From assembly GCA_949288785.1 (NCBI GenBank), contig CASELQ010000001.1, positions 62,001 through 126,000 of the forward strand: a stretch of 64,000 nt of DNA. Direction: 5' to 3'. Made by a program: the position numbers and the translations under genes. The notes beneath the pieces were generated by a model that did no database searches, was not told the origin of the DNA, and worked only from the letters and a program-made list of their open reading frames with translations. Numbering within the stretch: the first letter of the stretch is position 1; each line of letters begins with the position of its first letter. The DNA is from an uncultured Eubacteriales bacterium (GTDB lineage Bacteria > Bacillota > Clostridia > Christensenellales > Borkfalkiaceae). This document shows, piece after piece, positions 1 to 64,000 of this stretch.

Positions 1-296
1 ACATTTAATTATTTACAATTTTTTCGCGTTTTCCGTACGCTAAAGTTTTTAGAATTATACACAACAACACTTGAAAAATTATGGAAAAATCAAAAAAAAC
101 GCTTTTACCGAAAAAACTTCGGCAAAAACCTGTGCTTTCCGTATTGAAATAACGATATACGGTATATAACAACTTAATATTTCGGACAGGATTTATAAAA
201 ATTATCTTCGGCATATCTCTCCGAAAACGGAGAATGCCCGCACATACCCGGAACGTAACAGCCAAATTTCACGGCGGGCTCCTGTTTGGCGTAAAT
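1..296. other. AT-rich stretch with no supported gene
   Basis: This left-edge segment is AT-rich and holds no gene I can support. The only open frame, an 86-codon stretch on the minus strand, has no recognisable motif, ribosome site or family resemblance and is probably chance. It lies just downstream of the rplS terminator. Confidence 0.5.
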
Positions 297-324
297 AAAA
301 AACTTACCGGCAAACCGATAAGTT
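297..324 (-). terminator. Rho-independent terminator of rplS
   Basis: On the minus strand a 10-bp stem (AACTTATCGG against CCGGTAAGTT, one G-T pair) with a four-base loop is followed by a T-rich run. It begins 15 bp after the rplS stop, so it ends the rplS transcript. Confidence 0.8.
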
Positions 325-339
325 TTTTGTCTTTGATAT

Positions 340-690
340 TTATCTGTCCTTTCTCTCTTTTACCTTTGCGGCTTTGCCCGTTCTCTCTCTCAGATAATAG
401 AGTTTAGCGCGGCGAACCTTACCTTTTCTCACCACGATGATATCGGCAACCTTGGGCGAATGAATGGGGAAAGTCTTTTCCACCCCCACGCCGAAAGATA
501 CCCTTCTCACGGTAAAAGTTTCGGAAATGCCGCCGTGCTTTCTGGCTATAACTATGCCCTCGAAAGCCTGCAACCTCTCCCTGTCGCCTTCTATGACCTT
601 TATCATGACCTTAACGGTATCGCCCACGGCGAATTCCGGCACGGAAGGCTTTAAATTTTCCTTATTGATCGCTTCGATTATCCCGTTCAT
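340..690 (-). CDS. rplS: 50S ribosomal protein L19
   Basis: Ribosomal protein L19 sits at the interface of the 30S and 50S subunits. The 116-residue product has the usual family length and the conserved core with [12 protein letters not shown] followed by [13 protein letters not shown] and a basic C-terminus. The start is the ATG at 690, because AGGAGG lies 8 bases upstream of it. A longer frame reaching position 729 would run through the mRNA leader. The gene has its own promoter and terminator and is separate from the ylxM-yraN operon upstream, although in many Bacillota rplS follows trmD in one operon. Confidence 0.97.
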
Positions 691-753
691 TTGCTTAAAC
701 CTCCTATAAACTAAGCGTTCGTTGTGCATGGCAAAAGAGGAACGCCCGTAAGC
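691..753 (-). promoter_or_regulatory. rplS 5' leader with a hairpin
   Basis: The predicted leader between the promoter and the rplS start can pair GCGTTC (minus strand, 745-740) with GAACGC (720-715) around a 19-base loop. The second arm ends shortly before the AGGAGG ribosome site. L19 leaders that bind the protein product are known in low-GC Gram-positives. Calling this one is inference from position and shape only. Confidence 0.35.
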
Positions 754-759
754 CTATAT

Positions 760-788
760 ACTATATCATAAAATTCACCCGAAAGCAA
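760..788 (-). promoter_or_regulatory. SigA-type promoter of rplS
   Basis: On the minus strand TTGCTT (788-783) and TATAGT (765-760) are separated by exactly 17 bases. The predicted start near 753 gives a leader of about 63 nt. Confidence 0.65.
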
Positions 789-794
789 GCGTTT

Positions 795-1160
795 TTATGT
801 AAAAAACGCGTTTTCGATATGATTTATTTTATCTTCTTCAACCTCTATCACGTCAAAACGGCAAAAAACATCTGACAGTTTGTTGCGCATAAGATACTCT
901 TCCGCAAACAGGCGGTATTTCCGCCGCTTTTCACGTGTAACCGCCTCCGCAGGGGCGCCGTAATACTCGGTCTTTCTTGTCTTTACCTCTATAAATACCA
1001 AAGTTTCACCGTCTTTGGCTATCACGTCTGCTTCGCCCAAGCGGGTCTTATAATTGCGTTCCAGGATTTTATAGCCCTTGCGCTTTAAAAACTTTACCGC
1101 CCTGTTTTCTCCCGCTCCGCCAAAAATTTTTTTATAAAAGTTACCCTGTGCAGCTCGCAA
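795..1160 (-). CDS. yraN: YraN family (UPF0102) putative nuclease-fold protein
   Basis: YraN proteins are small, widespread and of unsettled function, with a PD-(D/E)XK nuclease-like fold. Here the fold signature is visible as GEADVIAKDG followed by FIEVKTRK, which supplies the Asp and the E-x-K pair. The N-terminal GENRAVKFLKRKG segment matches the usual family start. The frame opens with a TTG at 1160, inside the last 67 bases of rnhB, and no better start lies downstream before the conserved region. It is the last gene of the ylxM operon. The rnhB-yraN pairing is common in Bacillota. Confidence 0.85.
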   Translation of the reverse strand: MRAAQGNFYKKIFGGAGENRAVKFLKRKGYKILERNYKTRLGEADVIAKDGETLVFIEVKTRKTEYYGAPAEAVTREKRRKYRLFAEEYLMRNKLSDVFCRFDVIEVEEDKINHIENAFFT

Positions 1161-1711
1161 GCCCCTTTCTCCTTTATTGCCTGTATGTGATACGCAGTCC
1201 CGTACCCCTTGTTTTTTTCAAACCCGTATTCCGGGAACTTTAAAGAATATCCTTCCATCAGTTCGTCCCTGTACACCTTTGCCAGTATAGACGCGCACGC
1301 TATGCTGTAACTTTTACTGTCCCCCTTAACTATGTACTCCGCATTTAAATCCAGCCTTGTATCAAGCCCGTCCACAATCGTTATGTCTGGCATAATCGTA
1401 AGCCCTTTCACTGCTTTTTCCATACATTTTCTTACTGCTTGCAAGATATTTATTTCGTCTATTTCTTTTTCCGATACTTCGGCGATATTAAAACACACTG
1501 CCCTATCCTTTATCGCCTTTGCAAGGGTCGCTCTTTTACTTGCGGTAAGCTTTTTACTGTCGTCCACGCCGGCGATGATGTCGCCCTGCGGCATTATTAC
1601 CGCAGCGCACACAACGGGACCGGCTAGCGGGCCCCTGCCCACTTCGTCCACCCCCGCAACGTATTTACAGCCGGCGGCGTAATATTTATTTTCATAAAAA
1701 AACTTATCCAT
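1094..1711 (-). CDS. rnhB: Ribonuclease HII
   Basis: RNase HII cuts the RNA strand of RNA-DNA hybrids and removes single ribonucleotides misincorporated into DNA. The 205-residue product carries the diagnostic N-terminal motif GVDEVGRGPLAGPVV (about residues 20-34), which holds the first catalytic Asp and Glu. Further acidic residues follow in DDSKKL and in the DITIVDGLD segment. Length is normal. It starts 27 bp after the rbgA stop and overlaps yraN, so it is translationally coupled within the ribosome-assembly operon. Confidence 0.95.
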   Translation of the reverse strand: MDKFFYENKYYAAGCKYVAGVDEVGRGPLAGPVVCAAVIMPQGDIIAGVDDSKKLTASKRATLAKAIKDRAVCFNIAEVSEKEIDEINILQAVRKCMEKAVKGLTIMPDITIVDGLDTRLDLNAEYIVKGDSKSYSIACASILAKVYRDELMEGYSLKFPEYGFEKNKGYGTAYHIQAIKEKGACELHRVTFIKKFLAEREKTGR

Positions 1712-1738
1712 AGCTTAACCTTAAATTTTAAAGCGATG

Positions 1739-2572
1739 TTATTCGAGAAATATTTTACCCGTCCTGCCCTTCCTGAAATCGTCTATCACGGCGGATGCGC
1801 AGCGCTCGTAATCGTACTCCCCGCCCTTTAACAAAAACCCGCGGTTTAAGCATATCTCGTTCATTATGTCAAGCGGTTCGGCGCTTACGTCGGAGAGAGA
1901 ATAGCGTTCTCTTAAAAGTTCAGGGTACTTTTCCTTTATTTCCGCTATAAACTCAAAGGCAAGATCGTTAAAATCGAGATTCGCATCGTTCATACTGCCG
2001 ATATAGGCAAGGTGTTTTGCCATTACCTGATTTTCAAACGCGGGGGGCATTGTGCCCGGCGTATCAAGAAGTTCAAGCGCCCCTATCCTTATCCACTGTT
2101 TGCCGCGGGTTACGCCCGCCTTATCGCCCGTTGCAGCCTTTTTGCCGCCCGCAAGCGCGTTTATTATCGTTGATTTGCCGGTATTCGGTATACCCGCCAC
2201 CATCACCCTTAGCGGCTTAAATATGCCTTTCGCTTTATTTCTTTCAAGTTTTTCGGAAAGAAGGGAAAACACGGCGGCATATAATTTATCCGTTGACTTT
2301 TTGTCCGCGGCGCTGACTGCTACCGCGGCGCGGTTTTGCGCACGAAGATTTTCAAGCGAACGGGTAACGTCCTTTTTTTCCACAAGGTCGCATTTGTTAA
2401 GGGCGAAAAGCACTTTTTTGTTTTCGAACAGTTTATTCAGTTTTTTATTTTCCGAAGCCGCTGGCGCGCGCGCGTCCAGCACCGTTATCACCCCGTCAAC
2501 CGCCTTTAACGACTGTTCCATCATACGCATTGCGGCGGTCATATGCCCCGGAAACCATTGTAAATGCTGCAT
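1739..2572 (-). CDS. rbgA: Ribosome biogenesis GTPase RbgA (YlqF)
   Basis: RbgA is a circularly permuted GTPase needed for late assembly of the 50S subunit. The permuted motif order is visible: NKCD (G4) at residues 59-62 comes before GIPNTGKST (G1) at 127-135 and DTPGT (G3) at 170-174. The N-terminal MQHLQWFPGHMTAAMR segment is typical of the family. The 277-residue length is normal. It starts 1 bp after the trmD stop. Co-transcription with trmD, rimM and rpsP fits a ribosome-building operon. Confidence 0.95.
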   Translation of the reverse strand: MQHLQWFPGHMTAAMRMMEQSLKAVDGVITVLDARAPAASENKKLNKLFENKKVLFALNKCDLVEKKDVTRSLENLRAQNRAAVAVSAADKKSTDKLYAAVFSLLSEKLERNKAKGIFKPLRVMVAGIPNTGKSTIINALAGGKKAATGDKAGVTRGKQWIRIGALELLDTPGTMPPAFENQVMAKHLAYIGSMNDANLDFNDLAFEFIAEIKEKYPELLRERYSLSDVSAEPLDIMNEICLNRGFLLKGGEYDYERCASAVIDDFRKGRTGKIFLE

Positions 2573-2573
2573 A

Positions 2574-3242
2574 TTATTTATTAAAAATATCGGGTCTGCG
2601 CTTTTTCGTCAGCTCTTCAGCCATTTTATTGCGCCACTTTTCTATCTCTGCGTGGTTGCCGCTTATCAGAACTTCCGGCACGATAAGACCGCGGAATTCC
2701 CTGGGCTTGGTATAATGAGGATATTCCAAAAGCCCCGACGAGAAACTTTCCTGACTGAGCGATTCCCCGTTTATCACGCCGTCTACATAGCGGCACACCG
2801 CGTCCGTAACCGCCATGGCGGGAATTTCGCCGCCCGTGAGCACGTAATCGCCCATGGATATCTCCTCGTCTATACACAGGTCTATGGCGCGCTGGTCCAC
2901 CCCCTCGTAATGCCCGCATAATATAAGCAAGCGCTCTCTTTTTGCAAGTTCCACCGCCTTTTTCTGGGTAAAAGTTTCGCCCTTGGGGGACATATATATG
3001 CGCAAAGCAGAATGCTCGGGATCCACGGCCTCTATGGCGGAGACTATGGGCTGCGCCGTCATGACCATGCCCGCGCCGCCGCCGAAGGGAGAATCGTCGC
3101 ATTTTCTGTGCTTATCATGCGTGTAATCGCGGATATCGATGACGTTTATTTCTATCTTGCCGCTGCTTGCCGCCCTGCCTATTATACTGCTTTTAAGCGG
3201 AGCAAACATCTCCGGGAACAGGGTTAAAATATCAATCTTCAT
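2574..3242 (-). CDS. trmD: tRNA (guanine-N1)-methyltransferase
   Basis: TrmD methylates G37 of tRNAs with SAM and prevents +1 frameshifting. The N-terminus (MKIDILTLFPEMF), the DDSPFGGGAGMVM segment and the SAM-binding trefoil-knot region with GDYVLTGGEIPAM are all recognisable. At 222 residues it is at the short end of the family but appears complete. It overlaps rimM by 11 bp, which is a common arrangement. Confidence 0.96.
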   Translation of the reverse strand: MKIDILTLFPEMFAPLKSSIIGRAASSGKIEINVIDIRDYTHDKHRKCDDSPFGGGAGMVMTAQPIVSAIEAVDPEHSALRIYMSPKGETFTQKKAVELAKRERLLILCGHYEGVDQRAIDLCIDEEISMGDYVLTGGEIPAMAVTDAVCRYVDGVINGESLSQESFSSGLLEYPHYTKPREFRGLIVPEVLISGNHAEIEKWRNKMAEELTKKRRPDIFNK

Positions 3243-3741
3243 ATACCGCTATCTCCGAAAACCTACTGCCCCTCACCGTTATGCGCCCGCTCTCGATATC
3301 CACCGACAAAACGGCGTCTTTCAAAAACGGGAAACGTATCGCCTTGCCCTGCTCGTTCTCCACGGTGATTATGTCGGTACGGGCGGCAGTTACGTCCGTT
3401 ATTCTGCCGATACATTCGCCGCTTTCGGTAAACAGCCCGCAGCCTATAATATCCGCTATAAAATACCTGCCCTCTTCTAACGGTACGGCATTTTCTCGCG
3501 TTACCGAAATATATTTGCCGCGCAGTTTTTCCGCGGCGTTCCTGTCCGCCACGCCGCCCAGCCAAAGATAAGCAGACCCTCCGCCCGCGCGTGCGGAAAG
3601 CACTTTATAACTTGCCCCGTCTATAAGCGCCTCTTTAAGGGTTAAAAACCTCTCCGCGTCGTCCGTAAGCGGCTGCACTTTCAGTTCGCCGCGCACGCCC
3701 TGGGGCTTTACAATAAGCCCTATATTGAATGTTTTTTGCAT
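3232..3741 (-). CDS. rimM: Ribosome maturation factor RimM
   Basis: RimM assists 30S head assembly and binds S19. The 169-residue product begins with the typical NIGLIVKPQGVRGELKVQPLT segment of the N-terminal beta-barrel. The C-terminal PRC-barrel part holds YFIADIIGC. It lies between khpA (20 bp upstream) and trmD (overlapping) in the expected order. Confidence 0.94.
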   Translation of the reverse strand: MQKTFNIGLIVKPQGVRGELKVQPLTDDAERFLTLKEALIDGASYKVLSARAGGGSAYLWLGGVADRNAAEKLRGKYISVTRENAVPLEEGRYFIADIIGCGLFTESGECIGRITDVTAARTDIITVENEQGKAIRFPFLKDAVLSVDIESGRITVRGSRFSEIAVYED

Positions 3742-3761
3742 TGCAGAGCAAAAGCGGGGAA

Positions 3762-4004
3762 TTACTCTTCCCCGCGCTCCTTTATTTCAAGATTGTATTT
3801 TTTGTTTTCGTTCTGCCCGCCTGCGCGCACCAAAGTGCGGAGGGCCTTGGCTATTTTGCCCTGCCTGCCTATCACTTTGCCCATATCTTCGGGATCAAGC
3901 GTTATCTTTACGTTGACCGTATTGCCGCGCTCGGTTATGTCGTACTCTATTTTATCGGGTTTTTCGGCAAAGGTTTCAACCACGAATTTAATAAGTTCCG
4001 TCAT
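3762..4004 (-). CDS. khpA: KH-domain RNA-binding protein KhpA
   Basis: This 80-residue protein is a single type II KH domain with the GRQG loop within MGKVIGRQGKIAKALR. KhpA binds RNA, often as a dimer with KhpB, and affects cell elongation and small-RNA biology in Gram-positives. Position between rpsP and rimM is the classic location (B. subtilis ylqC). A highly charged C-terminus ends the protein. Confidence 0.93.
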   Translation of the reverse strand: MTELIKFVVETFAEKPDKIEYDITERGNTVNVKITLDPEDMGKVIGRQGKIAKALRTLVRAGGQNENKKYNLEIKERGEE

Positions 4005-4018
4005 TCACGCCGCCCTCC

Positions 4019-4312
4019 TTACTTGGACTTGCGGACTTTGGTCTTGGACGGCGAAAGTTTTGTGGGTTTGGGCAATATTCCCTGATTTATAAGGATATTG
4101 CGCACCGTGTCGGTGGGCTGAACGCCTTTGCTGAGCCAGTCTTTTGCTTTTTCCGCGTCTATAACTATCTCGGCGGGGTTTGCCGTGGGATTATAATGCC
4201 CCACTTTATCCACATACGCCCCGTCGCGCGCGTTCCTGCTGTCCGTGATAACTATACGGTAGAAGGGAGATTTTTTGTCGCCCATTCTGGTAAGTCTCAT
4301 CTTTACTGCCAT
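4019..4312 (-). CDS. rpsP: 30S ribosomal protein S16
   Basis: S16 is an early-binding small-subunit protein. The N-terminus [20 protein letters not shown] is diagnostic, and GHYNPTANP and a basic tail follow. The 97-residue length is slightly above the minimal family size. It starts 18 bp after the ffh stop and precedes khpA by 14 bp. Confidence 0.97.
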
Positions 4313-4330
4313 TTTTTATTTCTCCTTTAT

Positions 4331-5647
4331 TTATTGAAATTTAAACATTTTATTGTTTTTCATTTGTTTCATCATCTGCTTGGTCTGCTCGAACTGCTTT
4401 AACACCCTGTTCACTTCCTGCACGCTGGTGCCGCTCCCCTTCGCAATGCGGTTCTTGCGCGACGAGTTTATTATCTGCGGGTTCTCCCGCTCGCGCATGG
4501 TCATGGACTGGATAACGGCTTTCATGGAGATCATCTTCTTTTCGTCGATATCCTCTTCGCGCACCTTGAATTTGCCGCCCATCCCGGGGAGCATTGAAAG
4601 CACGTCTTTCAGCCCGCCCATCTTTTTCATGGCTTCGAACTGGGTAAGATAGTCGTTTAACGTAAAGGAATTTTCACGCAGTTTCTTTTCCATGCGCTTG
4701 GCGTCCTGCTCGCTTATGGCTTCCTGCGCCTTTTCTATGAGAGTAAGCACGTCCCCCATGCCCAGAATGCGGTTTGCCATGCGGTCGGGATAAAAGGGCT
4801 CCAAATCCCCTAGTTTTTCGCCTGTGGAACAAAACTTTATGGGTTTCCCCGTTACCGCTTTTATGGAAAGCGTGGCGCCGCCGCGCGTATCCCCGTCTAA
4901 CTTGGTGAGAACCAGGCCCGTAACTTCCAGCCGCTTATTGAAGGTATCCGCCACCTCCACGGCTACCTGCCCGGTCATTGCGTCCACTACCAAAAGAATT
5001 TCGGCAGGGGTTACCTCTTCTTTTATGCGCTCCAGCTCGCGCATAAGTTCTTCGTCTATCTGCAGCCTGCCCGCGGTATCTATTATAACCGTGTCAAACC
5101 CGTATGACGCGGCGTGCTTAACGCCTTCTTTCGCTATTTTTACGGGATTGCCCTGCCCCTTTTCAAACACCTGGCAGCCCGCCTTTTCCCCCACGGTCTT
5201 TAACTGATCTATTGCCGCGGGGCGGTAGACGTCGCACGCGACCAGGAGCGGCTTTTTACCCTGCTTTTTAAGGTACATTGCGAGTTTTGCCGCAAGCGTG
5301 GTCTTGCCCGCGCCCTGAAGCCCCGCCATCATTATCACCGTGGGCGGGTTGGGCGCGACGTTCAGTTTGCTGTTAGAAGAACCCATAAGCGCTATGAGTT
5401 CTTCGTTCACTATCTTAATGACCTGCTGGGTGGGGCTTAAACTCTTTAAAATCTCCTGTCCCAGCGCCCGCTCGCTTACTTTTGCGACAAACTCCTTTAC
5501 AACGGATATATTCACATCCGCCTCTAAAAGAGCTATACGCACCTCACGCATGGCGGTTTTTATCTCCAGCTCGGTAAGCCTGCCGCGCTTTGTGAGCTTG
5601 CTGAATATATGATTCAGTTTTTCGGACAAACCTGAAAACAATGCCAT
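4331..5647 (-). CDS. ffh: Signal recognition particle protein Ffh
   Basis: Ffh binds 4.5S/6S RNA and signal sequences and targets ribosomes to FtsY at the membrane. With the ATG at 5647 it has 438 residues: an N domain, the GTPase G domain with GLQGAGKTT at about 109-117, a DTAGR motif and TKLDGDTRGG, then a methionine-rich M domain from about residue 305 with MLPGMGG and a QMMKQM tail. This start makes a TAATG overlap with ylxM and sits downstream of GGGAG. The frame open to 5704 would add 19 unrelated residues. Confidence 0.97.
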   Translation of the reverse strand: MALFSGLSEKLNHIFSKLTKRGRLTELEIKTAMREVRIALLEADVNISVVKEFVAKVSERALGQEILKSLSPTQQVIKIVNEELIALMGSSNSKLNVAPNPPTVIMMAGLQGAGKTTLAAKLAMYLKKQGKKPLLVACDVYRPAAIDQLKTVGEKAGCQVFEKGQGNPVKIAKEGVKHAASYGFDTVIIDTAGRLQIDEELMRELERIKEEVTPAEILLVVDAMTGQVAVEVADTFNKRLEVTGLVLTKLDGDTRGGATLSIKAVTGKPIKFCSTGEKLGDLEPFYPDRMANRILGMGDVLTLIEKAQEAISEQDAKRMEKKLRENSFTLNDYLTQFEAMKKMGGLKDVLSMLPGMGGKFKVREEDIDEKKMISMKAVIQSMTMRERENPQIINSSRKNRIAKGSGTSVQEVNRVLKQFEQTKQMMKQMKNNKMFKFQ

Positions 5648-5952
5648 TATCTGACGGTTATCTCCCTTATTTTTTCCGCTGCGGCGGGCGCGTAACTTTC
5701 GCACTCCGCGGCAAGCGCGTTGAGCGCGGCAGTCTTTTCATAAAGATGCAGCACGCTCTCGTATTTTAACAGTTTTTCCCTCACCTTTTTCACCGCCGCG
5801 TAAACGCTCTGGCGGGTTTTGCCCTCCGGCTCGGATATTTCCGCAAGCGAAAGGTCGAACATATAATATGACATAAAGGTTTCACGCTGCTTTTTTGTGA
5901 GCAGCTCCCCGTAGATGTCAAAAAGTTGTATTACGGTAAAATCTCTTTCCAT
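5647..5952 (-). CDS. ylxM: YlxM family helix-turn-helix protein
   Basis: YlxM is a small protein encoded next to ffh in Bacillota and interacts with SRP components. The 101-residue product has the family segment LFDIYGELLTKKQRETF near the N-terminus and a sigma-like helix-turn-helix (LSLAEIS then RQSVYAAVKKVREKL). It is the first gene of the operon. Its ATG lies only 3 nt after a 16-bp hairpin and no ordinary Shine-Dalgarno sequence is visible between hairpin and start. Confidence 0.9.
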   Translation of the reverse strand: MERDFTVIQLFDIYGELLTKKQRETFMSYYMFDLSLAEISEPEGKTRQSVYAAVKKVREKLLKYESVLHLYEKTAALNALAAECESYAPAAAEKIREITVR

Positions 5953-5955
5953 AAG

Positions 5956-5989
5956 ACAAGGTGTAAAGCAAAATTGCTTTACACCTTGT
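5956..5989 (-). promoter_or_regulatory. 16-bp hairpin at the 5' end of the ylxM-ffh transcript
   Basis: Two perfectly complementary 16-base arms (5956-5971 and 5974-5989) flank a two-base centre. The predicted transcription start falls at or just inside the outer edge, so the mRNA would begin as a stem-loop. The ylxM ATG follows 3 nt after the inner-strand end. No T-run follows on the minus strand, so it is not an ordinary terminator. The arm contains AAGGTG, which would be hidden in the stem. Confidence 0.75.
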
Positions 5990-5990
5990 T

Positions 5991-6019
5991 ATTATACGCG
6001 TATTGCCGCCGCATGTCAA
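5991..6019 (-). promoter_or_regulatory. Consensus SigA promoter of the ylxM-ffh operon
   Basis: On the minus strand TTGACA (6019-6014) and TATAAT (5996-5991) match the housekeeping consensus perfectly with a 17-base spacer. It should be a strong constitutive promoter for the nine genes from ylxM to yraN. Confidence 0.9.
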
Positions 6020-6066
6020 GCGTTTTTTATAAAATAGTTTTTCAGGCGCGGAATTTATAGTTATGA

Positions 6067-7053
6067 TTATCTACACGAATGATAGAATAAAGTGCTAAAA
6101 ATAATTTTAACTCTACTTAAAGTAGAATTAACTATCATCAGAACAGGCTGTCTACGTATTCGCGCGCTGTCTACGTATTCGCGCGCGTCAAACTCCTCTA
6201 TGTCGTCTATTTTTTCGCCGGTGCCAACGAACACGACGGGTATTTCGCTTTCGTACGACAGCGATATTATAAACCCGCCCTTGGCGGTGCCGTCTAACTT
6301 GGTAAGGATTATCCCGTCCAGCCCCACCGCCTGCTTAAAGGTTTCCACCTGATTTGCGGCGTTCTGCCCGGTAGTGGCGTCCAACACGATGAGTTTAAGG
6401 TAATTGGCCTGCGGATACTCCCGCTTTACCACCCTGTCCATCTTTTTAAGTTCTTCCATAAGATTTGCCTTGACGTGCAGTCTGCCTGCGGTATCTATTA
6501 TAAGCACGTCGGTACTTTTAGAGCGGGCGGAACTTATCGCGTCAAACACCACGGCGGAAGCGTCCGCCCCCTCGGAGTGCTTTATTATCCTTACCCCCGC
6601 GCGCTCCGCCCATACCGAGAGCTGTTCGGAAGCCGCCGCGCGGAAGGTGTCCGCCGCAGCTACCGTTACGCTCTTGCCCTCTTTTCGGAATTTATTGGCA
6701 AGTTTTCCTATCGTAGTGGTCTTGCCTACCCCGTTTACGCCTATTATCATAAGCACGAGCGGGGTGCTCAACTCCACGGGCTCGGCATAGTCCAGCGTTT
6801 CAAAGAGTTCTTCTTTTAAAAGCCCGGTTACATACTCTTTGTCTTTGCATTTTTCCTTTATCGCCTTTTCCCGTATCTCATCCACTATTTCCATGGAAGT
6901 ATTTACCGAGACGTCCGCACCGATAAGGAGCTCTTCAAGCCCCTCGTAAAACTCTTCGCCAAGCTTATTCTTGGAAAAGAGGGCGCTAAGCCCTGAGGCA
7001 AGCCCCTCCCTCGTCTTTTTAAGTACCGCTTTTATTTTGCCGAATAATCCCAT
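6067..7053 (-). CDS. ftsY: SRP receptor FtsY, reading frame altered at its C-terminus
   Basis: FtsY is the membrane-associated GTPase that receives Ffh-bound ribosomes. The NG core is complete: GVNGVGKT at 105-112, DTAGR at 187-191 and TKLD at 251-254. A normal FtsY ends in a short segment like EYVDSLF. Here, after EYVDS (residue 296), a 19-bp tandem duplication shifts the frame and adds 32 unrelated residues to position 6067. Without one copy the reading becomes EYVDSLF and then TGA at 6140-6138, giving 298 residues. The added codons run through the terminator hairpin. It is the last gene of the asnS operon, 10 bp after smc. The duplication may be genuine or an assembly error. Confidence 0.93.
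   Translation of the reverse strand: MGLFGKIKAVLKKTREGLASGLSALFSKNKLGEEFYEGLEELLIGADVSVNTSMEIVDEIREKAIKEKCKDKEYVTGLLKEELFETLDYAEPVELSTPLVLMIIGVNGVGKTTTIGKLANKFRKEGKSVTVAAADTFRAAASEQLSVWAERAGVRIIKHSEGADASAVVFDAISSARSKSTDVLIIDTAGRLHVKANLMEELKKMDRVVKREYPQANYLKLIVLDATTGQNAANQVETFKQAVGLDGIILTKLDGTAKGGFIISLSYESEIPVVFVGTGEKIDDIEEFDAREYVDSARIRRQPVLMIVNSTLSRVKIIFSTLFYHSCR
6094..6131 (-). terminator. Terminator of the asnS-ftsY operon
   Basis: A 12-bp stem (arms 6107-6118 and 6120-6131, one G-T pair) is followed on the minus strand by AATTATTTTT. It begins 7 bases after the inferred ancestral ftsY stop at 6138. In the present sequence it lies inside the shifted ftsY frame. Confidence 0.75.
6147..6184. 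repeat. 19-bp perfect tandem duplication in ftsY
   Basis: Positions 6147-6165 and 6166-6184 are identical, and the periodicity continues for two more bases. The unit length is not a multiple of three, so it shifts the ftsY frame. Deleting one copy restores the expected FtsY ending. Confidence 0.97.
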
Positions 7054-7063
7054 TTATATCTCC

Positions 7064-10000
7064 TCAGGCAAGGTTTTCAGTGTCTATATCCGCCACGTCG
7101 GAAAGTTTTACCGACACCATTTTGGAAACGCCTTTTTCCTGCATGGTAACGCCGAAAAGCGCATCCGCCATTTCCATGGTGGGTTTTCTGTGCGTTATTA
7201 CTATGAACTGCGTATCTTTGGAAAACTTTTGCAGATACCGCGCAAACCTGTCAACATTCGCCTCGTCAAGCGCCGCCTCTATCTCGTCCAGCACGCAAAA
7301 GGGCATGGGGCGCAGTTTTAATATGGAAAAGAGTATCGCTATTGCGGTAAGCGCCTTTTCCCCGCCAGATAAGAGCGAAAGTTTTTGAAGCTTTTTCCCC
7401 GGCGGTTCCGCGATTATTTCCACGCCCGCCTCGAGCTTGTCTTCCGCCTCGGAATAGTCCAGCTCCAGCATTGCCCTGCCGCCGCCGAACAACTCTTTGA
7501 AAATGCGCTGGAAGTTTTCGTTTATCTTGTTAAAGCCCTCGTCAAACTGAGTGAGCATTTCGCCCTTTATCTTGTCTATGGCGTCCCTTAAATCCGCCTC
7601 CGCCTTTTCAAGGTCCTCTTTCTGGGCGTTCATCTCCTCGTAACGCTCTTTGAGCGCCTTATAATCGTCTATCGCGGTGGCGTTAATGGCGCCGAGAGAC
7701 GAGCGCTTGCGCCTTATCCTGCTTATCTCGGCCTCTCCGGCGTGCGCGTCGTACCCCTCTTCGCGGTACTTTAACGCCGTTTCGTATGTTTCCTGATAGT
7801 CCTCCGCTATGCTCTGCCCCATATATTCCAGGTCGGAATCTATTTTGGTGAGCGCCAGCTCCTCGGCATGCTTTTTTTCGGAGAGCTCGGTTACCGCTTG
7901 CGAAAGCCGTTCGCGCTCCGCCGCGTTCGCCTCCAGCTTTTCTCTCAGCGCGCCTTTAAGCTTTTCTATTTGGTCTATATTGTCCCTTATTTTGTTTATG
8001 GCGTCCTGCTCCTCTTTGGTGAGCGCCACTTTTTCCTGTTCAAGCCGCAATTCCTCTATTATCTCGCGGGCGTTTGCATTGCTCTTTTTAAGGTCTGCCA
8101 CCGCCTTTTCGGACTCTGATAAGGCGGTTTGATACCGCGCGTTATCCGCCGTGAGCGCCGATATGCCCGCTTTTAACTCGGTTATCTTTATTTGCAGGGC
8201 GGTGCTTTCTTCGTTCACCGCGTCCCGCTCTTTTTTGAGCGCGTCGAACTCGGCTTCCTGCTTGTCCGCCCTGCCGAGCGCCTGCGCTTTGTCCTGTTCG
8301 AGTTTCTTGCCGCCGCTTGCCATAGTCTCAAAGTCTGCCGTTATTCTTTCCAGCCGCGCTTTTACCGCCTCTTCCGTTTCGGAAGCCGTTTCTATCTCCC
8401 TGCCCGTCTCCGAAAGGCTCTTTTCTATGGCGGACTGCTTTTCCCGCTCCACCAGGAGCTGCTGGCGCTTGCCGTTATATACGTCGTTACAGAAGGCAAG
8501 CTCTTCTAACGCTTTGTCCCGCTTTTTTTCGAACTCCGCCTTTTCGGTCTTGACCCTGTTCATCTCCTGCCGCCGGCTTTCAAGCTCGCGAGCGTTGTCC
8601 TCTATCCTCCTGTCGGATGACAAAAGCCCGGGCATATCCGTCCTTCTGGAACCGCCCGTCATTGCGCCCTGGGTGGAGAACACGTCCCCCTCGAGCGTTA
8701 CCATTTTAAATGCAAACCTGTACTTGTTGGCTATTTTAGTGGCGTTTTCCAGCGTGTCCACAATAAGCGTGTTGCCGAGGAGATTGCTTATTACGTTATA
8801 ATACTGCTTATCGAAAGTTACAAGTTCGTCCGCCACGCCGAGCGCGCCGCGCTCCGACAGCGCACGGGTTACTTCGGCGTTCCTTACGCGCGGCTTTACC
8901 GAAGATATGGGTAAAAAGGTTACCCTGCCGAATTTGTTGGCTTTAAGATATTCTATGAGGTAACGCGCGTCCTCCGTGTCGGAAGTTACCACGTTCTGCG
9001 CCGCCGCGGCAAGCGCGGTTTCAAGCGCCACGTCGTACTTTTTGTCGCTCTTTATAAGTTCCGCCACCACGCCCTTTATCCGCCGCGCAATTTCGGGCTG
9101 CTTTTTTGCATGGCTCATGAGCAGTTTCACGGAGGGGGCGTACCCCTCGTAACTGTCCTTCATGCCGCGGTAAAAATTGTCCTTGGTAACAAGCGACGTG
9201 ATGACCGAATTGAGCGAATATATCCTGTTGTCTGCCGAGGCTACGCTTTCGTTGCAGTTTTTCACCTCGTCCTCGATACCCGCTATCCTGTTCTTAAAGT
9301 CGAAAACAGAACGGTCAAGCTCGTCTATCCTGCCGTCTACCTCTTCTTTTTGCGCAAAAAGCCCGTCCCTCTTTGAGGTGAGTTCATTAAGCCGGGCGTC
9401 AAGCTCGTTAAGCTTTGCGAGCAGGTTCTCCTTTTCTGCCGAAACCGCGCCCTTATTTAAATTAAAGTCCGAAAGACTTTCTATGGACTCTATTATCTTT
9501 TTGCGGCTGGCCTGCGCCGCCTCTTCCCCCACGGCTATTTTTTCGCCCAGCGCCATGAGGCGCTTGGAGAGGGTTTCCGCTTTCTTTGAAAGAGTATCAA
9601 GCAAAGCGGTGTCCTGCACCTTTTTCTCTTCGTTCGAGGCAAGATTTAAACGGCACCCCTCCGCAATTTCCGCGTTCTGGGCTATCTCCTTTTCCGCGCG
9701 CTCTATCTGCCCCGTAAGATACGATATTTTCTGCTCGAAAAGCTGTTTCGCGCCCGAGGATTTTTCCATGCCCACGCGCTTTTCCACAAGCTCTTCGTTA
9801 TAGGCTTTGAGCCGCGCGTCCGCCTCCTCTATGTCTGAAAATATCTTGTCATACTCCCTTCCCGCCGCAGCTATCTCGCTCGTGCGGAGGGCGGTCTGCT
9901 CGGTTATGCCGCGGATCCTCGCGTTTATCTTTTCTTTGGCGGAAGCCACGCCCTCCACCTTTGCTATATAGGTGTTTATTTCGTGATGCTTTAACTCCGC

Positions 10001-10657
10001 CGAGAGTTCGTTGAATTCCCGCGCCTTTTCCGCCTGACGCTCTAATGGGCCCATCTGATTTTCTATTTCGGACAGAATGTCTATATACCTTACAAGGTTT
10101 TCCCGCGTGCGCTCAAGTTTTCTTTCAGATTCGTTCTTTCTGGTCTTGAACTTGGCAATGCCGGTCGCCTCCTCGAATATGGCGCGGCGGTCTTCGGGCT
10201 TGGCGGACATGATCTCTTCTACCTTGCCCTGACCTATTATGGTATATCCCTCTTTTCCTATGCCGCATTCGTGCAGCAGGTCCACTATGTCTTTAAGCCT
10301 TGCCGGCTGCTTGTTTATATAATACTCGCTTTCGCCGCTGCGGAAGAGCTTTCGGGTTATTATTACCTCGTTATAGTCAAGGCTGAAAAGCTTGTTGGAA
10401 TTGTCGAAATATAATGACACTTCGCAATAAGAAAGAGATTTACGGTTCTGCGTGCCCGAAAATATGACGTCCTGCATGCTGCTGCCGCGCAAGGTCTTGG
10501 CGGACTGCTCGCCGAGCACCCACCTTATTGCGTCCGCCACGTTGCTTTTTCCGCAGCCGTTGGGGCCGACTATACCCGTTATTCCGTTACCGAACTTTAT
10601 CTCCGCCTTATCCGCAAAAGATTTAAAGCCGAAGAGTTCCACCTTCTCAAAGTTCAA
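7064..10657 (-). CDS. smc: Chromosome partition protein SMC
   Basis: SMC is the condensin ATPase that organises and segregates the chromosome with ScpA and ScpB. The 1197-residue product has the Walker A motif GPNGCGKS at 31-38, two long coiled-coil arms, a central hinge (around 500-650, with the GAMTGGS-type glycine segment) and the C-terminal LSGGEKALTA signature with the Walker B FCVLDEIEAALD. The start is a TTG at 10657 that overlaps the rnc stop (TTGA). The N-terminus begins as usual (VELFGFKSFADK). The gene lies between rnc and ftsY, as in B. subtilis. Confidence 0.98.
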   Translation of the reverse strand: MNFEKVELFGFKSFADKAEIKFGNGITGIVGPNGCGKSNVADAIRWVLGEQSAKTLRGSSMQDVIFSGTQNRKSLSYCEVSLYFDNSNKLFSLDYNEVIITRKLFRSGESEYYINKQPARLKDIVDLLHECGIGKEGYTIIGQGKVEEIMSAKPEDRRAIFEEATGIAKFKTRKNESERKLERTRENLVRYIDILSEIENQMGPLERQAEKAREFNELSAELKHHEINTYIAKVEGVASAKEKINARIRGITEQTALRTSEIAAAGREYDKIFSDIEEADARLKAYNEELVEKRVGMEKSSGAKQLFEQKISYLTGQIERAEKEIAQNAEIAEGCRLNLASNEEKKVQDTALLDTLSKKAETLSKRLMALGEKIAVGEEAAQASRKKIIESIESLSDFNLNKGAVSAEKENLLAKLNELDARLNELTSKRDGLFAQKEEVDGRIDELDRSVFDFKNRIAGIEDEVKNCNESVASADNRIYSLNSVITSLVTKDNFYRGMKDSYEGYAPSVKLLMSHAKKQPEIARRIKGVVAELIKSDKKYDVALETALAAAAQNVVTSDTEDARYLIEYLKANKFGRVTFLPISSVKPRVRNAEVTRALSERGALGVADELVTFDKQYYNVISNLLGNTLIVDTLENATKIANKYRFAFKMVTLEGDVFSTQGAMTGGSRRTDMPGLLSSDRRIEDNARELESRRQEMNRVKTEKAEFEKKRDKALEELAFCNDVYNGKRQQLLVEREKQSAIEKSLSETGREIETASETEEAVKARLERITADFETMASGGKKLEQDKAQALGRADKQEAEFDALKKERDAVNEESTALQIKITELKAGISALTADNARYQTALSESEKAVADLKKSNANAREIIEELRLEQEKVALTKEEQDAINKIRDNIDQIEKLKGALREKLEANAAERERLSQAVTELSEKKHAEELALTKIDSDLEYMGQSIAEDYQETYETALKYREEGYDAHAGEAEISRIRRKRSSLGAINATAIDDYKALKERYEEMNAQKEDLEKAEADLRDAIDKIKGEMLTQFDEGFNKINENFQRIFKELFGGGRAMLELDYSEAEDKLEAGVEIIAEPPGKKLQKLSLLSGGEKALTAIAILFSILKLRPMPFCVLDEIEAALDEANVDRFARYLQKFSKDTQFIVITHRKPTMEMADALFGVTMQEKGVSKMVSVKLSDVADIDTENLA

Positions 10658-11358
10658 CGCCTTTTACCGTCCTTTCTTAATTTTGCCAGCGCCGTTTTGG
10701 CGGCTTCCGCCTCCGCCCCGCGCTTGCTCAGCCCCGTGCCTTCCGCTATTCTCGAACCGTTCAGCAATACCGCCACGCGGAATTCCGGGTGATGATCCGG
10801 GCCTTTCTTATAGAGAGTTTCGTACCCGATGCTGCCGAGCTTATTTTTTTGCACGTATTCCTGCAGTTTAGACTTTATCTCCGCGCCCTGTTTTTTCTGC
10901 TTTTTATCCTTTTCCTTTTGTTCAAAGTTTGCTATTATGGTGTCTTTTACAAACTTTTTTACGGCGGTCATTCCGCCGTCTATATATATTCCCGCCACCA
11001 CCGACTCGTATATGCTGGAAAACAGTTTGTCGTCCTTTTTGGCGGAACGCGCCTGCCCCACGCCCAAAAGCACGTAACTTTCAAGCCCCAGTTTATAAAC
11101 GGCGTTAAGAAGAGGTTGGCGGGATACAAGATCTTTCCTTTTGTCGGTAAGCCTGCCCTCGTCCCCCGCGCAGTTTTTATAGAGATACTCGGTAACCACG
11201 AACTCTATTATCGCGTCCCCGAAAAATTCAAGCAGCTCGTTGCTTTCCTCGCCGTGCTCGAAAGCATAGGAAGAATGGGTAAAACATTTGCGGAGCAACA
11301 TTTTATCCTTGAACGAATAACCTAATTTTTCCTCTATTCCGTCTATATCGAATATCAT
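10654..11358 (-). CDS. rnc: Ribonuclease III
   Basis: RNase III cleaves double-stranded RNA in rRNA processing and mRNA turnover. The 234-residue protein has the catalytic signature NELLEFFGDAIIEF at about 40-53, with the acidic metal-binding residues, and a C-terminal double-stranded-RNA-binding domain (about 160-230) ending in SKRGAEAEAAKTALAKL. It overlaps plsX by 4 bp upstream and smc downstream. The acpP gene usually found between plsX and rnc is absent. Confidence 0.97.
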   Translation of the reverse strand: MIFDIDGIEEKLGYSFKDKMLLRKCFTHSSYAFEHGEESNELLEFFGDAIIEFVVTEYLYKNCAGDEGRLTDKRKDLVSRQPLLNAVYKLGLESYVLLGVGQARSAKKDDKLFSSIYESVVAGIYIDGGMTAVKKFVKDTIIANFEQKEKDKKQKKQGAEIKSKLQEYVQKNKLGSIGYETLYKKGPDHHPEFRVAVLLNGSRIAEGTGLSKRGAEAEAAKTALAKLRKDGKRR

Positions 11359-12371
11359 TTTGCTTCCCGTGCGTTTTCCGAAAGTTTTGCTTTCACGCGG
11401 CCGATGAGATCTTCTTTCGCGTAGGACACCGCCTGCAACACGGCGCTTTTTATTGCCGTGCGCTTTGAAGAACCGTGCGCCTTTATGACAATTTTGTTCA
11501 CGCCCAAAAACAGCGCCCCGCCCCTGTTGTTATAGTCAAGTTTGGTTTTTAAATTTTTAAAAGCAGGTTTAAGCAGCAGCCCGCCCATCTTGCCGCGGAA
11601 AGAAGAATATATTTCACCTTTAAGTGCGGAAAACAGCAGCCCAACGGTGCCCTCTATGCCTTTTAGCGCCACGTTGCCCGAAAACCCGTCCGTAACCACA
11701 ACGTCGTATTTCCCGGAAAGGATATCTCTCGCCTCGCAATTGCCGGCAAAGTTTATGCCCGCAGCCTCTTTCAGCATTGGGAATACCTCGTGCGTTAAGG
11801 CGTTGCCCTTTTCGTCCTCCGTGCCGTTCGAAAGCAGCGCCACCACAGGGTTTTTTACTCCCATCGCTTCGGCAAACGCCGACCCCATCACCGCAAACTG
11901 ATAAAGGTTTATGCTCTTGCAGTCCGCATTGGCGCCGGAATCCAATAAAAGCACGTTCTTTTCCGTTGCCGTGGGAAGCACCGGGCAAAGCGCAGGTCTG
12001 TTCACTCCGCTTATCCTGCCCAGTTTTAACGTTGCGCCCACCAATACCGCGCCCGTGGAACCGGCAGATACGAAGGCGGCGGTATCCTCGTCTTCTTTAA
12101 GCGCTTTAAGCCCAAGCGCTATCGAACTGCCGGGCTTTTTGCGGAATGCCGAAGTAGGCTCCTCTTCGCAGGTTATGACCTCTTCCGCGGGCAGTATTTC
12201 CACCCGCGAACTGTCATACTCGTAATTTTTAAGATGTTCTTTTATAACGTCCTCTTTGCCCGCAAATACCGCGGTAAAGCCCTTTTCTTCATTGATTGCG
12301 GCTATTCCCCCCGCTATAATCTCTTCCGGGGCGTTATCTCCGCCGAACGCGTCTATTATTATTTTCATCAC
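11355..12371 (-). CDS. plsX: Phosphate acyltransferase PlsX
   Basis: PlsX makes acyl-phosphate from acyl-ACP for phosphatidic acid synthesis by PlsY. The 338-residue product begins with the characteristic IIIDAFGGDNAPEEI segment and contains the FVSAGSTGAVLVGA and GFSGNVALKGIEG regions expected for the family. It follows asnS by 23 bp and overlaps rnc by 4 bp, so lipid synthesis is co-expressed with RNA processing and chromosome genes. Confidence 0.95.
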   Translation of the reverse strand: MMKIIIDAFGGDNAPEEIIAGGIAAINEEKGFTAVFAGKEDVIKEHLKNYEYDSSRVEILPAEEVITCEEEPTSAFRKKPGSSIALGLKALKEDEDTAAFVSAGSTGAVLVGATLKLGRISGVNRPALCPVLPTATEKNVLLLDSGANADCKSINLYQFAVMGSAFAEAMGVKNPVVALLSNGTEDEKGNALTHEVFPMLKEAAGINFAGNCEARDILSGKYDVVVTDGFSGNVALKGIEGTVGLLFSALKGEIYSSFRGKMGGLLLKPAFKNLKTKLDYNNRGGALFLGVNKIVIKAHGSSKRTAIKSAVLQAVSYAKEDLIGRVKAKLSENAREAK

Positions 12372-12394
12372 CGATCTCCGTGTAAATTTATGGT

Positions 12395-13789
12395 TCAGCC
12401 TTCAAGGCTGCCGAAAGTTCTGGGGAAGGGCAGCACGTCCCTTATATTGCCTATGCCCGTAAGGTACATTACCATGCGCTCGAACCCCAGCCCGAACCCC
12501 GAATGGGTTACCCCGCCGTACTTTCTCAGTTCCAGATAGTTCTTATAATCTTCCGCTTTAAGCCCGCATTCCGCCATTCTCTTTTCCAGCACGTCCGTTC
12601 GCTCTTCCCTCTGCGAACCGCCTATGAGTTCGCCGATAAATGGCACGAGAAGATCCGCGGCGGCAACCGTCTTCCCGTCGTCGTTCAGGCGCATGTAGAA
12701 CGCCTTTATGTCTTTGGGGTAATCGGTGAGGAAAACGGGTTTTTTGAAAACCTCTTCGGTAATGTACCGCTCGTGCTCGCTCTGCAAATCCACTCCCCAA
12801 TAGACGGGCGCGGAAAACCTGTCTTTGACCTTTTCCAGAATCTCTATCGCCTCCGTATAGGTAAGGCGGGCAAAATCGCTTTCCGCCACGTTTTTAAGCC
12901 GCTCTGAAAGCCCGGTATCCACAAACTTATTTAAAAATTCTATTTCCTCGGAACACGTTTCGGTTACGTAGTTTATGATATATTTGACCATTGCCTCCGC
13001 ACAATCCATATCGTCCGCAAGGTCGGCAAAAGCCATTTCCGGCTCTATCATCCAGAATTCCGCGGCGTGGCGCACCGTGTTGGAGTGCTCCGCGCGGAAG
13101 GTAGGCCCGAACGTATACACGTTGGAATACGCCATTGCAAAGTTCTCCACGTCTAACTGTCCGGAAACGGTAAGACTTGCCTTTTTCCCGAAAAAGTCCT
13201 TTTTATAGTCCGCAGCGCCCGTCTCCGTCTTGGGCACGTTATCGAGATCCAAAGTGGTTGCCTGGAACATTGCGCCCGCGCCCTCGCAGTCGCTCCCCGT
13301 GATTATGGGCGTATGCACGTACACAAACCCGCGCTCGTTGAAAAATTTATGGATGGCAAAAGCCGCTTCGCTCCTTATCTTAAATACGGCGTTGAACATA
13401 TTTGTGCGCGGGCGCAGATGCGGTATCGTGCGCAAAAACTCGGGAGAATGCCGCTTTTTCTGCAAAGGATAGTCGGGCGTGGAAGTCCCCAAAACCCTTA
13501 TCTCCTCCGCGCTTATTTCAAACGGCTGCCTGTTCTGCGGCGTAAGTACCAGCGTACCCGTTACCATAAGGCACGCGCCCACGTTCTGTTTTGCTATCTC
13601 ATCGTAATTCGCTACGTTCTCACGGGCGAAAACCACCTGACAATTTTTAAAATAAGACCCGTCGTTCAGTTCTATAAAGCCGAACGACTTGGAGTCCCTT
13701 ATAGTTCTTGCCCAGCCGCATACGGTTACGGTTTTGCCGGCATAATCTGCGCTTGATAAGAAAATTTTTTTAAGTTCCAGCCTTTTCAT
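12395..13789 (-). CDS. asnS: Asparaginyl-tRNA synthetase
   Basis: This class IIb synthetase charges tRNA-Asn. The 464-residue protein has an N-terminal OB-fold anticodon-binding domain ([21 protein letters not shown]), then the class II core with [21 protein letters not shown] (motif 2 region) and, near the end, [15 protein letters not shown] (motif 3). The [11 protein letters not shown] wording separates it from AspRS. It is the first gene of the asnS-plsX-rnc-smc-ftsY operon, with AAGGTG 9 bases before the ATG. I see no T-box leader. Confidence 0.96.
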
Positions 13790-13908
13790 AATAGATGCAC
13801 CTTTTATGTTGAAAATAAAAATTTTTAACTGACGAATACCCCGATTATCCCCTGCGGTTTCAAACGGTGCCGTAAGGACGGGAAGACTGCTTTTTGCCTT
13901 TTTCCGCC

Positions 13909-13931
13909 AAAACCGCGCCTGCCGCGGTTTT
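13909..13931 (-). promoter_or_regulatory. Leader hairpin upstream of asnS
   Basis: A 9-bp perfect stem (13909-13917 with 13923-13931) with a 5-base loop lies within a few bases of the predicted asnS transcript start. It is followed on the minus strand by GGCGG rather than a T-run, so I read it as a 5' stem-loop, not a terminator. Confidence 0.55.
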
Positions 13932-13940
13932 TATGATTGT

Positions 13941-13969
13941 ATTATATCATTTAACGGGTTTTTTTTCAA
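13941..13969 (-). promoter_or_regulatory. SigA-type promoter of the asnS operon
   Basis: On the minus strand TTGAAA (13969-13964) and TATAAT (13946-13941) are 17 bases apart. The predicted leader is about 145 nt. Confidence 0.85.
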
Positions 13970-13981
13970 TAAATTAACGAC

Positions 13982-14008
13982 AAAAAAACCGCGTAAAGCG
14001 GTTTTTTT
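13982..14008 (-). terminator. Terminator after the rhamnosidase gene
   Basis: An 11-bp stem (A-run plus CCGC against GCGG plus T-run) with a GTAAA loop has T-runs on both strands. It lies 64 bp after the rhamnosidase stop and just upstream of the asnS promoter, insulating the two operons. Confidence 0.85.
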
Positions 14009-14072
14009 ATGCAAGAATAAGGGATTTTTGCCTTTCCGGCTCACGTATGCCGACGGGCGGCGCCGCAAGCGG

Positions 14073-15698
14073 TTACTTTTCGAGAGTTATGCCGTAAGGC
14101 AGATCGTATTCGGCGCTGACTTTATCGCCTTTCTTTTTAAGCCGTATTTCTATTTTTCCGAATTTGGTGGGCACGGCGCCTTCGGCATATTCCAGCCCCA
14201 TGAGATCCGGGCATATCTTTACCCTTTCTCCGCCCGGCGCGGTGAATTTTACGCCCAGCACCCTTTCCGATAGGAACGGCACGGGGCCGCACGCCCAGCC
14301 GTGGCACAGACTGAGCCTGTACCCGTTATAGCAATATTTGCCGAAAGTGCAGTGTATATCCTTTAACCCTTGCGGGGTCGGTTCGTCTATCCTGCCGCTG
14401 CCTTTAAGCCAGCTTAAGTCAAAACTCTCCCAGAACGTGGTCGCCCCGCGGGAAAGCATACCGCCGTAAAACTCCTTCATCTCCCTTACCGCGCGCTCCC
14501 CCTGTCCTATATCGGCAAGCGCGTTCATGATATAGGAACTCATAAAGCAGGAATAACCTTCGGCGCCGCCCGCGGTGAGTATGTCCTTCGCTCCGCCGTG
14601 CACGCCGTACCCCAAAGCATACAGCGCGGCGACCGCCTTTGATCTGCCTGCGAAAGAGTTGTTGGCGGAAAGGCGCGCCGCGATTTTTTTGGCGGGGGCG
14701 GGGTCTTTTTTAAGCCTTACGAGCATTGCGGCACACTTTTCAAGCGTCCACAGTAAAAGCCCGCGCGCGCCGCATTCCCTGCCTTCTTCCCCGCACGTTT
14801 CCCAATTTAGAAAGTATTTGTCGAACAGTTCTTCGGCGTTGACGAAATCAACTTCTCCGCCCGCCGAAACGCTTTTATCCAGCATATCGAGCACGGCATA
14901 AACGTAAGGAAGTCGTTCTGCGGCAAAATCGGAATTGCCCGTATACCACTCGTAATCGCAGAGCACGGCAAGCCACCACACGCTGTATGTGGGTATGCCC
15001 GTTATCCACTGCGGCGCGGGGTTATGTTCCGCCGATTCTTTCAGTGCAGATTCCACCAGAGGATGCGCCCCGTAAAGGCTTAATATCCCTTTTACCTCCG
15101 GGTGCATATCCCCCGTCCACACCAGGCGGTCTCTCTTTATCCCGTCCCACAAACGGTTTTGCATGTTCAGATAGAGCGTGTATGCCGCGGTATCGTAAAT
15201 TTTGTTTACAAGCGGGTCGCTGCACGTAAACCTGCCCTTATATTCCTCTCCCCTGTGAACGTATGCCGCAACTATGTTGGTAAATTTATAGTCGTCCTTT
15301 CCCAGGTTATCTATCCTCACGAAACGGAACCCCGTCTGCCCCCAGGTAAGGTCCGAAAGCCGGGGCGCCGTTACCCTGAAATCGCGCGGGCTGTGATCGT
15401 TGGTGGCACCGTTTTCGCCTATGTCCGAACACGCTTCGCCTACGGACTCCCCGAAACGGAGGCGGATATCTGCCCCGTCGTGCCCATCTTCGGTTATTAT
15501 TCTCACGCCGCCGTGAAGTTCCCTGCCGAAATCCAACAGCAAATACCCGCCGCCCGAAAGGGTGCAGCAATCTTTGTCGTTTAAATATATCTGCCCCTCA
15601 AACCTGCCTAAAAGGCGCGCCGAATCGGTCGCTGCCTTTTCCCCCGATATTTTAACGGGCATTATGTATTCCGTAACTCTGTCGTCTCTCATATACAT
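14073..15698 (-). CDS. GH78-like alpha-L-rhamnosidase (six-hairpin glycosidase)
   Basis: The product (541 residues) resembles the catalytic (alpha/alpha)6 barrel of GH78 alpha-L-rhamnosidases, which release terminal rhamnose from plant glycosides or polysaccharides. The clearest sign is the segment around residues 185-201 (D-x-I-K-R-D-R-L-V-W-T-G-D-M-H-P-E), matching the family's D-x-x-x-R-E/D-R-L-x-W-x-G-D block. An N-terminal beta-sandwich part with LLLDFGRELHGGV precedes it. No signal peptide is visible, so the enzyme is probably cytoplasmic and would act on imported small glycosides. It follows the GNAT gene by 2 bp. No transporter or sugar regulator is adjacent, so the substrate is uncertain. 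Confidence 0.75.
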   Translation of the reverse strand: MYMRDDRVTEYIMPVKISGEKAATDSARLLGRFEGQIYLNDKDCCTLSGGGYLLLDFGRELHGGVRIITEDGHDGADIRLRFGESVGEACSDIGENGATNDHSPRDFRVTAPRLSDLTWGQTGFRFVRIDNLGKDDYKFTNIVAAYVHRGEEYKGRFTCSDPLVNKIYDTAAYTLYLNMQNRLWDGIKRDRLVWTGDMHPEVKGILSLYGAHPLVESALKESAEHNPAPQWITGIPTYSVWWLAVLCDYEWYTGNSDFAAERLPYVYAVLDMLDKSVSAGGEVDFVNAEELFDKYFLNWETCGEEGRECGARGLLLWTLEKCAAMLVRLKKDPAPAKKIAARLSANNSFAGRSKAVAALYALGYGVHGGAKDILTAGGAEGYSCFMSSYIMNALADIGQGERAVREMKEFYGGMLSRGATTFWESFDLSWLKGSGRIDEPTPQGLKDIHCTFGKYCYNGYRLSLCHGWACGPVPFLSERVLGVKFTAPGGERVKICPDLMGLEYAEGAVPTKFGKIEIRLKKKGDKVSAEYDLPYGITLEK

Positions 15699-15700
15699 GT

Positions 15701-16867
15701 CTATTCCGCCTCTTTCAAATCTTCATCCCGGTCTATAAGGCTGCCGATCGGCTTTGTGTAAGTCTGGCGCCTTTTTACTATTTCGTTCTCCGCGAATTTC
15801 CACTGCTGCTGTATCTGATAGTTGGTTTCAAGCATGGGGTTGCTCTCTATGGACTCTATCCCGTCCTCTATAACGTTATGCATTATACGGTGCATGACCA
15901 GAGCGTTTATGCCCGTATTTTTATATTCCTGCTTTACGCCGATGAGCGCCATCTCCAGTTCTTTCGGGCGCTTTATGGATATAAGCACGCCTATAAAGCC
16001 GGTGGGGAAAAGTTTTCCCCTGTGCTTTACAAGCGGTTTTATAAGCGACGGCAGCACTATCCCGAATGCCGCCACGTCCCCCTTTTCATCCACGAGCACG
16101 CTTATGTAACGCTTGTTCAGCACGGTGGCAAACTGCTTCAACACGTTCTTTTCGGTGTTCTCGTCCACGGGAATGAATCCGTCCAGATGCGCATACGCTT
16201 CGTTATACGTTTCAAAGAGTTTTTTGCCGTACTTTTTAACCAGTTCGCGGATGGACATGGTTTCCGCCACGTCCTCTACTTTAAAGCGCGCCTTTAACTT
16301 TTCGGCAACTTCGTCTATCCTCTTATAAGGTTCCTTTGGAATGATGAATTTTCTTTCCACCCATTTAGATTCGTCCTCAAACCCGAGTTCTTTCATACGG
16401 CGGCAAAAATACGGGTAAGAATAGTTGGTGACGTACGTCGCCTTCCTGTCGAACCCATAAGTGAGCATACCCTCCCTGTCCGTATCGTTAAAGCCCCAGG
16501 GGCCGTGAATTATCTCCATTCCGTTGTCGCGCCCGTACTTTTCCACCGCGCCCAGAAGCGCACGGAAAACCTCTATGTCGTCTATACACTCGAAACGGGA
16601 AAAACGTATGTATTTTTTGCCGGTAAGTTCGTTATCCGTCTTATGAATTATTCCCGCTATCCGCCCCGCAAGTTCCCCGTCTTTATAGCATAGGAAACCC
16701 TTTGCCTCGCATTCCATAAGGCTGAAATTCTTTTTGGGGTTGAATGTGCTCATCTCGTCCCCCCTCAAAGAAGGCACGTAATAAGGGCAACCCTTATAAA
16801 GCTTCAAAGGGTATTTGGCAAAAAGCTTAATATCTTTTTTTGTTCTGACCTCTCTTATCTCTATCAT
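15701..16867 (-). CDS. GNAT-like protein, YghO-type
   Basis: This 388-residue protein looks like a two-part GNAT-fold family found in many bacteria as 'hypothetical protein' or YghO-like. Visible features are the N-terminal YPLKLYKGCPYYVP segment, the PWGFNDTDREGMLTYGFD region near residue 125 and a C-terminal acetyltransferase-like part with EYKNTGINALVMHRIMHNV. The substrate is unknown. GAGGT precedes the ATG closely. It has its own promoter and is co-transcribed with the rhamnosidase-like gene. Confidence 0.6.
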   Translation of the reverse strand: MIEIREVRTKKDIKLFAKYPLKLYKGCPYYVPSLRGDEMSTFNPKKNFSLMECEAKGFLCYKDGELAGRIAGIIHKTDNELTGKKYIRFSRFECIDDIEVFRALLGAVEKYGRDNGMEIIHGPWGFNDTDREGMLTYGFDRKATYVTNYSYPYFCRRMKELGFEDESKWVERKFIIPKEPYKRIDEVAEKLKARFKVEDVAETMSIRELVKKYGKKLFETYNEAYAHLDGFIPVDENTEKNVLKQFATVLNKRYISVLVDEKGDVAAFGIVLPSLIKPLVKHRGKLFPTGFIGVLISIKRPKELEMALIGVKQEYKNTGINALVMHRIMHNVIEDGIESIESNPMLETNYQIQQQWKFAENEIVKRRQTYTKPIGSLIDRDEDLKEAE

Positions 16868-16899
16868 TTTTACCTCAAAAAACTTCTCTTATTTTTTTA

Positions 16900-16928
16900 A
16901 GTATACTACATTTTGGGAAAAAAATAAA
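16900..16928 (-). promoter_or_regulatory. Promoter of the GNAT-rhamnosidase operon
   Basis: On the minus strand TTTATT (16928-16923) and TATACT (16905-16900) are separated by 17 bases. It lies directly after the terminator of the preceding operon. Confidence 0.55.
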
Positions 16929-16934
16929 GCTATT

Positions 16935-16966
16935 AAAAAAAATTCTCCTTTCGTCGGAGAATTTTT
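16935..16966 (-). terminator. Terminator of the CPA2-ykvI operon
   Basis: An 11-bp perfect stem with a 7-base loop (16938-16966) is followed on the minus strand by eight T residues. It ends the operon running from 22880 to 16987. Confidence 0.9.
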
Positions 16967-16986
16967 AGTGTTTCGGGGTTTGTTCC

Positions 16987-17112
16987 TCACCCCTCTTTCT
17001 GCGCTTTTCTCACAAGCGCGGGCGGATCTTCGTCTTTTAAAGACATGATATAATCGTCATAATCTTTGTCGCTCAGTTTTTTCACTTTGCTTTTTTTGTT
17101 CTTTTTTGACAT
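16987..17112 (-). CDS. Small basic protein of 41 residues (unrecognised)
   Basis: A short frame reads MSKKNKKSKVKKLSDKDYDD and continues to end in ALVRKAQKEG. Its ATG at 17112 is preceded at good distance by GGGGAGGAAT, a strong ribosome site that lies inside the upstream transporter gene. The two genes overlap by 56 bp in different frames. The product has a lysine-rich first third and an acidic middle, with no membrane segment. A dedicated ribosome site and the terminator just downstream support it as real. I do not recognise a family. Confidence 0.65.
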   Translation of the reverse strand: MSKKNKKSKVKKLSDKDYDDYIMSLKDEDPPALVRKAQKEG

Positions 17113-18121
17113 GATTATTCCTCCCCTTTGCGGATATAAGATTATTATCGCCTGAGGCGGCGGTTTTTATACGGGCAGAGCAAAGAGAATATAAAAGCAT
17201 ACCAACGTATACCGCACCGAGCACGCCGATGACGGGGTAAAGATACTTCACGATATTGCCAAGTCCTATAAAAGAACAAAGGTACGCCGCGCACGCCGCG
17301 GCAGCCACCCCCTTTTTACCCCATAAATTTCCCGCATGATCCGCCACGTTGCAAAAACAGGTGTAAAAGGAAGTAAGCATACCGAGCCCCAGCGCCGCGC
17401 CGAAGGCTATGCCCGCGCCGCCCTTTACGGCAGAAAGCAGCGGAAGCGCCGCATCGGCGGAAAATGCGCCCCGCACCGCCATCAGGATAAGCGCCGCCTG
17501 CGCCGCCGTAAGCAGAGAAAACAGAGCCGCGCCCGCATATAACGATTTTTTTCCGAGACCGCGCGCGCCGGCACTAACCGCGGGAACCGATACGAATACG
17601 TTCATAAACGCAAACACGCAGGCTCCAGCAATACCCGTCAAAGGGTTTGCGGGCGCACCGCCGTAAGAAAGAGTTCTGCCCGAAAAAACGGCGACGTTAA
17701 TAAGAATAAGCGCCGCCGGCATAAGTACGGCGCTCAGAACCCCGGCGCCCGCCTTGCCTTTCCCCGAATATAAAAAACAAAAGACGCACGCACCCGCCGA
17801 TAGCAAGGGCGTGCCGCCCAAAATTCCCGCCTGCACCGTGAGTTCGTTCAGCCCCGCCAGCATACTCGCCGCAAACACGAAGTCTGCAAAGAGAAACGCC
17901 GCCTGAAAGAATCTGCCGACCGCCTTACCCGCCGGCATTCCTCCGCCCGCAAACACCGCGGCAAATCCCGAAAACAGCACGCCGCCCGCAATAAGCAAAA
18001 AGGGCAGAAAGCCCTCCGTTCCGAAAAAGAACACAAGTTCCCTGCCCGATAAAAACCCCGCGCCCATGACCGCGCCCGACAAGAGAAGCGCCGCTTTAAG
18101 TGTGTTTAACCAGTATTTCAC
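17057..18121 (-). CDS. YkvI-like membrane transporter (LeuT-fold type)
   Basis: The 354-residue protein is almost entirely hydrophobic, with about ten membrane segments. The N-terminal segment GAVMGAGFLSGRELVFFFG matches the unwound first helix of YkvI-type proteins of the amino acid/polyamine/cation (APC) transporter superfamily. The substrate is unknown. The last 30 residues are strongly charged (basic) and overlap the coding region of the 41-residue protein, so this tail may be set by that overlap. It follows the HEAT-like gene by 37 bp. Confidence 0.75.
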   Translation of the reverse strand: MKYWLNTLKAALLLSGAVMGAGFLSGRELVFFFGTEGFLPFLLIAGGVLFSGFAAVFAGGGMPAGKAVGRFFQAAFLFADFVFAASMLAGLNELTVQAGILGGTPLLSAGACVFCFLYSGKGKAGAGVLSAVLMPAALILINVAVFSGRTLSYGGAPANPLTGIAGACVFAFMNVFVSVPAVSAGARGLGKKSLYAGAALFSLLTAAQAALILMAVRGAFSADAALPLLSAVKGGAGIAFGAALGLGMLTSFYTCFCNVADHAGNLWGKKGVAAAACAAYLCSFIGLGNIVKYLYPVIGVLGAVYVGMLLYSLCSARIKTAASGDNNLISAKGRNNHVKKEQKKQSEKTERQRL

Positions 18122-18158
18122 ACTATATTTTACGTGCGGAGCAACAAAAATATTCCCG

Positions 18159-19004
18159 TTACCGATTCTGCCGCCTTCTCCTGCTTGCTCCCTTTATCTT
18201 TTTATACGTTCTGTCTGCGGAAAAATCTCTCTCCTTATCGTAACTTCCGCCCAGCGCCTCTATCGCAAAGCGCAGTTCCTCAAAGTCGGCATACGTAAGC
18301 CCCTCTCTTTCTATCGCCTCATAAAGGAGCGGCAGCGCGCGCTCGTCGCCGAACCGGGCAAGGTAGCCGGCATACAGCGGAACGTTTTCCGGGTGGGCGG
18401 AAAACTCCGCCGTAAGCACGGAAAACGCCCTTTTATCCCCCTTTGCGTGCGAAAGGATCTCGGCAAGTCTTGCCTTGCCCGCTTCCGCCGCCCCCTCATA
18501 GGCGGCAACGGCTGCGTCTCTCACCGCAGCGCTGTGCTCCGCCGCCGAGGCAAGCGCCTCCGTGGCAAGCTCTCCTATGTTCTCGGGATAATCTTCAAGA
18601 GCAAACTCCATATATCTTGCCACGGGGATCTCCGCCCCCATATCCGACAGCATATTCATAAGATATGCGGTAAATTCCTCGTTCTCCTCGCCGTACAGCG
18701 CCGCAGAAAGCGCAGGTGCGTTTTGACCGTCGCCCGTTATCGCTTCGCACAAAAAGTCCGAAACGGGCACGCCCGTTTCAATATGTTCTTTAAGGCATGC
18801 AAGAAGTTCCTCGGCAGTGTGCCCGAGGTAATATTCGCGCGGACTTTTTCCGCCCAGTTCCGCCGTTTTCTCGCCGCCGAACCTATTGAACATAACGGGC
18901 ATGCTGTCCTCTATTTCCTCCGGCTTTATTTTACCGATGTTCTCATAGACGTATTTTTCTATGTATTTATCGAAAAGTTTATCTATATCTACCGCTTTAA
19001 TCAT
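18159..19004 (-). CDS. HEAT-like helical repeat protein, unknown function
   Basis: With the ATG at 19004 the product has 281 residues and appears wholly alpha-helical. Segments such as ATEALASAAEHSAAVRDAAV and YLARFGDERALPLLYEAIE look like HEAT-type repeats that commonly mediate protein contacts. The C-terminus ends in a cluster of arginines. The start overlaps the TPR gene stop (ATGATTAA), so the two are translationally coupled and probably act together. A longer open frame to 19055 would overlap the TPR gene further. Confidence 0.65.
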   Translation of the reverse strand: MIKAVDIDKLFDKYIEKYVYENIGKIKPEEIEDSMPVMFNRFGGEKTAELGGKSPREYYLGHTAEELLACLKEHIETGVPVSDFLCEAITGDGQNAPALSAALYGEENEEFTAYLMNMLSDMGAEIPVARYMEFALEDYPENIGELATEALASAAEHSAAVRDAAVAAYEGAAEAGKARLAEILSHAKGDKRAFSVLTAEFSAHPENVPLYAGYLARFGDERALPLLYEAIEREGLTYADFEELRFAIEALGGSYDKERDFSADRTYKKIKGASRRRRQNR

Positions 19005-20739
19005 CTTTACCGCCTTTTTCGGAAACATTCTCCGCAGGAGCCTCTCCCTCTGCAAAAATGCCCGCCTTGCGCATGAATTCGTTCACTCTATCGTTATCCG
19101 CGCCGAATATGAGCATTGCCTCGGTTATGCGGGGTTCGTCCCCCTGCCGGGCGACAGCCGCCGCCACCGCCGCCAGCTCCCTTACGCCCATATCCATTTC
19201 CTCGGCAAGCCCCGCGTGATCTTTATATATGGAATTGAGCGCCGAACACAGCCTGCCGTCGTCCTTCATCCCCGTAACCGCCATGCCTGTAAGACATTCG
19301 GCATATGCCGCAAGGAATTTCACGCCGTCCGCCGCGTTGTCAAACGCCGTTTTGCGCGGCTTTATGAATATGCAGTCCATACCTACTACAACGCCGAACC
19401 TCTTTTTGTATCCCGAACACACGAGCATCTGTACAAGACTGCTCTTTACGCCCAGCGGCACGGAAGGATTTAAGAGCATCCTGAACGCCTTTTTGAAATC
19501 TTCCTCCCCGAACTTGGGCGGCACCTTGCCCGTGGGGCGGAACATAAAACTCCCCTTTATTATGAGCGGATCGTCGCAGGATTCGCCGTATAATGAAACT
19601 TCTTTCAGGTACCGTTCCCTTACCGGCGAGATCTTACCGTCTTTAAGATAGTCGTTTATGGCGCGCTTATATACCGATATATCCATCGGTTGGAGATCCA
19701 TACTGTATGCCAGCGGCAACAGTCTTTTTGCATGCTTATCTCCCGCGCCCATACGTTCGGCAAGGTCCCTGTAATATTTTACAACGGTGTTGAACGGGTC
19801 TATTTTAAGAGTCTCTATGCACTGCTCCTTTGCCTCTTCGTATCTGCCGAGATTTATCAGAGCCTGCGCACGCGTCAGCCGCGGCATTATATCGAAACTG
19901 CCGTCCGCTATGAGCATGGACGTAAACTTTTCCGTCATTTCGTTATCGCCGTTCTCCATGGCGGCAGTGGCAAGCTTATGCGCGTATTTTTCGGGATCCT
20001 TGCAGCATTCCAATGCCTTGCGGTAATAATATTCGCTCTTGTCGTAAATTTTGCGTATCGAATACAATGCCGAAAGATTACAGTAAGCCGTTACGTTCTC
20101 TCCGTGCCGGGCAAGCGAAGAACGGCATTCTTTCGCGGACTTTTCGTCCTGCTTGCTCAAAAAATACATAAACGCAAGTTCCCCGCTTATCTCCTCCGTG
20201 CGCATCTGCTCCGGAATACGCGCGTAATATTCGGCGGCTTTTTTAAAATTGTCCTCTCCCGCCGCCTTTTCCGCAAGCATTATGAGCTGTTCGGTGTTTT
20301 CCGAACGCGCAGGATAGGCAAGCTTTATATCGGGAAAGTTGTCCGCCAGGCGCGAAAAATATTCCGTTATCTCGGGATCCAGCGATTCTGCGGAAATAAA
20401 CCCGTCCGCTTCCACCTTTTTGTGGAAAAAGTAGCCGGAAGCCCAATATTTTTTCATATAAAAAAAGTTTACGGCAAGTTCTATGTATGCCGTGCCCGCC
20501 TTTGCCGCCGGCGCCCTGTCAAGATAAAGGTACCAATATCTGTTGGAAAGTTCCGGCAGATTCATATCCGCATAAGTGTCGGCTATATCCATTATCACGT
20601 CCAGCGAACCGGGAGCCGCGCTCCTTGCCTCGAAAAGATACGAAAGCGCGCCGATAAAATCTCCCGCCTCGTTTTTCTCTTCCGCAAGTTTGCGGTATAT
20701 ATCCGCGTCCTTTCTGAATTGCAGTATTTTATTCTCCAT
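18997..20739 (-). CDS. TPR-repeat protein, unknown function
   Basis: The 580-residue product has recurrent tetratricopeptide-type helix pairs in the N-terminal two thirds, for example GDFIGALSYLFEARSAAPGS, KAAEYYARIPEQ, YDKSEYYYRKALECC and LGRYEEAKEQCIETLKIDP. The C-terminal third is helical and less regular. No signal peptide is visible, so it is probably a cytoplasmic scaffold. I chose the ATG at 20739 over a TTG at 20748. It overlaps hslO by 11 bp and the HEAT-like gene by 8 bp. I do not recognise a named family. Confidence 0.75.
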   Translation of the reverse strand: MENKILQFRKDADIYRKLAEEKNEAGDFIGALSYLFEARSAAPGSLDVIMDIADTYADMNLPELSNRYWYLYLDRAPAAKAGTAYIELAVNFFYMKKYWASGYFFHKKVEADGFISAESLDPEITEYFSRLADNFPDIKLAYPARSENTEQLIMLAEKAAGEDNFKKAAEYYARIPEQMRTEEISGELAFMYFLSKQDEKSAKECRSSLARHGENVTAYCNLSALYSIRKIYDKSEYYYRKALECCKDPEKYAHKLATAAMENGDNEMTEKFTSMLIADGSFDIMPRLTRAQALINLGRYEEAKEQCIETLKIDPFNTVVKYYRDLAERMGAGDKHAKRLLPLAYSMDLQPMDISVYKRAINDYLKDGKISPVRERYLKEVSLYGESCDDPLIIKGSFMFRPTGKVPPKFGEEDFKKAFRMLLNPSVPLGVKSSLVQMLVCSGYKKRFGVVVGMDCIFIKPRKTAFDNAADGVKFLAAYAECLTGMAVTGMKDDGRLCSALNSIYKDHAGLAEEMDMGVRELAAVAAAVARQGDEPRITEAMLIFGADNDRVNEFMRKAGIFAEGEAPAENVSEKGGKDD

Positions 20740-21589
20740 ATTTTTCAAACAGTTCCCCCACGTCTTTTGCCGTAAACTCGTAAGTCTTTCGGCAAAACTG
20801 ACAGCCCACCTTTACCGAGCCCTCCTTTTCCACTATGTCTTCAAGCTCCGCTTTACCGAACGAAACAAGCAGCCCCGCCACGTACTCCCGCGAACACAGG
20901 CATTTATACTGCGGGTGATATTCGTTATATTCCTCCGCGCCGAAAAACCTTTTCATCACGCCTTCCGCGCCCTCCTCCTCTATTAAGGAGGAAATGTTGC
21001 CCATTGATCTTACTTTGTTTTCCGCCTCGGAAAGGTTTTGTTCTTCCGCGCCCGGCATCGCCTGTACAACCGCGCCGCCCGCGGCAAGGCATGTCCCGTC
21101 TTTTCCTATTTTTACCCCGAGCGCAATTGCGGTGGGCTGCTGCTCGCTGAACGCATAGTAAGCGGCAAAATCTTCGGCGATCTCCCCGCTTACGAGCGGA
21201 GAACTCCCCGACCACGGCTCTTTCAGTCCCATACTTCTTACAACCGTAAGTCTGCCCTCTCTGCCCACAAGCCCGCCCACGTCAAGCTTGCCGTTTGCCT
21301 TTAACGGAAGATCGGCGGAAGGCTCGTCTATACTGCCGCGGATAAAAAGTTCCCCGTTGCCGCACACGGTTATCTTTCCGCCGGGCCCGCCCCCCGCAAT
21401 GGTTACGGAAAGCTTATCCTGCGGGCTTTTTAAGGCACCGCACATAAACGTGCACGCCGTGAGCGCTCTCCCGAGCGCGGCAGCGGCGGTGGGAGAAAGA
21501 GCGTGTATTTTTATCGCCTCGTTCACCATGTCTGTCGTATCCAGCACGGCAAGCGACATCTGCCCCCCGTATATGAGGGTTTTAAGCAT
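20729..21589 (-). CDS. hslO: Redox-regulated chaperone Hsp33
   Basis: Hsp33 is a holdase activated by oxidative unfolding. From the ATG at 21589 the protein has 286 residues, the normal length. It carries the zinc-binding redox switch C-x-C (CLCSREYV) followed by C-x-x-C (CQFCRKTYEF) near the C-terminus. The N-terminal half has the family GPGGKITVCGNGE and GGLVGREGRLTVVR segments. The start lies 1 bp after the antiporter stop. A longer frame to 21685 is a read-back into the antiporter gene. Confidence 0.95.
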   Translation of the reverse strand: MLKTLIYGGQMSLAVLDTTDMVNEAIKIHALSPTAAAALGRALTACTFMCGALKSPQDKLSVTIAGGGPGGKITVCGNGELFIRGSIDEPSADLPLKANGKLDVGGLVGREGRLTVVRSMGLKEPWSGSSPLVSGEIAEDFAAYYAFSEQQPTAIALGVKIGKDGTCLAAGGAVVQAMPGAEEQNLSEAENKVRSMGNISSLIEEEGAEGVMKRFFGAEEYNEYHPQYKCLCSREYVAGLLVSFGKAELEDIVEKEGSVKVGCQFCRKTYEFTAKDVGELFEKYGE

Positions 21590-21590
21590 C

Positions 21591-22880
21591 TTATTCAACG
21601 TGTCCTTCCTCCGGCTCCGGCACGGTGGGCGGCGGGAGCGGCGTATCGTCTTTTTTATAGAGGAGTTTAAGCAATATGGGTGCAAGGAGAGATGCTATAA
21701 GCACCAGGAACACCACTATTATCCTGTATTCGGCACCGAGCAGTCCGCCCGCTATACCCTTTTCCGTTACGATGAGCGCCACTTCGCCGCGGGCTATCAT
21801 GCCCACGCCCACCCTTAAACTGTCTTTATTGTTAAAGCCCAAAAGTCTTGCGGAAGCGCCGCACCCGATTATCTTAGTGGCTATTGCCACAGCCGTAAAC
21901 GCCAGCGCAAACCACAGAGTATCCAACGTTAACGTTACAAGGCTTATCTTTATGCCTATGCTCGCAAAGAATATGGGGCCGAAAAGCAGGTACGAACTGA
22001 TGTTCACCCGCCTGTCCACGTACTGTGCGGAAGCATGATTGGTTGAAAGCACCAGCCCCGCTATATAAGCGCCCGTAATGTCCGCCACGCCGAACACCTT
22101 TTCCGCTATGAACGCATAGAGAAGGCACAGGGAGATGGACAAAATGGGTATTCTCCTTGTGTGAGGGGCTTTTTTCTCGATATATTTAAAAAGTTTGGAA
22201 AAACCTATGCCCGCGCCCACGGCAAACACGAAAAACGCAAGTATCCACAGTATGGATATAACGATATTGCCGTTAGGATTGATGAAGTTTAAGACGGGCG
22301 AATCCAGATTGCCGCCGCCCGCTATGTTAAGCACCACCGCAAGGACTATTATACCCAGCACGTCGTCTATTATAGCCGCGGAAAGCACCACGGTACCCAC
22401 GCGCGTCTGCAATTTGCCGAGTTCTCTTAACACCTCTACCGTTATGCCGACGCTGGTGGCGGTCATTATAACGCCCACGAATATCCATTCGTGCCAGGAC
22501 CCTTCCGGCAGAAAAGCCGCCGCTATCCCGAATCCTGCGGCAAGCGGCAGTATTACCCCGCACGCCGCGATTATGAGCGATACCACGCCCGTTTCCTTTA
22601 TGTCTTTCAGATTGGTTTCAAGCCCTGCCGTGAACATTACGAATATCACGCCCACTTCGGCAAATGCCTTTAAATAACTGCTTTCGTGTATGGGGAAAAG
22701 CGAGTTTGCGTTCAGATCAAAAAATATTTCCCATATTGCCGGCCCTATTAAAAGCCCCGCTATTATGAACCCGAGTACCTGCGGAAGCCCCAGCTTTCGC
22801 ATCAGTATGCCTATCATTTTGGTGGAAAACAATATCACCGCCAGCTGAAACAAAAAATCTACTACCTGTATTTCATCCAT
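21591..22880 (-). CDS. CPA2-family cation/proton antiporter (NapA/Kef type)
   Basis: This 429-residue membrane protein has about 12-13 hydrophobic segments and the CPA2 pattern GFIIAGLLIGP near residue 40, TATSVGITVEVLRELG at 140-155 and a tandem aspartate (IIDDVLG, D172-D173) in the ion-binding helix. Two adjacent aspartates are typical of electrogenic Na+/H+ exchangers. There is no C-terminal TrkA-N nucleotide-binding domain, so it is closer to NapA-like than to KefC. AGGAGAAGG precedes the ATG. It is first in the operon with hslO, TPR, HEAT-like and ykvI-like genes. Confidence 0.88.
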   Translation of the reverse strand: MDEIQVVDFLFQLAVILFSTKMIGILMRKLGLPQVLGFIIAGLLIGPAIWEIFFDLNANSLFPIHESSYLKAFAEVGVIFVMFTAGLETNLKDIKETGVVSLIIAACGVILPLAAGFGIAAAFLPEGSWHEWIFVGVIMTATSVGITVEVLRELGKLQTRVGTVVLSAAIIDDVLGIIVLAVVLNIAGGGNLDSPVLNFINPNGNIVISILWILAFFVFAVGAGIGFSKLFKYIEKKAPHTRRIPILSISLCLLYAFIAEKVFGVADITGAYIAGLVLSTNHASAQYVDRRVNISSYLLFGPIFFASIGIKISLVTLTLDTLWFALAFTAVAIATKIIGCGASARLLGFNNKDSLRVGVGMIARGEVALIVTEKGIAGGLLGAEYRIIVVFLVLIASLLAPILLKLLYKKDDTPLPPPTVPEPEEGHVE

Positions 22881-23012
22881 ATCCTTCTCCTTTATATGCT
22901 ACTCTGCCCGCATATTAAAAGTTTTAGTCTTGTCCTAACGTTAGTTATAAGTTTGCCGGAATGTTGGTTTTCAATTCTGTTCTTTACCGTGCCCGCGCGC
23001 CGTTTTTTCGTT

Positions 23013-23053
23013 ACTCTCCTGCGGCGCCGAAATAATCGGCGCCGCAGGAGAGT
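23013..23053. repeat. 18-bp perfect inverted repeat between two minus-strand genes
   Basis: Arms 23013-23030 and 23036-23053 are perfect complements with an AATAA loop. A T-rich run follows only in the plus direction (TATTCTTTTT). The gene ending at 23069 is on the minus strand, where the stem is followed by AACGAAAAAAC. It may still end or stabilise that transcript through the very strong stem, or act against plus-strand readthrough. Confidence 0.85.
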
Positions 23054-23068
23054 TATTCTTTTTAAGAT

Positions 23069-24346
23069 TTATTCTTCTTTATCTTTATGTTTATTGCGTT
23101 TGGCAAGCTCTTTTTTCGCCTCTTCTATGCGCTTTTCACGTTCTTCGCGCGCCTTTTCCGCATCGTCCTGCGCCTTAACGAATTCGGGATCGTTCTTGTG
23201 CTCCTCTATATATCTTTCGTTATCTTCCACTATCAGCCGCTTGCTTTCGTTGAGTTTTTCAATGTCCTTACGGCTGAATGAATCGGGAAGTTCGGCAAGC
23301 TTTAAGTCATCGTCCGTGATGGGCTTTATAGGTCTCGAACTAAGAGAGGAATGCGCGGTAAGCGCAATCTGTTCCCTGTACTTTTGCAGCGCCTTGGAAT
23401 TGCTCTCTTTTACCTTTTCGTAAATGCCGCGGTTCTTCTGCGCACCCTCTACCTTATCGTTTATGAACTTGTCGTAAGACCACTGACAGAAATCCGTCCA
23501 TATAAGCAGGAAAAGCGAAAAGCCGAACAGCAACACCAAAATTATGCCTATCGCCATAAAAAACCCGCCGAACAGCAGAAATATAAAAGGTATAACCCCG
23601 AGCGCCATAAAAAAGATGTTATGCGGGAGCAGGGCTATGGTGAACAAAAAGGAATTCTTGAAAAGGTCCCGGAATTTAAGTTCATAGGTTACGCACATCG
23701 TTATCATATGAAAAATCATTACGGTAAAGAATGCAAGCACCAAATAGGACAGCGCCTTGGAAGTAACGAAAAGCCACCTTGCGCCGGTGCCGAGGGCTAT
23801 TGCCTGATCCGCCAATGAAATCGAAAGTATTGCCAAATAGAAAACGAGCGAATATATGAGCGCGGCGCAGGCTATCTGGCGGAAATTGAGTTTTACACCG
23901 CGCCAGAAGTCGTTGGCAACGAAAATACCCTCCGTCCAGACCATGTTGCGTATGACGTATGCCCCGCCCGCCACGCCTACCGCGGCAATGACGAGTGCGA
24001 TCGGCATAAACAGATATATCATGGAATTTACCGTGAACACTATGCTCTCCGCATAGCCCACCATGGATATAGGCGCCTGATACCCCAGCCCGAACCCCTG
24101 CGAAAAGGGATAGATGGCACCCATATTGGATATTGCGTTGGAGCGCATAAAGATTATGAGCACCAGCGGTATGAAGAATATGAGCACCAGCAGGTTTATT
24201 ATTACCAGTTTCCAGAACCTGCCCTTGAATATATCCCAGAAAAGTTCCCACCTGTTTGAAGGAAGGGTTGACCGCGCGTACCCTTCAGATTTTTCCGAAC
24301 CCAGGAGCAGCCTGTCCACGAGCCCGCGTCTTTTTTTAGCAGCCAT
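23069..24346 (-). CDS. DUF624/YesL-like membrane protein with charged tail
   Basis: From the ATG at 24346, with GGAG 7 bases upstream, the protein has 425 residues. The first 280 or so hold about six membrane helices. The arrangement (FWDIFKGRFWKLVIINLLVL, a VWTEGIFVANDFWRGVKLNF amphipathic part and FTIALLPHNIFFMAL) resembles DUF624/YesL-type proteins often linked to carbohydrate transport. The last 140 residues are soluble and highly charged, with a predicted coiled coil rich in Glu, Lys and Arg. Function is unknown. It is monocistronic and divergent from asd. Confidence 0.6.
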   Translation of the reverse strand: MAAKKRRGLVDRLLLGSEKSEGYARSTLPSNRWELFWDIFKGRFWKLVIINLLVLIFFIPLVLIIFMRSNAISNMGAIYPFSQGFGLGYQAPISMVGYAESIVFTVNSMIYLFMPIALVIAAVGVAGGAYVIRNMVWTEGIFVANDFWRGVKLNFRQIACAALIYSLVFYLAILSISLADQAIALGTGARWLFVTSKALSYLVLAFFTVMIFHMITMCVTYELKFRDLFKNSFLFTIALLPHNIFFMALGVIPFIFLLFGGFFMAIGIILVLLFGFSLFLLIWTDFCQWSYDKFINDKVEGAQKNRGIYEKVKESNSKALQKYREQIALTAHSSLSSRPIKPITDDDLKLAELPDSFSRKDIEKLNESKRLIVEDNERYIEEHKNDPEFVKAQDDAEKAREEREKRIEEAKKELAKRNKHKDKEE

Positions 24347-24509
24347 ATTATTCTCCGTTTGCGTCAGCGTTATATATTGTTCCGTCATCCTCCGGCAATG
24401 CGCGCGGGCTATGCCGCCGCTCCGCAGGACGGTTTATGCTTTTTCCTATATAGTTTATAACAAATCAAAATATTTTCCAAACAAAAATCGCCCTATTTGC
24501 AAAAAAAAC

Positions 24510-24538
24510 TTTACTTTTTCCGCCGGCAATGCTACTAT
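24510..24538 (+). promoter_or_regulatory. Promoter of the asd-dap operon
   Basis: TTTACT (24510-24515) and TACTAT (24533-24538) lie 17 bases apart. The predicted leader is about 30 nt and includes AAAGGAG at 24556-24562. The -10 is imperfect. Confidence 0.5.
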
Positions 24539-24576
24539 ATATTTAATTACATTCCAAAGGAGTATAGTTTTATATT

Positions 24577-25596
24577 ATGAAAAAGTACGACATTGCCGTT
24601 GTCGGCGCCACGGGTATGGTGGGCAGAAAGTTCCTCGAAGTGCTGACGGAAAGGCAACTTCCCGCTAACAACTATTATCTTTTCGCTTCTTCGAGATCCG
24701 CGGGTTCCGTTATAGATTTTATGGGAAAACCGCATACGGTCATAGAACTCAACGAAGAAAACATAAAGGCGCACAAGGTGGATATTGCGCTCTTTTCCGC
24801 CGGCGGGGACGTAAGCAAACAGTTTGCCCCCGTATTTGCAAAGTGCGGCGCGCTTGTAATTGACAATTCCAACGCGTGGAGAAGAGATCCTCAGGTGCCG
24901 CTGGTCGTCCCGGAATGCAATCCCCGGGATATTATGTGGCATAAAAACATCATAGCAAACCCCAACTGCTCCACCATTCAGGCGGTGGTGGCGTTGCAGC
25001 CCCTGCACAAGGCGTTCGGAATAAAGCGCATTATCTATTCCACTTATCAGGCGGTTTCCGGCGCGGGCGTAAAGGGCTTTAACGACCTGAAAGGCGGTAT
25101 ATGCGGAGAGGCGCCCCAGAAATTTCCCTACCCCATTTTCGGCAACTGCCTTCCCCATATAGACGTGTTCCTTGAAAACGGATACACCCGCGAAGAGGAT
25201 AAAATGATTTTCGAAACAAAAAAGATTCTGGGGGATCAGGACATAAAGATAACCGCCACCTGCGTGCGCGTTCCCGTTTATTACGGGCACAGCGAATCTG
25301 TGAACGTGGAATTTTATAAGCCCTGCACCGTGGAGCAGGTAAAGGAAGTGCTTCAAAACGCGCCCGGCATAGTGGTACAGGACGACGCCAAAAACCTCGT
25401 TTACCCCATGCCCGTTACCGCGGAGAATAAGGACGAGGTGTTTGTGGGCAGAATAAGAAAGGACGATACGGTAGAATCCGGCGTGAATCTCTGGATAGTG
25501 GCGGACAACATAAGAAAGGGCGCCGCCACGAACGCCGTGCAGATAGCCGAAAAAGCCATTGAACTGGGCGCCGTTAAAGATCAGCTGAACGTTTAA
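24577..25596 (+). CDS. asd: Aspartate-semialdehyde dehydrogenase
   Basis: Asd reduces aspartyl phosphate to aspartate semialdehyde, the branch point to lysine/diaminopimelate and to homoserine. The 339-residue protein has the NADP-binding GATGMVGRKFL near the N-terminus and the catalytic cysteine C131 in NPNCST, with QAVSGAGVKG following. It is the first gene of an operon with dapA and dapB, so it mainly feeds cell-wall diaminopimelate here. The partner branch enzyme hom, at 51-52 kb, is frame-disrupted. Confidence 0.96.
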   Translation: MKKYDIAVVGATGMVGRKFLEVLTERQLPANNYYLFASSRSAGSVIDFMGKPHTVIELNEENIKAHKVDIALFSAGGDVSKQFAPVFAKCGALVIDNSNAWRRDPQVPLVVPECNPRDIMWHKNIIANPNCSTIQAVVALQPLHKAFGIKRIIYSTYQAVSGAGVKGFNDLKGGICGEAPQKFPYPIFGNCLPHIDVFLENGYTREEDKMIFETKKILGDQDIKITATCVRVPVYYGHSESVNVEFYKPCTVEQVKEVLQNAPGIVVQDDAKNLVYPMPVTAENKDEVFVGRIRKDDTVESGVNLWIVADNIRKGAATNAVQIAEKAIELGAVKDQLNV

Positions 25597-25610
25597 GATC
25601 CTTTGGGCTT

Positions 25611-25637
25611 TTGTGCCGCGGCAACGCTGCGGCACAA
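25611..25637 (+). promoter_or_regulatory. Hairpin between asd and dapA
   Basis: A 9-bp perfect stem (25611-25619 with 25629-25637) with a 9-base loop follows the asd stop by 14 bp. It has no T-run, so it is more likely a stabilising or processing hairpin than a terminator. Confidence 0.5.
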
Positions 25638-25667
25638 ACCCGAAAACACGATAAAAGGGAGGTTTCT

Positions 25668-26558
25668 ATGAACAAAACGATATTCAAGGGCACATGCACC
25701 GCCGCCATTACCCCTTTCACGCGGGACGGCATAGATTATCCGGCTTTCAAAAAACAGATAGACTATCAGATAGCGGGCGGGATAGACGCGCTTTGCGTTC
25801 TCGGCACCACGGGTGAGGCGCCCACCATTACCGACGAGGAATACGACGGTATTGCAAAGTTTGCAAGAGATACCATTGCCGGCAGAGTGAAATTTATCCT
25901 GGGCAGCGGCAGCAACTGTACTAAGAAAGCGATAGAAAAAAGCGTTCTTGCCCAAAAAATAGGCGCGGACGGGTTGCTTGTGGTTACCCCCTATTACAAT
26001 AAATGCACGCAGAAAGGGCTTGTAAAATACTATAACGACATATGCGACAACGTGGATATTCCCGTTTTATGCTACAACGTGCCGGCAAGGACGGGGGTCA
26101 ATATTCTCCCCCAGACCATGGCCGAAATCGCCGAACATAAAAATATAGGCGGGATAAAAGAGGCCTGCGGCAATATGGAACAGATTTGCGAGACTGCCCG
26201 CCTCATCCGCGGAAAGACCGCACTCTATTCGGGGGACGACAATCTTAACCTTGCCATGCTTTCGATAGGCTCCATGGGGCTTATTTCGGTGGTTTCGAAC
26301 ATCGCGCCAAAAGAGGTTGGCGAAGTGGCGCGCCTTTATTTTGCGGGCAAAAACCGCGAGGCTACCGAATTGCAGGAAAAACTCCTTCCGCTCATCGACA
26401 TAATGTTCTGCGAAGTTAACCCCATCCCCGTTAAAAAGGCGGCGGAACTGTTGGGGCTTGGCAGCGGCATAGTGCGCGCCCCGCTTACCGAACTGGAAGA
26501 CGGGCACACCGCGCAGATGAAAGAGATACTTAAAGAATACGATTTTAATATAGTATAA
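25668..26558 (+). CDS. dapA: 4-hydroxy-tetrahydrodipicolinate synthase
   Basis: DapA condenses aspartate semialdehyde with pyruvate at the first committed step of lysine/DAP synthesis. From the ATG at 25668 (AAGGGAGG upstream) it has 296 residues. The Schiff-base lysine is K164 in GGIKEACG. Also visible are LGTTGEAPT near 45-53, PYY at 108-110 and YNVPARTG from Y136. A frame opening at 25611 adds residues lacking family similarity. Confidence 0.97.
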   Translation: MNKTIFKGTCTAAITPFTRDGIDYPAFKKQIDYQIAGGIDALCVLGTTGEAPTITDEEYDGIAKFARDTIAGRVKFILGSGSNCTKKAIEKSVLAQKIGADGLLVVTPYYNKCTQKGLVKYYNDICDNVDIPVLCYNVPARTGVNILPQTMAEIAEHKNIGGIKEACGNMEQICETARLIRGKTALYSGDDNLNLAMLSIGSMGLISVVSNIAPKEVGEVARLYFAGKNREATELQEKLLPLIDIMFCEVNPIPVKKAAELLGLGSGIVRAPLTELEDGHTAQMKEILKEYDFNIV

Positions 26559-26680
26559 GCCGCAGGGCGTGCGATAAACCTGCAACGCGCAAAGACGTTT
26601 CCCGGCGGAAAAATTATGCTTTGCCGAAGCCGCAGTTTGTATTTATAACGGTATTCAGGCTAATTATTACGGAGAAAGAT

Positions 26681-27442
26681 ATGATTAAAGTTTTGATTTA
26701 CGGCGCAAACGGAAAAATGGGCAGAAAAGTGAAAGAGGCGCTCTCCCGCTCTCAAAAGGCACGGGCGGTTTGCGGAGTCGATATAACGGAGGACTTTTCG
26801 GACGGGAATTTTCCCGTATATAAGGATATAAATCAGGTAAAAGAACAGCCGGATATAATTATAGACTTTTCCTCCCCCGCCTCGCTTTACGGCATACTCG
26901 GTTACTGCGCCAATCACAAAACCGGAGCGGTGCTGTGCTCTACCGGGTATGACGACGCGCAGATCGAAAAGATAAACAAGGCTGCCGAAAATACCGCGTT
27001 GTTCCGCTCCGCCAACATGTCGTTAGGAGTGAACGTGCTCATAAAACTGGTAAAACAGGCGGCGGCGGCGCTAAAAGGGTTTGACGCGGAGATTATAGAG
27101 ATGCACCACAATCAGAAAAAGGACGCGCCAAGCGGCACCGCCATTATGCTTGCGGACGGAATAAAGGAAGTCCTGCCCGAAAAATACTGCACTTACGGCA
27201 GGCACGGCATTGTAGGAAAAAGGGACGTAAACGAGATAGGCATACACGCCGTGCGCGGCGGCAACGTGGTGGGCGATCATCAGGTGATTTTCGCCGCGGA
27301 AAACGAGAGGATTACTCTCTCCCACTCCGCACAGGACAGGGGCGTTTTTGCCGAGGGCGCCGTTAAGGCCGCGGAGTTTTTGTACGGAAAGAAGAACGGG
27401 CTTTACGATATGAACGATCTTTTGGATGAAGAAAATGCTTGA
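26681..27442 (+). CDS. dapB: 4-hydroxy-tetrahydrodipicolinate reductase
   Basis: DapB reduces the DapA product with NAD(P)H. The 253-residue protein starts at the ATG at 26681, downstream of ACGGAGAAAG. It has the nucleotide-binding GANGKMG at 8-14 and the catalytic EMHHNQKKDAPSGTA segment. The GRHGIVGKRDVNEIGIHAVRGG region is also characteristic. It overlaps yggS at the 3' end. Confidence 0.96.
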   Translation: MIKVLIYGANGKMGRKVKEALSRSQKARAVCGVDITEDFSDGNFPVYKDINQVKEQPDIIIDFSSPASLYGILGYCANHKTGAVLCSTGYDDAQIEKINKAAENTALFRSANMSLGVNVLIKLVKQAAAALKGFDAEIIEMHHNQKKDAPSGTAIMLADGIKEVLPEKYCTYGRHGIVGKRDVNEIGIHAVRGGNVVGDHQVIFAAENERITLSHSAQDRGVFAEGAVKAAEFLYGKKNGLYDMNDLLDEENA

Positions 27443-28094
27443 AACCAATATTGAACGCGTTTTAAAAGAGATTGCGGCGGGCAACGACCGGGGCGAGGCG
27501 ATAACGCTTGTTGCCGCCACAAAGACCGTGCCGGCGGATATTATAAACCGCGCCGTGGAGTGCGGCGTTAAGATCGTAGCCGAAAACCGCGTACAGGAAT
27601 TCCGGGAAAAATATCCGCTGATACGGGGCGCCGTTCATCATTTTATAGGACATTTACAGACCAACAAGGTAAAATATCTTATAGGAAAAGTTGCGCTCAT
27701 ACAGTCTGTGGACAGCGTTAATCTTGCTAACGTAATATCCGAAGAGGCGGCAAAAAAAGGCGCTTTGCAGGATATCCTTGTAGAGGTGAATATAGGCGGA
27801 GAACTTTCAAAAAGCGGGTTCACGCCCGAAAACACGGAAGAAGCGGTAAAAGAGATATCCGCACTTCCCCGTCTGCGCGTTAAGGGACTTATGGCAATGC
27901 TGCCTAAAACGGAAGACGAACGGCTTAAAATCGACCTTTGCACTAAGTTACGCGGAATTTACGACAGATTAAAAGCGGAAGGCTGCCCTTTCGAGCATCT
28001 TTCGATAGGTATGTCCGAAGATTATACAACCGCAATCCGCTGCGGGAGCAATATGATAAGGCTGGGCAGTGCGCTTTTCGGAAAAAGGAGTTGA
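27426..28094 (+). CDS. yggS: PLP homeostasis protein, YggS/PROSC family
   Basis: YggS-family proteins bind pyridoxal phosphate and maintain PLP and amino acid balance without a known catalytic reaction. The 222-residue protein has the PLP lysine K33 in LVAATKTV, the IGHLQTNKVKYLI segment and the C-terminal LSIGMSEDYTTAIRCGSNMIRLGSALFG signature. The start could be the ATG at 27426 or the one at 27435, both overlapping the dapB end. Its place just before sepF is typical of Gram-positive division clusters. Confidence 0.93.
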   Translation: MKKMLETNIERVLKEIAAGNDRGEAITLVAATKTVPADIINRAVECGVKIVAENRVQEFREKYPLIRGAVHHFIGHLQTNKVKYLIGKVALIQSVDSVNLANVISEEAAKKGALQDILVEVNIGGELSKSGFTPENTEEAVKEISALPRLRVKGLMAMLPKTEDERLKIDLCTKLRGIYDRLKAEGCPFEHLSIGMSEDYTTAIRCGSNMIRLGSALFGKRS

Positions 28095-28098
28095 TTTT

Positions 28099-28446
28099 AT
28101 GGGAATTTTCGATTTATTCGGCAAGGATCCCCGTAACGGCGGGGCGCGGCAGGAATTTGCGGGGCACTATTCCACTTCCGCTCACGCTCAGGAAAACGGC
28201 GGCGAGAAAAAGAGCCCCGTTTCGGTATTCGTGCCCTCTTCTTATGACGAAGTGGAACATATTATAGACGCGCTTAAAAAGGGCAAGACTGCGGTAGTGC
28301 ACCTGAACGAACTTAAACCGGATACCGCGCTGCGTATCCTCGATATGCTTTCGGGCGCCATTTATGCGCTTAACGGCGGCGTTTACGAGATGGAAAAAAA
28401 CATATTCATGTTTTCGCCCCAGGGCGTGGAGATGCACGAAAGATAA
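28099..28446 (+). CDS. sepF: Cell division protein SepF
   Basis: SepF anchors and bundles FtsZ filaments at the Gram-positive division site. From the ATG at 28099 (AAAAAGGAG upstream) it has 115 residues: an N-terminal segment MGIFDLFGKD (a potential membrane-binding helix), a linker, and the conserved SepF core with VFVPSSYDEVEHIIDALKKG and GAIYALNGGVYEMEKNIFMF. It follows yggS by 4 bp and ends the asd operon. It is short compared with Bacillus SepF because of a brief linker. Confidence 0.93.
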   Translation: MGIFDLFGKDPRNGGARQEFAGHYSTSAHAQENGGEKKSPVSVFVPSSYDEVEHIIDALKKGKTAVVHLNELKPDTALRILDMLSGAIYALNGGVYEMEKNIFMFSPQGVEMHER

Positions 28447-28540
28447 ACCGCTCACGGGCTTCGAAATGCCGCACGATCGGACGGATATTTATTTCGGATG
28501 CTTATTATAATATATTTTCAGGATACTTGTTTTAATTTTT

Positions 28541-28566
28541 CGCTCCGTTTTATACGGAGCGTTTTT
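28541..28566 (+). terminator. Terminator of the asd-sepF operon
   Basis: An 8-bp stem (CGCTCCGT with ACGGAGCG, loop TTTAT) is followed by TTTTT. It lies 95 bp after the sepF stop. The rest of 28447-28791 holds no gene that I can see. Confidence 0.85.
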
Positions 28567-28683
28567 ATAAAAATTTTTTAACGATCGTAAAAATTTAACA
28601 CGCTTAAAAAATAATTAAACGGGCAGCTTTTCCCCTGCCGATACGTTCCTTCTCGTTCCGCGGGGCGGGTTTATCGCTTAAAC

Positions 28684-28721
28684 AAAGCCTGCGCTTGCCG
28701 AATGCGGCAAGCGCAGGCTTT
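28684..28721 (-). terminator. Strong hairpin after the LDH/MDH gene
   Basis: A 17-bp perfect stem with an AATG loop lies 70 bp downstream of the dehydrogenase stop on the minus strand. Only a short T-rich stretch follows, so it is a probable terminator by strength and position. Confidence 0.65.
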
Positions 28722-28791
28722 GTGCCTATTATCTTTAATTATTAAGAGTTTCCCGTTACTGTCGGGCAGAACGCCCGCCGGACTTTACGGT

Positions 28792-29751
28792 TCAGCCCCT
28801 TATTTCAAGCGCGTTATACGTGGCGCTCAAAGACGCTATCTTTTCATCGAGTTCTTTCTTTTCTTCCGCGCTTACGGGGAGTTCCACCACGCGCTCAAAG
28901 CCTTTGGCACCCACTATGCAGGGTACACCCATACACAGGTCTTCGGCGCCGTATTCGCCGTGAAGAAGCGTGGAAAGGGGCAGCAGCGTGTGAGTATCCG
29001 AAAAAAGTGCCTTTATGAGCCGCACGGTAGACGCCGCAATGGCATAGAATGTTGCGCCCTTTGCCTTTATGACCTTGGCGCCCGCCTTAACCATATCCGA
29101 ATAAAGGGTTGCAAGTTCGTTGTCTATGGTCTGCTCATCTATTTTAAGAATGTTTTTGCAATAGTCCTTGACGTTGTAGCCGCCAACGGTGCAAAGACTC
29201 CACGGAACCATGCACGCATCGCCGTGTTCGCCGAACACATAGGCGTTTACGTTGGAAGCGTCCACCTTGCAGTAGTCCGCCACAAACTGCACAAGCCTGT
29301 TGGAATCTAACAGTGTGCCCGTGCCTATTACCTGCTCCGGCTTTAAGTTTGTGCATTTAAGGGTGGTATAAGTAAGCACGTCCACGGGGTTGCTTACTAT
29401 GACGTAAAGCGCATCCGGCGCGATCTTGGCTACACCCGGCATAACGCTCTTTAATATGCCTATATTCACCTTTGCAAGATCCAGCCTGGTCTGCCCCGGC
29501 TTTCTCGCTATGCCGAAGGTTACCACTACCACGTCCGCCCCCTTCACGTCCTCATATTCGCCGCATCTTACCGTTACCGACGGAACCGCCGCCGCGCACT
29601 GCGAAAGATCCAGCGCTTCTCCTTCCGCCTTTTCTTTGTTGATATCTACCAATAATATTTCCGAGCATATTCCGGAAAGCGTGAGATTGTAGGCTATGCT
29701 TGCGCCTACGTTGCCGGTACCGAGTATCGCTATTTTTCTTGCCTTGCTCAT
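28792..29751 (-). CDS. LDH/MDH-family 2-hydroxyacid dehydrogenase
   Basis: The 319-residue enzyme belongs to the L-lactate/malate dehydrogenase family. It has the NAD motif GTGNVGASIA at 11-20, VSNPVDVLTY near 119-128 and the catalytic histidine H176 in GEHGD. Most of the sequence looks like L-lactate dehydrogenase, for example TRLDLAKVN. However, the substrate-specificity position just before KPG is arginine (R83, in ARKPGQTR), where lactate dehydrogenases carry glutamine and malate dehydrogenases carry arginine. It may therefore act on oxaloacetate/malate. It is monocistronic with its own promoter. Confidence 0.85.
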   Translation of the reverse strand: MSKARKIAILGTGNVGASIAYNLTLSGICSEILLVDINKEKAEGEALDLSQCAAAVPSVTVRCGEYEDVKGADVVVVTFGIARKPGQTRLDLAKVNIGILKSVMPGVAKIAPDALYVIVSNPVDVLTYTTLKCTNLKPEQVIGTGTLLDSNRLVQFVADYCKVDASNVNAYVFGEHGDACMVPWSLCTVGGYNVKDYCKNILKIDEQTIDNELATLYSDMVKAGAKVIKAKGATFYAIAASTVRLIKALFSDTHTLLPLSTLLHGEYGAEDLCMGVPCIVGAKGFERVVELPVSAEEKKELDEKIASLSATYNALEIRG

Positions 29752-29792
29752 CTTTTGCCGATTCTCTCCTATTATAAATTTCTTTTGTATAT

Positions 29793-29821
29793 ATAATACC
29801 CTTTTACGAAAAATTTTGCAA
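29793..29821 (-). promoter_or_regulatory. Promoter of the LDH/MDH gene
   Basis: On the minus strand TTGCAA (29821-29816) and TATTAT (29798-29793) are 17 bases apart, followed by an AGGAGAG ribosome site before the start. Confidence 0.65.
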
Positions 29822-29870
29822 CCGAATAATATATGCTTTTAAAATTTTTTTCACGACGCGGCGCCGCCGT

Positions 29871-31211
29871 TCACTTTGCGAGTTTTAAAGCCGCCTCGTA
29901 AATATCCCCCGCACCCAAAAACAGTATACAGTCCTTTCCTGCCATCCCCCGCCGTATTTTATCCGAAAGAGCGGAAAGCGTATCCGCATAGGTACAGTCC
30001 GCCCCTTCCGCCGCAAGATTTTTATACAGAGTTTCGCCGTCTCCGTCTTTGTCAAAACTCTCCCTTGCGGGATAGGTCTTGTATATTACGGTACGGGGCG
30101 TTTTAAGCACATTGATAAAATCTTTCATTAAAATTTTCGTGCGGGAATAGGTGTGCGGCTGAAAAATAACGAGCGGATCCCTTCCGTTTTCCGTATAAGA
30201 TAAAAGCGTGGCTCTGAGTTCCGACGGGTGATGGGCGTAATCGCAAAATACAGGCTTGCCGCACATACTGCCTATGCGTTCGTTGCGCCTTTTTACTCCG
30301 TAAAAATTTTCCAGCCCGCTCTTTATATACGAAAACGAAACGCCGCACTCCTTTGCTGCCGCCGCCGCGGCAAGCGCGTTATATACGTTATGTCTGCCGG
30401 CGATATTCAGCCGCACTCTCCCCTCTTTCCTTCCGTATGCGTAAAACCCGAAGGAGTACCCGTTATTGCCTTTTATAAGATTTTTCGCCGTGTATACGGC
30501 GGGCGTTTCCATACCGAACGTTACCGAGGTGGATGAAAGACCCGCGGCAAACGGGTCGTCCGCATTTACCGTCGCAACGCACCCGCTTGCAAACCTGCGA
30601 AAGGCTTTTACCTCATTTTCAAAACTGCCGAAACTTTCCAGATGATCGTTATCTATGTCTAAAATTACCGCCATATACGGGTGCAAATCAAGAAAGTTCT
30701 GTCTGTATTCACATGCTTCGGCAATGGCAAACCTGCCGCTTCCCGCGCGGAAGTTACCCTTTTCGCCGTAATCTCCGCCCAAAAATACGGCAGGATCCTT
30801 TCCCGCCCGCTCGAATATTTCCCAAAGCATTGCGGTAACCGTGGTCTTGCCGTGGCTGCCCGCCACCGCCACCGAGCGCGGATAAGAGGAAAGTATATTC
30901 CCTAAAAGTTCGCTGCGCTTGTATATGGGGATACCCCGTTTTATCCCTTCGGTTATTTCCGGGTTGTCGGCACCTGCTGCGGAGGTATAAACCAGCACGT
31001 CGGCGCCGCGGACGTTTTCTGCCGAATGACCGATAAATACCTGTGCTCCCGCCCGGGTCAGCCGCTCGGTCTGCTCTCCTGCCGCCCTGTCCGAACCCGT
31101 TACTTTAAAACCTGCGGCAAGACAGTATTTTGCAAGCCCGCTCATGGATACTCCGCCTATCCCTACAAAATGCACATGCCCCGTTTTTTGGGGGAAAATA
31201 TTTTTAATCAT
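29871..31211 (-). CDS. murC: UDP-N-acetylmuramate--L-alanine ligase
   Basis: MurC adds L-alanine to UDP-MurNAc in peptidoglycan synthesis. The 446-residue product has HFVGIGGVSMSGLA at about 14-27, the ATP loop GSHGKTT at 118-124 and FCDYAHHPSE in the C-terminal half. Length is normal. No Shine-Dalgarno-like sequence is visible in the 40 bp before the ATG, and a TAAAAT box ends 5 bases upstream, so translation may be leaderless. It is divergent from spoVG. Confidence 0.95.
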   Translation of the reverse strand: MIKNIFPQKTGHVHFVGIGGVSMSGLAKYCLAAGFKVTGSDRAAGEQTERLTRAGAQVFIGHSAENVRGADVLVYTSAAGADNPEITEGIKRGIPIYKRSELLGNILSSYPRSVAVAGSHGKTTVTAMLWEIFERAGKDPAVFLGGDYGEKGNFRAGSGRFAIAEACEYRQNFLDLHPYMAVILDIDNDHLESFGSFENEVKAFRRFASGCVATVNADDPFAAGLSSTSVTFGMETPAVYTAKNLIKGNNGYSFGFYAYGRKEGRVRLNIAGRHNVYNALAAAAAAKECGVSFSYIKSGLENFYGVKRRNERIGSMCGKPVFCDYAHHPSELRATLLSYTENGRDPLVIFQPHTYSRTKILMKDFINVLKTPRTVIYKTYPARESFDKDGDGETLYKNLAAEGADCTYADTLSALSDKIRRGMAGKDCILFLGAGDIYEAALKLAK

Positions 31212-31273
31212 ACAATATTTTATGATTTAAATAAAAAAATTAACAAAATTCGTTAAAAATTTTTAAAAACATA

Positions 31274-31302
31274 TTGAAATTAAAAGATTTGTATGATAGA
31301 AT
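31274..31302 (+). promoter_or_regulatory. Promoter of spoVG
   Basis: TTGAAA (31274-31279) and TAGAAT (31297-31302) are separated by 17 bases. AAGGGAGG follows at 31318-31325, ahead of the start. Confidence 0.7.
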
Positions 31303-31335
31303 ATATAAGGTAAGTGCTAAGGGAGGTTAAACTTT

Positions 31336-31608
31336 ATGAAAATTACCGATGTGAGAGTGCGCATTGTTAAAAAGGACGACAGCAAGCTGAAAGGCGTGGC
31401 TTCGGTTACCTTTGACGATTGTTTTGTGGTGCACGATATCAAAATTATCGAAGGCAGCGAAGGGTACTTTATCGCCATGCCCAGCCGCAAAACCGCTGAC
31501 GGCGAATATAAGGATATAGCGCATCCCATAAATTCGGATACCAGAGAGGAACTTATAAAAATCATTCTCGCTGCGTTCGATAAAGAAAAAGAAAAACCTG
31601 CTGAATAA
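31336..31608 (+). CDS. spoVG: Septation/RNA-binding regulator SpoVG
   Basis: SpoVG is a small nucleic-acid-binding regulator found in Bacillota and some other phyla, linked to sporulation, division and virulence control. The 90-residue product has the family core [29 protein letters not shown] and [14 protein letters not shown], with a short charged tail. It is monocistronic with a clear promoter and ribosome site. Its presence does not prove sporulation, because non-sporulating species also have it. Confidence 0.96.
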
Positions 31609-31949
31609 TTTTTTATAAACGGCTGCTTTTGCTTTTGCCCGGTTTGTTTATATACGCCCGGGATAGTTTTTGCACCCGTTTTACAGATTTAGGGGCTGCT
31701 TTTTCGGCAATAAAATCGTATATTTTACCTCCGCCCGCGAAAATTACACGGGCGGAGGTTTTTCAATATAATATTTTATCTCCGTTCGTTATAGTTTTGA
31801 TAACCTTTCGGTATAACGTCTTATAAAGTTATCGTATTTCAAATATTGCCTATGCCGTTAATAATTTATCGTTGCTTTGCGGGATCAAATAACTTCGCCG
31901 ATAAACGTCTTTTACAATATGCAGTTTGCCGCGGCGTTCATAAAAACCG
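31609..31949. other. Intergenic region between convergent genes
   Basis: This 341-bp gap between spoVG and the TIM-barrel gene contains one clear terminator (31727-31763). The remainder is AT-rich with no gene, tRNA or repeated element that I can see. Confidence 0.6.
31727..31763 (+). terminator. Terminator after spoVG
   Basis: An 11-bp perfect stem (31727-31737 with 31749-31759) with an 11-base loop is followed by TTTTC in the plus direction. Confidence 0.85.
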
Positions 31950-32765
31950 TTATTTTCGTGAAAACTCCGCTTTACCGAACACCTTTTCGGCAAGGGCGGT
32001 TATATATCCGTAAGAATCGTACAGTTCGGAAAGGGTTTTAAAATCCGAAGGATACACTTCAAGCAGCACGGCACCGTTAAACCCGGCGTCGTTAAGCCGT
32101 GAAAACACCTCGTTAAAGTCTGTAACGCCCCTGCCGGGAAGGCACATCTTTCCGTTTTCGTCCACGTCGGAGATATGCGCGGTTACAATGCTGCCCTTCA
32201 TTTCATCGATAAAATCGCCGTAAAATATCCCGGATTGGCGCGCCTGTTTAATATCCAGCGTGCCTTTGAGGCGCGGCGCGCGCTTTTTGAGTTCCTTAAA
32301 AAAACCTATGTAATTATAGTAACCCCAATGCACGTTCTCATATGCAAGGCTTACGTCGTGCGCGGCGCATACCTCTATTATACGCTCGGTTATTGCGCCC
32401 ACCCTGTCAAAATCTATAACCATGGGCGTTTTTTTGAAGCGCGCCCCGCCGTGAAAGGTGTAATATTTTGCGCCGAGTATTTCCGCCGCGGTCATTGCGC
32501 CTTCAAGCAACGAAAAAGAATCTTCCTGCGCGCGGACGTTAAGGCTGTATAACTGCGGCTCGAACTGGGTGGTTAAGGTGTGCACCGAGTGTATGCGCAT
32601 ATTCCCCGCGCGCGCTTTTACCTCTCTTGCGAACTCCGCGTTGTATTCCCTGTACGATTCTAAAAAAACTTCCGCCGAGGCTACTCCTGCGGCGGAAAGT
32701 TCGCCTGCCGCTTCCTCGGTGAAAAACCGAGAAAACAGCGAGGCGGTAGATATACCCGTTACCAT
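31950..32765 (-). CDS. Xylose-isomerase-like TIM barrel protein
   Basis: The 271-residue protein resembles the sugar phosphate isomerase/epimerase superfamily (AP endonuclease 2-like TIM barrel). Visible metal-ligand candidates are YYTFHGG, AYENVHWG, GTLDIKQARQSG, VTAHISDVDENG and GAVLLEVYPSD, in the usual order. The substrate is unknown. It begins 1 bp after hpf and is the last gene of the long minus-strand run, where it may be a generic sugar-metabolism enzyme. Confidence 0.78.
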   Translation of the reverse strand: MVTGISTASLFSRFFTEEAAGELSAAGVASAEVFLESYREYNAEFAREVKARAGNMRIHSVHTLTTQFEPQLYSLNVRAQEDSFSLLEGAMTAAEILGAKYYTFHGGARFKKTPMVIDFDRVGAITERIIEVCAAHDVSLAYENVHWGYYNYIGFFKELKKRAPRLKGTLDIKQARQSGIFYGDFIDEMKGSIVTAHISDVDENGKMCLPGRGVTDFNEVFSRLNDAGFNGAVLLEVYPSDFKTLSELYDSYGYITALAEKVFGKAEFSRK

Positions 32766-32766
32766 C

Positions 32767-33291
32767 TTAAAATTCCGGCTCTATAAGACCCAGATCTCCG
32801 TCGTTCCGTTTATACAGCACCTGCACGGTGTTGCTCTTTGCCTCCAAGAACACGTAAAAGGAGTGCCCTAACAGTTCCATTTCTTCCGCCGCCTCGTCCA
32901 CGGTCATGGGAGAAAGACGGAATTTTTTCTCCTTTACCACGTTCTGTTTAGCGTTATTTTCGTTTAAGGCATAGACCGCCGCTTCACGGAAGGCGGCGTT
33001 TTTATTGTGCTTGTCAAACCGCGTGCGGTATTTTCTTATCTGCCCTTCGAGCTTGGGAAGCACTATATCCAGATTATCGTAAAAATTGTCGCTCGAAGCG
33101 GTGGCGCGCACCAGCCGCCCGCAATAATCCAGCATGACTTCGGTAGTGAGCGACTGCGCCTGTTTTTTAAAGCTTACCTTGGCAGAAGCCTCTTCATCGA
33201 AATATTTGTCCAGCTTATCGAGTTTTTGCTCGGTAACCTTTCTCAAATGCTCGTTCACTTCGTAATTTCTTGCTACTATTTCGATTTTCAT
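32767..33291 (-). CDS. hpf: Ribosome hibernation promoting factor (long form)
   Basis: Long HPF dimerises 70S ribosomes into 100S particles in stationary phase. From the ATG at 33291, with GGAGGG upstream, the protein has 174 residues. The N-terminal S30AE-like domain starts with MKIEIVARNYEVNEHLRKV. The C-terminal dimerisation domain has KFRLSPMTVDEAAEEMELLGHSFYVFL. Placement after clpC fits a stress and stationary-phase group, though a strong hairpin separates the two. Confidence 0.95.
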   Translation of the reverse strand: MKIEIVARNYEVNEHLRKVTEQKLDKLDKYFDEEASAKVSFKKQAQSLTTEVMLDYCGRLVRATASSDNFYDNLDIVLPKLEGQIRKYRTRFDKHNKNAAFREAAVYALNENNAKQNVVKEKKFRLSPMTVDEAAEEMELLGHSFYVFLEAKSNTVQVLYKRNDGDLGLIEPEF

Positions 33292-33340
33292 AAGAAATCC
33301 CTCCTGTATTATTATACTCTTTCCGGGCAAAAAACCCTGC

Positions 33341-33377
33341 CCTTCCGCCGCGGAAAAAAATTTTCCGCGGCGGAAGG
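33341..33377 (-). terminator. Strong hairpin between clpC and hpf
   Basis: A 17-bp perfect stem (33341-33357 with 33361-33377) lies 8 bp after the clpC stop. On the minus strand a six-T run follows 6 bases later. It probably ends or attenuates the clpC transcript. A TATAAT box at 33316-33311 suggests a separate hpf promoter, but I see no good -35. Confidence 0.65.
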
Positions 33378-33385
33378 ATATTCAC

Positions 33386-35860
33386 TCAGTCATAAAACAC
33401 AAATTCGCCGTTCGCCGCGTCCACCGTAACCGTTGAGCCGCTCTTTAATTCTCCGCTCAGTATCCTTTCGGACAGCTTGTCCTCTATATAACGCTGCAAC
33501 ACGCGCTTTAACGGCCGTGCGCCGTAATCGTTATCGTAACCTTTTTCTATTATAAGATCCATTGCCGCGTCGGTAACCACAAGCTGCACCTCCATTACTT
33601 TCAGCCGCTTTCTTAAACTGGACAGCATGAGTTCGGCAATCTTGGCGGTTTCATTCCTCGTGAGTTTGTGGAACACTATAATATCGTCTATCCTATTTAA
33701 AAACTCCGGGCGGAATTTCTCTTTTAACGCATCCATATAGCGCTCGCACATATTTTCGTATTCCGCCGTCTTGCTGCCCGTAAACCCGAGCGCGTTCCTG
33801 TGCTGTACTTCGGTGGCGCCCACGTTTGAGGTCATTATGATTATGGTGTTTTTAAAGCTCACTACCCTGCCTTTGCTGTCCGTAAGCCTGCCGTCGTCCA
33901 ATATTTGCAGCATTATGTTGAACACGTCCGGATGCGCCTTTTCGATCTCGTCGAACAGCACAACGGAATAGGGTTTCCTGCGCACCTTTTCGGTTAACTG
34001 CCCCGCCTCGTCAAACCCCACGTATCCGGGAGGCGCGCCCACCATTTTGCTTACCGAATGCTTTTCCATATATTCGCTCATGTCCACGCGGATAAGGTTA
34101 TCTTCGTTGCCGAAAACCGCCTCCGCAAGCGCCTTTGAAAGTTCGGTCTTGCCCACGCCCGTGGGCCCCACGAATATGAACGAACCTATCGGGCGGTTGG
34201 GGTCCGCAAGCCCCGCGCGCGAACGCCTTATCGCATCCGCCACGGCGTGCACCGCGTCCTCCTGACCTATTACGCGCTTATGCAATTCCGCCTCTAACCC
34301 CAAAAGTTTATGCGCCTCCGTTTCGGTGAGCTTTACCACGGGCACCCCCGTCCAGTTGCTTACCACTTTGGCAATATCTTCCGGGGTAAGTTTTAACTTG
34401 TCGCGGTTGGTTACGTTCTTGCTTGCTTTGGCTCGAATTTCTTCCAGCTCCTTGTTCACCCGCTCTATGTCTTTATTTATCTTTATCGCCCGTTCAAGGT
34501 CGTCCCTTCTTTTCGCCTCGTTCTTCTGCGCGATGAGAGAATTCAATTCGCTCTCTTTCTGCTTTGCCTCGATAGGCGAATTATAACTGTCCAGCCGCAC
34601 GCGGGAAGCCGCTTCGTCTATTAAATCTATCGCCTTATCGGGCAAAAACCTGTCCGTTATATACCTGTCCGAAAGGGTTACCGCCGCCATTATCGCATCG
34701 TCCGGAATGCTTACGCCGTGGTGCGATTCGTATTTATCCCTAAGCCCTTTAAGTATTTCCACAGTTTCTTCCGTACTGGGCGCATCTACCATGATGGGCT
34801 GGAAACGGCGCTCCAAAGCGGCGTCCTTTTCTATATATTTTCTGTACTCGTCTATGGTGGTTGCGCCTATGGTCTGCAATTCCCCGCGGGAAAGCATGGG
34901 CTTTAAGATGTTAGCCGCGTCCATATTCCCTTCGCCGGTGCTGCCCGCGCCCACTATGTTGTGAATTTCGTCTATAAACAGAATTATGTTGCCGTTCTGT
35001 TTTACGGTGTCTATCGCCTTTTTAAGGCGCTCTTCAAAGTCCCCGCGGTAGCGCGCGCCGGCCAGCATGCCCGCTATGTCCAGAGAAAATACTATCTTAT
35101 CCGCAAGTATTTCGGGCACGGCGCCCTTTACTATCGCCTGGGCAAGCCCCTCTACCACGGCGCTCTTGCCCACGCCCGGCTCGCCTATTAACACGGGGTT
35201 GTTTTTGGTCCTCCTCGAAAGTATCTGAATTACCCGGTCTATCTCCTTTTTTCTGCCTATTACCGGGTCCAGCCGCCCCTCTTCGGCAAGCTTATTCAAG
35301 TTCACGCCGAAACGGGAAAGTTCGCCAAGTTCCGTATCACCCCTGCCGTTTGCACGTTTATAGCCCCTGTCCTGCGCGGATACCGATTCGGGATAATCTT
35401 CGTTTTCTTCTTCGTATTCGTCATCGTCCCCGCCCATAAGGCTTTCGCTTATCTCGGCTGCCATCGCCTTTACGTTTACGTGCAGCGCGTTTAAAATCGC
35501 CACTGCAACGCTGTCCGAATCCAAAAGGAGCGCTAAAAGCAGGTGCTCGGTCCCCACAAAGCCCGAATGTGCTTTAAGTGATATTTTCACCGCGTTTTCA
35601 AACAGATTTTTCGTCCTGGGCGTAAACATGTTCCCGGGGATCATCACTTCGGTGTCCACCGTCTTTTTAAAATAATACAGATACCTGTCGTTATCCACGC
35701 CCGCTTCCCGGAGTATTGCGCCTGCCCTCCCGTCCTGCACGTTTATAAGCCCGAACAGAATGTGTTCGCTGCCGATGTAGTGGCAGCCGAACCGCTTTGC
35801 AAGCGCCGTTGCAAGGTCTATCACCTGGTTTACGTTTCTCGAAAATGCCTCGTAATACAT
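33386..35860 (-). CDS. clpC: AAA+ protease ATPase ClpC
   Basis: ClpC unfolds substrates, including arginine-phosphorylated proteins, for ClpP. The 824-residue protein has two N-terminal Clp repeats, an acidic linker (about 142-160), the first AAA+ domain with GEPGVGKS at 226-233, a middle domain with a UVR-like coiled coil ([19 protein letters not shown]) and the second AAA+ domain with [16 protein letters not shown]. The M domain, and no ClpB-sized insertion, supports ClpC. It follows mcsB by 19 bp. Confidence 0.97.
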
Positions 35861-35879
35861 ATTATCTCCCCGTAAAATT

Positions 35880-36887
35880 TTAATCTCTCAGTTTCATTAA
35901 TTTTTTGCCCACAATCTCCGCCCGGAAAAGATCTCTTTCCGTGGCGCTCAGCTCTTTTCCGTGCTGTTTGCATAGGTTTGCCGGCCTTACCGCAACCATC
36001 AGATCGTCTATCCCCTCTATATCCGCTATGCCTATCATGCCCAGCATGGCGCCCAGTTTCACGTTCGCTATGTGCGTTAAAAACTCGCCGTAAGAGAGCA
36101 TTACCGCGTTTGTAAGCACCCCGAAGGATTTTTTGGCCTTGTCCATCGTGCGGAGTTCCTGCGTGCCGTAAAGCGCTTCCTTACCGGCGCGCTCCTCCTC
36201 GCACAGCCACAGCACGGTGCGCTCCACCTTTTTTAAAATATCGTATTCGGAAAGCCCGAGCGTTACTTCGTTGCTTATCTGATACATGTATCCTTCCGCG
36301 GCCGAGCCCTCTCCGTACAGCCCGCGCACGGTAAGCCCTTCTCTTTCCACCTTGCGCTTTGCCGCGATTATGGCGTTGGTCTCCGAAAGCGCCGGTAAAA
36401 ACAGCATTACCGAAGCGCGCATGCCCGTACCCACGTTGGTGGGGCAGGCGGTAAGATACCCGTACCGCTCGTCATACGCAAAGTCAAAAGTTTTGGATAA
36501 CTCGTCGTCAACCTGTTCCAGCCGCTTATACGCCTCCGCAAGCCTTAGCCCCCGCATAAAACACTGCTCGCGTATCACGTCTTCCTCGTGCACCATTACG
36601 GAAAGGGTTTCGTCCGAATTTATGAGCACGGCGCCGCACTTTCTGTTCTCCATGAGTTCGGGGCTGATGAGGTGCCGCTCTTTCATGGCCTCCAGAGAAA
36701 CCGCGCCTAAATTGCCCACGTAATAGAGATTAAAGGTACCGCATTTTACCAGCGCGCGGTTTACATTTTTTATTACGTTTTTTGCGGCAGGCACGTCTTT
36801 GATATTAAAGGGGTACCCGCTTAAATTGCGCGCCAGCCTTATTCTGGTGGTTATAATGCTGCCCGACAAAAGATCCGGCATTATCAT
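35880..36887 (-). CDS. mcsB: Protein arginine kinase McsB
   Basis: McsB phosphorylates arginine residues and marks proteins for ClpC-ClpP. The 335-residue protein is a guanidino-kinase family member with ITTRIRLARNLSGYPF near the N-terminus and ACPTNVGTGMRASVM, the nucleotide-binding segment. The VMVHEEDVIREQ region is also typical. It overlaps mcsA by 4 bp and precedes clpC. A YwlE-type arginine phosphatase lies 2 kb upstream in the same gene run. Confidence 0.96.
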   Translation of the reverse strand: MIMPDLLSGSIITTRIRLARNLSGYPFNIKDVPAAKNVIKNVNRALVKCGTFNLYYVGNLGAVSLEAMKERHLISPELMENRKCGAVLINSDETLSVMVHEEDVIREQCFMRGLRLAEAYKRLEQVDDELSKTFDFAYDERYGYLTACPTNVGTGMRASVMLFLPALSETNAIIAAKRKVEREGLTVRGLYGEGSAAEGYMYQISNEVTLGLSEYDILKKVERTVLWLCEEERAGKEALYGTQELRTMDKAKKSFGVLTNAVMLSYGEFLTHIANVKLGAMLGMIGIADIEGIDDLMVAVRPANLCKQHGKELSATERDLFRAEIVGKKLMKLRD

Positions 36888-37201
36888 AGCAGCCCCCTCC
36901 TTTCAAGTTCCGATTTCAGCGCGAATATGTCGTGCGAAAGTTCCGCCATTCTGGTAAAATCGCGATCCAGCCCCGCCTGCTCCTTTTCCTCTTTGAGGCG
37001 GGCGTATTCGCTTAAAAGTTCCTTATCCAGCCCTGCTATCTTGGGGCGCTTTCCCACGTGTCTGTCCGTACCCTGCAATTTTATGAGCACGGCGGGCAGC
37101 TCTTTTGCAAAGGCGCGGTAACAGTACGGGCATCCGAGCATACCCGTTCTGTAAAAATCCGACAACGTAGTTTTGCAATGTTCGCAATATTTTTCGTACA
37201 T
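36884..37201 (-). CDS. mcsA: Shortened McsA, kinase activator with one zinc site
   Basis: McsA activates McsB. Typical McsA is about 170-185 residues with two zinc-binding C-x-x-C pairs per half and a C-terminal UVR motif. This product has only 105 residues and one four-cysteine site (C6, C9, C24, C27: CEHC and CPYC), followed by a linker and the UVR-like helix pair near 65-101. It corresponds to the C-terminal half of the usual protein. The start is tight (19 bp after galU), and no ctsR gene lies upstream. Confidence 0.85.
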   Translation of the reverse strand: MYEKYCEHCKTTLSDFYRTGMLGCPYCYRAFAKELPAVLIKLQGTDRHVGKRPKIAGLDKELLSEYARLKEEKEQAGLDRDFTRMAELSHDIFALKSELERRGLL

Positions 37202-37220
37202 AACTCAATCTGCCCGCGCG

Positions 37221-38099
37221 TTATAATTTTTGCGCAAGTTCTTTTATATACTCCTTTGTCTGCCTGCCTATCTCTTTGCTCCTTAAAGCAAACTCCACGT
37301 TGGCGCGGATATACCCGAATTTGTCGCCCACGTCGTACCGCACGTCCTCAAACGGCGCGGCAAGGAGTTTTCCCTTTTTGGCAAGCTCGTCGAGCGCGTC
37401 GGTAAGTTCTATCTCGTGCCGGCGGGTGGGCAGTTTTTTGAGCATGCCCATTACCTCGCCCGTGAGCACGTATCTTCCCACGAGCGCATAGTTGGAAAGC
37501 GCTTCGTTCACGCTTGGTTTTTCTTTTATTTCGGTAACCTCCATGGCGCCCTCTATGTCTTTGCCGATGCCCAGATTGCCGTATTTACTTATATCGTCCC
37601 CGAACACTTCCATGGTGGCGAGCACGCTTTTGCCCGTCTTTAAATAGACGTCCATAAGCCGCTTCATGCACGGCTCTTTTCCCTTGGGCGTGTACATAAG
37701 TTCATCGCCCAAAAGCAGTGCGAAAGGCTCTTTTTTCACGTACTTTTCCGCGCATAAAATGGCGCCCGCAAGCCCGTTTGCCACCTTTTGCACCACGAAT
37801 TTGACGTTAAAACGCTGGGTCTGCCGCTCTATGTCGTAAAGCTTTTTCTTGCCGTCCGACAAAAGCCGCTCCTCAAGTTCTTCCGCCGGGCCGAAGTGCT
37901 TGCCTATCACCTCCGAACCCGGGCTTACCACTATCACAATATCCTTTATTCCCACGGATACCAGCTCTTCCGCTATGTACTGAATGGTGGGTTTATCCAG
38001 CACCGAAAGCATGGGCTTAGGCACCGCCTTCGTTATAGGGAGAAAGCGGGTTCCCAGCCCCGCCGCCGGTATTACCGCCTTGGTTACACGTTCAATCAT
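37221..38099 (-). CDS. galU: UTP--glucose-1-phosphate uridylyltransferase
   Basis: GalU makes UDP-glucose for glycolipids, teichoic acid decoration and exopolysaccharide. The 292-residue enzyme starts with TKAVIPAAGLGTRFLPITK, the nucleotide-binding motif, followed by KPMLSVLDKPTIQYI and FALLLGDEL. GNLGIG and IKEKPS segments complete the match. It is in the middle of the long gene run, 44 bp after rpiB. Confidence 0.95.
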   Translation of the reverse strand: MIERVTKAVIPAAGLGTRFLPITKAVPKPMLSVLDKPTIQYIAEELVSVGIKDIVIVVSPGSEVIGKHFGPAEELEERLLSDGKKKLYDIERQTQRFNVKFVVQKVANGLAGAILCAEKYVKKEPFALLLGDELMYTPKGKEPCMKRLMDVYLKTGKSVLATMEVFGDDISKYGNLGIGKDIEGAMEVTEIKEKPSVNEALSNYALVGRYVLTGEVMGMLKKLPTRRHEIELTDALDELAKKGKLLAAPFEDVRYDVGDKFGYIRANVEFALRSKEIGRQTKEYIKELAQKL

Positions 38100-38143
38100 A
38101 TTTTCCTCTTACAGAAAATTATTTTTATATTTTTTAATCGATT

Positions 38144-38596
38144 TTATTTGAAATTTTTCTCTTCCTGCGCGGCAATTTTCGCAACGCGCTTGGCGTGCCG
38201 CTCTTCGCCCGAAAAAGGCGTGTCTATAAAAGCCTGAACAATATCAAGCATAAGCCCGGGGCCTATTACCCGCTCGCCGAAGGCAAGCACGTTGGCGTTG
38301 TTGTGCAGTTTCGTCATCCTGGCGGAAAACACGTCGTGGCAGTGGGCGCAGCGTATTCCCTTTACCTTGTTTGCAACTATGCTCATGCCTATCCCGGTGC
38401 CGCATATCAGTATCCCCAAATCGTATTCGCCGGCGGCAACCGCTTCGGATACCGCTAAGGCGTATTCGTTATAGTCGGTGGACTTAGCATCGTAACAGCC
38501 GAAATCTTTATATTCTATGCCGCGCTTTTCAAGGTACTCAATAAGCACGGGTTTTAAATTGAAACCGCCGTGGTCGCTCCCTATTGCTATTTTCAT
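38144..38596 (-). CDS. rpiB: Ribose-5-phosphate isomerase B
   Basis: RpiB interconverts ribose 5-phosphate and ribulose 5-phosphate. The 150-residue product has the N-terminal MKIAIGSDHGGFNLK and the active-site ICGTGIGMSIVANKVKGIRC with its cysteine, plus HNNANVLAFGERVIG. The gene order ywlC-ywlE-rpiB is the same as in B. subtilis and many Bacillota. Confidence 0.96.
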   Translation of the reverse strand: MKIAIGSDHGGFNLKPVLIEYLEKRGIEYKDFGCYDAKSTDYNEYALAVSEAVAAGEYDLGILICGTGIGMSIVANKVKGIRCAHCHDVFSARMTKLHNNANVLAFGERVIGPGLMLDIVQAFIDTPFSGEERHAKRVAKIAAQEEKNFK

Positions 38597-38598
38597 AA

Positions 38599-39048
38599 TT
38601 AAATCTCCTTTTGTTCCGTTATTTTTTCTAAAATTATGTTACAGGCGTCCTCTATTCTATGAGAAGCCTTTATATACGCGTTCAAATCCCCGCCGTACGG
38701 GTCCGCCACGTTGCCGCCGCCCGTTATTTCCGCCACGGTATAGACGTTCGGGAAGTTGCTTATGCGGCTTTTATGCTCTGCCGACATACAGATTATGAGG
38801 TCGGAATTTATGAGCAGTGCGCCCGTTGCCGAGCGAGCTTTGAAGTTATACGGCTTATAGCCCAGTTTTTTAAGCGCCGCGCGTGAATTCTCGCTCATCT
38901 TTTCGCCCTCTTTGGCGCAAAGCCCCGCGCTTATTACCTTTACCCCCTTTATCCCCGCAAGCTTAAGTTTTCTTTTTAATATAACTTCCGCCATGGGGCT
39001 GCGGCAGGTGTTGCCCGTGCATACAAATAATATTTGTTTTACGCTCAT
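38599..39048 (-). CDS. ywlE: Low-molecular-weight phosphatase, YwlE-type protein arginine phosphatase
   Basis: YwlE reverses McsB by removing phosphate from arginine residues. The 149-residue protein has the P-loop VCTGNTCRS near the N-terminus with the nucleophilic cysteine C10. The threonine in GNT (T14), rather than the isoleucine of classical tyrosine phosphatases, is the residue associated with arginine specificity. The acid loop is ADPYGGDL. I chose the ATG at 39048, which overlaps the ywlC stop as ATGA, over a GTG at 39054. It lies 2 kb from mcsB-clpC. Confidence 0.9.
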   Translation of the reverse strand: MSVKQILFVCTGNTCRSPMAEVILKRKLKLAGIKGVKVISAGLCAKEGEKMSENSRAALKKLGYKPYNFKARSATGALLINSDLIICMSAEHKSRISNFPNVYTVAEITGGGNVADPYGGDLNAYIKASHRIEDACNIILEKITEQKEI

Positions 39049-40034
39049 CCGCACGCCTTCCTTAACCTGTTGGTTATGCCGAGGTACACCCCGTCCTCCC
39101 GGGGCATATCCACCGCTATTATGATGTCCGCCACCTTTTCGCCCTTTAACAGCATGTCGTAAAGATTGGAGGCTATCTCTTCCCCCGTGCCGCCGAGGGG
39201 CAGCAGGTTTTTGCCGGGGAAGTTCTTTGCCGCTTCGTCAGAACACATTATATACGCTCTTTTGCCGGCGGCGCACTCCTCGTCATACCGTTTAAGCACT
39301 CCCCCGATATCGTCCGCGGCGTAAAGCGCCGTTTCGCAGGCGGGGCGGTAATGGCGGTATTTCACGCCGGGTGAACGCACTTTATCCCCCTCTTTGTGCT
39401 GCGCTATTTCGCACGCCCCCGTTATCTTTTCTATCATCTCTTTGGTTATAAGCCCGGCGCGGAGTATCCGAGGGACTTGCTCCGTTACGTCAAGCACCGT
39501 GCTCTCTATCCCGCCCGTGCACTTGCCCCCGTCTAAAATAAGCGGAATTTTGCCATGCATATCCTCATACACCTGCTGCGCCGTTACGGGGCTGGTGTGC
39601 TTTGAGATATTTGCGCTGGGCGCCACGAGCGGCATATCCGCCGCTTTAAGCAGCGCCCTGCAACCTTTATGCGAGGGCATTCTCACGGCAAGGGTATCTC
39701 CGCCGCACACGGCTTCCTTGCAGATTACGCCGCGGCTTTTCATCACCAGCGTCAAAGGCCCCGGCATATACGCCTTTATAAGCTCCCTTATATATTTATG
39801 CTCGATATATACGAGGCGGGATATATCGTAACTTTCGTGCACGTGCGCTATAAGCGGGTTATCCGAAGGTCTGCCCTTGGCGGCGTATATCTTTTTTACC
39901 GCTTCCGGCATGGTGCCCGCGCCCGCAAGCCCGTAAACCGTTTCGGTGGGCATACCTATTATACCACCGTTTTTCAGTATTTTTACCGCCTCTTCTATGC
40001 TTTGGGCGGTTATCTCCTTTATGAGCGTTTCCAT
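39045..40034 (-). CDS. ywlC: L-threonylcarbamoyladenylate synthase (Sua5/YwlC type)
   Basis: This enzyme makes the threonylcarbamoyl-AMP used for t6A modification of tRNAs reading ANN codons. The 329-residue protein is the long Sua5 type: an N-terminal YrdC-like domain (GGIIGMPTETVYGLAG, AAKGRPSDNPLIAHV, SANISKHTSPVTA) and a C-terminal domain. The linker region contains RSPGVKYRHYRP, which is a hallmark of Sua5. It starts 15 bp after the dnaB stop. Confidence 0.95.
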   Translation of the reverse strand: METLIKEITAQSIEEAVKILKNGGIIGMPTETVYGLAGAGTMPEAVKKIYAAKGRPSDNPLIAHVHESYDISRLVYIEHKYIRELIKAYMPGPLTLVMKSRGVICKEAVCGGDTLAVRMPSHKGCRALLKAADMPLVAPSANISKHTSPVTAQQVYEDMHGKIPLILDGGKCTGGIESTVLDVTEQVPRILRAGLITKEMIEKITGACEIAQHKEGDKVRSPGVKYRHYRPACETALYAADDIGGVLKRYDEECAAGKRAYIMCSDEAAKNFPGKNLLPLGGTGEEIASNLYDMLLKGEKVADIIIAVDMPREDGVYLGITNRLRKACG

Positions 40035-40049
40035 GGCCGTGCCCCGCCG

Positions 40050-41603
40050 CTAAAATATCTCGTCGTCTATATTTTCCGAACCGAAGTCGCCGCCTTCTCC
40101 GAAATCTTCCGCCGCGCCGGAGTCGCCGGCGGCGGCTTCATCACGGTAATCGCCGGAAAAACCCGAATCCTCGGGCGGGGGCAGTTCCGCCCCGTCTATG
40201 TGCGGCGCCTCTCGCGGGGCGTTTTCCTTCACGGACTCCGCGTCCTCAGGTTCGCCCGTTTCGTAATTCAAGTTTACGAACTTTGTGCACTCCTTTCTGA
40301 AAAAGAGCTTTACCTTGCCCGTATCTCCGTTGCGGTGCTTGGCTATTATGATCTCCGCCACGTCTTTTTGTATCTTACCCGCTTCCAGCTCCTTCTCGCT
40401 TGCGGTTTTATCCGGCCGGTGTATGAACATGACTATATCGGCGTCCTGCTCTATGGCTCCCGATTCCCTGAGGTCGGACAGCTGCGGCGAGCGCTTTTCC
40501 TTTTCGGAAGCGCGGGAGAGCTGAGATAAGGCTATTACCGGCACGTTTAATTCTTTGGCAAGTATTTTAAGGTTACGCGAAATGTCGCTTATCTCGTTCT
40601 GCCGGCTGTCGCTCCCGCGGCTTTTATCGGGCGTCATCAGCTGTATATAGTCTATCATGACAAGGTCTAACCCGTTGTTTTTGCGCTTTAACCTGCGGCA
40701 CTTGGAGAGCATTTCCGAAGGCCGTATTATGGAAGAATCGTCTATAAATATCTTGGCGTCCGACAGCAGTTCCCGCGCCTTGGCTATTTTAAGCCACTCC
40801 ACTTTGTTGAGCCTGCCCTTTACCGCGTTTTCCATGCTGACGCCCGCAACCGAGCACAGCATCCTCTGTACGAGCTGTTCTTTGCCCATTTCAAGCGAGA
40901 AAACCGCGCACGAATAACCCTGCATCGCCACGTTTTCCACAATATTCATGGCGAGTGAGGTTTTGCCTACGGCGGGGCGCGCCGCAACTATTATAAGGTC
41001 GCTCCCGTGAAGGCCGTTAAGCATATTGTCCAGCCCGCGGAATTTGGTCTTCATGCCGCGGTAGCTTGATTTATCCTTGGAGAGCTCGTCAAACTTGGTG
41101 AGCACCTCGGGGATGACCGCGCCTATTTTTACTATCTCGCTGGTGTCCGCCGTGTTGGATATGTCGTAAATGGTCTTTTCGGCATAGGCGAGAGCGGTCT
41201 TTTCATCGGTACTGGTCTTGCTCACCGCCACTATGTCCGCCGCGCCCCTTATAAGAGACCTGAGCATACTGTCCCTTTTCACTATATCCAGATACATCTG
41301 GAAGTTGGCGGCGGAAGGCATTGCGTTTGTAAGTTCGGTAATATATGCTATGCCGCCCGCCTGTTCAAGCGCGCCTTTCTTTTCCAGCGCGTCCGTAAGG
41401 GTAACGAGGTCAACGGGTATGTTGGCGCGGATGATGTCCTGCATGGTGTTGAATATTATTTGGTGCGACTCCGCGTAAAAATCCGTTTCCTTTATGTAAG
41501 CCGCCACTTCCACCTGTATTCTGGTATCTAACAGCAGGCACCCCAAAAGCGCCTGTTCCGCCTCTAAACTGTGAGGCATATCCCCCGCTAAATTCTTTGC
41601 CAT
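40050..41603 (-). CDS. dnaB: Replicative DNA helicase DnaB, with acidic C-terminal tail
   Basis: This is the hexameric replication fork helicase. The 517-residue product has the N-terminal collar (MPHSLEAEQALLGCLL), a RecA-type ATPase with Walker A ARPAVGKTS near 207-216, DLVMIDYIQLM and the QLSRASEKEKRSPQLSDLRESG region. The family core ends near residue 447. Beyond it is an unusual tail of about 70 residues with 23 acidic and only 3 basic residues, rich in Gly, Ala and Pro, ending IDDEIF. The gene lies between pepF and ywlC. Confidence 0.97.
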   Translation of the reverse strand: MAKNLAGDMPHSLEAEQALLGCLLLDTRIQVEVAAYIKETDFYAESHQIIFNTMQDIIRANIPVDLVTLTDALEKKGALEQAGGIAYITELTNAMPSAANFQMYLDIVKRDSMLRSLIRGAADIVAVSKTSTDEKTALAYAEKTIYDISNTADTSEIVKIGAVIPEVLTKFDELSKDKSSYRGMKTKFRGLDNMLNGLHGSDLIIVAARPAVGKTSLAMNIVENVAMQGYSCAVFSLEMGKEQLVQRMLCSVAGVSMENAVKGRLNKVEWLKIAKARELLSDAKIFIDDSSIIRPSEMLSKCRRLKRKNNGLDLVMIDYIQLMTPDKSRGSDSRQNEISDISRNLKILAKELNVPVIALSQLSRASEKEKRSPQLSDLRESGAIEQDADIVMFIHRPDKTASEKELEAGKIQKDVAEIIIAKHRNGDTGKVKLFFRKECTKFVNLNYETGEPEDAESVKENAPREAPHIDGAELPPPEDSGFSGDYRDEAAAGDSGAAEDFGEGGDFGSENIDDEIF

Positions 41604-41637
41604 GTTTTATCTCCGCTTTACTGTAATAAGCCTTATC

Positions 41638-43389
41638 TTAAAGTTTTTCGTACTCTTCGAGAGCCGCGTTAAAACTTTCCATAGCCGCGTCGAACGGCTT
41701 TTTCTCCGTGAGGTCCACCCCTGCTATTTTAAGCAGGTCCACCGGCCCTGCCGAACTGCCCGAGGACAAAAACCCGAAATAATCTTTCACCGCGGGTTCG
41801 CCCTTCGTTAATATGCGCTCGGCTATGGCTATCGCGCTTATTATGCCGGTTGCGTATTTATACACGTAAAAAGCGCGGTAAAAATGCGGTATCCTTGCCC
41901 ATTCGTAACTTATCTCCCTATCGGACACAACCGCCTTGCCGTAATATTTTTTATTCAGGCGGCGGTATGCCCGGCACATATCGTCCTTGGTAAGGGGCAC
42001 GCCCTTTTCCGCCGATTTATGCGAATATTCCTCGAACTCGGCAAACTGCGTCTGGCGAAAAAGCGTGGTCCTTATCATCTCCATATAATAGGACAAGAGA
42101 TATTTGCGGAGTTTTACGTCCTTACTGCTGCTTAGCAGGTGTTTTAAAAGCAGCACTTCGTTTACCGTGCTTGCCACTTCGGCAACGAATATCTTGTAAT
42201 CCGCCTTGGCATAGGGCTGACTGCGGATGGAAAAATAGGTGTGTATGCTGTGCCCCATTTCGTGCGCTATGGTAAACACGTCGTGCGTGGATTTCTGATA
42301 ATTTAAAAGCACGTACGGGTGGGTGTCGTAAACGCCCGCGCTGTAAGCGCCGCTGCGCTTTCCCGCCGTTTCGTAAACCGAAATCCAGCGTTCGCTGCGC
42401 GCTTTCTCCAACAGCCCTGCGTATTCATCCCCCAGCACCGAAAGCCCTTCTTTCACAAGGTCGTAAGCTTTATCGTATTCAAGTTCGAGTTCCGCCTCCG
42501 CAACCGAGGGTACGTACACGTCGTACATGTGCATGGAAGAAAGCCCCAGTTCGCGCTTTTTTACTTCCATATATCTGTGCAGGTAAGGAAGCCCGCTTTT
42601 TACCGAAGATATAAGGTTTTTATAGACGCTCTTATCCACGTCCTCCCCGGAAAGCGCCATGTCCAGCGCGGAAGAATATTTTTTTGCCTTTGCGTAAAAC
42701 ACGTCCTTTTTAACGCTGCCCGCATACGTTGCGGCTATCACGTCTATAAGCGAAATGTACGCGCCGTAATATTTTTTGAAGGTCTTTTTTCGAAGTTCCC
42801 TGTCAGCGCTTCTCATTATCACCCCGTAAGCGCCGTGCGAAAGGGGTATTTTCTTTCCGTTATGGGTTACCGGCTTTAAGGGAAGGTCTGCGTTATCTAT
42901 CTTTGTGAATATATCCCGAAAGGAGGAAAGGCTTTCCCCGCTCATGGAAAGGAGCCGCTCCTCCCCCTCGGACAGCACGTGGCTTTTATCCGCAAGCACG
43001 CGGGTGAGCGAATAGTCGTAATCGGAGAGCGCGGGGTCCTTTATATACCCTTTAAGCACGCTTTCGGGAAGGGCTGTGAGTTCGGGCAGGATAAACGCCG
43101 TCTTTTCCCCGAACAGGGCGGAAAGCCCCGTTACTTTGGAAAGAAGCGCGTCGTACTCCGAAACGCGGGTATCCTCGTCGTGCCGCATCATGGCGTAAAT
43201 GCCGAGTTTATCGAGTTTTCTGCCAAGCACTTCCTGCTTTTTCATGCACGCCGAAAAGTCCTCGGCTCTGCCGAGTTTTCCCTTGAATTCCGAAAAATCG
43301 AGTTCTGCTTTTACCTCGTCGAATTCTTTTTGCCACTCTTCCGCGGAAGAATAAATATCTTCCACCGCCCAGACGTATTTATTATCCAC
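41638..43389 (-). CDS. pepF: Oligoendopeptidase F (M3 metallopeptidase)
   Basis: PepF is a cytoplasmic zinc peptidase that degrades oligopeptides. The 583-residue protein has the zinc motif HEMGH at 376-380 within the segment TIAHEMGHSIHTYFS, and the conserved ERWISVYETAGKRSGAYSAG stretch just before. Length is typical. It sits 12 bp after the DUF711 gene. No signal peptide is visible. Confidence 0.95.
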   Translation of the reverse strand: MDNKYVWAVEDIYSSAEEWQKEFDEVKAELDFSEFKGKLGRAEDFSACMKKQEVLGRKLDKLGIYAMMRHDEDTRVSEYDALLSKVTGLSALFGEKTAFILPELTALPESVLKGYIKDPALSDYDYSLTRVLADKSHVLSEGEERLLSMSGESLSSFRDIFTKIDNADLPLKPVTHNGKKIPLSHGAYGVIMRSADRELRKKTFKKYYGAYISLIDVIAATYAGSVKKDVFYAKAKKYSSALDMALSGEDVDKSVYKNLISSVKSGLPYLHRYMEVKKRELGLSSMHMYDVYVPSVAEAELELEYDKAYDLVKEGLSVLGDEYAGLLEKARSERWISVYETAGKRSGAYSAGVYDTHPYVLLNYQKSTHDVFTIAHEMGHSIHTYFSIRSQPYAKADYKIFVAEVASTVNEVLLLKHLLSSSKDVKLRKYLLSYYMEMIRTTLFRQTQFAEFEEYSHKSAEKGVPLTKDDMCRAYRRLNKKYYGKAVVSDREISYEWARIPHFYRAFYVYKYATGIISAIAIAERILTKGEPAVKDYFGFLSSGSSAGPVDLLKIAGVDLTEKKPFDAAMESFNAALEEYEKL

Positions 43390-43401
43390 TTTAACGCTCC
43401 T

Positions 43402-44757
43402 TTAATTTTTATTGCTGTGTATGGGGGCGGGCATCCTGCCGCCGCGGGCTATGAATTTTTCGCACGAATAGGGCGAAACCGCCATAACGGGCGCGCTGCC
43501 CAAAAGTCCGCCGAATTCCACGCTGTCCCCCACCGTTTTGCCGGGCACGGGTATCACCCTCACCGCCGTGGTCTTGTTGTTTATCATGCCTATTGCCGCC
43601 TCGTCCGCAATCATGCCCGAAATTACGTAATCGGGCGTGTCCCCGGGGATTGCCACCATATCTATGCCCACGCTGCAAACTGCCGTCATCGCCTCTAACT
43701 TGGATAGTGTGATGGCGCCCGACTTTGCGGCGTTTATCATGCCTATGTCTTCGCTTACGGGTATGAACGCGCCCGAAAGCCCGCCCACCATTGAGCTTGC
43801 CATAACGCCGCCTTTTTTAACCGCGTCGTTGAGCATGGCGAGCGCCGCCGTGGTGCCGTGCGCCCCCACCGAGGCAAGCCCCATCTCTTCGAGTATATGC
43901 GCGACCGAATCTCCCATAACCGGGGTGGGCGCAAGGGACAGATCCACTATCCCGAATTCGGCGTTTAAGCGCTTTGCCGCCTCTTTTGCGATGAGCTGAC
44001 CCGCGCGGGTAATTTTAAAAGCCGTCTTTTTAATCTTTTCGGCAAGGTCTTCTATACTCGCCCCTTCCATATCCTTTATAGCCGCGTGCACCACGCCGGG
44101 ACCCGATACGCCCACGTTTATGACCGTTTCCCCCTCGCTTACCCCGTGAAAGGCGCCCGCCATAAAGGGGTTGTCTTCCACCGCGTTGCAGAACGCCACG
44201 AACTTGGCGCAGCCCAGCCCGTCCTTATCCGCGGTAAGGCGCGCCGCCTCTTTTACCGTGCCGCCCAAAAGCTTTATCGCGTCCATATTGAGCCCGGTTT
44301 TGGAAGATCCCACGTTCACCGAAGAGCACAGCCTTTCGGTGCAGGCAAGCGCCTCCGGAATGCTGTCTATAAAAGAACGCTCGTACCCCGTCATGCTCTT
44401 GCCGACAAGTGCGGAATATCCGCCCAGAAAATCTATCCCGCAGGTCTTGGCGGCACCGTCAAGCGCCTTTGCAAGCACCGTTTCCTTGCCCGGGAAGTTT
44501 GCCGAGATTAAACTTGCAGGCGTTATGGACACCCGTTTGTTTATTATGGGCACGCCGTACATTTCGCCCAGCTCTTCGGCAACGCTCACTATGTTTTCGG
44601 CTTTGCGGCAGATCTTATCGTAACACAGTTCCGCAGTCTTTTCGGCGCTCTCCCTTATGCAGGAAAACAGCGATATGCCCATGGTAACCGTCCTTACGTC
44701 GAAATGCTCTTTTTCCACCATGTCTATGGTTTCTATTATCTCCTTTCTGCTTATCAT
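43402..44757 (-). CDS. DUF711/UPF0210 (PFL-like fold) protein
   Basis: The 451-residue protein belongs to the UPF0210/DUF711 family, related by fold to pyruvate formate-lyase but without the radical glycine chemistry. The family start ([21 protein letters not shown]), [11 protein letters not shown] and [11 protein letters not shown]-type segments are recognisable, and [20 protein letters not shown] lies near the C-terminus. The biochemical role is unknown. The gene follows a small ACT-domain protein, an association repeated in many Gram-positive genomes. Confidence 0.88.
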
Positions 44758-44773
44758 TACCGTTTACCGCCGC

Positions 44774-45043
44774 TTAAATCTTGTGCATGGCGCTGAAAAT
44801 GTCCTCGTGCTGAACGTGGATGGAAACGCCTATCTCCTCTCCCGCCGCTTTTAAAAGGGCGGCAAGATCTTTTAGCGCAAGTTTGCTTTCCGTTAAATCG
44901 CACAGCATTATCATGGTGAAGTTGCCCTGCACTATGGTCTGGCTTATGTCCTCTATATTCACGTCGTTTTCCGCAAGCATACCGGAAACTTTGGCTATTA
45001 TGCCCGATTTGTCCTTGCCTATAACAGTTACTATCGCTCTCAT
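44774..45043 (-). CDS. ACT-domain protein, UPF0237 family
   Basis: The 89-residue product is a single ACT domain, typically an amino-acid-sensing fold (MRAIVTVIGKDKSGIIAKVS at the start and LAENDVNIEDISQTIV next). From the ATG at 45043 it has a clear AAAGGAG ribosome site. It precedes the DUF711 gene by 16 bp. The two families are conserved neighbours, so the ACT protein may sense a ligand for the DUF711 protein. This link is inference. Confidence 0.9.
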   Translation of the reverse strand: MRAIVTVIGKDKSGIIAKVSGMLAENDVNIEDISQTIVQGNFTMIMLCDLTESKLALKDLAALLKAAGEEIGVSIHVQHEDIFSAMHKI

Positions 45044-45053
45044 TTCGGCTCCT

Positions 45054-45569
45054 TTAAGAAAGTATTTCGTATTCAAGCAGTACGTTGCCCTGCGTTATAT
45101 ATCTTACGTTTGCGTTTTCGGGTATTTCGGGAAAGGGCTTTTCCTCGAACACCAGCACTTTGCGCTCGAAAAAGTCGTTTTTATACTTGTTCCATTCAAT
45201 AAATACAAGGGACTTGAAATCTACCCCGTCCTTTACCTGGCGGGTTTCGTCATACTCGAAAAAACTGCCGGTATACGTCTCTTTCAGCCCGTTCACGAGG
45301 TTGTAACAGAGCTTGTAATACTTGTTTACCCTTTTAAATACTATACCCAAAAATATAAACGAGAATATCACAAACACCGCCGTAACCGAATACTGCACCG
45401 CCTTTACGGCGCCTATCTGCGGCGAACGGTAAGGAAGCAGCCTGTACCACACAAAATCCGCCACGCTGCCCAATACGTAAAGCGCAAGCACCGTAAAGTA
45501 TATGGCAAGGCATATCTTGCGCTGTTTTTTTACTCTGTCCAGTTCCGTAACATCAAAATATGTCGTCAT
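45054..45569 (-). CDS. Membrane protein with two helices, unknown
   Basis: The 171-residue product has two hydrophobic stretches (about residues 20-40 and 60-80) and a soluble C-terminal half containing a possible beta-rich domain with FFEYDETRQVKDG and WNKYKNDFFERKVL. I do not recognise the family. Its start overlaps the preceding gene stop by 4 bp (ATGA), so they are probably partners. Upstream in the run are signal peptidase I and a second unknown membrane protein. Confidence 0.7.
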   Translation of the reverse strand: MTTYFDVTELDRVKKQRKICLAIYFTVLALYVLGSVADFVWYRLLPYRSPQIGAVKAVQYSVTAVFVIFSFIFLGIVFKRVNKYYKLCYNLVNGLKETYTGSFFEYDETRQVKDGVDFKSLVFIEWNKYKNDFFERKVLVFEEKPFPEIPENANVRYITQGNVLLEYEILS

Positions 45570-46153
45570 CTCGCGTTTTCTCCGTTTTTATAGTCGATCC
45601 TTATTTTTTTAAGTCCGTACCTGTCTTTCAGATAAAGTTCATACCTGTCCGCATACTCAGCCATGATATAGTCTTTATTCTGTCTTACGGCAAAATATCT
45701 GGGGTATGCCGGAATACTTTCCGTACTAGCCGCGGGGGCTGCCTGCGCCGTATCCGCCGTTTCGCTTACCTGCCGCGGCGCGTATTCCTCGGCATATGCG
45801 GGCTGCGCTCTTTCGGGGGCGGGCGCGGCGGGCGGAATATCGTCCGTTTTTACGCCTTTGCTCTTTATTATTTCCACGCCCTTGCGCTTTTTTCCGCCCG
45901 AAAGCCCCAAAAGCCGCTTCACGGTAAACCACACCGCGCCCAGCACCGAAAGCACCAGCGCGAAACAGAATATTATGAGCGCGGCGGCGCTCCGCTCAAG
46001 CACGCCCGTTACGAAGAGCACAAGCCCCACAAGCAACACAAGCGCGGTCATTTGCAGATTAAATAGGCTTAGCACTTTATATACGAACGTGAGCACGGTT
46101 ACTATTATTTTTTTTATTATGCCGAATATCAGCCTGTTACCGAGTATTATCAC
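45566..46153 (-). CDS. Membrane protein with Ala/Pro-rich linker, unknown
   Basis: The 195-residue product starts at a GTG at 46153. It has an amphipathic or hydrophobic N-terminal region (GIIKKIIVTVLTFVYKVL) and two membrane helices between about 35 and 80, then a basic stretch and an Ala/Pro-rich disordered linker near 108-150. The C-terminus (DYIMAEYADRYELYLKDRYG) is charged. I do not recognise a family. It lies 3 bp after lepB. Confidence 0.68.
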   Translation of the reverse strand: MIILGNRLIFGIIKKIIVTVLTFVYKVLSLFNLQMTALVLLVGLVLFVTGVLERSAAALIIFCFALVLSVLGAVWFTVKRLLGLSGGKKRKGVEIIKSKGVKTDDIPPAAPAPERAQPAYAEEYAPRQVSETADTAQAAPAASTESIPAYPRYFAVRQNKDYIMAEYADRYELYLKDRYGLKKIRIDYKNGENAR

Positions 46154-46156
46154 GTT

Positions 46157-46801
46157 TTACGCCTTTTTTCCGAACAGCTCGCCTATCGGGCGGAAGATGC
46201 GGTGTATAAAGTTGAAAAACGGCCTTGCGGAAAGCGACCAGTTTTCTATCACTCCCGAAATATCCTCGCTTTTACAGTTGCCGAACGAGGACCTGCTGTC
46301 CGAACTGTCCGTTCGGTTATCCCCGAGGAAAAAGACTTCTCCTTCGGGTATTTCCCGAATCTGCGCCTCGGTACAATCGGGGTCGGTTATGTCGGGATAA
46401 TAAGTTATCCCCTCACTTTCAAGATACGGCTCTTCTAATTCCGTAAAGTCCGCCTCGCCGCTCTTTTTCAGGTAAACTCTGCCGTTTTCTATTTTAACCG
46501 AATCTCCCCCCACGGCGATAACGCGCTTTATGAGCGGTTCTCCGTTAATCTTTTTTCCCTCTATTATCACTATATCGCCCCGCTCGAAGTCCTTTATTTT
46601 GTTTGCGACAAGCACGTCCCCGTCGCTGAGTGTGGGCATCATGGACCTGCCGTCTACCAGCACGAAGGTGTAAACAAAGGTATTAAGCGCCACTATCACG
46701 GCAAGTATGAGCAGCAAAAAGGCGGCAAACAGTATATAGTTTCTGTCCGCCCGCGCCTCTTTTGCCTTTTCTTCCGCCAAGCTGTCCCTTATTTTATACA
46801 T
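46157..46801 (-). CDS. lepB: Signal peptidase I
   Basis: Signal peptidase I removes signal peptides at the outer face of the membrane. The 214-residue protein has a cytoplasmic N-terminus, one membrane helix (about 22-45), the catalytic serine S53 in GRSMMPTL and the catalytic lysine K92 in IKRVIAVGGD. GEVFFLGDNRTDSSDSRSSFG is the conserved C-terminal box. Its start overlaps the DUF951 gene by 8 bp. Confidence 0.95.
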   Translation of the reverse strand: MYKIRDSLAEEKAKEARADRNYILFAAFLLLILAVIVALNTFVYTFVLVDGRSMMPTLSDGDVLVANKIKDFERGDIVIIEGKKINGEPLIKRVIAVGGDSVKIENGRVYLKKSGEADFTELEEPYLESEGITYYPDITDPDCTEAQIREIPEGEVFFLGDNRTDSSDSRSSFGNCKSEDISGVIENWSLSARPFFNFIHRIFRPIGELFGKKA

Positions 46802-46988
46802 TGCTTTCTCCGACGCCCGTATGGACTTTTGCCATGTTCTTTACTTTATCTGCACTGAAAAACAGCGATTTACCGCACTTTAAGCACTTCATCTTCACGT
46901 CCGCCCCCGTACGGGTGATAATCCATTCGCTGCCGCCGCAGGCGTGAGGTTTTCTCGAAAGTATTTTATCACCTACGCGATATATCAT
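46794..46988 (-). CDS. DUF951 family protein
   Basis: The 64-residue product matches the small DUF951 family of Bacillota, with VGDKILSRKPHACGGSEW and KMKCLKCGK. Cysteines C17, C35 and C38 could form a partial metal site. It probably binds a ligand or nucleic acid, but the function is unknown. It overlaps lepB and follows the hydrolase-like gene by 29 bp. Confidence 0.88.
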   Translation of the reverse strand: MIYRVGDKILSRKPHACGGSEWIITRTGADVKMKCLKCGKSLFFSADKVKNMAKVHTGVGESNV

Positions 46989-47017
46989 CTCTTTTATTAT
47001 CCCCGAAGCGCGCCCCC

Positions 47018-48703
47018 TTAAACCCAGAGCGCGTTGTTTATAAGAAAATCTCCGTCCGCATAAAACTCTATCGCCTCGATCTTATCGTAATTTTTAAGGC
47101 TCATGCCCTCTGCGGTCTTGAATCTGTTCTTTTCAAACTTTACGTTCTGCCACACTTCTCCGCCCGTAATCGAAGCGCTTGCCGAATACTCCGTTCTGCC
47201 CTTGCCGTAATAGTCCGCGATAAGCCGCACGGTAAACGTGCCGCCCCCCTTTATATACACGTCCAGCATCATGAGGGAATCTTCTTCCGGGCGGAATTTT
47301 TCGGCTATTATGCGGAAGGTCATCAGCCCGTTCACACCGTACAGCCCGTACAGATCCATGGGACCTTTCGCTTCCTGCACCTTGGGATCGGGAAGAATAT
47401 CCAGCCCGTGAGGAGAAAGGGTGTTTTCCACCGCCTCCCCGAACATACTTTCCACCCCATCCCTGCGCGAGGAATATATTATTCTGTGCTTGTTGTGCTT
47501 TGAAGAAGTTTCGGGTGCAAAGGAGCGCTCCTCTATTATGGAGCATACCCCGAACCCGTTTTTATATTCCGCTTCCGCAAAGTACACCACCGAACCCGAT
47601 TTCTCATAAGGTTCGTATTCGAACGAAAAAACCTCGCCTTCCGATACGGGCGCTATCTTTCGCCAGCTCCTGAATTTGGGGGTAAGCGTCTGTTCGGCGA
47701 CGTAAAGACGCACGCTTTTAAGATCCTTTGTGCACGGTTTTACTTCGGCAAAGAGCTTTCCCTCTCTGAATTCGCCCTTTATTTCCGTTTCTCCGGGAAG
47801 ATCCGCCTGCCCCTTGGGAGCGTGCAGAAAGTTTTCCAAAAATATCTCCGCGCACGCAAAACACTTGCAGTCCGCAGTGTTTCTGCCGCCCACGGAATAT
47901 CTGACCGCGGTATAAACGCCCTCTTCCGTGCGGGCGACGGTATCATACGCTCTGTCGCACGGGAATACCGGGCTGTTGGTGGGCGCCAATATCAAAATCG
48001 GGCACTTTATCTGGCGGGCATAGGACTGCGGCTCCACCCCCGCTATAAAACTCAAAGTCCCGTCCGAAAAACCGGGCTCCTGAACGCCGCCGAATTTATT
48101 TATGCCGCGGTAGGCGTACCACCCGGAATTACAGGAAAACACGACGCAGTCAAAATTTCCGCTCACGGCCGCCGCCTGCCAAAGCGCCGTGGCGGCGCCG
48201 CCTATGCCTATGGCGCCCACCCGCGCGCCCTTTTTTCTTTCCCTTAAAAACGCGGCGGCGTATATCAGGGCGGCGCACCACTCGTACCAGCAGGTGGAAG
48301 TAACGTCGCACGAAAGCTCGTCCTGCCCGTATACGGATTCCGCAAGATTTGCGTATTTAACGCTTTCCGGATATACGGTATACCGCTCCTTGCCTTCCTT
48401 AAAGCCAGCGAGGTCAATGAGAAACGCGTCGTACCCTTTTTGAGCCAGCTGCATGGCGAGGGCAAGGTTGTTCCCGTCCGAAAAGTCCTGCACGATGAGT
48501 ACGGAAGCCCCTCCGTGCTTTTCGGCGGGCGTAACAAAAGCACCGTAAATTTTTACGTTGCCGCCCTTTACCGCTCTGCCTTCGATATAAACGTGTTTCA
48601 GTTTAAGGTTATCGCTTAAAAAACCTTCCTCTTCGCTGTAATTCACGCCGGAAGGCAGCTGAAAATCTTTCCATATAAGTGAAGGTGTTAAAATTGCCGC
48701 CAT
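47018..48703 (-). CDS. Alpha/beta-hydrolase-like protein with missing nucleophile and beta-sandwich tail
   Basis: The 561-residue protein has an alpha/beta-hydrolase-like core (about 30-300) with SVLIVQDFSDGNN, GYDAFLIDLAG and YEWCAALIYAAAFL before the nucleophile elbow. Where esterases have G-x-S-x-G, this protein reads GIGGA at 166-170, so the catalytic serine is replaced by glycine (G168). The segment SWYAYRG-like and PILILAPTNSP follow in family order. The C-terminal part looks beta-rich, like a carbohydrate-binding or jelly-roll module (SMMLDVYIKGGGTFTVRL region). It may be a non-catalytic relative of acetylxylan or PqaA-type hydrolases. No signal peptide is visible. Confidence 0.55.
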   Translation of the reverse strand: MAAILTPSLIWKDFQLPSGVNYSEEEGFLSDNLKLKHVYIEGRAVKGGNVKIYGAFVTPAEKHGGASVLIVQDFSDGNNLALAMQLAQKGYDAFLIDLAGFKEGKERYTVYPESVKYANLAESVYGQDELSCDVTSTCWYEWCAALIYAAAFLRERKKGARVGAIGIGGAATALWQAAAVSGNFDCVVFSCNSGWYAYRGINKFGGVQEPGFSDGTLSFIAGVEPQSYARQIKCPILILAPTNSPVFPCDRAYDTVARTEEGVYTAVRYSVGGRNTADCKCFACAEIFLENFLHAPKGQADLPGETEIKGEFREGKLFAEVKPCTKDLKSVRLYVAEQTLTPKFRSWRKIAPVSEGEVFSFEYEPYEKSGSVVYFAEAEYKNGFGVCSIIEERSFAPETSSKHNKHRIIYSSRRDGVESMFGEAVENTLSPHGLDILPDPKVQEAKGPMDLYGLYGVNGLMTFRIIAEKFRPEEDSLMMLDVYIKGGGTFTVRLIADYYGKGRTEYSASASITGGEVWQNVKFEKNRFKTAEGMSLKNYDKIEAIEFYADGDFLINNALWV

Positions 48704-48891
48704 ACATTAACTCCGCGAATATTCCGAAAAACAGCGCATATCGGTTGATTTTTGGAAAATATTCGTTTATAATAATTTTACCTTGTACGCTGAACGACAA
48801 AGCACTTATTTATTATTTATATATTATATAACATAAGCGCGGTTCACGCAAGCGTTTTGCACGCCGTAATTTTTTTAAGAGGGCTTGTCTT

Positions 48892-50592
48892 ATGCCTTTT
48901 TCTTTCGATAAAGAGTTTTCCGCCGCGGGTTATACTTCCCTGGAAAACGCTTTTATAACCGAATATCTTGGAAGAGCGGGGGGCGACGCCGTAAAGGTCT
49001 ACCTTTACGGGCTTTATCTTTGCGCAAACCCTCAAAGGGAATCTGACGCGGCTGCCTTTTCGGCGGCGCTGGGTATTCCGGAGGACGCCGTTATGGACTG
49101 CCTTACCTTCTGGGAGGAGTTCGGGCTTATATCCATACTTTCAAAGGATCCCCTAACCGTTAAATATCTGCCGGCGCGCGCCGCCTCTTACGCCAAGCCC
49201 AGAAAATACAAGGCCGAAAAATATTCGGACTTCGTAAAGGGCGTTCAGGCGCTCATCCCGGACAGAATGATATCCACCGGGGAATATACCGAATATTTCA
49301 ACATTATGGAAACTTACGGCATAAAACCCGAAGCCATGCTCATGATAGTAAAATACTGCACGGACAAAAAAGGGAACGACGTGAGTTACAGGTATATTTC
49401 CAAGGTGGCGCAGGACTTCGGCAACCGCGGCGTTTCCACCGTGGAAAAGGTGGAAAAAGAACTTTCTTCTTATATCCTCCGCACCGCCGAGATAGAAAAG
49501 ATTTTGGCTGCCCTCTCCTTAAAGCGCGCGCCCGATATAGACGACCTTAAACTGTATAAAAAATGGACGCAGGAACTTTCCTTCGATACCGACAACATAG
49601 TGTTTGCGGCAAAGACCTTAAAAAAAGGCGGCATGGGAAAACTGGACGAGTTTTTGTGCCGGCTGTATTCCATGAAGTGTTTTTCCAAAGAGGAGATCGC
49701 GGACTTTGCGGATAAGAAACAGGCGGTTTACGAACTGACCATAAAGATAAACCGGGCGCTTTCCGTTTACGTGGAAGTTATAGATACCGAGATAGAAAAC
49801 TACGTTTCCAAATGGATTTCTTACGGCTTTTCGGGAGAGGCGCTGCTCTTTATCGCCTCGCGCTGCTTTATGCTCGGAAAAAACACCCTTGCGGATATGG
49901 ACGCTCTCGTGAACGAATTGCGGCTTAAAGGCTTTATTGACCTGCCCGCCGTGGGCGATTATTTCGACATGCAGAAAAAGACGGACGCCTTTATTTCGGA
50001 ATACCTTGTGCTCTGCGGGCTTTCCCGCCGCCCCACCCCGTGGGACAGGGAGAACCTTTCGGTATGGCGGAGCTGGAACTTTTCCGATGAGATGATAAAG
50101 GAGGCGGCGCGCCTTTCGTGCGGGAAATCTTCGCCCGTGGCGTATATGAACGGCATACTTTCCAACTGGAAGAACAAGGGTATATTCTCGCCCGCCGACC
50201 TTTCGGAAGAACAGCCTGCCGGCGGCGCAGGGAGCGACAGTCAGGAAGAATATAACAGAGAATACGAGCGGCGCAGGGGCATTGCCCTCTCCCGCGCGCA
50301 GAAGAATCTGGACCTTGCATTGCAGCAGGAAGGCTTTTCCCCGCTTTACGAACGGCTGTTTTCCATAGAAAAGGACCTTGCTTTTGCGGAAATTGCAGGC
50401 AATGCCGATGCTCTTAAAGCGTTGGAAACGGAGAAAAAGTCCGTTACCGAAAGGGCGGAAAGTATATTGGGACAGTTGGGGCTTTCATTAAAAGATTTGT
50501 CCCCCCGGTACGCCTGCGAAAAGTGCAAGGATACCGGCTATATAGGCACGCACAGGTGCGACTGTTTCGAAAAGTATAAAAACGTAAAATAA
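48892..50592 (+). CDS. DnaD-family replication protein with loader-like zinc motif at the C-terminus
   Basis: The 566-residue product has an N-terminal winged-helix-like part (about 1-100) followed by roughly four helical repeats of the DnaD_2 type (near 139-183, 222-265, 303-350 and 392-432), for example VWRSWNFSDEMIKEAARL. DnaD proteins help load the helicase at origins. After a charged helical region the protein ends with a C-x2-C, then C-x-C motif (C542, C545, C556, C558; CEKCKDTGY). This motif normally precedes the AAA+ domain of DnaC/DnaI helicase loaders, but the frame stops 8 residues later and no AAA+ frame follows. AGAGGG precedes the ATG. Confidence 0.8.
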   Translation: MPFSFDKEFSAAGYTSLENAFITEYLGRAGGDAVKVYLYGLYLCANPQRESDAAAFSAALGIPEDAVMDCLTFWEEFGLISILSKDPLTVKYLPARAASYAKPRKYKAEKYSDFVKGVQALIPDRMISTGEYTEYFNIMETYGIKPEAMLMIVKYCTDKKGNDVSYRYISKVAQDFGNRGVSTVEKVEKELSSYILRTAEIEKILAALSLKRAPDIDDLKLYKKWTQELSFDTDNIVFAAKTLKKGGMGKLDEFLCRLYSMKCFSKEEIADFADKKQAVYELTIKINRALSVYVEVIDTEIENYVSKWISYGFSGEALLFIASRCFMLGKNTLADMDALVNELRLKGFIDLPAVGDYFDMQKKTDAFISEYLVLCGLSRRPTPWDRENLSVWRSWNFSDEMIKEAARLSCGKSSPVAYMNGILSNWKNKGIFSPADLSEEQPAGGAGSDSQEEYNREYERRRGIALSRAQKNLDLALQQEGFSPLYERLFSIEKDLAFAEIAGNADALKALETEKKSVTERAESILGQLGLSLKDLSPRYACEKCKDTGYIGTHRCDCFEKYKNVK

Positions 50593-50644
50593 ATTTTATC
50601 GCAAAAATAAAATCGGGTTTTAGTTTCCCCGAAAACATAATTTT

Positions 50645-50674
50645 ACCGCCCTTTCGCGTTTGCGAAAGGGCGGT
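50645..50674. terminator. Bidirectional terminator between the dnaD-like gene and hom
   Basis: A 13-bp perfect stem with a GTTT loop has T-rich sequence on both sides. It lies between converging genes and can serve both. Confidence 0.88.
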
Positions 50675-50746
50675 ATTTTACAACATTTTGAATTGCTTAT
50701 ACGAGATTTACCGCACCTTAAAACCGTGTGAAAGCGCGCTTTCCGC

Positions 50747-51996
50747 TTATTCCTCTATCCTTATGCTGCCCTTTATTTCATACACTTCTTCAAGCTGGGA
50801 GAGCTTTTCCAGCGTCTTTTTAACGGCGCTTTCAAGTGAAGGATGGGTTATAATGATTATTTCCGCCTTGCCTTCTTCCGCGGATATCTGCTTTACTTCC
50901 TTTATGCTGATGGCGTGTTTTGCAAACACCCCGGTGATTTTGGAGAGCACGCCAGCCGCGTCCGCCACGGAAAGCCTTAAATAATATTTTACCGAATAAT
51001 CGCTTACGAACTTTGTTTCCTTGTTGCCGCCCATATTGTTTTTGAAGGGCGCATAATAATAGTCGTTATGCTTGCTGGCAAAAATTATATCCGAAACGAT
51101 GGCGCTGCCGGTGGGCAACGCGCCCGCGCCCCTGCCGTAAAGCATTATTTCGCCCACCGAATCGCCAACTAAGTGCACGGCGTTGAAAGAATCGTTTACC
51201 GAAGCCAGCGGATCGTCGTTCCTTATGAAGGTGGGGTGCACCCTCACGTCCACGCCCTGGGGAGTGTTTTTGCCTATGCCCAGGAGTTTAAGGGTGTAGC
51301 CCATGGCTTTGCCGTAGGCTATATCTTCCTTGTCTATGCCGGTTATACCCTCTCGGTAAATGTTCTCGAAAGATATCTTGGTATTGAATGCAAGGCTGGT
51401 GAGAATGGACAGTTTATACGTTGCGTCAAACCCCTCCACGAACGCTGCGCGTCTTTAAGCGCGTCCTCATAAGACCAGCCCTCTTCCGTCATCTTGGTGA
51501 GTATATAGTTGGTGGTGCCGTTTATTATGCCCTTTATGGAGAGTATGCGGTTTGCCTGCATCCCGTCCTGCAAGGTCCTTATTATCGGCACGCCGCCCAC
51601 GCAGCTCGCCTCGAAAAAAAGGCCGACGTTCATCTTTTTTGCCATTTCTTCTAATTCCGGCCAGTATTTGGCAAAAAGCTCCTTGTTGGAGGTTACCACC
51701 GTCTTGCCGCTCATGAGCGACTTTAATACAAAGGTTCTCGAAGGCTCTATACCGCCTATCACTTCCACCACGATGTCTACGCCGGGATTGGATATCACGT
51801 CCTCTATGGAAGCGCAAACGTTTTCCTCCGGCACTCCGAGAGATTTGGCGCGCTCCTTGTTCTTTTCCATAACGCATTCCACCGTTATGTCCAGCCCCTG
51901 CGTCTTTTTGAAAAATTCCTTTTTTTCGGAGAGTATGCTGTATACTCCCCCGCCGACCACGCCTAAACCCAGTATGGCTACGCCTACTTTTTTCAT
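50747..51996 (-). pseudogene. hom: Homoserine dehydrogenase, frame-disrupted
   Basis: Homoserine dehydrogenase starts the threonine/methionine branch from aspartate semialdehyde. The N-terminal part (51996 to about 51445) has the NAD-binding GLGVVGGGVYSILSEK, the TSNKELFAKYW segment and GIINGTTNYILTKM. The C-terminal part (51439 to 50747) resumes in another frame with EGFDATYKLSILTSLAFN and ends in an ACT domain. Between them the expected LGYAEADP-type catalytic block is missing. I estimate a loss of about 31 bp around 51440-51447, which breaks the frame. The remaining parts are otherwise intact. Either the gene is newly inactivated or the assembly is wrong. It follows coaX by 13 bp. Confidence 0.9.
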
Positions 51997-52009
51997 TATG
52001 CTTTTCCTC

Positions 52010-52786
52010 TCAGATGTTTTCGTTAAGTTCGTGTATTATTTTAAGCCCGTCAAGCGTGAGCGTTCTGTCCACCACCACGAGGGACTTTACTTCCTTGGCG
52101 ATTATTTCGCCCAGCCCGCCGGTCGCCACTACCTTTATTTCTTCAAGTTTAAGTTCTTTTTTTATGCGCTTTATTATATTGTCCACAAGCCCCGCAAACC
52201 CGAATATTATACCCGACTGCATGCTTGCCTTGGTGTTTCTGCCTATTACGCTCTTGGGCGATTCCAGTTCCACCGTGGGAAGCTGCGCCGTGTTACTGGT
52301 AAGCGCTTCCAGCGAGGTCTTTATGCCGGGGGCAATCACAACGCCCAAAAGTTCGCACTTTTCGGAGATCACGTCGAACGTGGTGGCTGTGCCGAAATCT
52401 ATCACTATTACGGGCCCGCCGTATTTATTGAAGGCGGACACGCTGTTCACGATTATATCCGCGCCCACTTCACGCGAGTTTTCCGCGCGGATATTCAGCC
52501 CCGTCTTTATCCCCGGCCCCACCATGGTGGGAATTATGCCGAAAAAATATTCGCACATGTGGCAGATGGTATAATTCAAAGACGGTATAACGGAGGACAT
52601 GATGACTCCCGTTATATCGGAGGTTTTAAGCCCCTTGCTCGCAAGCAGGTTTATGAGGACCGACCCGTATTCGTCCGCCGTGCGCGACAAACGCGAGGAC
52701 ACGCGGAAAGACGCAGCCAAAACCCCGTCTTTACCGTATATTCCGTATTTTATATTGGTGTTGCCTATATCTATAGCAAGTAACAT
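52010..52786 (-). CDS. coaX: Type III pantothenate kinase
   Basis: CoaX phosphorylates pantothenate in the first step of coenzyme A synthesis. The 258-residue protein begins with AIDIGNTNIKYGIYG, the phosphate-binding motif of the acetate-kinase-like fold, and has REVGADIIVNSVSA and VIDFGTATTFDVIS. GVVIAPGIKTS and VVATGGLGEIIA follow in order. It begins 2 bp after the ECF S-component, which suggests uptake and activation of pantothenate are coupled. Confidence 0.95.
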   Translation of the reverse strand: MLLAIDIGNTNIKYGIYGKDGVLAASFRVSSRLSRTADEYGSVLINLLASKGLKTSDITGVIMSSVIPSLNYTICHMCEYFFGIIPTMVGPGIKTGLNIRAENSREVGADIIVNSVSAFNKYGGPVIVIDFGTATTFDVISEKCELLGVVIAPGIKTSLEALTSNTAQLPTVELESPKSVIGRNTKASMQSGIIFGFAGLVDNIIKRIKKELKLEEIKVVATGGLGEIIAKEVKSLVVVDRTLTLDGLKIIHELNENI

Positions 52787-52788
52787 AC

Positions 52789-53442
52789 TCAGCTTTCCTC
52801 TTGGCCGCCGCCTGCGGAATTCTCTCCGCCGGCGCCGCCCCTGCCACTGTTTCTTTCAACCGCGCGCACTACCCTGACGAGGGCGGGCGCTATTACGAGG
52901 TTGAGCCCCAGTTCCACAAGGAAATTTACGCCCGCGCAGCCTATCACCACAAAGTAAAGCACGGTGGTCCCGTCCACAAAATTGGCGGCTATGGTATCCC
53001 TTACAAGGAGCAGTGCGCCCGCAATAAAGAGACCCGTGTTTATTATCGGCGCCGCTGCCGCCGCCGTTATTGTTGCCGCCGCAGCGTTCTTTTTTGCAAG
53101 CGCGCCGTATATTACCGCCGGGAAAAAACCCGCCGCGCTGCCCTTTACAAGGCATATGAGCGCGGTATACACGGGATGGTCGTTAAAAAGCACCAGAGTG
53201 AACGGATCCAGCCCCGTAACTCCCATTATAAAAGTTATCACCCCGAAGGAAAACCCCAGTAAAAAACCCGCGAGTTTCCCCAGCGCCATTCCCCCGAATA
53301 CTATGGGAATAAGCACGAAACTGAACGATACGGTGCCTATTTTAAGGCTCCCGCCCCACAGCTGCAACACTATCACCAGCGCGAAGAGTATTGCAAAGCG
53401 CGCCACATAGCCCGAGAGTGAATATACCGAATTGTTTTTCAT
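52789..53442 (-). CDS. ECF transporter S-component, probably for pantothenate
   Basis: From the ATG at 53442 (GGAGG upstream) the protein has 217 residues and about six membrane helices. The fold pattern of small ECF substrate-binding components is visible: a hydrophobic N-terminal helix, VSFSFVLIPIVFGGMALGKLAG and FIMGVTGLDPFTLVLF. S-components work with a separate EcfT and ATPases, which are not encoded here. Adjacency to coaX points to pantothenate as substrate, which is inference. The C-terminus is a Gly/Arg/Glu-rich soluble tail. Confidence 0.82.
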   Translation of the reverse strand: MKNNSVYSLSGYVARFAILFALVIVLQLWGGSLKIGTVSFSFVLIPIVFGGMALGKLAGFLLGFSFGVITFIMGVTGLDPFTLVLFNDHPVYTALICLVKGSAAGFFPAVIYGALAKKNAAAATITAAAAAPIINTGLFIAGALLLVRDTIAANFVDGTTVLYFVVIGCAGVNFLVELGLNLVIAPALVRVVRAVERNSGRGGAGGENSAGGGQEES

Positions 53443-53537
53443 AAATACCTCCAATCAGATTTCCGCGGAATATCTGTTGTTAAATTTGCCCTTTTTCTGC
53501 CGGTCGGAAGCCATGCGGCTTTCCGCCTTTTTTGAAT

Positions 53538-53566
53538 ATTTTACCACAAAGTTTGCGTTTAGGCAA
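53538..53566 (-). promoter_or_regulatory. Promoter of the ECF-coaX-hom operon
   Basis: On the minus strand TTGCCT (53566-53561) and TAAAAT (53543-53538) are 17 bases apart. The leader of about 90 nt holds a stem (CGGAAAGCC against GGCTTCCG) and a palindrome near 53460 ahead of the ribosome site, either of which could be a regulator site. Confidence 0.6.
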
Positions 53567-53683
53567 TTAAATAAAAGGCGTTTGTAACATTTTTACGCCC
53601 GTTTGATTATTATGTAATAGATAAAAACTTCGCCCCCTTAAATTTTACATAGGCGAAGGTCAAAAATACTTTGGAGGTAACTT

Positions 53684-53884
53684 ATGAACGGTTGTTTCGA
53701 TTTTTTAGGCGGTAACACCTGCCTTTGGATACTGATAATCCTCCTGATTATCTGCCTTTGCAAGAGCGGCTGCCTGAACGGTTTCTTTAACAGTTGCTAT
53801 TGCCTGCCTGTGGCGCTTTTACTTATATGCTGCTGCTGCAAGAACGGCGGAGGATTGTTCGGCCCCGGCTTCGGCTGCAAATAA
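53684..53884 (+). CDS. Small cysteine-rich membrane protein (66 residues)
   Basis: The product has 66 residues and 12 cysteines (including a C-C-C-C run at 49-52 and C24-L-C26), two hydrophobic helices (about 14-26 and 41-52) and a Gly-rich end. A strong ribosome site (TTGGAGG) lies 8 bases before the ATG and a terminator follows the stop. A hairpin (CTTCGCC against GGCGAAG) lies in the leader. The pattern suggests a small membrane protein with exposed cysteines that could bind metal or form disulfides. I do not recognise a named family. Confidence 0.75.
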   Translation: MNGCFDFLGGNTCLWILIILLIICLCKSGCLNGFFNSCYCLPVALLLICCCCKNGGGLFGPGFGCK

Positions 53885-53894
53885 AGCGAAAAAG

Positions 53895-53925
53895 AGCGGG
53901 ACTCGCAAAGTAGCCCCGCTTTTTT
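53895..53925. terminator. Bidirectional terminator after the cysteine-rich gene and ppk
   Basis: A 6-bp core stem (AGCGGG with CCCGCT) with a 14-base loop has T-runs in both directions. It can end the plus-strand small gene and the minus-strand ppk operon. Confidence 0.7.
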
Positions 53926-53986
53926 ACGGCTTAATAAGGACAAGCCCAAAGCCGGATAATTTTCGCTATGTACCGGATATTTGTGT

Positions 53987-56065
53987 TCAGACCGGCTTTT
54001 TCTTCAGCTGTACGGCCTGCGCGTCTACGGGCGCGCCCAGCGTTTCCACCCTGCGGTAAACACAGTCCGCGCAAAGTTTTTTTGCCTTTACGTTATCGGA
54101 AAGCATAAGCTCTAATATGGCGGCTATTTTGTCGGCAATCTCCCCGTCCAGCACGGGCGCGGCTATTTCCACGCGCTTATCGGTGTTGCGCGTCATTAGA
54201 TCTGCGCTGGAAATATACATTCTGCGCTCCTTCCCCCTGCCGAACGAATACACGCGGGAGTGTTCCAAAAACCGCCCCACTATACTTATCACGCGGATAT
54301 TTTCGGTTTCTCCTTTTACCTCCGGCAGCAGACAGCATATCCCGCGAACTATGAGTTCTGTCTTTACCCCCGCTTTGCTCGCCTCCGCAAGTTTATCGAT
54401 TATTTCCTTGTCTGTAAGGCTGTTCATTTTGGCGAGGATATAGCCTTCTTTACCGTCTTTCGCCTTGTCTATCTCCCCTTCGATAAGTTTGATGAGCCCC
54501 GATTTGAGCGTTTCGGGCGCTACGAGCAGACGGTTGTATTCAAACTCCGTGTTGCATATTGCTATGTTGTTGAAAAAGCTCACCGCGTCCTCCCCGGTCT
54601 GCCTGTCTGCCGTTATTATGTTGAGGTCGGTATACTGCTTGCTTGTAGACTCGTTATAGTTGCCCGTGCCGATATGGGTGATGTACCTTATGCTGTCCGC
54701 CTCCTTTAAAACTATCGACAGGATTTTGGAGTGCACCTTGTAGTTCTCCATCCCATATATTATGGTGCAGCCCGCATCCTGCAATTTGCTTGCAAAGTAC
54801 ATATTGTTCTCTTCGTCAAAGCGCGCGCACAGCTCGATTACTACCGTTACCTGCTTGCCGTTTTCGCTGGCTTTGCATAAAAGTTCCGCTATACGCGAAT
54901 GATTGGCAAGGCGGTATATGGTTATCTTTATGGAAGTAACGCGTTTATCCGAGGCGCTCTCCTCCAAAAGGTCCACAAGCGGGGTCATGGCGTCATACGG
55001 GTAGGAAAGAAATATGTCTTTCTGAAACACCGTGTCTATGAGCGGAACGCCGATAAGTTCCTTTGAGACCGCTCCGCGGAAAGGCGGATATTTTAACGCC
55101 GCGCTCTTTTCGTGCGGCAGGAATTTATCCAGCGAAAAAAGGAACTTATAGTCGAAAAACCGCTCGTCCTTAAAACAGAACGCCGGGTCTATTTTAAGCA
55201 GTTTGAGAATAAAGGTTTTGAGCCGGGACTCTTCGCAATCGGTCTCCAAACGAACTATATTGAGTTTTGCGCGGGACTCCACCTTTTTCTTCATTATGTC
55301 GGAAAAGTCGCGCATCTCGGCGTAGTCGCGCTCTATGTCCGAATCGTCTATCGCGGTGTCGAAATCGGCGTTGCGGGTTACGCGCATCATCATGTTGCCG
55401 TTTACGGTATACCCCAAAAAGGCGTGATGCCCGAATGCGCGGATGAGCTCTTCCACCGGCACGAGGCGGGTATTCTCTCCTCCGCCTATCTTATACAGGC
55501 GGTCAAGCGCGGAATTTACCGCCATAACGCCCACCATGCGCCGCCCGTCCCGTTCCAGGTCGAAAAGCATATAGCTCTTCATGTTCTCGAACTGCATAAG
55601 GGGGTGCTTTGCGTCCAGCACCATGACGGTCAAAAGCGGGAGAACGTGGGACATGAATATCGCCTTGCATTCTTCCTTCTGCCTGGGCGTGAAACGCGCC
55701 GCGCGAAGTATCCGCACCCCTTTTTCGGCAAGCTCTTTCGATAACTGCTTATAGCACGCCGCCCTGTCCGCGTAAAAGTCCTTTGCCAGCTCGCATATGC
55801 CGCTCAGCTGCTTTGCCGCGGTAAGCCCCGTCTTGTTCTCGGTTTCCTCCGGATCCGAAAGATTTTCGTTGAACAGGCTGCCCACGCGGACCATGAAAAA
55901 TTCGTCCATATTGGAACCGGCTATGGATAAGAATTTACAGCGTTCCAAAAGCGGATTGGTAAGGTCTCTCGCCTGGTCCAGCACGCGCTTGTTAAAGAGA
56001 AGCCAGCTGTATTCTCTGTTAACGTATATCCCTTTTACAAACCGTTTTTTTATCTTTGCATTCAC
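53987..56065 (-). CDS. ppk: Polyphosphate kinase 1
   Basis: PPK1 makes inorganic polyphosphate from ATP. The 692-residue product has the N-terminal YVNREYSWLLFNKRVLDQA segment, LSIAGSNMDEFFMVRVG, and the two catalytic histidine regions YKVHSKILSIV and LEHSRVYSFGRG. Length and motif order are normal. It follows the Ppx-like gene by 12 bp, and the two lie downstream of pfkA. The C-terminus is short and basic (LKKKPV). Confidence 0.96.
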   Translation of the reverse strand: MNAKIKKRFVKGIYVNREYSWLLFNKRVLDQARDLTNPLLERCKFLSIAGSNMDEFFMVRVGSLFNENLSDPEETENKTGLTAAKQLSGICELAKDFYADRAACYKQLSKELAEKGVRILRAARFTPRQKEECKAIFMSHVLPLLTVMVLDAKHPLMQFENMKSYMLFDLERDGRRMVGVMAVNSALDRLYKIGGGENTRLVPVEELIRAFGHHAFLGYTVNGNMMMRVTRNADFDTAIDDSDIERDYAEMRDFSDIMKKKVESRAKLNIVRLETDCEESRLKTFILKLLKIDPAFCFKDERFFDYKFLFSLDKFLPHEKSAALKYPPFRGAVSKELIGVPLIDTVFQKDIFLSYPYDAMTPLVDLLEESASDKRVTSIKITIYRLANHSRIAELLCKASENGKQVTVVIELCARFDEENNMYFASKLQDAGCTIIYGMENYKVHSKILSIVLKEADSIRYITHIGTGNYNESTSKQYTDLNIITADRQTGEDAVSFFNNIAICNTEFEYNRLLVAPETLKSGLIKLIEGEIDKAKDGKEGYILAKMNSLTDKEIIDKLAEASKAGVKTELIVRGICCLLPEVKGETENIRVISIVGRFLEHSRVYSFGRGKERRMYISSADLMTRNTDKRVEIAAPVLDGEIADKIAAILELMLSDNVKAKKLCADCVYRRVETLGAPVDAQAVQLKKKPV

Positions 56066-56077
56066 TTGAAAGGCTCC

Positions 56078-57547
56078 TTATTCGCCCGGCTCCCTTTTTT
56101 CCTCTGCGGCGGGCGAAACTTCATTTGCGCTTATTTCTGTGTTCTGTGCGGCGGGCGCGGCATCTTCCTTAGCGGCGGGCGCGGCGCTCTGCCTTGCTAC
56201 TATACCTTTATCGGCGCTTTTTTCTTGTGCGATTTCCGCGCCGGGCGCCGGGCTTTCCGCCGCGGGCGCTTGTTTTTCTGTTTTTTCCGCCGCGGCGGAA
56301 TTGTTTGCGCCTCCCTTTGCCGCCGGTCTTCTGCCCCGCCTTGCTGCTGGCGCGGAAGCCTTGGCCGGCCTGCCGCGGCGGGCGGAAGTTGCTCCTGCGG
56401 CTCCGGCTTTCTCATTATCGGATGTGGCGGCGCCTTTTTCTTTTTCGGCTTTTGCGCCCTTCTTTTTTACCGGCTTTTCATTTGCGCCGTCTGCCGCCTT
56501 GCCCGCGCTCTTTTTTTCTTTCTTTTCGTCCGATTGCTCTTTTTTGCCCTTTTTACGGGGTTTGATTTCTTTTTCTTCCTGCTGCGGCGCGGCCTTTACT
56601 TCGCCAAAAACGGCGCCGGAAGCAAAGTCGTAATAGGCGCCGCTCTCTCCGCCTTCCAGCACGAGCTGGAGATACCCCTCTTTAACGCCCTTGTCCGAAA
56701 CTATTATGTTGCTTACGCCGAAACGCTTGAACAAAACTTTGAGCACTACCGCGGCGGGACCTATCACCGCCAGTTTTTCCGGCGCGTTGTTCATTATAAG
56801 CCCGGAGCGATCGTCCCCCGACAGCAGGTGTTTGACAAGTTTTTTGAACTTTTTATAGTCCACCGTCTTTACCCCGTCGGCAGCGGAGTCGCCCGTGAAT
56901 TCGGAATAAATATCGTAAAGCGCGCAGTTGGTGGGCCCCACCAAAACGGCGGTGGAATACACCTCTTTTCCAGGCAGATCCGCACGGTCAAAACGGTTTT
57001 TGACGTATTTTTTTATGTCCTTTGCCTCTTCTTCGTCCGGCTGATACTTTTTAACGAACTTGCGGTGCAAATCTATTAAACCGAAGTCAAAGCACAGCAT
57101 GTCTTCCTTGGACTTTTTCAAGAGGTCGCATATTTCAAGGCTCTTTCCGCCCTGGTCTATAAGCACGGGGCGCTCATACCCCGCGTAATAGGAGTTTGCC
57201 ACGTAGTCGCAATACGCCTCGGTGGCTCCGTCTATAAAATTGACGGCAAGCCCCGTCCTTTCGGTTACCGCACGGCCGACTTCCCCGTAATTTTCTATGA
57301 ACCTCAATGCGGCGGTGGAGATTACGTAACACCTCTCCACGCCTAAACTTGCGCACTTTTCCTTCATGAGGGAAAGCGCTTCGGTAAGCTTATCTATCCC
57401 GCGGCGGGAAAGCGATTTGCCTTCCAGATGGGGAAACAGGTATAAACTCACCCTGTCTTTGAAAATTATCTCCGCCTTCTTTTCGTCCGCATTGGCTACG
57501 ATAAGAGAAAGCGAACTCGAACTGATGTCTATTACCGAATATTTCAT
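56078..57547 (-). CDS. Ppx/GppA-like protein with degenerate motifs and a long basic tail
   Basis: The first 300 residues have the Ppx/GppA (actin-like ATPase) fold: an N-terminal phosphate loop, a second loop at about 131-137 and a C-terminal IVSDKGVKEGYL. Key motifs are altered: DISSSSLSL replaces D-x-G-S-N-S-x-R-L, GATEA at 107-111 replaces G-x-E-E-A, and DQGGKSLE replaces D-I-G-G-G-S-T-E. The catalytic glutamate may thus be threonine. A disordered tail from about 318 to 489 is rich in Lys, Ala and Glu and contains the AT-hook-like RGRP at 391-394 and RRGRRP at 403-408. It lies between pfkA and ppk, 19 bp after pfkA. Confidence 0.8.
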   Translation of the reverse strand: MKYSVIDISSSSLSLIVANADEKKAEIIFKDRVSLYLFPHLEGKSLSRRGIDKLTEALSLMKEKCASLGVERCYVISTAALRFIENYGEVGRAVTERTGLAVNFIDGATEAYCDYVANSYYAGYERPVLIDQGGKSLEICDLLKKSKEDMLCFDFGLIDLHRKFVKKYQPDEEEAKDIKKYVKNRFDRADLPGKEVYSTAVLVGPTNCALYDIYSEFTGDSAADGVKTVDYKKFKKLVKHLLSGDDRSGLIMNNAPEKLAVIGPAAVVLKVLFKRFGVSNIIVSDKGVKEGYLQLVLEGGESGAYYDFASGAVFGEVKAAPQQEEKEIKPRKKGKKEQSDEKKEKKSAGKAADGANEKPVKKKGAKAEKEKGAATSDNEKAGAAGATSARRGRPAKASAPAARRGRRPAAKGGANNSAAAEKTEKQAPAAESPAPGAEIAQEKSADKGIVARQSAAPAAKEDAAPAAQNTEISANEVSPAAEEKREPGE

Positions 57548-57566
57548 AATTCCTCCCGAATATTTA

Positions 57567-58658
57567 TTATTTATCGCCGAAAGATATGCCTATCCTTTCG
57601 GCAAAAGATACAAGTTCTCCGCGCGGGTTTACAAGTTTATATCTGCCCGCTATTTCGGCAAGCGCGTTAAAGGTTATGCGGCTGCCGCTTACCGCCACGG
57701 TTACGCCGAACTTACCTTCTTGGGCAAGCCGTGCGGCATATCCCCCGAGGCGCGAGGACAAAAGCCTGTCATATGCGCAGGGCGTTCCGCCGCGCTGCAA
57801 ATACCCCGGCACAGCCACCCGCGTTTCCATGCCCGTGCGCTCCGTGATAACCTCCGCAAGGTGGGCGGAAACGGTGGTCTCACCCCGCTCGGTGCGCACA
57901 AACGACCGCTCTCTCCTTTTATACCCGCTCTCTTCTTTAAGTATGGCGCCCTCTGCCGCCACGATGAGGTTATAAGGCCTTTCCCAGCCGCCCGAACTCT
58001 CGGCGCGCGCCTTGCTCTTTTCTATAAAGGCGCAGACCGCGTCCACCGAAAAAGGTATTTCGGGTATGAGTATCATATTGGCGCCCGCGGCTATTCCCGA
58101 ATGAAGGGCAAGCCAGCCCGCCTTGTTGCCCATGACTTCCACTATCATGGTGCGCCCGTGCCCCGCCGCCGTGGTGCGGTAACGGTCTATGCTCTCGGTA
58201 ACCACTTCCACAGCCGTCTGGAACCCGAAAGTTACGTCAGTGCCGAAAATATCGTTGTCTATGGTCTTGGGCAGCCCTATCACGTTGCACCCCTCCGAAG
58301 ATAAGAGCGCCGCCGTGCGGTGGGTGCCCGCTCCGCCCAGTACGAAAAGACAGTCTAACCCCATTTTGCGGTAATTTTCGCACATGAGCCGAAGTTTGGA
58401 ATTGCCGTTTACCGAAACCGTTATCGTCTTGAAAGGCTGGCGCGTGGTGCCGAGTATCGTGCCGCCGCGGTCCAATATCCCCTCAAAATCGGCGCGCTTC
58501 AATTCAAAACTTTCCCCCGCGATAAGCCCGCCGTATCCGCCCGGGATACCTATAAGTTCCGCATTCTTTATATTATCGAGCGCATAAAGCCCGATGGCGC
58601 GGATAACGGCGTTAAGCCCCGCGCAGTCTCCGCCGCTGGTCAATATTCCCAATTTCAT
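57567..58658 (-). CDS. pfkA: 6-phosphofructokinase, GGxGT variant
   Basis: The enzyme phosphorylates fructose 6-phosphate in glycolysis. The 363-residue protein has the N-terminal TSGGDCAGLNAVIR and the PKTIDND motif (K131). The loop that is usually GGDGS reads GGAGT at 108-112, so the Mg-binding aspartate is alanine (A110), while glycine is kept at the next position. Clostridial homologues with GGNGT are known to me as a clade. Phosphoryl donor, ATP or pyrophosphate, cannot be set from this alone. It leads the pfkA-ppx-ppk operon. Confidence 0.9.
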   Translation of the reverse strand: MKLGILTSGGDCAGLNAVIRAIGLYALDNIKNAELIGIPGGYGGLIAGESFELKRADFEGILDRGGTILGTTRQPFKTITVSVNGNSKLRLMCENYRKMGLDCLFVLGGAGTHRTAALLSSEGCNVIGLPKTIDNDIFGTDVTFGFQTAVEVVTESIDRYRTTAAGHGRTMIVEVMGNKAGWLALHSGIAAGANMILIPEIPFSVDAVCAFIEKSKARAESSGGWERPYNLIVAAEGAILKEESGYKRRERSFVRTERGETTVSAHLAEVITERTGMETRVAVPGYLQRGGTPCAYDRLLSSRLGGYAARLAQEGKFGVTVAVSGSRITFNALAEIAGRYKLVNPRGELVSFAERIGISFGDK

Positions 58659-58687
58659 AGTAAGTCCACCGTGTCAGTTTTTACCAT

Positions 58688-58716
58688 ATTATAGCATTGC
58701 GGAAAAGCCCTGTCAA
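58688..58716 (-). promoter_or_regulatory. Consensus SigA promoter of the pfkA-ppx-ppk operon
   Basis: On the minus strand TTGACA (58716-58711) and TATAAT (58693-58688) are separated by 17 bases, a perfect match. The leader is short, about 25 nt. Confidence 0.9.
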
Positions 58717-58858
58717 TACCATTTGCCGATTTTCCCGCTTTGCCCGTCTTTATTTATTATGTCTTTTATTTTACGAATATATTATACATTATTTAAGTTC
58801 AAATTGCCTTGAACGGTATGTAAATTATATGTAAAATTTTGTCGCATAGGTCTTTTCG

Positions 58859-58895
58859 GCAAAAAAAAAAGTGCGGGCGCAAGCCGCGCCCGCAC
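58859..58895 (-). terminator. Terminator after the XRE/membrane protein pair
   Basis: A 10-bp perfect stem (58871-58880 with 58886-58895) with an AAGCC loop is followed on the minus strand by ten T residues. It lies 83 bp after the stop at 58979. The rest of 58720-58978 has no gene that I can see. Confidence 0.92.
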
Positions 58896-58978
58896 AACAC
58901 TTGGAATTTAATATTACAATTTAACCTGTTGCCGCCGGGTAAATGTTTTTATCTTACCTTACGGTGCCTTGCAAACAA

Positions 58979-59302
58979 TCACGCGATACTTCCGGGCAAC
59001 AAAGCAAGCACAAGACCTATAATATAAAAAAACCACCCTACGACTTTTACCCATGCCAATACAATATCGCTCGGCTCTCTGCTCTTAGGAGCGTGGCGGT
59101 ACTCTAAATTATTCCACAGATTGCGCCACCTGCATATGCTGTAATAAAAATATATGAGAAGTATACCAAACGTTACGGCGACAAAATATGCCCGTAATAC
59201 CACCATATTATCTTTATAAATTATGACCGCCGCCCCCGCTGCGGCAACCAGTATCTGCACTACCAAAAATATTACGTCTTTCTTTTTTTCGGTTTTCATC
59301 AT
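58979..59302 (-). CDS. Small membrane protein with three helices, unknown
   Basis: The 107-residue product has three hydrophobic stretches (about 11-29, 36-54 and 84-103) and a charged loop (RNLWNNLEYRHAPKSREPSD). I recognise no family. Its start overlaps the XRE gene stop by 4 bp, so the two are translationally coupled and probably work together at the membrane. Confidence 0.7.
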   Translation of the reverse strand: MMKTEKKKDVIFLVVQILVAAAGAAVIIYKDNMVVLRAYFVAVTFGILLIYFYYSICRWRNLWNNLEYRHAPKSREPSDIVLAWVKVVGWFFYIIGLVLALLPGSIA

Positions 59303-60018
59303 TCCAGTTCCCCCGATACGGCGGTTATTTCATAGTCGGTATACAAAATACGCCTTGACTCAACGCCAAAATCAACTTCAAGCGTCTCGTTTTCTCTTAC
59401 GTATGTCGCCCTTTTGGTCAATGTCTTGACGATATCAGGTTCTTCCGGGTCATAGGAGCCCTGAAAAACAGAGTAAAACTTTAATATGAAAGTTATTTCA
59501 AAATCGTGCACCGCCCTATTCACCCGAATGCTTGCCGTATACTTTCCGTCTATAACTGTGCCATTTGCAGGATCTACCTCTATCTCCACTATTTCCGCAC
59601 AGTTTTCCAAAGTAAGCGCGCGGGGGCGATTAAGCCATGAAAAAAGTTCCCGCCCGAAAAATATCACGACGTACAGCATAAAAAGAGACATTATAACATA
59701 TCCGATTATGCGTTCCGCGCGGAAGTATCCGTTGCTGCCCCGCTCCTCGGGATTATAGTTAGGGCTTTTCGGGCCCTGAGGATACCCCATTTTCCTGTTC
59801 AGTTTTTCGTAATAACTTTCTTCTTTTTCCTGTTTTAATATATCTTCCGCCGGAATATCCAAAGCCTCGGCAAGGGGTAAAATATATTCGGAATCGGGCA
59901 GAGCGCCCTCTTCCCACTCTCTTACCGTGTCCGCCGAAACTTTTAGTTTTGCGGCAAGCTCTTCTACCGTAAGCCCTTTTTGCCGCCGCTTTTCGGAAAT
60001 AAATTCACCTCTCGTCAT
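59299..60018 (-). CDS. Membrane-anchored XRE-family regulator
   Basis: The 239-residue protein has an N-terminal XRE-type helix-turn-helix (about 5-60; LTVEELAAKLKVSADTVREWE), a linker, one membrane helix (about 104-122) and a C-terminal extracytoplasmic part of about 115 residues that looks beta-rich. This is the layout of a one-piece membrane-bound DNA-binding sensor. The ligand is unknown. AAAAGGA precedes the start. An inverted repeat lies 29 bp upstream. Confidence 0.82.
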   Translation of the reverse strand: MTRGEFISEKRRQKGLTVEELAAKLKVSADTVREWEEGALPDSEYILPLAEALDIPAEDILKQEKEESYYEKLNRKMGYPQGPKSPNYNPEERGSNGYFRAERIIGYVIMSLFMLYVVIFFGRELFSWLNRPRALTLENCAEIVEIEVDPANGTVIDGKYTASIRVNRAVHDFEITFILKFYSVFQGSYDPEEPDIVKTLTKRATYVRENETLEVDFGVESRRILYTDYEITAVSGELE

Positions 60019-60046
60019 TCTCTGTTCCTTTTATTTTGATATTTTT

Positions 60047-60070
60047 AAGCAATGCAACGGTTTATTGCTT
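60047..60070. promoter_or_regulatory. Inverted repeat upstream of the XRE gene
   Basis: AAGCAAT (60047-60053) and ATTGCTT (60064-60070) form a perfect 7-bp inverted repeat with a 10-base centre. It lies 29 bp before the XRE start and could be the regulator's own operator. No clear promoter accompanies it. Confidence 0.4.
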
Positions 60071-60114
60071 ATCCTCGCCGCGATATATCCGGCATATAAA
60101 ATTTATCCCGTTTT

Positions 60115-61938
60115 TCATTCCAGCCCGCGCGCCTTTCTTTTAAGGCGGGTTTCGGTATCCAACGTCTTTTTGCGGATGCGTATGTTTTTAGGAGTTATTT
60201 CCAGCAACTCGTCGTCGTTTATAAACTCCATTGCCTCTTCTAAGCTCATGATTTTGGGAGTTTCCAGCCGCAAAGCATCGTCCGACCCGGAGGCGCGGGT
60301 GTTGGTAAGGTGCTTTTTCTTGCACACGTTCACGCTTATATCCTCCGCCTTGGGAGAAACGCCAACGACCATGCCTTCATAGACCTTTGTTCCCGGCGTT
60401 ATGAACAGCTGCCCCCTTCCCTGGGCGTTGAACAGCCCGTAAGTTACCGCCTCGCCCGTTTCGAAAGCCACGAGAGATCCCGTGTTTCTCCGCTCTATCT
60501 CGCCCTTGTATTCTTCGTAACCGTAAAACACGGTATTGAACACGCCTTCGCCGTGCGTGTCCGTTAAAAACTGACTCTTATATCCGAACAGCCCGCGGGC
60601 GGGAATCTTGAATTCCAGCCTTATTCTGCTGCCCACGTTTTCCATCTGCAACAGTTCGCCCTTTCTTACGCCCATGCTGGAAAACACGGTGCCCGTCTTA
60701 TCCTCAGGCACGTCCACCACCAGCCGCTCCATGGGTTCGCACAGCACGCCCTCTATCTCCTTATACAGCACCTTGGGAGCGCCCACCTGGAATTCGTAAC
60801 CCGCGCGGCGCATGGTCTCTATAAGTATGGAAAGGTGCATTTCTCCCCTGCCGCACACGCGGTAGGAATCTGCGGAGTCGGTCTCCTCTACCCGCAAAGA
60901 CACGTCCTTCAACATTTCCCTGAAAAGCCTGTCTCTTAAATGCCGCGTGGTTACGAATTTCCCCTCCTTGCCCGCAAACGGACTGTCGTTCACGGAAAAA
61001 GTCATTTCCACGGTAGGCTCCGAGATACGCACGAACGGCACGGCTTCCGCAAAACCCGCGGCGCACACCGTATCGCCTATCGAAATGTTTTCCAGCCCGC
61101 TTATGCACACTATGTCGCCCGCAATCGCGCTCTCCACGGGCACGCGGTTAAGCCCCTCTATCTGGCTTATACTGACAAGCTTGCCCCGCGTTTCCTTGCC
61201 CGTAACGTTATAGTTACAGGTCTCCACGTCCTGATTTATTCTCGCGGTGCCGCGCTCTATCCTGCCTATGCCTATCCTGCCCACATAGTCGTTATAATCT
61301 ATGGACGATATGAGCATCTGGAAAGGGCCATCCGGGTCTACTTCCTGCGGTTCGAAATGATTTAAAATAGCCTCGAACAGCGGCACGAGATTTTTGCCCG
61401 GTTCGTTGAGATCCCGCGTGGCGGTGCCGTCCCTCCCCGAACAGAATATTATGGGACTGTCTACCTGCTCTTCGGTGGCGTTAAGGTCGAATAACAGCTC
61501 TAAAATTTCGTCCTGCACTTCGGAAAGGCGTGCGTCCGGCCTGTCTATCTTATTCACAACAATTATAAGTTTATGATTGAGTTCCAGCGCTTTCTGCATG
61601 ACGAAACGGGTCTGAGGCATGGGCCCCTCGCACGCGTCTACCAGCACCAGCACGCCGTTCACCATTTTAAGCACGCGCTCCACCTCTCCGCCGAAATCGG
61701 CGTGCCCGGGCGTATCCACTATATTTATCTTTACCCCGTTATAAAATACCGACGTGTTTTTGGCAAGTATGGTTATGCCCCTCTCCCGCTCCAGGTCGCC
61801 TGAATCCATAACCCGGTCGGTAACCGCCTGATTTTCACGGAATATCCCGCCCTGCTTTAACATTTCGTTTACGAGCGTGGTCTTGCCGTGGTCTACGTGC
61901 GCTATTATGGCTACGTTTCTTATGTCAGTTCTTAACAA
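60115..61938 (-). CDS. typA: Ribosome-associated GTPase TypA/BipA
   Basis: TypA is a translational GTPase that acts in ribosome assembly at low temperature and in stress. The 607-residue protein has AHVDHGKT at 13-20, [16 protein letters not shown], and NKIDRPDAR, with the elongation-factor-like domains following. The C-terminus has [21 protein letters not shown], which is specific for TypA. The start is a TTG at 61938 preceded by GGGAAGGA. Length is normal. Confidence 0.96.
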
Positions 61939-62006
61939 TGTTTTTTCCTTCCCGAAAAATCTTCATCCCCTTCCGCCTTACCGTAAAACCGTTATAAAAT
62001 AAGCGC

Positions 62007-62525
62007 TCAAAGTTCAGATAAAAGCGCTATCAGCGTCTTGCCGTCCTTTATCTCGCCGTTTTTTATCATGAGGCGGGCTTTCTCCTTATCTATCCACTCC
62101 GCCGCCACGTCCTCATCCTCGTCCTGATGGGCATGCCCCGCGGCAAACCCTTCCGCGCGGTATATGCGAATCACCTCGCCCGTATAGCCGGGAGAGGGAT
62201 AAACCGTGTACATAAGCGACAGTTTTTCCGCCTTTATCCCGCACTCCTCTTCGAGTTCTCTCGCTGCCGTCTTTTCCGGCGCCTCGCCCCGCTCGGTCTT
62301 GCCCGCGGGAAGTTCCCACACCTCTTCGCCGTAAGCATAGCGGAACTGCTTTACCAAAAGCACCTTTCCGTCCTTCTCGCAATATATTGCGCAGCCGCCG
62401 CCGTGCTCCACTATTTCTCTTACCGACGTGCCGCCGCATTTTACGGACACCTCGTCCGCCCGCAGGTTCAATATCCTGCCGCGGTATACGTAATTTTTTT
62501 TGACCGTGCGCTCTCTAAACGGCAT
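62007..62525 (-). CDS. Nudix hydrolase, ADP-ribose pyrophosphatase type
   Basis: The 172-residue protein has a complete Nudix box at 75-97 (G75, E81, R89, E90, E93, E94, G96). The QFRYAYGEEVWELPAGK segment just before it is typical of ADP-ribose pyrophosphatases (NudF type), and the GYTGEVIRIYRAEG segment follows. It starts within the last 11 bp of the upstream unknown gene, so the two are coupled. It probably recycles ADP-ribose or related nucleotide sugars. Confidence 0.9.
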   Translation of the reverse strand: MPFRERTVKKNYVYRGRILNLRADEVSVKCGGTSVREIVEHGGGCAIYCEKDGKVLLVKQFRYAYGEEVWELPAGKTERGEAPEKTAARELEEECGIKAEKLSLMYTVYPSPGYTGEVIRIYRAEGFAAGHAHQDEDEDVAAEWIDKEKARLMIKNGEIKDGKTLIALLSEL

Positions 62526-63327
62526 AGGGAGTACCTTTAAGCAAGGATTTTATCTTGCGCACCCTGCCGAAAAACAGTATTTTATGGCTCTTGGCGCAAT
62601 ATTTATACGCCACGAAAGCGTAAAGCACCGCGTCCTTCTCGCCGCTGTCTATCACGTTTGCCAGCATATCCACCGCAAGCGTGAGTTCGTTTTTTGCCCT
62701 TTCACTTATGCGCGCAGCCTTTATGTTGCTCTTGTCTTCAAGCAGCATTGCCTTTATTTTCTTTACGTTTTCGGCATAGGTCTTGCCGGAAAGTTCTTTT
62801 TCCTTTTCCCGTTCTTTTTTTAACTCTTCCTGCCGTATCGCCCGGTTTTTCTCTTCCTCTTTCGCGGCTTCAACGGGGTCTTGCACCCTGCCTTCCATAA
62901 CGCTTTCGGTAATGTTTCCCACCGCCGAGCGGAAGGGTTTTATCATGGCGTTTATGAAGGCGGCGTAGCCCGAGGAAAAGCTGCCGTCCTCATAAAAATA
63001 TTTATTTAAAAAATCGCCGAAATCCACCCTCTTTGCGTCTATATCCACAAGCAGGGTAAACACGAAAGCCAAGAGATCCCTTTGGCTTGCAGGCATTATG
63101 AACTCACCCTTTTCGCCGGGAAGATATTTGCTGCCGACAAGATATTTCTTTTTTGCCGCCGCATAGTCAAACCCCGAAAGGCAGTTGCCGAATATTGCAA
63201 GCAACGTGTCCGACGAGGCTATGGTCTTTAACAGCCCCGCTATTTTTATATCCGCTAAGATATAATTGCCTTCTATAAGTTCGTCTGCCTTTTCCAAAAA
63301 GGCGTTAAGTTCTTCGCGCTTAGTCAA
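62515..63327 (-). CDS. Unrecognised protein with charged central helix
   Basis: The product has 270 residues if translation starts at the TTG at 63327, which has GAGGTG 5 bases upstream. A longer frame to 63438 would cross the predicted promoter. It is helical with no membrane segment. A very charged stretch (AAKEEEKNRAIRQEELKK and the following residues) in the middle probably forms a coiled coil, and the C-terminus is basic. I see no known domain. It is coupled to the Nudix gene. Confidence 0.65.
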   Translation of the reverse strand: MTKREELNAFLEKADELIEGNYILADIKIAGLLKTIASSDTLLAIFGNCLSGFDYAAAKKKYLVGSKYLPGEKGEFIMPASQRDLLAFVFTLLVDIDAKRVDFGDFLNKYFYEDGSFSSGYAAFINAMIKPFRSAVGNITESVMEGRVQDPVEAAKEEEKNRAIRQEELKKEREKEKELSGKTYAENVKKIKAMLLEDKSNIKAARISERAKNELTLAVDMLANVIDSGEKDAVLYAFVAYKYCAKSHKILFFGRVRKIKSLLKGTPYAV

Positions 63328-63387
63328 TTGGCACCTCTTTCCCGCCACGGGCGGAAGACGGGCAATTTTTGCCCTCAAATCATATTT

Positions 63388-63393
63388 ATTATA
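63388..63393 (-). promoter_or_regulatory. Candidate -10 box for the unknown-Nudix operon
   Basis: TATAAT on the minus strand (63393-63388) is 60 bp upstream of the TTG start. No good -35 is visible at the right spacing. A GGGCAA/TTGCCC stem follows about 15 bases downstream of the box. Confidence 0.35.
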
Positions 63394-63455
63394 CCATATC
63401 ATCCCCCCGTAATAAACTTTTTTGTCGATATTTTGCAAAATTTTTCACAAAATTC

Positions 63456-63483
63456 TTTACAAATTCAAAGTTTATGATATAAT
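63456..63483 (+). promoter_or_regulatory. Promoter of the DUF4364 gene
   Basis: TTTACA (63456-63461) and TATAAT (63478-63483) are 16 bases apart. A TG one base upstream of the -10 makes it an extended -10 promoter. It gives a leader of about 20 nt. Confidence 0.7.
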
Positions 63484-63510
63484 TAAATAACAGTACAATG
63501 GGGTTATGTT

Positions 63511-64000
63511 ATGCAGGTTAAAGGCGACTCGTCCTTAAACAAACTAATATTGCTGTTCGTTTTCGACAAAATGGAAGTGCCGCTTTCGGAAAATACGGTG
63601 CTGGATATGTGCTGCTCTTCTAATAACTGGCTTGCCTATATGGACTGCCAGCCCATTTTAAAGCAACTCCTCGACTGCGGGTGGATATATAATATCGGAG
63701 ACAGCGAAGAACCGCTTTACACCATCACCACGGACGGCAGGGTCTGCCTTGCCAACTTCTTTATAAACATCCCCGCCTCCACGCGGGAAGAGATTTCGCT
63801 TTTTATCAAAAACAACCGCACCCGTTACAGAAGAAAACAGGAATGCGTTGCCGATTATTTTATGAATAAGGACGGCACTTATACCGTTTATCTTAAGATA
63901 ATAGAACCTGCCCAGCCTGCTCTGGAATTAAAGCTCGTTGTCCCCAACCGCCAGATCGCCAAGGATATATATAAAAAATGGGGCGAAAAGGCGGGCGATA
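63511..64000 (+). CDS. DUF4364 family protein, cut by the window edge
   Basis: From the ATG at 63511 the frame stays open to the end of the window, giving the first 163 residues. The start region (NKLILLFVFDKMEVPLSENT) and the YTITTDGRVCLANFF segment match the DUF4364 family of Clostridia, winged-helix proteins of unknown role. The usual length is about 170-180 residues, so only a few are missing. The ribosome site is weak. Confidence 0.85.
   Translation, partial: MQVKGDSSLNKLILLFVFDKMEVPLSENTVLDMCCSSNNWLAYMDCQPILKQLLDCGWIYNIGDSEEPLYTITTDGRVCLANFFINIPASTREEISLFIKNNRTRYRRKQECVADYFMNKDGTYTVYLKIIEPAQPALELKLVVPNRQIAKDIYKKWGEKAGD

Follow-up and report, generated by a model that had tools for sequence, protein, structure and literature searches.

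An isolated 31-bp gap in the homoserine dehydrogenase gene of a draft metagenome-assembled genome

The hom gene and its closest described relatives

Monofunctional homoserine dehydrogenases with a C-terminal ACT domain (NCBIfam NF004976) share an active-site stretch, LGYAE..P..D, that is also carried by the solved relatives 3mtj, 6dzs, and 4pg4. Two of its residues, E190 and D196 in the numbering of the sister-species gene, we take to be the equivalents of E208 and D214 of yeast homoserine dehydrogenase. Within the genus considered here, nearly all full-length hom copies are 426 codons long and align without gaps, and a codon-by-codon comparison found 22 of 23 distinct congeneric copies to be unbroken over this length. 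The sister-species gene used for reference throughout (locus L004, from genome G041, which is the same as G032) measures 1281 nt including its stop and has coaX upstream.

The window (a 64,000-nt stretch of contig CASELQ010000001.1 from an uncultured, gut-type member of the Borkfalkiaceae, whose draft genome we designate G000) contains a recognizable member of this family that also follows coaX, and its two parts match adjoining stretches of the NF004976 model (about positions 2 to 186 and 199 to 428 of 430). Each half passes the 205-bit cut-off of the model on its own (225 bits for the N-terminal half and 236.5 bits for the C-terminal half), and both are 90% identical to the sister-species protein. 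Unlike the enzymes of NF004976, the window gene is 31 bp short, which interrupts the reading frame and removes twelve conserved codons. It occupies positions 51996 to 50747 of the minus strand (1250 nt including the stop) and is thus exactly 31 nt shorter than the sister-species gene, a deletion size that we derived from this length comparison together with DNA alignment to five relatives (Table 1).

Table 1. Features in and around the hom locus (positions within the window)
Feature	Coordinates	Strand	Basis and remarks
asd-dapA-dapB, intact	24577..27442	+	~24 kb from hom, opposite strand
Candidate intrinsic terminator 3′ of hom, 14-pair stem	50644..50675	-	Consensus match only
hom C-terminal part, codons 197-426	50747..51439	-	Remaining catalytic domain plus ACT domain; NCBIfam NF004976
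Out-of-frame tail of N-terminal ORF (RSWRGLTQRINCPF...), stop at 51343	51343..51439	-	ORF list and translation
Junction of the 31-bp deletion, as judged against hom of congeners	51440..51445	-	Alignment with five relatives plus length comparison
hom N-terminal part, codons 1-184	51445..51996	-	NAD(P)-binding domain plus start of catalytic domain; NCBIfam NF004976 over residues 1-185
coaX, type III pantothenate kinase, intact	52010..52786	-	NF009855, TIGR00671; 13 bp upstream of hom

Instead of a single open frame of about 426 codons, the window gene consists of two segments in different frames: the first runs from MKKVGVAILGLG... at 51996 to ...SYEDALKDAQ, and the second (VEGFDATYKL...GSIRIEE) is open from 51439 to its end. 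On the gene strand, the junction reads ...GCGCAG/CGTTC/GTGGAGGGG, with the five bases CGTTC standing where the sister species has codons 185 to 196 (RLGYAEFNPTAD), which read R-L-G-Y-A-E-F-N-P-T-A-D. As assembled, translation yields a product of 217 aa, of which 184 residues are native and 33 are foreign. The initial annotation, which placed a loss of about 31 bp at 51430 to 51460 and the two parts of the gene in different frames, is borne out on both counts. It had also named the missing piece as LGYAEADP, with catalytic acidic residues, and had put an asd gene coupled to the dap genes upstream of hom. The active-site stretch is indeed absent, but the genus sequence at this location is LGYAEFNP; likewise, asd-dapA-dapB is intact but lies far from hom, which is adjoined by coaX.

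Judged from its sequence, the assembled hom cannot yield an active enzyme. The stretch LGYAE..P..D is kept in all five aligned relatives, whereas the window gene has lost it together with E190 and D196; the equivalents of yeast D219 and K223 presumably stay, in the C-terminal half. The C-terminal part opens precisely with a GTG codon (51439), which raises the idea that the gene is functionally split or recoded, its two parts together giving an active enzyme through frameshifting or internal re-initiation. We regard this as scarcely credible: the twelve missing codons hold conserved active-site positions, in a stretch kept in all intact relatives, and our reading of the sequence at the junction revealed neither a slippery site nor a ribosome-binding site. 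Moreover, frameshifting cannot rescue hom because the positions of E190 and D196 are missing from the DNA itself.

Selection on hom and the background of frame breaks

Apart from the gap, the gene is well preserved. With each half compared in its own frame, differences between the window and sister-species genes number 43, 22, and 200 at codon positions 1, 2, and 3, respectively; these counts serve as our gauge of selection, as dN/dS estimates (Biopython YN00) were unusable for most comparisons owing to saturated sites. The 23 congeners share 184 invariant sites, of which three are changed in the window gene (A61C, E182D, and S210T); other hom copies have 0 to 8 such deviations, so this number is not unusual. 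Neither the relaxed selection nor the further disabling changes of a decaying pseudogene were found. The retained sequence thus appears to be under purifying selection, with no relaxation apart from the gap, which indicates that the lesion, if it is real at all, is very young.

Frame breaks of this kind occur at a low background rate in these drafts. Starting from the ORFs in roughly 340 kb of sister-genome sequence and their orthologs in G000 at ≥60% identity, we found 2 of 136 comparable genes (~1.5%) to be frame-broken: hom and a pyruvate formate-lyase-like glycyl-radical enzyme (C8:102-2503, L110). The latter is located at the start of contig C8 and shows an apparent net loss of 1 bp relative to the sister protein, near ...NITSG/AHLAVDY. 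The reverse comparison, covering 140 genes, revealed at least two broken ones in the sister draft, G032, where two adjoining genes on its contig C8 (~18100-20000, L096) are interrupted and their G000 orthologs (C1:6760-8852) are intact; one of the two, which resembles glucosamine-6-phosphate deaminase genes, has lost 2 bp. As such, hom is one among a few isolated breaks in a draft genome, and these breaks have no metabolic theme. It resembles the frame-broken genes of draft metagenome-assembled genomes in that the break is isolated, affects an otherwise conserved gene, and falls within the ~1.5% background, but it differs from two of the other breaks (indels of 1 to 2 bp) in that the loss is larger. 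A short motif, GACGCGCA, lies near both frame breaks of G000 and occurs 65 times genome-wide. Literature searches on the catalytic residues, and on frame breaks in genomes drafted from metagenomes, returned nothing useful.

In the reading that we favour, the locus is an ordinary homoserine dehydrogenase gene with an isolated gap; the gap would have arisen in assembly or consensus building, or would have been taken up by the assembler from a minority strain, and the population would keep a working hom. We consider an artefact, consensus error, or minority variant to be the likeliest origin, at slightly better than an even chance, given the draft state of the genome, the ~1.5% background of breaks and the similar share in the sister draft, the lack of decay in hom, the intact gene in 23 of 24 other genomes, and the intact thrC and homoserine kinase genes described below. 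The break is, we infer, not fixed in the living population. What weakens the artefact reading is the size of the loss, as base-calling errors in short reads rarely make a 31-bp deletion, and the junction, which offers no clear microhomology for a false overlap join. This last point is an inference from comparison with relatives, in which the simplest placement of the deletion, after CAGCGTT and before CGTGG, shows no microhomology.

The main alternative is a genuine and very recent loss at the strain level, such that no homoserine is made, threonine and methionine (or homoserine) are imported, and decay has yet to reach the downstream genes. The clean, exact gap amid well-preserved sequence is consistent with such an event, which we judge to be somewhat short of an even bet; set against it are the absence of relaxed selection on the remaining sequence and the similar background of frame breaks lacking a metabolic theme. 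An artefact and a real deletion are inseparable at this locus because a true recent deletion looks identical in the consensus. Whichever reading holds, the break in hom is an ordinary event in an ordinary gene.

hom across the genus and order

All 25 genomes surveyed from the genus have hom, and in 23 of the 24 besides G000 the gene is intact. The exception among the sequences compared is locus L008 (1927-3204), which comes from G045, apparently the same genome as G025, and is interrupted at codon 180 by an in-frame TAA, five codons before the deletion in the window. Its presence adds to the case for a recent loss, as loss of hom may recur within the genus. A stronger proposition is that homoserine synthesis has been lost repeatedly and recently in the genus, through the 31-bp deletion in G000 and the premature stop in G025/L008, neither assembly having a strong match to metA or metY. 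This would amount to convergent auxotrophy that starts at hom; we hold it to be unlikely.

At 1,725,979 bases in 54 contigs, the draft assembly is 89.67% complete, and a second hom could conceivably reside in the tenth that was not assembled, rendering the broken copy redundant. The initial annotation had recognized that another copy would change the interpretation, but none exists in the assembly: PF00742 matches just the two pieces, and tblastn over 1.70 of 1.73 Mb found no other. Moreover, PF00742 has a match in 40 of the 41 genomes examined from the genus and order, a single one in each except G000: there is exactly one in 24 of 24 other genus genomes and in 15 of 16 other genomes of the order, the sixteenth having none. 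A second, unassembled hom is thus highly improbable.

The remainder of the threonine and methionine pathway

The genes surrounding the homoserine step are, where assembled, intact. thrC lies on the same contig as hom (C1:28173-29237), and a putative homoserine kinase of the TIGR02535 type is intact at C35:10651-11853; a search of 21 genomes found kinases of this type above the cut-off in 20. The canonical ThrB (TIGR00191) has no match above the cut-off in any of 26 genus genomes, so that its absence from G000 is uninformative; the genus has the putative TIGR02535-type kinase instead. That thrC, the kinase, and asd are all intact argues against a genuine loss of homoserine synthesis. On a threonine aldolase bypass, the PF01212 matches were uninformative, being weak in each of the ten genomes (under about 40 bits).

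Whole-assembly searches of G000 recovered no match to metA and no strong match to metY. In the sister genome, these genes form part of the order gpmI-secG-rnr-smpB-metY-metA (the names secG, rnr, and smpB are provisional, given on the basis of gene size, gene order, and how each sequence starts), and contig C25 of G000 (1-1586) stops inside gpmI. All five genes beyond gpmI, namely, secG, rnr, smpB, metY, and metA, are missing by tblastn from 1.70 of 1.73 Mb. smpB is close to universal; as it is missing along with metY and metA, a stretch that failed to assemble is the simplest explanation for the block. We therefore rejected the absence of metA and metY as support for loss of the pathway, C25 ending in gpmI and secG, rnr, and smpB being missing too; the absence appears to reflect an assembly gap rather than a loss. 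Of the genes that the initial annotation had listed for checking, thrC and a kinase are in place, and metA is absent, apparently through the assembly gap. Its statement that no homoserine, threonine, or methionine could be made by way of this gene stands for hom as assembled, which is inactive; auxotrophy of the cell is only possible.

If the deletion were real, the strain would rely on its neighbours for threonine and methionine. Such dependence is common in gut bacteria rather than new, and one report (PMC9026213) describes amino-acid auxotrophs as common among them, which lends a genuine loss some plausibility. The locus also carries a caution: in a draft genome, a frame break combined with missing pathway genes can mimic auxotrophy when those genes fall into one assembly gap together with near-universal genes such as smpB.

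Contig ends near metY-metA can likewise imitate a loss of methionine synthesis. In several congeneric drafts, contigs end close to these genes, and in G011/G042, the end falls exactly at metA. G025 is also without metA and without strong matches to PF01053 (metY).

Elsewhere, at positions 63511 to 64000 of the plus strand, the window matches a sister-species ORF at 98.9% protein identity, and the match continues beyond the end of the window. This value far exceeds the 60 to 90% usual for the contig, and the region could be antisense or RNA-like.
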